Shown here one piece after another: positions 1 through 21,284 of a stretch of DNA of 21,284 bases. Positions within the stretch are counted from its first letter, which is position 1. Each line of letters begins with the position of its first letter. This stretch comes from a virus, in IMG/VR virus record IMGVR_UViG_3300042445_000750, positions 1-21,284 of that record; one strand, written 5' to 3'. Position numbers and translations under genes: made by a program. Below the pieces are notes generated by a model. It saw nothing but the letters and a program-made list of their open reading frames with translations. It was not told the DNA's origin and did not search any database.

Positions 1-3
1 CCT

Positions 4-180
4 ATGCCCACACAAACCAACGAAACCCGTATGGTCGAACTATTCGAGCGTTTAGTAATAAAGGTAGAGAGAATTTCAGAACACCTTGAGCTATATTCAG
101 GCATTCTCAAAGACACCCTTGAAGAAGAGGGAAAATGCAATAAAGAGATAAAGACAAAGATCGAGCAGGGAATTGTTTGA
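4..180 (+). CDS. Small coiled-coil hypothetical protein
   Basis: This open frame encodes 58 residues, starting MPTQTNETRMVELFERL and ending at TGA. It is rich in Glu, Lys, Leu and Ile with heptad-like spacing (residues 8 to 50), so a short soluble coiled coil is likely; no membrane segment or catalytic motif is seen. Only three bases lie upstream of the ATG, so its ribosome binding site cannot be judged and the true start could be the internal ATG at residue 10 or lie outside the window. It ends 10 bases before the ATG of the GIY-YIG gene, in the same direction. I do not recognise the family. Position next to the terminase genes suggests a phage accessory protein. Confidence 0.55.
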   Translation: MPTQTNETRMVELFERLVIKVERISEHLELYSGILKDTLEEEGKCNKEIKTKIEQGIV

Positions 181-190
181 TAAAACAGCC

Positions 191-697
191 ATGCGAATCA
201 TTCCCACAATGCCATACATATATGAGCTGATCGACCCAAGATCAGGTGACGTTTTCTATGTTGGCAAAGGTAGGAATAAGCGAGCATGGGAGCATATTTC
301 ACAGTCAAAATCTGGGAAATACCAGAACAAGGCTAAAACAGATAAGATACTGGAAATACTGGCAGATGGGTTAGAGGTTCAAGTTAATATCGTCAGTTAC
401 CACGAGACCGATTTGCTTGCCGGAGATGCAGAAAAGGCGAGGATTGAGGAACTTGGGCTTTCCAATCTTACCAACATTCTTGCCGGTGGATGCGGGTCAT
501 TGCCTAACGGCGATAAAACCAACTGGCCCAAGATGCTTACGGAAACCTACGATTGCATCATGCGCCTAAAACCACCACATCTGACCTCGAACCCTGAGCT
601 GGCCATCCAAATCAGGAAATGGTATTGCGAGCTTTACCAGCAGGCTTACGACAAGCTAGGACCAGTAAGATCGGAGTGGTTATTGCTAAATATGTGA
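191..697 (+). CDS. GIY-YIG nuclease (LEM-3-like), free-standing
   Basis: The 168-residue protein opens with a GIY-YIG nuclease domain. The PYIYELIDP stretch (residues 8-16) is the GIY strand and VFYVGKG (21-27) is the YIG strand, followed by the basic segment around R31 and E35. The DPRSGDVFYVGKG style is that of the LEM-3-like GIY-YIG subgroup. E81 in the AEKARIEELG helix is a candidate metal ligand. The domain ends near residue 103; the remainder is a helical tail of unknown role. Such proteins cut DNA using one metal ion, and phage versions are often homing or exclusion nucleases. ATG 191 is chosen, but no good Shine-Dalgarno site precedes it; TTG 173 in the same frame would overlap the upstream gene and is possible. 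It sits directly before the small terminase gene. Confidence 0.8.
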   Translation: MRIIPTMPYIYELIDPRSGDVFYVGKGRNKRAWEHISQSKSGKYQNKAKTDKILEILADGLEVQVNIVSYHETDLLAGDAEKARIEELGLSNLTNILAGGCGSLPNGDKTNWPKMLTETYDCIMRLKPPHLTSNPELAIQIRKWYCELYQQAYDKLGPVRSEWLLLNM

Positions 698-752
698 AAC
701 TACCGTATACATTGAGCAATGCAATCTACAATTCACACAGGAATTATGTGAA

Positions 753-1133
753 ATGGTTTTCAAACCCGGACAGTCTGGAAATCCTAAAGGCAGAAAGCCT
801 GTCTCTGAGGCTCCTTCTGTAAGGCGCAAGATCCTTGCGGATGTTAAGCAGCTTGCCAAAGAAGCCAGTGAGGACGCGATCACTACGTTGGTTGAGATCA
901 TGAAGGACAAGGCGGCTCCTCCAGCCGCTCGCGCTTCGGCCGCCAACTCCATACTTGATAGAGGTTGGGGCAAGCCTCAGCAGACTATTGAAGCGACTGT
1001 AAACCATTTTGATCGTATGACGGATGAGCAGCTTGAAGCATTTATCGCGGGCGCAGCTTTTGGAAGTGGCTCAGGCGAAGGCGATCCTGAATTTGAGGAG
1101 GAGCCGGAGAGCCTGCGAGGGCTCGCTCACTGA
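753..1133 (+). CDS. terS: Terminase small subunit-like protein (DUF5681 N-terminus)
   Basis: The 126-residue protein begins with the signature FKPGQSGNPKGRK (residues 3-15), typical of the DUF5681 family that is often found just before phage large terminases. A helical middle part (about 20-75, Ala/Glu/Lys-rich) and an acidic Gly/Glu-rich tail (about 100-120) follow. A small terminase recognises viral DNA and feeds it to the large subunit. The role rests on the N-terminal signature and on position, since small terminases are poorly conserved. AGGAA at 738-742 precedes ATG 753 at a usable distance. The gene overlaps the large terminase gene by 110 bases, so the two are probably translationally coupled. 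Confidence 0.75.
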   Translation: MVFKPGQSGNPKGRKPVSEAPSVRRKILADVKQLAKEASEDAITTLVEIMKDKAAPPAARASAANSILDRGWGKPQQTIEATVNHFDRMTDEQLEAFIAGAAFGSGSGEGDPEFEEEPESLRGLAH

Positions 1134-2742
1134 ATTCATCCGCCAGGCTTGGCATGTGATCGAGCCGTCTAATCCATATATATATGGCTGGCACATAGGC
1201 GCTATCGCCATGCATCTGGAGGCGGTCGAGGATAACGACATCAACCGCCTGTTGATCAACGTTCCTCCGGGTCATATGAAATCGCTGCTGGTTTCGGTCC
1301 TCTGGCCTGCATGGCTGTGGGGACCGAGGAATCAGCCCAACCTCCGCTTTCTGTGCGCCTCGCATAGCCAAAGCCTTGCCATCCGCGATTCCACCCGCAT
1401 GAGGCGTCTTGTCGTCTCTGACTGGTATCAAGAGCGCTGGGGGGATCGGGTTAGGCTTACCGGCGACCAGAACGCCAAGACCAAGTTTGAGAACACGGCA
1501 ACAGGCTTCAGAGAGGCTGTGGCTGCTGGCTCGATTACTGGCTCCAGAGGCGACATCGTTATCATTGACGACCCGCACTCGGTCGAGGGCGCGGCATCTG
1601 AAGCCATGCGCAATTCTACGATTGAATGGTTTCTTGAGGCCGTTCCGACTCGCTTGAACAATCCCGAAACGTCGTCGATTGTTGTCATTATGCAGCGCCT
1701 CAATGAGGGCGATGTATCTGGCGTAATCATTGATAAGCAGCTTGGCTATGAGCATCTCTGCCTGCCGATGGAATTTGAAGAAGATCGGCGATGCGAGACC
1801 AGCATAGGCTTCGTAGATCCGCGTGAGGAAGAGGGCGAGCTATTATTCCCGGATCGATTCCCGCGTGAGGTTGTCGAACGGGACAAGAGGGTTATGGGAC
1901 CGTTCGCCACTGCCGGCCAGTTCCAGCAACGCCCATCTCCGAGAGGAGGAGGCATCATCCAGCGATCCTGGTGGCAGCTTTACGACGACAACGAAGCCGC
2001 AGCTCAGGGCCTGAACAGCGGCATGACCTATCCGGATATGGATTACATCGTCGCCTCTCTGGACACTGCCTACACCGAGAAGCAGGAGAACGACGCCAGC
2101 TATCTGACGATCTGGGGAATCTGGCAGCGCGGTGGCTCGGCGGCAAAATCCATTCTCTCCGTCAAGGGAGAGCGCATCGACCTGATTGACGACAGGGATA
2201 CGATTCCATGCGCCATGATGATGCACGCAAAGGAGATGCGCTTGCAGGTCCATGGCTCGAATGTATTGCGGGAGCCCGGAGAGACTGAGGCTGCCTTCAG
2301 GATCAGGCAGAGGGCTGCATGGGGTCTGGTCGAGTGGGTCACGCATATGTGCAACCAGTTCAAGGTTGACATTCTGCTGATCGAGGCGAAGGCCAACGGC
2401 ATGACTGTCGCGGATGAGATCAAGAGATTGAACCGGACGACGAACTGGTCGGTTCAGTTGATCAATCCCGGCAGCGCGGACAAGGTCGCCAGAGCCTATG
2501 CCGCCCAGGCTACATTCTCGAATGGCCAGGTCTGGGCTCCGGATCGGGACTGGGCTGATAAGGTCATCACCCAGTGCGAGATGTTCCCGAAGGGCAGGCA
2601 TGACGACGCTGTGGACTCTACTACACAGGCGCTGAACTATCTCAGGAAGCGCGGCTTTCTGCATCGTCAGGAAGATATCCTTGCCGACATTGGCGAGAGA
2701 GCGACCTACAAAAAGCCGGTCAAACCTATTTACGACACCTAG
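1024..2742 (+). CDS. terL: Terminase large subunit (ATPase and nuclease)
   Basis: This 572-residue protein is the DNA-packaging motor. The N-terminal ATPase has a Walker A-like loop PPGHMKS (residues 81-87) and a Walker B strand DIVIIDDP (177-184). The C-terminal RNase H-like nuclease begins at YIVASLDTAY, with D347, E454 in LLIEAK, and the acidic cluster in KGRHDDAVDS (D527, D528, D531) as metal ligands. All expected motifs are present, so the protein looks complete and active. It hydrolyses ATP to drive DNA into the prohead through the portal and cuts the concatemer. ATG 1024 overlaps the small subunit gene by 110 bases; a later start is possible, but residues 30-60 (through the IEPSNPYIYGWHI stretch) resemble the normal N-terminus of the family and must be included. 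Confidence 0.95.
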   Translation: MSSLKHLSRAQLLEVAQAKAILNLRRSRRACEGSLTEFIRQAWHVIEPSNPYIYGWHIGAIAMHLEAVEDNDINRLLINVPPGHMKSLLVSVLWPAWLWGPRNQPNLRFLCASHSQSLAIRDSTRMRRLVVSDWYQERWGDRVRLTGDQNAKTKFENTATGFREAVAAGSITGSRGDIVIIDDPHSVEGAASEAMRNSTIEWFLEAVPTRLNNPETSSIVVIMQRLNEGDVSGVIIDKQLGYEHLCLPMEFEEDRRCETSIGFVDPREEEGELLFPDRFPREVVERDKRVMGPFATAGQFQQRPSPRGGGIIQRSWWQLYDDNEAAAQGLNSGMTYPDMDYIVASLDTAYTEKQENDASYLTIWGIWQRGGSAAKSILSVKGERIDLIDDRDTIPCAMMMHAKEMRLQVHGSNVLREPGETEAAFRIRQRAAWGLVEWVTHMCNQFKVDILLIEAKANGMTVADEIKRLNRTTNWSVQLINPGSADKVARAYAAQATFSNGQVWAPDRDWADKVITQCEMFPKGRHDDAVDSTTQALNYLRKRGFLHRQEDILADIGERATYKKPVKPIYDT

Positions 2743-2829
2743 CCTTCGTGGTATAGGAAATAGAGTTACCTGTAAGAACAAGCCATCTCCCAAATGTCCA
2801 CAATATTGTCAGAACAAAAGGGTGACGCC

Positions 2830-2922
2830 ATGCTCAAAGCCATTTTTGCGATTATTGCGTTTATCGGCATTTACATAAGCCTTTGGTATTTGTTCCAAAG
2901 CACTGGTGGGGGCGTAGGATGA
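2830..2922 (+). CDS. Tiny single-span membrane protein
   Basis: Thirty residues, MLKAIFAIIAFIGIYISLWY followed by a short Gly-rich tail. Residues 2-22 form one hydrophobic helix with a single Lys at its N-terminal side. AAGGGTG (about 2818-2824) lies seven bases before ATG 2830 and favours this start over the in-frame ATG 2794, which would add 12 polar residues but has no ribosome binding site. Its stop codon overlaps the start of the next small gene as ATGA, so the two are probably made together. A role in lysis (pinholin-like) or in membrane remodelling is conceivable, but nothing in the sequence proves it. No homologous family is recognised. Confidence 0.5.
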   Translation: MLKAIFAIIAFIGIYISLWYLFQSTGGGVG

Positions 2923-3053
2923 TCGTCCATATTTTCACAGCCATCGGCGTCTACACCGTTGGAATGTGTCTGGTGCGGATCGTGCTGGCGCTTATGGGCG
3001 ATCGGACGGGAAATAGCGGACGCTACAAAATGTGGGATCAGGAAGACGACTGA
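2919..3053 (+). CDS. Small membrane protein, translationally coupled
   Basis: Forty-four residues starting MIVHIFTAIGVYTVGMCLVR. A hydrophobic segment spans about residues 2-26, followed by a polar, charged tail ending in WDQEDD. The ATG overlaps the stop of the preceding membrane peptide (ATGA at 2919-2922), which suggests termination-reinitiation coupling. Together the two resemble a small two-gene membrane unit. A holin-like or accessory lysis role is possible, but no endolysin gene adjoins them, so this is only a guess. The family is not recognised. Confidence 0.5.
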   Translation: MIVHIFTAIGVYTVGMCLVRIVLALMGDRTGNSGRYKMWDQEDD

Positions 3054-3086
3054 ATACGCGAGCGCGTATATCTAAATTTTATACGC
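3054..3086. repeat. ATACGC inverted and direct repeats between small genes
   Basis: ATACGC (3054-3059) and GCGTAT (3064-3069) form a perfect 6-base-pair stem with a GAGC loop. A third ATACGC copy lies at 3081-3086. The element fills the gap between the tiny membrane genes and the gene starting at 3110. It has no run of T behind it, so it is not a standard terminator; it could be an operator or an RNA processing hairpin. Confidence 0.45.
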
Positions 3087-3109
3087 AAACCCGCATATGG
3101 AGAGAAGTG

Positions 3110-3346
3110 ATGACTGACTACAGCGAACTTATCGAGGAGTTGCGCGAGCAGGCGCGGCTTGAGGACGAATACCCGGAGGATGCTGTCATCAAGCGAAGAG
3201 CTGCCGACGCGCTTGAAGCGCAGGCAAGGCTGATAGAGGCGCTAAAAGATATCGAGGATGATTTGACGGTTGCCTACATGGCAGGCCTTGCACAGGGACG
3301 AGATGAGGCCCGCGCCGCGCTGAAGGGAGAGAAGGGCAATGGATAA
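3110..3346 (+). CDS. Small helical hypothetical protein
   Basis: Seventy-eight residues beginning MTDYSELIEELREQARLEDE. The protein is almost entirely charged amphipathic helix, with the segment AADALEAQARLIEAL (about residues 31-45) of a type seen in many small phage proteins that sit in early or accessory regions. ATG 3110 is preceded by GGAGAGAAG, a good ribosome binding site, and is preferred over a longer frame reaching back into the small membrane gene. Its end overlaps the start of the GapR-like gene by eight bases, so the two are co-translated. No catalytic motif is seen and the function is unknown. Confidence 0.7.
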   Translation: MTDYSELIEELREQARLEDEYPEDAVIKRRAADALEAQARLIEALKDIEDDLTVAYMAGLAQGRDEARAALKGEKGNG

Positions 3347-3584
3347 TAAAACACTTCAAAGCTACATTGACCGTCTGGTTAAGCTAAAGATGGAACAGCG
3401 CCAGCTCGCCGAGTTCCTGTCAGATGTTAAATCGGAGGCCAAATCCAATGGCTTCGACGTTGGCGCTCTTGATGAAGTCGTGGCTCGCATTGTGGCCAAG
3501 GAAGAACTTCTGAAAAAGCGCAAGGAGCGGGAAGAGATCGCCAGGGTATATGCCGAAGCTATCGGCCAGATGAGTCTGTTTTGA
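3339..3584 (+). CDS. GapR-like (DUF2312) DNA-binding protein
   Basis: The 81-residue protein matches the GapR/DUF2312 pattern: an N-terminal helix LQSYIDRLVKL (residues 5-15), then the family hallmark SEAKSNGFDVGALDEVV (about 32-48) and a basic helix near KKRKERE. GapR is a nucleoid protein of Alphaproteobacteria, about 90 residues long, that clamps over-twisted DNA and helps topoisomerases during replication. This copy is slightly shorter but keeps the hallmark segment. It overlaps the upstream gene by eight bases and is followed by the DnaA-domain-IV gene, so a role in phage or host DNA replication is likely by context. The family call is from memory of its consensus. Confidence 0.8.
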   Translation: MDNKTLQSYIDRLVKLKMEQRQLAEFLSDVKSEAKSNGFDVGALDEVVARIVAKEELLKKRKEREEIARVYAEAIGQMSLF

Positions 3585-3610
3585 TATCATCAAGCGTAAG
3601 AGAGTAAGCC

Positions 3611-4129
3611 ATGAACATGTACTATTACCGCTCAAATTCTCCGCTTGCCTTAAAGATCAACAAAATCCTTCGGGACAGGAGAATGGAATCTCAGGACAAT
3701 AATCGGGAAAAAACAAAGATATATTATATCACAAGCTCAAACTGGCGTGGCTTGAGAGGAAGGAACGAATCGCCTCCTGAGTTAATGGACGCCCAGTTCC
3801 CATGGGCTCCGTTCAGATATCTGGACAGCATCATCCGTGAGGTAGAGTCGGAGTATGGCATCTCCTACGATGACATCAAGGGATCAAGGCGTTCTCCCAA
3901 AATGTCGTATGCCAGGCATGTTGTTTTCTATGTAGCCAAAGAAGCGACAAGCCTGAGCTATCCTGACATTGGCCGTCGCATGGGAGGCAAGGATCACACG
4001 ACGATCTTGCATGGATATCATCGGATTAAAAAGATCGTTGAGGCTGGCGGCGAGGAGGCTGATAGAATTATCGCCTTAAAGGAAAAGGCAAAGAACCGTC
4101 GCGCTCACAGCGGATATTGGGGCTGCTAG
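3611..4129 (+). CDS. DnaA domain IV (DNA-binding domain) protein without AAA+ domain
   Basis: Of 172 residues, about 69-150 match domain IV of the bacterial initiator DnaA. The helix YLDSIIREVESEYGIS (70-85), the GSRRSPKMSYARHVVFY stretch (91-107) and the signature GGKDHTTILHGYHRI (125-139) are all there; the last is the DnaA-box recognition helix. The AAA+ ATPase and the helicase-loading domain are missing, and the first 65 residues are unlike DnaA. It should therefore bind DnaA-box-like DNA without loading helicase, acting as a competitor, a phage origin binder or a regulator. It follows the GapR-like gene by 26 bases. ATG 3611 has only a weak AGAGAG site upstream; the in-frame ATG two codons on is an alternative. 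Confidence 0.85.
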   Translation: MNMYYYRSNSPLALKINKILRDRRMESQDNNREKTKIYYITSSNWRGLRGRNESPPELMDAQFPWAPFRYLDSIIREVESEYGISYDDIKGSRRSPKMSYARHVVFYVAKEATSLSYPDIGRRMGGKDHTTILHGYHRIKKIVEAGGEEADRIIALKEKAKNRRAHSGYWGC

Positions 4130-4135
4130 ACTGCC

Positions 4136-4546
4136 ATGACTCGCAAGATTGTCTTGACCGATGAGCAAATTGAAGCCCGCCTTGAGAAGAAAAGGCAGTA
4201 TCAAAGAGAGTGGTCCAAAGCCAATCACGAAAGAAGATACGCCAGGCTAAAAGAGCGGATGGCTGCCGATCCTGAATTTGAGGCGCAGGTAAAGAGTAGA
4301 TGGGAGGCTAACCGAAAGAAGCGTCGGGCGAGTGGTGCCGACAAATACGAGTCTCCCGAATCCAAAGAGAAACGCTTGAATCGTGAGCGTAAGTATCGGG
4401 AGAAGAAGAAGCAGGAGCGGAAACTGGCTAATCCTGCTGCGCCAAAGCCAAAGGTGGAACAGAAGCCCAAAAAGTGCGTTACAAAGACAGAGGCGAAGAA
4501 AAAGCCTGGACGATTGCTGGCCCTCATGGGATGGGCCGGGTATTAG
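4136..4546 (+). CDS. Highly basic helical hypothetical protein
   Basis: 136 residues with very many Lys, Arg and Glu. The first 100 residues are long charged helices (for example KKRQYQREWSKANHERRY at 18-35 and ESKEKRLNRERKYREKKKQ), and the tail is a Lys/Pro-rich segment ending GRLLALMGWAGY. This composition fits nucleic-acid binding, but no named domain is recognised. It starts six bases after the DnaA-domain-IV gene, without a convincing ribosome binding site, so coupling to that gene is likely. Its stop lies 12 bases from the end of the converging leftward gene, leaving no room for a separate terminator. Confidence 0.65.
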   Translation: MTRKIVLTDEQIEARLEKKRQYQREWSKANHERRYARLKERMAADPEFEAQVKSRWEANRKKRRASGADKYESPESKEKRLNRERKYREKKKQERKLANPAAPKPKVEQKPKKCVTKTEAKKKPGRLLALMGWAGY

Positions 4547-4558
4547 GCTGCTATGGCT

Positions 4559-4792
4559 TCAGCTTGTCTTTCCGCCTGGCAATGATGAAAGATCACCCAC
4601 TGGTATCGTCTTGAAGCTTAATCTGATTGCTCGAAGCATTAGCAGGGCTTCCTTCTTGGCTTCATCGTCCCTGACATGATCGACAAGCGCGAGAAGCTTT
4701 GTAAAGCTGGCTGCTCTAGCTGCCACAGGATCTATTGGGGCTTCATCAAACGGAGGCACATCAACATCCGAATAGTCTTCATCGTCTGACAT
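4559..4792 (-). CDS. Small acidic hypothetical protein
   Basis: Seventy-seven residues starting MSDDEDYSDVDVPPFDEAP. The first 25 residues are strongly acidic; the rest looks helical (FTKLLALVDHVRDDEAKKEALL). ATG 4792 on the minus strand is preceded by GGGAGAAG, a clear ribosome binding site, and is preferred over a longer frame that would run far into the upstream gene. It overlaps the preceding gene of the leftward block by 14 bases. Function unknown. The acidic N-terminus could mimic DNA or bind a basic partner, but that is a guess. Confidence 0.65.
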   Translation of the reverse strand: MSDDEDYSDVDVPPFDEAPIDPVAARAASFTKLLALVDHVRDDEAKKEALLMLRAIRLSFKTIPVGDLSSLPGGKTS

Positions 4793-4985
4793 TTTTCTTC
4801 TCCCGACATCTGAATGGCATGATGGGCTCTCCGTCCTTGCGCCACTCCATGAGAATGGAATAATTATTGTGGGGAGGCCCAAGGTTTAGCGGATTTTCCC
4901 AGCCAAGCTCTAATGCTTTCTCAAACCACGCATGTGGAACGTAGAGAAATATTCTTTCACTTTTTGATTTTCTTTGATCGTTCAT
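4779..4985 (-). CDS. Small hypothetical protein of leftward block
   Basis: Sixty-eight residues starting MNDQRKSKSERIFLYVPHAW and ending in a basic RCREKKNVRR tail. The middle (WFEKALELGWENP and SILMEWRKDG) looks like a small mixed alpha/beta fold. ATG 4985 on the minus strand follows a CGGAGTG ribosome binding site. The gene overlaps the end of the phosphoesterase gene by 29 bases and the next gene by 14 bases, so the three form one tightly packed leftward operon. The family is not recognised. Confidence 0.65.
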   Translation of the reverse strand: MNDQRKSKSERIFLYVPHAWFEKALELGWENPLNLGPPHNNYSILMEWRKDGEPIMPFRCREKKNVRR

Positions 4986-6003
4986 ATTCACTCCGTAGTG
5001 CGTCAAGAAATATAACGCCACGCTCAACTGTTGGGGCTGTCCAGATCCGGTTGGGAGATGTTTCAGGTTCACGCGGATCAATGATCACCAATGCGCCAGG
5101 AAAGATCGGATGCTTCTTTAGCCCTAGCTGCTTGGCATAGCTGTCTGCGACCTTGTATCCAGAAACCCGGACGATCTGGGCCACTAGCCCGTCAGGCGTG
5201 ACCAAGGTTTCCTGTGCGCCAGTGTGTTTGTGGCCACAAATCACCAGATGATCGCGGAAGCCCATCAGAAGCTCACGACGCGGCCCATGAAGCTGGCTAT
5301 AGATAGATGTGCCTGGAAAATCATGGCGAGCGTGGATACGGGTTTTAGCGCCACACGGATGCTGTAGCTCGATCCTGACGCCATGCGGCTCGTATAGCGA
5401 ACCCTGCTTGCCGGCGATCCATTCCAGCGGATCTCCCTGGCCTTGCCATAAGTCATGATTTCCGGCCACCAGAAACAGCCATTGCAGCGGCTCAACCAGC
5501 CATTCGACCAGCTTCCACGCCTCACGGGCCGTTACCTGTTGCTCACCGTAAAGGACGCCAAGCCTGCCGATCCAGCCGTTTTGATAGTCACCGACAGACG
5601 CGGCCAGAACATATGGGTGGCTGATCGCTATATCCCGGTGCGCGGCGAGCAGCTCAAAATCGCATCCAGCATCGTCCACATGCGGATCGCCCAAAACAAG
5701 GAGGCCAAAAGGGCCATCAATGTGGACAGGAATATGAATGAGATCGCGCGCTTCATCGGCTGTCTTTGCTCTGCGGCTCTCTTCAATTTTGTCTGCAATT
5801 AGCTGATCTATGTCGCGGCTTTTGCTGGGTAGCCTGGGGAGGGTGAATTTCTTGAGCTTGGCAACTCTGTGCTGCATAGCTCTTCGAGATATTCCCAAAG
5901 CAGTGGCTGCGGCACGGATATTGTTATCATTGACCTCAAGCGCTTTACGCGTTTGCTCGAGCTCCTCACGCGTCAGCCCAAGATTGCGTGCCACCAGAGT
6001 CAT
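4957..6003 (-). CDS. Metallophosphoesterase with N-terminal helix-turn-helix
   Basis: The 348-residue protein has two parts. Residues 23-51 (NNIRAAATALGISRRAM within) form a Fis-type helix-turn-helix. Residues from about 98 form a calcineurin-like phosphoesterase with all metal motifs: GDPHVDD (105-111), GDYQN (138-142), GNHD (181-184), H227 in ARHDFPG, and GHKH (257-260). It should hydrolyse a phosphodiester or phosphomonoester with two metal ions; the substrate may be nucleic acid given the attached DNA-binding motif. ATG 6003 is chosen; a TTG at 6033 would add ten residues, and neither start has an ideal ribosome binding site. It leads a leftward three-gene block, opposite to its neighbours. 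Confidence 0.88.
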   Translation of the reverse strand: MTLVARNLGLTREELEQTRKALEVNDNNIRAAATALGISRRAMQHRVAKLKKFTLPRLPSKSRDIDQLIADKIEESRRAKTADEARDLIHIPVHIDGPFGLLVLGDPHVDDAGCDFELLAAHRDIAISHPYVLAASVGDYQNGWIGRLGVLYGEQQVTAREAWKLVEWLVEPLQWLFLVAGNHDLWQGQGDPLEWIAGKQGSLYEPHGVRIELQHPCGAKTRIHARHDFPGTSIYSQLHGPRRELLMGFRDHLVICGHKHTGAQETLVTPDGLVAQIVRVSGYKVADSYAKQLGLKKHPIFPGALVIIDPREPETSPNRIWTAPTVERGVIFLDALRSEYERSKKIKK

Positions 6004-6084
6004 CCTTTGATGATGGGTTAGTAATCCACTCAATCGATCTGACGGAAGGCCGAAAAATCACAAAAAACTCTGTGGATCGCCTGT

Positions 6085-6121
6085 TTCCTATATTGACACT
6101 CTTTTTTCAGAGGCAATTTGC
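6085..6121. promoter_or_regulatory. Candidate divergent promoter region
   Basis: On the plus strand TTGACA (6093-6098) has a perfect -35 form, but the -10 spaced 17 bases away (ATTTGC) is weak. On the minus strand TTGCCT, a 17-base spacer and ATATAG overlap the same segment and could drive the leftward phosphoesterase block. The stretch 6004-6204 holds no convincing gene on either strand, which fits a divergent control region. Both calls are tentative. Confidence 0.3.
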
Positions 6122-6204
6122 ATTCTAACAACAATAAGATAAGATTCAAGAAAAGCTTTCGTGGCGCTGACGCTCTCTCCCGGAATGGATATTAGGAGGT
6201 TAGT

Positions 6205-6353
6205 ATGACTAAAATATTTATTCCGGATTACTGGCCCTTCTGGAAGTCTGACATATCGCTCAGGATTCCAGGGATCCCTACGGCAAGCCTTTGATTGAGA
6301 CTGCAAGAATGGACGCCACAGTTTCTGACTATGAGGCGGATAAAATTGTGTAA
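6205..6353 (+). pseudogene. Small gene interrupted by an 8-base near-duplication
   Basis: TAGGAGG (6193-6199) is one of the strongest ribosome binding sites in the window and precedes ATG 6205. The frame reads MTKIFIPDYWPFWKSDISLR and then stops at 6294 after 29 residues. In the next frame the reading continues sensibly as DPYGKPLIETARMDATVSDY and ends at TAA 6351-6353. At the junction lie two adjacent 8-mers, AGGATTCC (6262-6269) and AGGGATCC (6270-6277). Removing one joins both halves into a 46-residue protein. This suggests a small gene broken by a short tandem duplication; a programmed -1 slip or a sequencing error are alternatives. The family is not recognised. Confidence 0.45.
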
Positions 6354-6385
6354 CTGTTTGATATTGAGGCAAATAATAAAACAGT

Positions 6386-6413
6386 TTGCAATGATCTGAA
6401 AATCATATATAAA
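6386..6413 (+). promoter_or_regulatory. Candidate promoter with internal inverted repeat
   Basis: TTGCAA (6386-6391), a 16-base spacer and TATAAA (6408-6413) form a sigma-70-like promoter ahead of the rightward virion block. The spacer holds a perfect inverted repeat, ATGAT (6391-6395) and ATCAT (6402-6406), that could be an operator. The surrounding 6354-6430 stretch is AT-rich and has no gene. Confidence 0.4.
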
Positions 6414-6466
6414 AATATAAAGCCCGCATTTTGCCTTTGATTTATAAATGGGTTGGGGTTGCGCCA

Positions 6467-6688
6467 ATGATGACCCTGTTCCAGATCGAAGAGCGCCAGA
6501 GGGAAATTCAGAAGCGTGTTGAAGAAATTGGCGATTTAATCGTAAGCAATGCTGGCGATCCTGAATCATTGTCGATTGAAATTGCAGGGTTAATTTCAGA
6601 GCTTTCTGAATTGCGCGGCAAGATAATTGAGCAGCACGAATTAATTATTGCTCTTGCTATTTGCGATTGCGTAGGCGGCCCGCACTAA
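6467..6688 (+). CDS. Small coiled-coil protein preceding portal gene
   Basis: Seventy-three residues starting MMTLFQIEERQREIQKRVEE. Residues 4-55 have a heptad pattern of Ile/Leu with Glu, Lys and Arg, indicating a coiled coil, and the C-terminus is a short hydrophobic stretch ending CDCVGGPH. ATG 6467 or ATG 6470 are both possible starts; the GGGTTGGGG stretch upstream is only a weak ribosome binding site. It ends 15 bases before the portal gene and is probably co-transcribed with it. Function unknown; a small head or packaging accessory protein is possible from position alone. Confidence 0.6.
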   Translation: MMTLFQIEERQREIQKRVEEIGDLIVSNAGDPESLSIEIAGLISELSELRGKIIEQHELIIALAICDCVGGPH

Positions 6689-6703
6689 TCTACAGGACAA
6701 CTC

Positions 6704-8956
6704 ATGGCTATACCGTATAACCTCCGGCAGGTTCAGCCTCCGCAGGAAGAGCTTCCTGACGAAGAAGTTGTTGATATTCAGGCTCCTATTGGTGCGCCTG
6801 GTATTGGGGCTTTAGCCATTGATTTGCCGGATGGTTCGGTATCCATCAATTTCGGCGGCATTCCGTTCAAGCCTCCGGGCGACTCTGAGGAGCATACGGA
6901 AAATCTCGCCAAGCACATGGATGATACTGAGCTTAGCGGGATTGTCGATACGCTTTTGAAGCATATCCGGGATGACATTTCCCGGCAGGAGCAGCGTCTT
7001 CAGGATATTGTGAAGGGCGTTGATCTTCTTGGAATCAAGCTTGAGGAGCCTCGCGCGGAGCCCGGAGAAGACAGCATTTCCGTTGTCAGGCATCCGCTTT
7101 TACTGGAGGCTATCCTACGATTTCAGGCAAATGCCCGTGGCGAAATGCTGCCTGCCGATGGCCCTGTGAAGGTTTCCAATGAAGGCGACCAGTCCAAGAT
7201 GATGGACGAGGATGCGCGCCAGCTTGAAAAAGACATGAACCATTATCTGACATCTGGCGCTCCGGAATATTACCCGGATTGCGACCGTATGTTTTTTAGC
7301 CTTGCCATGGGCGGAGAGGCTTACAAGAAAGTCTATTTTCACCCGATCAAGCGTCGCCCGGTTAGCGAAACGATTGACCGTAAGGATTTGATCCTGTCTG
7401 AGGGCGCTGTTAGCCTAGAAGCCAACAGCCGCATCACGCATCGTTGCCGCATGAAGCCGAGCGATGTGAAGCGAATGCAGCTTGCCGGCGTATGGCGTGA
7501 TGTTCCTCTTGGAGGCGCATTTCTTGCCGGATTGATGGTTAATACTGTTGACACCGCGCTAGAACAGATTTCCGGATTTCAGCCGAAAACTGTTACCGAT
7601 CCTGAAGACATGGATCGAGAAATCTATGAATGTTATTGCGAAATTGATCTCAAGGGATTCGAACATAAGGAGGACGGCGAGCTTACTGGCCTTGCGCTTC
7701 CTTATCGCGTCACTATTGATCGTGATTCTCGCCAAATACTTGAAATTAGACGTTGGTGGGAAGAAAAAGATGAGACATTTACTCGAAAAGAAGTTTTTGT
7801 CGAATATATCTTTGTTCCGGCGTTTCCCGGCGTTAACCTCGGTTTGTTGCATATTCTTGGTAACGCTGATCGCGCTCTTACAGCGGCTTGGAGAATTGCT
7901 CTTGACAATGGTATGTTGGCTAACTTTCCGGGCGGCATTATGGCTCGATCATCCGGAAAGCAGCAAACGACTACGATCAGGGTGGCTCCGGGACAAGTTG
8001 CGCCGGTAGATGTTGATGGCGTTCCTTTGAAGGATGCCTTTATGCCTATGCCTTACCGTGATGTCACGGGAGGCTTTGTCAATATCATCCAGATGATTGA
8101 GCAGGCGAGCCAACGCCTCGGTGGAACTGCGGAAACGGCAGTTGGCGAGGGCAGGAATGATGCGCCTGTCGGCACTACGATTGCCCTGATTGAACAGGCG
8201 ACACGGGTGATGAATGCCGTCCATAAGCGTATGCATTCGGCCCAGTGCAAGGAATTTGCTCTTTTGAAAGAGCTATTCAAAAAAGACCCTGAATCTCTTT
8301 GGCGTAGTAACAAAAATCCCGGCTTTGACAGAAATGTTATGCTGCTTCAGCGGGCTTTGGAGAACAAAGATATTGTTCCGAAGTCTGATCCCAATACCTC
8401 CAGCCAGACATTGCGTATTCAGAAGGCGATTGCTCTGAAACAGGCGTCTGCTGCGAATCCGATGCTCTATAATATGCGGGCTGTTGAGGAGCGGTTTCTG
8501 TCCATGATTGGCGTTGAGGATGCTGCTGATCTTATGAACAATCAGCCGCCGCCGCCGATGCAGGCTGATCCGTCTCCGATGATTGAGGCTCAGGCCAAGA
8601 TGATTGCGGCGCAGGCCAAGCTTCAGGATATTCAGGCCAAGACCCAGATTTCTTCCGTTGACCAGCAGACCAAGATTGCTCTTGCCAAAGCCAAGCTTAA
8701 AGAGAGCGATACGAAAGCGATTCAGGCTCAGACGGATGCGGCCAATCATGCTGCTGACCGTGAGAGCAAAGAAAAGCTTGCCATGATTGACTTTGCTCAA
8801 TCTGAGCTGGTCCATAAGGACAAAATTAGCGAGAATCAACGTCGCGCTGACATTGATACTGCTATGAAGATTGAAAAAGCACAGGAAGAACGTCGTCGTC
8901 ACGCGATGGATGAAGCTCTTTCCGCCCAGCAAATATCGCAGAGCGAGACTGAGTGA
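6704..8956 (+). CDS. Portal protein (head-to-tail connector)
   Basis: This 750-residue protein is the expected portal: a ring at one capsid vertex that docks the terminase and passes DNA. The segment HPLLLEAILRFQANARGEM (130-148) is a conserved landmark of podovirus-type portals, followed by a long mixed domain (about 170-470). Residues about 630-745 are a long Gln/Ala/Lys-rich coiled coil, which fits the helical barrel that projects into the head. The length is near that of other large podovirus portals. There is no membrane segment or signal peptide. The stop codon overlaps the next start as TGATG, so the following virion protein is coupled to it. The call rests on pattern, position after terminase and size. 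Confidence 0.85.
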   Translation: MAIPYNLRQVQPPQEELPDEEVVDIQAPIGAPGIGALAIDLPDGSVSINFGGIPFKPPGDSEEHTENLAKHMDDTELSGIVDTLLKHIRDDISRQEQRLQDIVKGVDLLGIKLEEPRAEPGEDSISVVRHPLLLEAILRFQANARGEMLPADGPVKVSNEGDQSKMMDEDARQLEKDMNHYLTSGAPEYYPDCDRMFFSLAMGGEAYKKVYFHPIKRRPVSETIDRKDLILSEGAVSLEANSRITHRCRMKPSDVKRMQLAGVWRDVPLGGAFLAGLMVNTVDTALEQISGFQPKTVTDPEDMDREIYECYCEIDLKGFEHKEDGELTGLALPYRVTIDRDSRQILEIRRWWEEKDETFTRKEVFVEYIFVPAFPGVNLGLLHILGNADRALTAAWRIALDNGMLANFPGGIMARSSGKQQTTTIRVAPGQVAPVDVDGVPLKDAFMPMPYRDVTGGFVNIIQMIEQASQRLGGTAETAVGEGRNDAPVGTTIALIEQATRVMNAVHKRMHSAQCKEFALLKELFKKDPESLWRSNKNPGFDRNVMLLQRALENKDIVPKSDPNTSSQTLRIQKAIALKQASAANPMLYNMRAVEERFLSMIGVEDAADLMNNQPPPPMQADPSPMIEAQAKMIAAQAKLQDIQAKTQISSVDQQTKIALAKAKLKESDTKAIQAQTDAANHAADRESKEKLAMIDFAQSELVHKDKISENQRRADIDTAMKIEKAQEERRRHAMDEALSAQQISQSETE

Positions 8957-11900
8957 TGGACATTAAAGATATCCGTGACAAGCAAATCCGCGATGCTTTG
9001 ATGATGGCGGCTGATCGTGCATCCCGTGGCCGCAAGAAAGATGCGCCTAAAGAAAAACCGATGCCCAAAGATCTGGAGACTTTTTACAATCCGGAGGCAG
9101 GTTCGCGAATAAAAGACGGAATTTTGGAGCCTGGTGACTATGGTCCTAACTATGGCGCAGATGTAAAGAATTGGCGCGAAAAGCGCGGAGCGTATGGTCG
9201 GGAAAAAGGCTACAATCCCTGGGCCGATCCGGAGAATATGTATACTCATCCGTCCGAGGAGCGCCACGACCCGAATGACCCGATTTATAACGTCAGCCCG
9301 GAGGAATATCGAAAGGGCGCTTATGGTCGAGGTGTGTATGCTTTAAGAAACGGTGGACGCGCCAATATGGCTACAGGCGGCGATCCAACGAGCAATTACA
9401 TAAGCTCGCTATATCAAAACATTATGGGCCGAGAGGCTGATGTGGGCGGCGCTGAATATTGGAAACAGCAGCTTGAAGAGGGAAATATTACTCCTTCAGA
9501 TATATTGTATAATTTTGCGCAATCGCCTGAATTCAAAAATGTTTATCAATCTGATCCGAGCAAGGCTGTAAGCTCTCTTTATCAAGCTGCTCTAGGCAGA
9601 TCTCCAGATCAGGGCGGACTTGATTACTGGAATCAGCAAGTAAAAAGTGGTCTAGGATTAGGAGATTTGGTTTCTGGGTTTACGGGTAGCGAAGAAGGAA
9701 GGTCTTACCAAAGCTACAAGTTCCCTGGACTGTATAACATTAATGATAGTGTTGCCGATCAAGACAGAAAGTATTCGGAACGATTAGTTGCGGATTTGTA
9801 TCATTCCATCTTAGGTCGTGAGCCAGATCGGGAAGGTTTTAATTTTTGGACTCGTCAAATGATTGATGGCAAACAATCATATGATGATGTTGCTAATGCT
9901 CTTTTCGATTTGCCAGAAGCAAAAGAAAATTTTGTTAATCAAACTTACAAACAATTTTTGGGTAGAGAGCCGGATGCAGAGGGTAAAAAATATTTTACTC
10001 AAGCTCTACAGTCAGGACAAGCAACGCCTGATCAAATTTATGAAATAATTCAAAATAGCGAAGAAGCTGGCGATTTTGAAATATCTAACTTTATTCAGGA
10101 TCAATATAAAGGATTGACTGGGCGCGATCCATCCAGGCAAGAGCTAAACTCAGCATTAGATCAATTAAAAAGTGGAGCTGTTACATTTGATCAGTTTCAC
10201 TCCAATATGTTTAATTCTCCCGAATCTCAACAATATCAGGCAAGTAATTTTGAACCGTATCAGGTAGCGAGCGCTGAAGGTTCGGTAACCGTCGCTCCCA
10301 AACAGCTTCGAACTGCTTATGAGTATAGCAAAGCTAATGATGAACTCATTCGAAGTCTTCCTATTGAGCAGCAGGTAGGCGCTCTTCTTCAACAGGAAGG
10401 TGGAATTTGGGTTGATAAAATTTTAAATCCTAACACACCGAAAGAGATAAAAGATCAAGCTTTAAAGCAATTAGAAGGCATTGTTAATGTTGTAGCTAAC
10501 CGCGCCGCAGTTGGTTTGACAGAGAATAGCGGAGGCAAGAAAAGTCCTTGGCGAGGCTGGTTTGATCGTCAGGAAAACGATCCCAAAAGCGTTACCAGTC
10601 AAATTTTGGCTCCTTCGGCTTTTTCCGCAATGAAAATTGGAGTGTCCAAATTAGCTAAAGAAGGCTACAATGCTATTGTAAATAAAGCTATTCCAAACTT
10701 TAACAAAGAAGAATATCAACCAATTATAGATATGATCAAGGGCGTTTTGTCTGGTCAACGTCCTGATATAACCCAAGGTGCAACGCATTATAAAGCAAAT
10801 TATGTCCATCCAGGCTGGGCAAAAAGGCTCCCTCTTCACACGGATTTAGGAGGAGCGCCTGGAGGAAAGGGACCATATCATCAATTTTATGGAGCCAAGG
10901 ACAGGGCCGCTGAAGCCCAGCAGGCCAGATTTGGTGTATCCTATGGTGGCGCAGATGTTGACCCGGCCCTTGCTGGAGCTGGCGCAGGCGTAACTGGCGG
11001 TGGCAGTGGGACTGGTTATATTCCGGGCGGCGGATCTGGATATGTTCCAGGCGGTGGCGGAATATCTGGACCTGCCGATGTTTCAGGAGCGGGCGGAGAT
11101 TATACCGGCGGTCATGGCGGTGGCGGAACCGGGCATGTCGGCGTCGGCACCGGTCATGGCGGCATCCACGGTGGGACACACACAGGAACTCCGCATGTGA
11201 CTGGCGGCGTTCACACTGCTGGCCACGGCACGACCTATACCGGCGGTCATGGCGGCCCGCATCTAACGGGTGGCGTTAGTTACCTTGATTCCAGCGGCTA
11301 TCATCCCGGCGGCGATTTTGGTTCTTATGCAGGCTCGCATGGATTTGGACACACAACTGTTGGTCACGGCGGTCATCATGGTAGCCATGTCAGTCCCTAC
11401 CATGGCTGGTCGTGGGATATGTTCCACTCACAAAACCCTTACGGCATTCATCACAGCTTCAAAAACGGCGGCGCTGTTAAAGACGCTCTCCGTTTAGCCA
11501 GAGCTTCAGGTGGCGGCGCATGGACTCGCAAGGAGGGCAAGAACCCTGAAGGCGGGTTGAATGAAAAGGGCCGCGCTTCTCTTCGTGCGCAAGGCCATGA
11601 CATTAAGCGCCCACAGCCAGAAGGCGGTTCTCGCAGGGATAGCTTCTGCGCGAGAATGAAGGGCATGAAGGCCAAGCTCACCAGTGCTGAAACGGCTAAT
11701 GATCCGGATAGCCGGATTAATAAGTCGCTTCGCAAATGGAATTGTGCGGACGGCGGTGCGATTGATGATGCTCTTATGCTGGCTCGCAAATCCGGCGGAG
11801 AAGTCTGGAACAAACCGCGCCCTAAATCTCTCGGTAAGCCCGAAAAGCTGACATCAAAAGAAAAGGCAAGCGCCAAGCGCATGGCCAAGGCTGCTGGCCG

Positions 11901-11994
11901 TCCTTATCCTAATCTTGTTGACAATATGCGAGCCGCCAAAGCTGATGGTGGCTCTATTGATGATGCTCTCCGCATTGCGAAGAGGGCTAAATAA
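8956..11994 (+). CDS. Virion protein: five DUF4214 repeats, SleB-like hydrolase, Gly/His-rich region, DUF6321-like tail
   Basis: A 1012-residue mosaic. Residues about 147-430 hold five DUF4214 repeats, each with a LY..(I/A)LGREPD..G-type core (for example [13 protein letters not shown] at 286-298). Residues about 466-646 resemble a SleB-type cell wall hydrolase: a possible catalytic Glu at LLQQEGG (477-483), VVANRAAVG (512-520), and [16 protein letters not shown] (608-623) before GPYHQFYG. Residues about 675-815 are a Gly/His-rich spacer. Residues about 852-930 ([15 protein letters not shown] through SLRKWNC) match a DUF6321-like domain. The motif GG(A/S)(V/I)xDAL recurs near 838, 933 and at the C-terminus. 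It is probably a virion-borne or ejected wall-degrading protein. ATG 8956 (TGATG) is chosen; GTG 8953 would add one residue. Confidence 0.75.
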
Positions 11995-12050
11995 CCGGAT
12001 ATCCGAAGGCGCTCTTAGGTTATCCTTTTACTTTTAACAGGAATAAAACA

Positions 12051-13406
12051 ATGGCACATCCGTATAAATCAGAAGCGAAAGCTGGTCACAGCAAGAAGCT
12101 TGCGAGCTATGGCGCAAAGAAAGAAGCGAAGAACTGGGCTGGCGAAAAGGCGTTGAACACTGACCGTCAGGCCGGTATGGACATCATTGAAGAAGAGCCT
12201 TCGCTGTCCAAAAAGACCATGGACCGCATCATGCGCAAGGCTGGCGGTTCCGTTAAGGGCAAGGATGCTGTCAAGCGTCTGGATAAGGTTTCCCGCAAGG
12301 GCAAGCGCCTGAAGGCTGCCGATGGTCTCCCGTCCATTGAGGAGCAGCTTAAATCGGCTGAGCGTCTGAAGGAAATCCGCGCCCGCAAGATGCCGGAAGA
12401 GGGTCCGACGCGCGAGGAAGCCGAAAGCATCAATCGCAAGCAGCGTTATTCGATTGAGGATCTGGCTGCTCCCGGTCGCAAGAAGGGCGGCAAGGTCTCC
12501 CACATGGAATGGGAGCATTCCAAGAAAGATCTGGCCCAGGACCGCAAGCTGGCCAAAAAGCACGGCATGTCGCTTGAGAAGTGGGAAAAGTCAAAGCTTG
12601 ACGAAAAGCATGACAAGCAGCAGTCGACCGAAGGTCTCAAGAAGGGCGGTCGCGCCATGCGTGGCTCCGGTGGTCCGGTTGCTCCGAAGACGAAGTCCTA
12701 CACTTCTGAGAACAAAGTCACCAAATCGGCCAAATCCGGCGATCGCATGGGCGCTCTTACGGAGGCCGCAAAGACGACTGATCGGGTCAAGAAATTTGGC
12801 GGTGGTGGTCTGACTGAAGAAAAGTCCACGAGCAAGAAAGCCGGCAAAGCCACTAATCTGACGATTAACATTGGTGGTCCCGGTCAGGGTGGCGCGCAGC
12901 CGATGCCGCCGGCTCCTGCTATGCCGCCTGCTCCTCCGCCGCCTCCGCCCATGCCTCCGATGGGGATGCCGATGGGTGGTATGCCGCCTATGGGTCCGAT
13001 GGGTGGTGGTATGCCTCCTATGGGCGGAATGCCTCCGATGGGTGGCGCTCCGATGATGCGTCAGTCTGGTGGCCGCGTTGGCAAACAAATTGGTGGCGGC
13101 ATGATGGGCGCTTCGGCTCCGGGTTTCGCTAGCAATGTCCCGCCAATGGGCATGGGTTATGGCCAGCAGATGGATAATCAGCAGGTCAATCCGATGGATT
13201 TGATTGCTCTTGGCAATGCGCTTCGCAGCGGTGGCATGGGAATGGGAACGGGCATGGCTCCGCGCGGCTTCAAGAAGGGCGGTCGAGTCAATCCTGACGT
13301 TCCGGTCAAGCAGCCGGGTCGAACGGCTGAAGGCTACGCGAAAATGGATTATGGTTCTGTTAGCGGTAAGGGCCGTCGTCAGAAGATCCTTGCGCAGGAA
13401 GACTGA
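12051..13406 (+). CDS. Basic Lys/Gly- and Pro/Met/Gly-rich virion-cluster protein
   Basis: 451 residues in three parts. Residues 1-270 are very basic and helical, with the Lys-Gly-Gly motifs RKAGGSV (62-68), KKGGKV (144-149) and KKGGRA (197-202). Residues 284-336 are a low-complexity run of Pro, Met and Gly (repeats of MPPMG). Residues 337-451 carry SGGRV (339-343) and KKGGRV (408-413). The motif [15 protein letters not shown] (65-79) resembles modules in the proteins at 19337 and 19647. No enzyme motif is seen. Likely a virion internal or assembly protein, inferred from its place between the wall hydrolase and co-chaperonin genes. AGGAA precedes the ATG. Confidence 0.7.
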
Positions 13407-13408
13407 TC

Positions 13409-13561
13409 ATGGGCAGAAGGCCGAAGTTTGACAGGAATGAAAAGATCCTCGCAATGCGGCTTTCTGGCGTGACCTATAAAGAAATAGCCTCTGCCTTTGG
13501 GATAACTAAAGGCAGGGCTTTTCAAATTTGCAAATATATGATGGAAAAAAGAGGAGGCTAA
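13409..13561 (+). CDS. Small helix-turn-helix protein
   Basis: Fifty residues starting MGRRPKFDRNEKILAMRLSG. Residues 13-41 (ILAMRLSGVTYKEIASAF, then GITKGRAFQI) form a helix-turn-helix of the sigma-region-4 or resolvase type, with a turn at GIT. It begins two bases after the stop of the preceding gene, without a separate ribosome binding site of its own, and its 3' end contains the GAGGAGG that serves the next gene. Small HTH proteins at this place in phage genomes can be DNA-binding regulators or packaging factors; which one is not visible here. Confidence 0.65.
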   Translation: MGRRPKFDRNEKILAMRLSGVTYKEIASAFGITKGRAFQICKYMMEKRGG

Positions 13562-13562
13562 A

Positions 13563-13766
13563 ACGAATCTCGATCTGCGATTTTATCGGGAGTTGGAAGA
13601 CAGAATTTCCAGTGAATTAGAAAAGCTCGCTGCTGAATTAATCGCTGGAAAGGCAGTTGATTGGCCTGATTATAAAATGAGGGTTGGTCGGCTGAAGGGT
13701 ATGCAAGAAGCTCTTGCATTCGCAAAAGAAGTCCAAAAAGAAGTTTTGGGCGTTGAAAGGAAGTAA
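13563..13766 (+). CDS. Small helical protein with apparent ACG start
   Basis: A continuous frame encodes about 67 residues after an ACG: NLDLRFYRELEDRISSELEK, then a helical part with WPDYKMRVGRLKGMQEALAF, ending VLGVERK and TAA. The pattern resembles small phage proteins of head clusters that carry a DY(K)xxxGxxxG helix pair. GGAGG (13553-13557) lies five bases before ACG 13563, exactly where a start codon should be, but there is no ATG, GTG or TTG there. The first in-frame ATG (about 13677) would lose half the protein; the frame is open upstream only to 13542. It ends three bases before the co-chaperonin gene. An ACG start or a mutated ATG are both possible. Confidence 0.55.
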   Translation, partial: TNLDLRFYRELEDRISSELEKLAAELIAGKAVDWPDYKMRVGRLKGMQEALAFAKEVQKEVLGVERK

Positions 13767-13769
13767 GCC

Positions 13770-14186
13770 ATGCCGGCTTTACAGATGTTGCATGATCGCG
13801 ATCCAAAAGAAGCTCTTTTGGATAAGGTAGGCGATCTTTCTGGTATTGAGATATTTGGATCAGACGTTCTGGTTGCCATATATCGCAGGCCAGAAAAGAC
13901 AAAATCGGGTATTATTCTTGCGGATTCCACCAGATCAGAGGATCGGTGGCAATCAAAATGCTTTTTGGTCCTTAAATTAGGTCCGACAGCCTATCTGGAT
14001 GATGAGGGAAATCGTTTCAGGGACATTAAAGAGGGCGATTGGGTCGTAGCGCGCTGCTCGGACGGCTGGGAAGTCACTCTGAATACCCTGAAAACAGGAA
14101 TTTCCAAGGAAGACACGGTTTCTTGCCGGATTTTCTCCGATCACGCAATCCGCGCCCGTGTCGCTGACCCTGATTCCATCTACTGA
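13770..14186 (+). CDS. GroES-like co-chaperonin
   Basis: The 138-residue protein fits the Cpn10/GroES fold: SDVLVAIYRRPEKTKSGIIL (31-50) holds the first strands and the mobile loop (TKSGIIL resembles the TKSAGGIVL loop of GroES), and FLVLKLGPTAY (65-75) and IKEGDWVV (86-93) match the later barrel strands. GroES caps GroEL so that client proteins can fold; phages such as T4 carry their own cap (gp31) to fold the capsid protein. The phage protein is longer than GroES (about 97 residues), with extra residues at both ends. It lies in the head-assembly cluster before scaffold and capsid, which supports a capsid-folding role with host GroEL. Confidence 0.8.
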   Translation: MPALQMLHDRDPKEALLDKVGDLSGIEIFGSDVLVAIYRRPEKTKSGIILADSTRSEDRWQSKCFLVLKLGPTAYLDDEGNRFRDIKEGDWVVARCSDGWEVTLNTLKTGISKEDTVSCRIFSDHAIRARVADPDSIY

Positions 14187-14196
14187 GGGCTGAAAA

Positions 14197-15144
14197 ATGG
14201 AAGATATTGATGAGAATTTGGGTGAAACCGTCAAATTGGACGAAGATCCCTCTGTTGTTGTTGAGATTGAAGAGCCAAAATCCGAAAAAAAGGCTAAAAA
14301 CGAGCCTGATGAGCGTGAAGTTGCTCTTAATGAGATGCGCGCTCAGTATGAAGAGCAGAAAAAGCGCCTTGAGATTGAGCGTAGAGCCCGTGAACAGGCT
14401 GAACAATATGCCTATCAGCAGGCAAGGCAGGCTCACAGCGCCCGCGCAGAGGCAGAAGACAGCAATCTCCGCACTATTTTGAATGCTATCGCTGCCGACG
14501 AGCAGGTTGCGACAAATGCAGAGCGTGTTTATGCGGATGCTGTGGCTACAGGCGACACCGCACTGGCTGCCAAGGCACAGCGTGAGATGGCCAGAGTCGA
14601 GGCTCGATTGCTTCAGCTCGAAAATGGCAAGCGAGCGCTTGAGGAAAGGCTACAGACTACTGAAGGCAGGGTATCTGAGCCCGAAATGCCCAGGTTTGCG
14701 CCTCAACAGCCGGCTGATCCTGTTGAGATGTATGCTTCCCGGCTAACGCCCAAAAGCGCAGCCTGGCTAAGATCGCATCCTGAAGCGGCCAATTCCATTA
14801 ATAAGCTCACGGCGGCGCATACTGCTGCGGTAGAGCTTGAAGGAATTGAAGCAGAGTCTCCGGAATACTTTGCTTACATTGAGAGCAAGCTTGGTTATTC
14901 CGGTGGCGGGAGAGACAGCAAGAGCGAACCCAGAAGGTCTAAATCCAATATAAGTTCAGCGCCGGTTTCTTCGTCAAGCTCCATGATGGCTCCGCGTTCC
15001 AGCGGATCGTCTGGTTCTATTACGCTGAGCCCTGCTGAAGTTGAAATGGCCATGCTGGCTGAGCCTGATTTGCCGCGTGAGAAAGCTCTGGAAGCTTATG
15101 CCCGAAACAAACAGGCGCTTCTCCGCGAAGGCAAACTTAATTAA
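14197..15144 (+). CDS. Scaffold-like protein
   Basis: 315 residues. The N-terminus is acidic (MEDIDENLGETVKLDEDP), residues about 40-165 form a long coiled coil (EEQKKRLEIERRAREQAEQ and similar), residues about 168-230 are a folded part containing LTPKSAAWLRSHPEA, and a Ser-rich linker (about 245-270) leads to a basic helical tail ending EAYARNKQALLREGKLN. This layout fits an internal scaffolding protein, which guides capsid assembly and then leaves; the C-terminal helix usually touches the capsid protein. The place two genes before the cement and capsid genes supports it. GAGGGCTGAAAAA before the ATG is a moderate ribosome binding site. Sequence identity to any known scaffold cannot be checked here. 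Confidence 0.65.
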   Translation: MEDIDENLGETVKLDEDPSVVVEIEEPKSEKKAKNEPDEREVALNEMRAQYEEQKKRLEIERRAREQAEQYAYQQARQAHSARAEAEDSNLRTILNAIAADEQVATNAERVYADAVATGDTALAAKAQREMARVEARLLQLENGKRALEERLQTTEGRVSEPEMPRFAPQQPADPVEMYASRLTPKSAAWLRSHPEAANSINKLTAAHTAAVELEGIEAESPEYFAYIESKLGYSGGGRDSKSEPRRSKSNISSAPVSSSSSMMAPRSSGSSGSITLSPAEVEMAMLAEPDLPREKALEAYARNKQALLREGKLN

Positions 15145-15155
15145 GGATTTGGACA

Positions 15156-15707
15156 ATGACTGGTTTTGAAAACATCGACATCCCGGATATCCGTTCCTCT
15201 GAAGCCCGTGCTGCATCTCGCGAACCGAAGGCGAGGCCGAAACTGGACTCTACTTCGTCTTCTCTTGCGCGTGCGGAAGCCCGTTTGCGGGAAATCCGTG
15301 AAAGCCTGCCGGAGGGCGGTGCGCTTCGAGACAAATTCTGGGCTCCCCAAGCTCCGGCAGGATGGACTTATGAATGGAAAGTCCGGACGGTTATGAATGA
15401 AGAGCAATCATCGTATATCGTTGAATTGGCTCGAAATGGCTGGGAAGCTGTCCCGTTGAGCCGCCATCCTGACATGATGCCGGCAGGTTGGAAGGGCGAT
15501 ACGATTGAGGTTGAGGGTCTGGTTCTTATGGAGCGCCCGTCTGTTCTGACAGAAGAAGACCGCGCTGCTGAGGTCCGGGCTGCCCGTGAAGCTGTAGCGG
15601 TTAAAGAAGCCCAGCTTCGCGACGGGAGATCTGGCGATCTGGGCAAGCGCGAGGTTCAGCGCTTCTCGAAAAGCCGCTCTCCGATTAATATTCCGGGTGA
15701 CGAATAA
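15156..15707 (+). CDS. Conserved phage hypothetical protein
   Basis: 183 residues. The core WTYEWKVRTVMNEEQSSYIV (70-89) and ARNGWEAVPLSRHPDMMPAG (91-110), then VLMERP (122-127), has the look of a family found upstream of capsid genes in many podovirus-like phages. The N-terminal 60 residues are charged and probably disordered, and the C-terminus ends NIPGDE. No catalytic motif is visible. The gene follows the scaffold-like gene by 11 bases with GGACA before the ATG as a weak ribosome binding site, and is the last gene before the promoter and hairpin region at 15708-15915. A head-assembly or virion role is inferred from place alone. Confidence 0.65.
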   Translation: MTGFENIDIPDIRSSEARAASREPKARPKLDSTSSSLARAEARLREIRESLPEGGALRDKFWAPQAPAGWTYEWKVRTVMNEEQSSYIVELARNGWEAVPLSRHPDMMPAGWKGDTIEVEGLVLMERPSVLTEEDRAAEVRAAREAVAVKEAQLRDGRSGDLGKREVQRFSKSRSPINIPGDE

Positions 15708-15714
15708 GCAATTG

Positions 15715-15743
15715 TTGACTTGAAAGTCAATAAAGGCTAAATA
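15715..15743 (+). promoter_or_regulatory. Strong sigma-70-like promoter before capsid genes
   Basis: TTGACT (15715-15720), a 17-base spacer and TAAATA (15738-15743; read one base earlier as CTAAAT it resembles alphaproteobacterial -10 boxes). TTGACT and AGTCAA (15725-15730) form a 6-base inverted repeat across the -35, a possible operator. A transcript would start near 15750 and run at once into the two hairpins and terminator at 15758-15820. Confidence 0.5.
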
Positions 15744-15749
15744 TTCGCA

Positions 15750-15819
15750 GACTACGGAATTCTGTCTAGTAATAGACAAAAGAATTAGGTGGGGACCGCA
15801 AGGTTGGTCCCTCCTTTTA
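15750..15819 (+). ncRNA. Candidate small RNA (about 70 nt, two hairpins)
   Basis: The segment starts just behind the promoter at 15715-15743 and ends in a U tract. Hairpin one pairs AATTCT (15758-15763) with AGAATT (15781-15786) and GTCTA (15764-15768) with TAGAC (15773-15777), with a GTAA loop and a three-base AAA bulge. Hairpin two is GGGACC with GGTCCC (15792-15811) and is followed by TTTT. It contains no gene of useful length. Promoter, hairpins and terminator in this order give a short stable RNA, unless readthrough makes it the leader of the capsid mRNA (an attenuator). No RNA family is recognised. Confidence 0.4.
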
Positions 15820-15820
15820 T
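15787..15820 (+). terminator. Rho-independent terminator before capsid genes
   Basis: GGGACC (15792-15797) pairs with GGTCCC (15806-15811) across an eight-base loop; AGG (15787-15789) and CCT (15813-15815) can extend the stem past a small internal loop. TTTT (15815-15818) follows. It lies about 95 bases before the cement-like gene. The rest of 15821-15905 holds no recognisable gene or motif. Confidence 0.55.
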
Positions 15821-15915
15821 AAAGTCGATCCGCGCCGGATTGGCATTCATCTTCTCCGCTAAAATCTCCCACGCGCTGTTGGCGATTAGGCACTCTCTGA
15901 ATTCAGGAGGGTGTG

Positions 15916-16551
15916 TTGACAAACACCTTTGCTCCCTTCGGATTCCGTCCAGTTTCGACCAGCAATGGCCCGATCAACTGGCGTGTTTCCACTCGTCGCG
16001 TCGCGGCGGGAAATTCTACGCCCATCTATAAGGGCGACGTTGTCATGCCGGTAGTTGGCACGCCGACGGGTTATATTACGCTTGGCGTTCCTGGCACGAT
16101 TGCCGCGACGGTTCCTGCCGCCGGCATCTTCTGGGGCTGCCAGTATCTTTCGACGACGCAGAAGCGGACGGTCTGGTCTCAGTATTGGCCGGGTTCCGAT
16201 GCGACTGGCGACGTTATTGCGTTTGTGATCGACGATCCGAATGCTCGCTTTGTCGTTCAGACGAGCGGTTCTTCGTTCCAGATCACTGGCACTAACTCCG
16301 CCTTCACGTCGTCTCCGGTTGGCCAGTATGCCACGTTCAACGCGGGCGCTGGTTCGGCCACCACGCAGCAGTCTGGCCAGTATCTTGATACGGTCGGAAG
16401 CACGGCTGCCTATCCGTTCATTATCACGGACATGGTCATTGACCCGCCGGGAGCTAATGGCACGGATGCGACGAGCAACTACAACTATGTGGTTGTCGGC
16501 TTCAACAACGAGTGGCTGCGCAGCAATGCGGGCGTCACTGGCATCAGCTAA
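15916..16551 (+). CDS. Cement/decoration-like capsid protein
   Basis: 211 residues. The N-terminus TNTFAPFGFRPVSTSNG is typical of a widespread phage protein that lies just before the capsid gene and is described as a structural cement or head-stabilising protein. The body is beta-rich (KGDVVMPVVGTPTGYITLG, GIFWGCQYL, VWSQYWPGSDA), and the end NYVVVGFNNEWLRS fits that family. It should bind the outside of the mature head. The start is probably TTG 15916: GGAGG (15906-15910) lies five bases upstream, whereas GTG 15913 would be only two bases from it. CTGAATTCAG (15897-15906), a perfect palindrome, touches the ribosome binding site. Confidence 0.75.
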   Translation: MTNTFAPFGFRPVSTSNGPINWRVSTRRVAAGNSTPIYKGDVVMPVVGTPTGYITLGVPGTIAATVPAAGIFWGCQYLSTTQKRTVWSQYWPGSDATGDVIAFVIDDPNARFVVQTSGSSFQITGTNSAFTSSPVGQYATFNAGAGSATTQQSGQYLDTVGSTAAYPFIITDMVIDPPGANGTDATSNYNYVVVGFNNEWLRSNAGVTGIS

Positions 16552-16564
16552 GGAGTAGAGACCA

Positions 16565-17476
16565 ATGGCTGTTAATCTTAGCGCCATCCGCGATCTGCTC
16601 CTTCCGGGCCTTCGCGGTGTTGAGGGTAAGTATCCTCAGATCCCGAGTCAGTGGGACAAGGTCTTTGAAAAGGCCAAGTCCAACATGGCTCTCGAGCGTA
16701 CCGCTGAAATGCGTTACCTCGGCCTTGCCGCCATCAAGACTGAAGGCGGTGCGGTTAGCTTCGACAACAACGCTTCCGAGCGTTATGTCTATAATCAGGA
16801 GCATTACGAGATTGGTCTCGGCTACGCGATCACTCGTAAGGCGATTGATGACAACCTGTATAAGACCCAGTTCACGCCCACGAATCTTGGCCTGATCGAG
16901 TCCTTCGGTCAGACGAAGGAAATCTATGGCGCGAACATTCTTAACACGGCGACGACGTATAACTCGGCGGTCGGCGGTGACGGTGTTGCTCTCTGCTCCA
17001 CCTCGCATCCGATTGACGGCGGCGTTGTTGCTAATCGCCCGACTGTCGACGTTGATCTTAACGAAGCCTCGCTGCTTAACGGTATGATCAGCATTCGTCA
17101 GAACTTCAAGGACATCGCTGGCCTGAAGATGTTTGCGCGTGGTCGCAAGCTCATCATTCCGCCGACCCTTGAGCCGACGGCGATTCGCCTTACCAAGACG
17201 GAACTCCGTCCGGGCACGGCAAATAACGACGTCAATGCTATCCATACGACCGCAGGCGGTCTGCCGGAAGGCTACATGGTCAACGACTTCCTGACTTCGA
17301 CGAAGGCCTGGTTCCTTCTGACGAGCATCAAGGGTCTTGTCTACATGGAGCGTATTCCGTACGAAATGGATATGCAGGTAGACTTCACCACGGACAATTT
17401 GCTAGTTAAAGGATATGAAAGATACAGCTTCGGGTACTACAACTGGCGCTCTATCTTTGGAAGCTTCCCAACCTAA
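16565..17476 (+). CDS. Major capsid protein
   Basis: 303 residues. NTATTYNSAVGGDGVALCST and SHPIDGG (about 127-153) is the landmark of capsid proteins of the Mu-gpT-like/HK97-fold group; GRKLIIPPTLEPTA and the C-terminal ERIPYEMDMQVDF fit the P and A domains. TAAGGAG stands before ATG 16565. The coding style is uniform (GGC, CGT, GTC, CTT) until about 17390, after which the last 27 codons switch to CTA, GTT, GGA and AGA. This recoded end is partly repeated just downstream and is followed by a nuclease gene, suggesting that the 3' end was replaced by gene conversion. The protein should form the head shell with the cement-like protein. Confidence 0.88.
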   Translation: MAVNLSAIRDLLLPGLRGVEGKYPQIPSQWDKVFEKAKSNMALERTAEMRYLGLAAIKTEGGAVSFDNNASERYVYNQEHYEIGLGYAITRKAIDDNLYKTQFTPTNLGLIESFGQTKEIYGANILNTATTYNSAVGGDGVALCSTSHPIDGGVVANRPTVDVDLNEASLLNGMISIRQNFKDIAGLKMFARGRKLIIPPTLEPTAIRLTKTELRPGTANNDVNAIHTTAGGLPEGYMVNDFLTSTKAWFLLTSIKGLVYMERIPYEMDMQVDFTTDNLLVKGYERYSFGYYNWRSIFGSFPT

Positions 17477-17517
17477 TAAAAACAACTAGTTAAAGGACAT
17501 ATGAGAGATACATATTC
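17402..17517 (+). repeat. Imperfect direct repeat at 3' end of capsid gene
   Basis: CTAGTTAAAGGA followed by TATGAAAGATACA (17402-17426, inside the capsid gene) recurs at 17486-17512 as CTAGTTAAAGGA followed by CATATGAGAGATACA, behind the capsid stop. The copies differ by a two-base insertion and a few substitutions. The second copy lies in the short gap between capsid and nuclease genes. Confidence 0.75.
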
Positions 17518-17520
17518 TGC

Positions 17521-17549
17521 TTGACTGGCTCTAAAATGAAGGATAATTT
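17521..17549 (+). promoter_or_regulatory. Promoter of the HNH/EndoVII nuclease gene
   Basis: TTGACT (17521-17526), a 17-base spacer and TAATTT (17544-17549) stand before the nuclease gene. The -35 is identical to that at 15715. The -10 lies inside the inverted repeat at 17539-17561, so a bound repressor or the hairpin could influence expression. Confidence 0.5.
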
Positions 17550-17561
17550 ATGATTATCCTT
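17539..17561. repeat. Nine-base-pair inverted repeat in nuclease leader
   Basis: AAGGATAAT (17539-17547) and ATTATCCTT (17553-17561) form a perfect stem with a TTATG loop. It overlaps the -10 box and ends four bases before the ribosome binding site of the nuclease gene. It could be an operator, a leader hairpin or a weak end signal for the capsid transcript; no T run follows. Confidence 0.6.
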
Positions 17562-17574
17562 TATGGAGGCTGTC

Positions 17575-18228
17575 ATGAAACAGGAAGAGTTAACTTTAGA
17601 AGAGTTAAATAGCGTTCTCTCATATGATCCTGAAACTGGTGTTTTTGTTTGGAAAAAGGATGTTTCCAACAACGTAAAAAAAGGTTCGGTGGCGGGCACT
17701 TTTAAAAATTGCCGCCACCGGACTACGGATCAAATCAAATCTTACCTTTATGTGCGATATGACGGTAGGGAGATGGTTGGATCTAGGGTTGCTTGGCTGC
17801 TTAGTTACGGCGAATGGCCGGTTCAGTCAGTTCAATTCATAGATGGTGACACGACAAATCTGAGGTTAAATAATCTCAAATTGTCAAAGTTTAAATCTGT
17901 GGTTGTGAAGTCTGAGGGCCGTCGTAACTACAAAATGTCAAAAGATGCTCAACGCCATTACGGCCTTAAGCGATATTATGGCATTTCGGTTGCAGATTAT
18001 GCGGAAATGTTTCGCAAGCAAGATGGCAAGTGTGCAATTTGTCATAAGCCTGAAATTGGCAAAGATCGTCACGGGAACATTCGTGTTCTGGCAGTCGATC
18101 ACTGTCATGCTACTGGCGCTGTTCGGGAACTTCTTTGCTATGCCTGCAATAGTATGCTTGGGCAAGCCAAAGATAACATTGATGTTTTACTTGCTGGTGC
18201 TGAGTATCTCAAAAAGCATTCAGCTTAA
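17575..18228 (+). CDS. HNH/endonuclease VII-type free-standing nuclease
   Basis: 217 residues with two parts. Residues about 11-104 resemble the HNH_3 fold (YDPETGVFVWKKD, RVAWLLSYGEWP, IDGDTTNLRLNNLKL), but the usual Asp-His pair is Gln-Phe (Q87, F88), so this half probably only binds DNA. Residues about 134-214 are a recombination endonuclease VII domain: zinc pairs CAIC (153-156) and CYAC (188-191), catalytic VDHCHATGAVRELLC (174-188) and N192. It cuts DNA and is probably a homing-type nuclease sitting beside the capsid gene. GGAGG (17565-17569) lies five bases before ATG 17575, favouring it over ATG 17563. It has its own promoter and a different base style from the flanking virion genes. 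Confidence 0.85.
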   Translation: MKQEELTLEELNSVLSYDPETGVFVWKKDVSNNVKKGSVAGTFKNCRHRTTDQIKSYLYVRYDGREMVGSRVAWLLSYGEWPVQSVQFIDGDTTNLRLNNLKLSKFKSVVVKSEGRRNYKMSKDAQRHYGLKRYYGISVADYAEMFRKQDGKCAICHKPEIGKDRHGNIRVLAVDHCHATGAVRELLCYACNSMLGQAKDNIDVLLAGAEYLKKHSA

Positions 18229-18253
18229 CGCACAACCCCAAAGGATGTGAATA

Positions 18254-19312
18254 ATGGCACTTACCAATTTTCCCAACGGCATTACCTCTTTCGGTGTGCC
18301 GGTCGTTGGTGGCGTTGGCGGCATTCCGCTGACTGGCACCTGGTGGTTTGTTAACCCGGCTTCGGGTTCTGACGCCTATGATGGGCAGTCTCCCGAGACG
18401 CCTTTCCAGACGATTTATGCTGCCTATCAGGCTGCGGCTTCCGGCAATAACGACGTTATTGTCCTGATCGGCAACGGTGCGTCTAGCGGCACGGCGCGTC
18501 TTTCTCTTGCGAATGCGCAGGCGGCCAACAGCGCTGCGACGATCGGCTCTCTTATTTGGGCGAAGAATGCTCTTCACCTGATTGGCGAGGGTTCTCCGAC
18601 CGGCATCAGCAACCGCGCGCGTATGGCTCCGCCGACGACTTATACGGCTGCGACCTTCCTTAATGGTCAGTCGGTTGCTTCGACGCCGGTTGTGAAGGTC
18701 ACTGGCTCTGGATGTATCTTTGCGAACTTCCAGATCTGGGGTGGTTTCTCGACGGGTAATGCCGGTATGATTACCTGGCAGGACGAGGGCAACCGCAACT
18801 ATTACGCCAGCGTCCATTTTGCTGGTCAGTCTGACGCTGCTTCGGCTGGCGGCACGGCTTCGCGTTCGCTGGTTCTTTCCGGCGGCGGCGAGCATGTGTT
18901 TCAGGACTGCACCGTTGGCGTTGATACTGTTCAGCGCACGACGGGCGTTACGCGCACGCTTGAGTTCAAGGGCGGCACGGCTCGCAACTCGTTTCTTGGT
19001 TGCGTGTTCCCGGTCACGTTGGCGTCTGCTTCGGCTGCTTCTCCGACGATCTACACGGCTGCTGCGGCGGCAGCGGATCGCTGGCAGCGGTTTGAGGGCT
19101 GCACGTTCATCAATGCGGTTGGCTCGGGCTCAACGGCCCAGACGGCTCTTGTTGATCTGGCTGCCTCGACGGGCGGCGTTGTCATCCTGAAGAACTCGAC
19201 GGCTGTTGGTTCGACGGATCTGTTTGCGAATGCGACGACTGCCGGCCAGATGTATATTGACGGTGGCGCTCCGACTGCGGCTACCACGGCCCTTGCTGTT
19301 AATCCGGCCTAA
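18254..19312 (+). CDS. Beta-helix virion protein
   Basis: 352 residues. The opening GTWWFVNPASGSDAYDGQSP (28-47) and TPFQTIYAAYQAA (49-61) is the usual start of a right-handed parallel beta-helix of the pectate-lyase type. The rest is rich in Gly, Ala, Ser and Thr with short strands (HLIGEGSP, CIFANFQIWGG, HVFQDCTV, NSFLGCVF, QRFEGCTFIN), which fit successive helix turns. No catalytic residues of a lyase are evident, so a structural role (head spike, fibre or tail component) is more likely than an enzyme. AAAGGATGTG precedes ATG 18254. Codon choice is as strongly biased as in the capsid gene, suggesting high expression. Confidence 0.7.
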   Translation: MALTNFPNGITSFGVPVVGGVGGIPLTGTWWFVNPASGSDAYDGQSPETPFQTIYAAYQAAASGNNDVIVLIGNGASSGTARLSLANAQAANSAATIGSLIWAKNALHLIGEGSPTGISNRARMAPPTTYTAATFLNGQSVASTPVVKVTGSGCIFANFQIWGGFSTGNAGMITWQDEGNRNYYASVHFAGQSDAASAGGTASRSLVLSGGGEHVFQDCTVGVDTVQRTTGVTRTLEFKGGTARNSFLGCVFPVTLASASAASPTIYTAAAAAADRWQRFEGCTFINAVGSGSTAQTALVDLAASTGGVVILKNSTAVGSTDLFANATTAGQMYIDGGAPTAATTALAVNPA

Positions 19313-19336
19313 TCCCAAAGATTAAGGAGATAGAAT

Positions 19337-19600
19337 ATGAAAGCTCATTACAAGAAGGGTGGCTCGGTTGAGCCCCAGGGCAAGATGGTTGCCAACCCGA
19401 CGCCGTCCGATGTTTACGCTGGCGAAGATTCGGAAGTTGTGAAGTCTGCCAAGAAGCGCAAGAAGGGCGGCAAGGTTTGTGGTCCGATGGCCATGAAGCG
19501 CGCTGACCGCAAGCCGCGCAAGTCTGGCGGCAAGGTTTCGGCGGGCTGGGATGCGGCCTCCACGACGCACAATCCTCCGGGCCGTAACCTGGTTGATTGA
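19337..19600 (+). CDS. Small Lys-Gly-Gly motif protein A
   Basis: 87 residues, very basic, with three motifs: YKKGGSV (5-11), KKGGKV (42-47) and KSGGKV (62-67). The stretch GGKVCGPMAMKRADRKPRKS (44-63) resembles segments in the proteins at 12051 and 19647. It is otherwise low in hydrophobic residues, so it is probably disordered or folds on binding. Highly biased codons and the AAGGAG before ATG suggest strong expression. The gene is directly followed by a strong terminator. I infer a virion or packaging-related part, but no function is proven. Confidence 0.7.
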   Translation: MKAHYKKGGSVEPQGKMVANPTPSDVYAGEDSEVVKSAKKRKKGGKVCGPMAMKRADRKPRKSGGKVSAGWDAASTTHNPPGRNLVD

Positions 19601-19609
19601 TTATGGATT

Positions 19610-19635
19610 GGCCCGCTTCGGCGGGCCTTTCTTTT
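19610..19635 (+). terminator. Strong rho-independent terminator
   Basis: GGCCCGC (19610-19616), a TTCG tetraloop (19617-19620) and GCGGGCC (19621-19627) form a perfect 7-base-pair stem, followed by TTTCTTTT (19628-19635). It closes the capsid and beta-helix transcript. The next gene's GGAGG begins only two bases behind the T run. Confidence 0.92.
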
Positions 19636-19646
19636 CGGAGGTTGTT

Positions 19647-19904
19647 ATGGCTGAGAAATGGATCCAGTCAGCAATAAAAAAACCTGGGGCGCTGCGTAAA
19701 TCGCTGAAGGTTAAAGAGGGTGAAACAATTCCGACCGGCAAGCTTAAAAAGGCTTCGCATTCGGAAAACCCGACGCTTGCCAAGCGGGCGAATCTGGCTT
19801 TGACTTTGAAAAAACTCAATAAGCGCCATGGCGGTCAGGTTGACGGCGCGGTTTCGGCCAAAAGGCTGGATCGCAAGCCGCGTGCTGGCGGTGGATGCTA
19901 CTAA
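19647..19904 (+). CDS. Small Lys-Gly-Gly motif protein B
   Basis: 85 residues starting MAEKWIQSAIKKPGALRKSL. The N-terminal part (WIQSAIKKPGALRKSLKVKE, then ETIPTGKLKKA, LAKRANLALTLKKL) is a small basic helical domain known from several phages and prophages. The tail HGGQVDGAVSAKRLDRKPRA (about 62-81) ends GGGCY and shares the KR(L/A)DRKPR segment with the protein at 19337. ATG 19647 is preceded by CGGAGG, a strong ribosome binding site, and is preferred to a longer frame beginning inside the upstream gene. It lies directly after the terminator, so it needs readthrough or another promoter. Confidence 0.72.
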   Translation: MAEKWIQSAIKKPGALRKSLKVKEGETIPTGKLKKASHSENPTLAKRANLALTLKKLNKRHGGQVDGAVSAKRLDRKPRAGGGCY

Positions 19905-19915
19905 GGAATTAGATC

Positions 19916-20860
19916 ATGCAGGCGAAAACTGTTTCTGTTGGCCCGGTTACAGCTGCGGTCGCCAATCAGATTTGTGCGTCTCAGACGCCTTACGCGGGCC
20001 AGATGGTGATTAATGGCGCGGGTGCTACATTTAGCATCAATAACGTCGCGGCATCGCAAAATCCTTCTGGGGCTGGAAATCTCACTCTTGCCTCTTCTGT
20101 TGTCATGTTCGCCCAGCCTCGTTATGTTTATGTAACCAGCGCTGGTAATGATACGGCATTTACGTTCACGATTACTGGCACGGATACTAATTACAATCCT
20201 TTATCTGAAACGATTACGGGAGCTAATGCCAAGGCTCGTGTGACAACAAAGCAGTTTACGACTGTTAGCTCTGTTTATGTTAGTGGCAATGCCGGATCTG
20301 TTCAGGTCGGTTCTTTTGTCAGCGCTTCATTTACTGGATCGACGGCCCGTCAGGTTACGATTACACCGACCGGAAATGAAAGCCTGAATACATTTGTTGT
20401 CACTGGCACAGATGTGAATGGCAATTTCATGTCAGAAACGGTGGCCGGCAAGAATGCTGTCGCCAGCACGACAAACAGTTATTTCTCCACGGTTACGAGC
20501 ATCACGATCGCCAATGATGCTGCTAATGCTATTACGGCAGGCATGACCAATACGGCTGCTTCTCCGTGGGTCAGGCTTGATGATTTTGCTCCCAGCAATA
20601 TCTCAATACAGTGTAGTGTGAGCGGATCCGCAACATACACCGTTCAGTCCACGCTCGACGATCCAAACGATCCTTTTAGTCCGGTTCCGATTGGCAACAT
20701 GACTTGGGTCAATACGTCAGATACGGCGGTTGTTGGCGCTATCGCCACGCAGCAGAGCAACTTCCTGTTTGCTCCCAAGTTTGCCCGCGTTGTCATTACT
20801 ACGACCAGCACCGGGTCTGTTAAATCGACGTTCCTGCAAAGCTCAAATGGTCCGATCTGA
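19916..20860 (+). CDS. Beta-rich virion protein with two tandem domains
   Basis: 314 residues, rich in Thr, Ser, Ala, Val and Asn. Two related segments of about 65 residues follow each other: one (about 69-133) contains FTITGTDTNYNPLSETITG, the other (about 145-210) contains FVVTGTDVNGNFMSETVAG. Each has alternating hydrophobic residues, as in an Ig-like beta-sandwich. Residues about 215-314 form a third domain with WVRLDDFAPSNISIQCSVSG, ending SSNGPI. AAGGAAT precedes ATG 19916. The stop codon overlaps the next start as TGATG. A tail, neck or fibre-base component is likely; no enzyme motif is seen. Confidence 0.65.
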   Translation: MQAKTVSVGPVTAAVANQICASQTPYAGQMVINGAGATFSINNVAASQNPSGAGNLTLASSVVMFAQPRYVYVTSAGNDTAFTFTITGTDTNYNPLSETITGANAKARVTTKQFTTVSSVYVSGNAGSVQVGSFVSASFTGSTARQVTITPTGNESLNTFVVTGTDVNGNFMSETVAGKNAVASTTNSYFSTVTSITIANDAANAITAGMTNTAASPWVRLDDFAPSNISIQCSVSGSATYTVQSTLDDPNDPFSPVPIGNMTWVNTSDTAVVGAIATQQSNFLFAPKFARVVITTTSTGSVKSTFLQSSNGPI

Positions 20861-21183
20861 TGACTGGCATATCTGCCGGCGGCGGATTATCGTATTCCAG
20901 TGATACAAGCCTAAAGCTTGGATATACTTCCGTTGCCAGCAATTATACAATTAATCAGGTTGATTTTGTGATAGACTGCTCGGCCAACACGTTTACAGTC
21001 ACACTTCCTACGGCTGCCGGTATATCCGGAAAGCAATTTGTGATTAAAAATAGCGGGACTGGCGTCATCACGGTTGATGCGAACGGATCAGAAACAATTG
21101 ATGGATACGCTAACTTTGTATTATCTACAAAGGGAGAGGCCATCTGGGTTGTTTCTGATGGCGCTAACTGGAAGGTGATCTAA
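20860..21183 (+). CDS. Small fibre-domain protein
   Basis: 107 residues. The core FVIDCSANTFTVTLPTAAG (36-54), then KQFVIKNSGTGVITVDANG, ETIDGYANFVLSTKGEAIW, and VVSDGANWKVI at the very end is a beta-structured module found in many phage fibre and appendage proteins, here standing alone. The ATG overlaps the preceding stop (TGATG) and its stop overlaps the next start (TAATG), so three successive genes are coupled. It should be part of a fibre, spike or connector assembly. Function by homology is only a family-level call. Confidence 0.7.
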   Translation: MTGISAGGGLSYSSDTSLKLGYTSVASNYTINQVDFVIDCSANTFTVTLPTAAGISGKQFVIKNSGTGVITVDANGSETIDGYANFVLSTKGEAIWVVSDGANWKVI

Positions 21184-21284
21184 TGTCCTTCCATATTGCT
21201 CCAAACCCTCATGCGACATTTGTCTCAACTCAAGATCAGGTGATAGCTAATCCTACCCTTGCTCAGGTTGTTACCTTTAATACA
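21183..21284 (+). CDS. Start of another virion protein (cut by window end)
   Basis: The frame begins at ATG 21183, overlapping the preceding stop as TAATG, and is open to the last base (34 codons). It reads MSFHIAPNPHATFVSTQDQV followed by IANPTLAQVVTFNT. The last part resembles the first strands of jelly-roll or fibre-type phage proteins. The rest is outside the window, so the product cannot be named. Confidence 0.65.
   Translation, partial: MSFHIAPNPHATFVSTQDQVIANPTLAQVVTFNT

Follow-up and report, generated by a model that had tools for sequence, protein, structure and literature searches.

What RNA, if any, is encoded in the gap preceding the head genes of this phage? The window, by which we mean the whole 21,284-base virus record analysed here, carries genes for terminase, portal, a GroES-like protein and a major head protein according to PHROG and Pfam matches. 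From 15707 to 15913 no gene is evident and only mechanical ORFs overlap the stretch. This agrees with a first-pass annotation, which had placed a promoter, two hairpins and a terminator here and had proposed either a free trans-acting small RNA of about 70 nt or an attenuator leader. Upstream of the gap, the frame at 14197–15144 is labelled scaffold from gene order alone. The first gene downstream is likely to encode a cement protein: the predicted structure of its product is mostly beta (mean pLDDT 85), and the weak best matches of this model among solved structures are capsid chains of Sf11, T1 and TW1 (E 0.03–0.11, none at E 0.001 or below), the entry for the matched TW1 chain naming a capsid stabilising protein. 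Searches of the cement profile and of the capsid against the sequences of solved structures gave no match each at E values up to 1. Elsewhere in the window, the frame 3611–4129 encodes a DnaA C-terminal helix-turn-helix domain (Pfam, E 2.8e-23). The frame 17563–18228, between the capsid gene and the next gene, presumably resembles an HNH endonuclease; in many relatives only a distant match to it, or none, was found in the fetched stretch.

A capsid search of viral contigs yielded 80 loci, and named-phage records and three cement-protein searches brought the collection to 248 including the window. The cement start was placed in 239 of these, 232 had at least 110 nt upstream, and 137 remained at less than 95% identity over 110 nt. 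After 11 distant named phages were set aside, 126 non-redundant leaders were retained. They were assigned by the nearest reference cement protein to group A (28 leaders, like the window) or group B (98 leaders). In this set the window is represented by L002 (the window type), which differs by one base, located in hairpin b. The following features were mapped:

15715–15743, + strand: sigma-70-like promoter, TTGACT-17-TAAATA; from sequence, weak alone, positional match in L006 and L009
15758–15786, + strand: hairpin a, bulged; from the fold, with hairpins of different sequence at the same place in L006, L009, L027 and L041
15787–15815, + strand: hairpin b, formerly annotated as terminator; from the fold, with a hairpin at the same place in the same four relatives
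15824–15844, + strand: distal constant-loop hairpin, loop C(GCGCC)G at 15831–15837; in 111 of 126 leaders, with covariation
15858–15891, + strand: proximal constant-loop hairpin, loop C(GCGCT)G at 15872–15878; from the fold, in 98 of 126 leaders at ≥4 net pairs
15893–15909, + strand: hairpin pairing with part of the Shine-Dalgarno sequence (AGGAGG, 15905–15910); from the fold
15910–15927, + strand: small hairpin whose loop contains the start codon; from the fold of the window sequence only
15916–16551, + strand: cement-like protein, first gene of the operon; likely start TTG at 15916, from alignment to relatives, most with an M-A-N start
16565–17476, + strand: major capsid protein gene; PHROG 371 major head protein, E 4.5e-14

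The promoter-like site and the upstream hairpins

Sequence and fold agree with the earlier placement of TTGACT (15715–15720), the 17 nt spacer, TAAATA (15738–15743) and both hairpins. Taken alone, the promoter-like site is inconspicuous: its −10 box matches TATAAT in three of six letters, its score of 12.5 compares to a mean of 12.1 for shuffled group A leaders, and it is absent from the list produced by a generic promoter scan. The search for promoter-like sites extended up to 400 nt from the start codon in group A and up to 150 nt in group B. The site gains support from L006 and L009, which carry TTGACA-17-TAAAAT at −201 and −202 from the start codon, the same place as in the window type (−201). 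In 13 of the 28 group A leaders, the window not among them, the highest-scoring −10-like box sits within or next to the loop of an inverted repeat whose sequence varies (ATGTCGGCGG-AATATAAT-CCGCCGACAT in one case), and outscores the best of 20 shuffles. These sites are found in L044 (2600–2627) and in the leaders of L006, L009, L011, L013, L021, L023, L027, L028, L029, L036, L041 and L045.

The stretch 15745–15822 folds at −23.8 kcal/mol compared to −16.3 (sd 3.2) in 200 dinucleotide shuffles (z −2.35). Seven of the 200 shuffles fold equally well, and the signal is modest by itself. Hairpins a and b are not unique to the window copy, given their counterparts in four relatives, which share their place but not their sequence. 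Together, the promoter-like site and hairpins a and b look like the first part of a 5’ leader of about 170 nt belonging to the cement/capsid operon.

Twin hairpins with a constant loop and their distance to the start codon

The strongest and conserved signal, which the first-pass annotation overlooked, is located just downstream of its coordinates, at 15824–15910, and consists of two constant-loop hairpins and the Shine-Dalgarno hairpin. The stems of the twin hairpins vary with compensating changes, the loop C(NCGNY)G is fixed, and the hairpins lie about 40 nt apart. Among the 126 leaders the distal hairpin (−95 to −70) was found in 111, the proximal hairpin (−55 to −35) in 98 and both in 91, compared to means of 0.6, 0.4 and 0.0 over 20 rounds of dinucleotide shuffling. 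One or both hairpins fall below threshold in 35 leaders, some of which show a weaker or differently looped hairpin and others no clear hairpin. The window type belongs to these 35: its distal hairpin passes, while the stem of its proximal hairpin contains internal mismatches, scores 3 and is not counted among the 98. L112 and L117 depart from the usual distance of about 40 nt, with 24 nt between the hairpins, whose stems have eight and seven net pairs. In 10 of the 28 group A leaders a third hairpin with a constant loop was seen around −145 to −180 (≥4 net pairs).

Without any structure supplied, RNAalifold recovers both hairpins in two leader alignments. Alignment A2 contains all 28 group A leaders, and A3 contains 48 rows chosen by hand from the 98 group B leaders with preference for well-formed ones. 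Paired cells amount to 94.0% in one alignment and 90.9% in the other, compared to 78.4% and 73.6% after shuffling, the percentage for A3 being optimistic because of this choice; covariation reaches 0.603 and 0.675 compared to 0.294 and 0.316. None of 500 shuffles attained the observed values of either measure. When the structure was slid along the alignment as a control, 32–64% of cells were paired. G.U combinations are far more frequent than A.C combinations (81 vs 14 in A3; 44 vs 9 in A2, with the loop-closing pairs left out), which argues for selection on the mRNA-sense RNA of the + strand and not on a DNA cruciform. Judged by these alignments, a conserved structure that would act in the sense strand is well supported.

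The order of elements is distal hairpin, proximal hairpin, Shine-Dalgarno hairpin and start codon. In the two leader groups the distal and proximal hairpins are spaced by 41.5 (sd 1.4) and 39 (sd 3.0) nt, and the proximal hairpin is located at −46 (sd 2.2) and −43 (sd 2.6) from the start codon. The hairpins were searched for within fixed intervals of 29 and 22 nt, where an even distribution would give spreads well above the 1.4–4.0 nt observed. The median distance from the −10 box to the distal hairpin, by contrast, is 157 nt (sd 32, 15 leaders) in group A and 16 nt (sd 10, 32 leaders) in group B, when considering only leaders with a good promoter score. The hairpins are thus fixed in relation to each other and to the start codon, whereas the promoter moves.

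Compared to controls, the Shine-Dalgarno sequence is predicted to be less accessible in 23 of 27 leaders of group A and in 91 of 98 of group B, with unpaired probabilities of 0.29 vs 0.465 and 0.164 vs 0.501, the controls being mononucleotide shuffles of the upstream stretch only. By prediction, the leader therefore combines a structure at fixed distance to the start codon with an occluded Shine-Dalgarno sequence, as in a cis-acting translational leader. The plan common to the relatives comprises an upstream terminator in many of them, a sigma-70-like promoter, the C-NCGNY-G hairpins and then the Shine-Dalgarno sequence.

Concerted change of the loop letters and a proposed role

For listing loop types, hairpins were chosen by pairing. 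Group A loops read GCGCY or ACGCU, mostly without a bulge and with the outer loop bases pairing. Group B loops are mainly CCGGY, TCGGY, CCGTT, ACGCT and ACGAT, and most are followed by one extra base on the 3’ side. We also read by eye 13 loci from bacterial assemblies, the short contigs among which may be free phage. Both hairpins carry GCGCC in a Bosea MAG (L251), ACGAT in an Anaerolineales MAG contig (L249) and CCGTT in L252 and L253, while L250, L254, L257 and L259 show CCGG or TCGG types. A further loop class, GGGCC in both hairpins, is present upstream of 4001 in Rhizobium sp. BK316 (L255) and a Rhizobiales isolate (L256). L258 and L260 are not clear fits, and L261 has no usable start.

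The fourth loop base is identical in both hairpins in 102 of 103 leaders (GG 68, CC 24, TT 9, AA 1), and one leader has AC; in L211, GCGAT occurs together with ACGCT. On a tree of the first gene’s protein this base requires 11 and 9 changes in the two loops, L054, a false pick, having been left out of the proximal set. With regard to G versus non-G, both loops shift in the same direction in all five supported independent contrasts (p 0.0625, the lowest value that five contrasts allow); for the single letters, the contrasts agree in 3/3 for C, 3/3 for T and 1/2 for A, the proximal loop being unchanged in the other A contrast (L211).

Among 211 pairs of leaders whose cement proteins are at least 80% identical, base 4 has changed in neither loop in 193, in both loops in 18 and in one loop only in none; the 18 switching pairs overlap and are not independent, 10 of them involving L224. 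We aligned eight of these pairs in detail. In six the DNA match ends no more than 22 nt from the start codon and no alignment of the leaders is possible, whereas in L078/L211 and L208/L224 it runs through the leader, and the proximal hairpins of L078 and L211 differ mainly in the loop. Both loops switch while the cement and capsid proteins stay about 80–92% identical, which disfavors simple autogenous control by either protein.

The balance of capsid, cement and scaffold in tailed DNA phages is usually credited to promoter and ribosome-site strength. We consider it somewhat better than an even chance that the leader described here acts in cis to control translation of the cement/capsid mRNA and is read as a twin site. 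Translational control is suggested by the position of the hairpins and the predicted occlusion of the Shine-Dalgarno sequence, and a trans partner by the concerted change of both loops. The two loops, separated by about 40 nt and lying about 45 nt ahead of the start codon, would be read together by one putative partner, most probably an RNA-binding protein that the phage encodes and that works as a dimer or higher oligomer. Its binding would change the access of ribosomes to the occluded Shine-Dalgarno sequence and could in this way, by repression or activation, set the output of cement and capsid. Hairpins a and b would represent upstream, faster-evolving parts of the same leader.

More tentatively, the twin hairpins may define an undescribed class of phage leader RNA, in which the shared loop serves as a lineage-specific ‘address’ for a phage-encoded factor metering capsid and cement. 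This address (GCGC, CCGG, CCGU, ACGC, ACGA, GGGCC) would change simultaneously in both hairpins when phages diverge or swap leaders. If true, a broad group of mostly uncultured phages would possess a dedicated RNA control point before the head genes, and the concerted loop changes would provide a natural series for finding the partner and its recognition code.

The main rival explanation holds that no trans partner is required and that the loops contact each other, by kissing or within a shared tertiary fold, the resulting shape gating translation or shielding the 5’ end. The commonest letters, GCGC and CCGG, as well as the Rhizobium-type GGCC are self-complementary, both loops change together, and the leader could be swapped as one cassette without protein change, a behavior fitted by six of the eight switching pairs aligned in detail. 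However, CCGTT/CCGTT (9 leaders), ACGCT/ACGCT (2) and ACGAT/ACGAT (1) allow at most central CG/CG pairs. Kissing loops as the sole explanation fail for CCGTT and ACGAT, and we regard loop contact in place of a partner as unlikely.

Alternative roles, related systems and occurrence

The leader of phage T7 gene 10 and the 5’-terminal stem-loops of stable mRNAs illustrate a further possibility, that of a stability or translation-enhancer leader of a highly expressed late mRNA with no specific ligand. Where group B leaders have a good promoter score (32 cases), the distal hairpin would indeed lie near the 5’ end of the mRNA, the median distance of its center from the −10 box being 16 nt. In the 15 such group A leaders, however, the median is 157 nt, and a general stabiliser needs no fixed loops whose letters change together in both hairpins. 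We consider this role improbable.

By analogy, the leader could also act on the transcribing polymerase and suppress termination in the late operon. The putRNAs of HK022 are about 70 nt long and form two stem-loops downstream of phage promoters (PMC9378689), and the phage leader resembles them, as they are described there, in having two stem-loops behind a promoter-like site. According to this account put acts on early operons via RNA polymerase, whereas the position of the hairpins considered here is tied more to the start codon than to the promoter and the Shine-Dalgarno sequence belongs to the arrangement. As putR itself is located about 270 nt from its start site, the first of these differences carries less weight. 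A put-like mode of action still appears quite doubtful to us.

As a transcription attenuator, the leader would use hairpin b as a conditional terminator. In the window the stem GGGGACC/GGTCCC is followed by TTTAT, so that the stem and a T-rich tail are present much as originally annotated, and a terminator scan lists the hairpin. The same scan region, 12000–21284, contains 13 terminator-like sites compared to 10.4 ± 3.6 after shuffling, no clear excess. The sequence after the second hairpin reads TTATGAGCC in L006 and L009, ATTTGCTCT in L027 and ACTCGCCGC in L041, and the T tail is not kept in relatives. Within −165 to −75 a terminator-like hairpin is present in three of the 28 group A leaders (window type, L024 and L036; 0.8 expected) and lacking in the other 25, which is not the retention of stem and T run characteristic of an intrinsic terminator or small-RNA 3’ end. 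In group B such hairpins are frequent (56 of 98 leaders; 5.4 expected), but in the examples read they end the upstream gene, before the promoter-like site. Of the two earlier proposals, the attenuator leader is the nearer one in being a leader; what is conserved, though, is a translational arrangement with the Shine-Dalgarno sequence in a hairpin and not a terminator, and we judge attenuation highly improbable. A free trans-acting small RNA from 15750 to 15819 is in our view extremely improbable: the window copy does have a promoter-like site, a hairpin and a second hairpin with a TTTAT tail, but the terminator is not kept and the leader continues through covarying hairpins to the start codon. 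The broader proposal of a structured regulatory RNA between scaffold-side and cement/capsid genes, behind a promoter-like site shared with near relatives, is supported.

Translational operators are known for the coat proteins of RNA phages. Another phage translational operator is that of T4 gp32 (PMC535899). As far as these operators are described, the translational leader proposed here is alike in being a structured mRNA element that adjoins the ribosome-binding site of a phage gene, and it differs in having two matched loops instead of one site, in belonging to the head operon of a dsDNA phage and in having a putative binder. In ANTAR targets two small hairpins stand in tandem, their stems variable and certain residues of their terminal loops conserved; both hairpins are needed and are read by a dimerising protein. 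The loops have six nucleotides with A1 and G4, and the linker is 5–12 nt in E. faecalis eut leaders, where the elements lie beside terminators (PMC3369931). Measured against this description, the likeness lies in a dual-hairpin recognition element with variable stems and conserved loops. The phage leader differs by its NCGNY pentaloops closed by C-G, where ANTAR loops are hexanucleotides, by a distance of about 40 nt between the hairpins, by its position before head genes and by loop letters that vary by lineage; neither GCGCY, CCGGY, TCGGY, CCGTT, ACGCT, ACGAT nor any other type listed has both A1 and G4.

Comparative genomics has also predicted structured phage RNAs such as c4 antisense RNA, manA and wcaG (PMC2864571). 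The present leader resembles these as a predicted structured RNA in phage genomes; the word capsid is absent from the text of that paper, and the leader sequences searched match no Rfam 15 family. At gathering threshold the Rfam 15 families gave no match in the window, in 8 relatives and in 12 further relatives, and at a loose threshold only snoRNA-type matches with E 1.2–3.6. No description of the leader was found among the titles and abstract beginnings searched, in Rfam, or in passages of PMC8040213 and PMC2864571.

A nucleotide search with 15700–16600 gave no match among named phages. The twin-hairpin element was found in none of 12 named distant phages, in which the annotated gap before the equivalent gene is 6–82 nt, whereas one named record, MW202675 (L082), carries it. 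Model R2 recovered 30 of 32 chosen held-out relatives at E <1e-5, some of which are close to A3 members or to one another, and missed L048 (0.12) and L129. At the same threshold it matched seven of 12 loci from bacterial assemblies. Of the 23 leftover, odd group B leaders, 10 were matched, L109 reached 0.0005 and 12 were missed even at E 0.01. In 16 viral records R2 gave one strong match each in nine, a weak match (E 0.07) in one and none in six; six of the seven records without a strong match belong to group A, for which R2 was not built, and the seventh is L129.

Outside the leaders, hairpin copies with at least 6 net pairs in 813 kb show no general excess on the + strand (18, compared to 27 on the − strand). 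Four of the 18 + strand copies precede a small ORF ahead of the GroES-like gene, at four of 39 loci examined. In each case a single like-looped hairpin is located at a similar distance from the GroES-like start (about −252 in L020, −255 in L021, −248 in L028 and −251 in L033), between a proline-rich gene and the small ORF.
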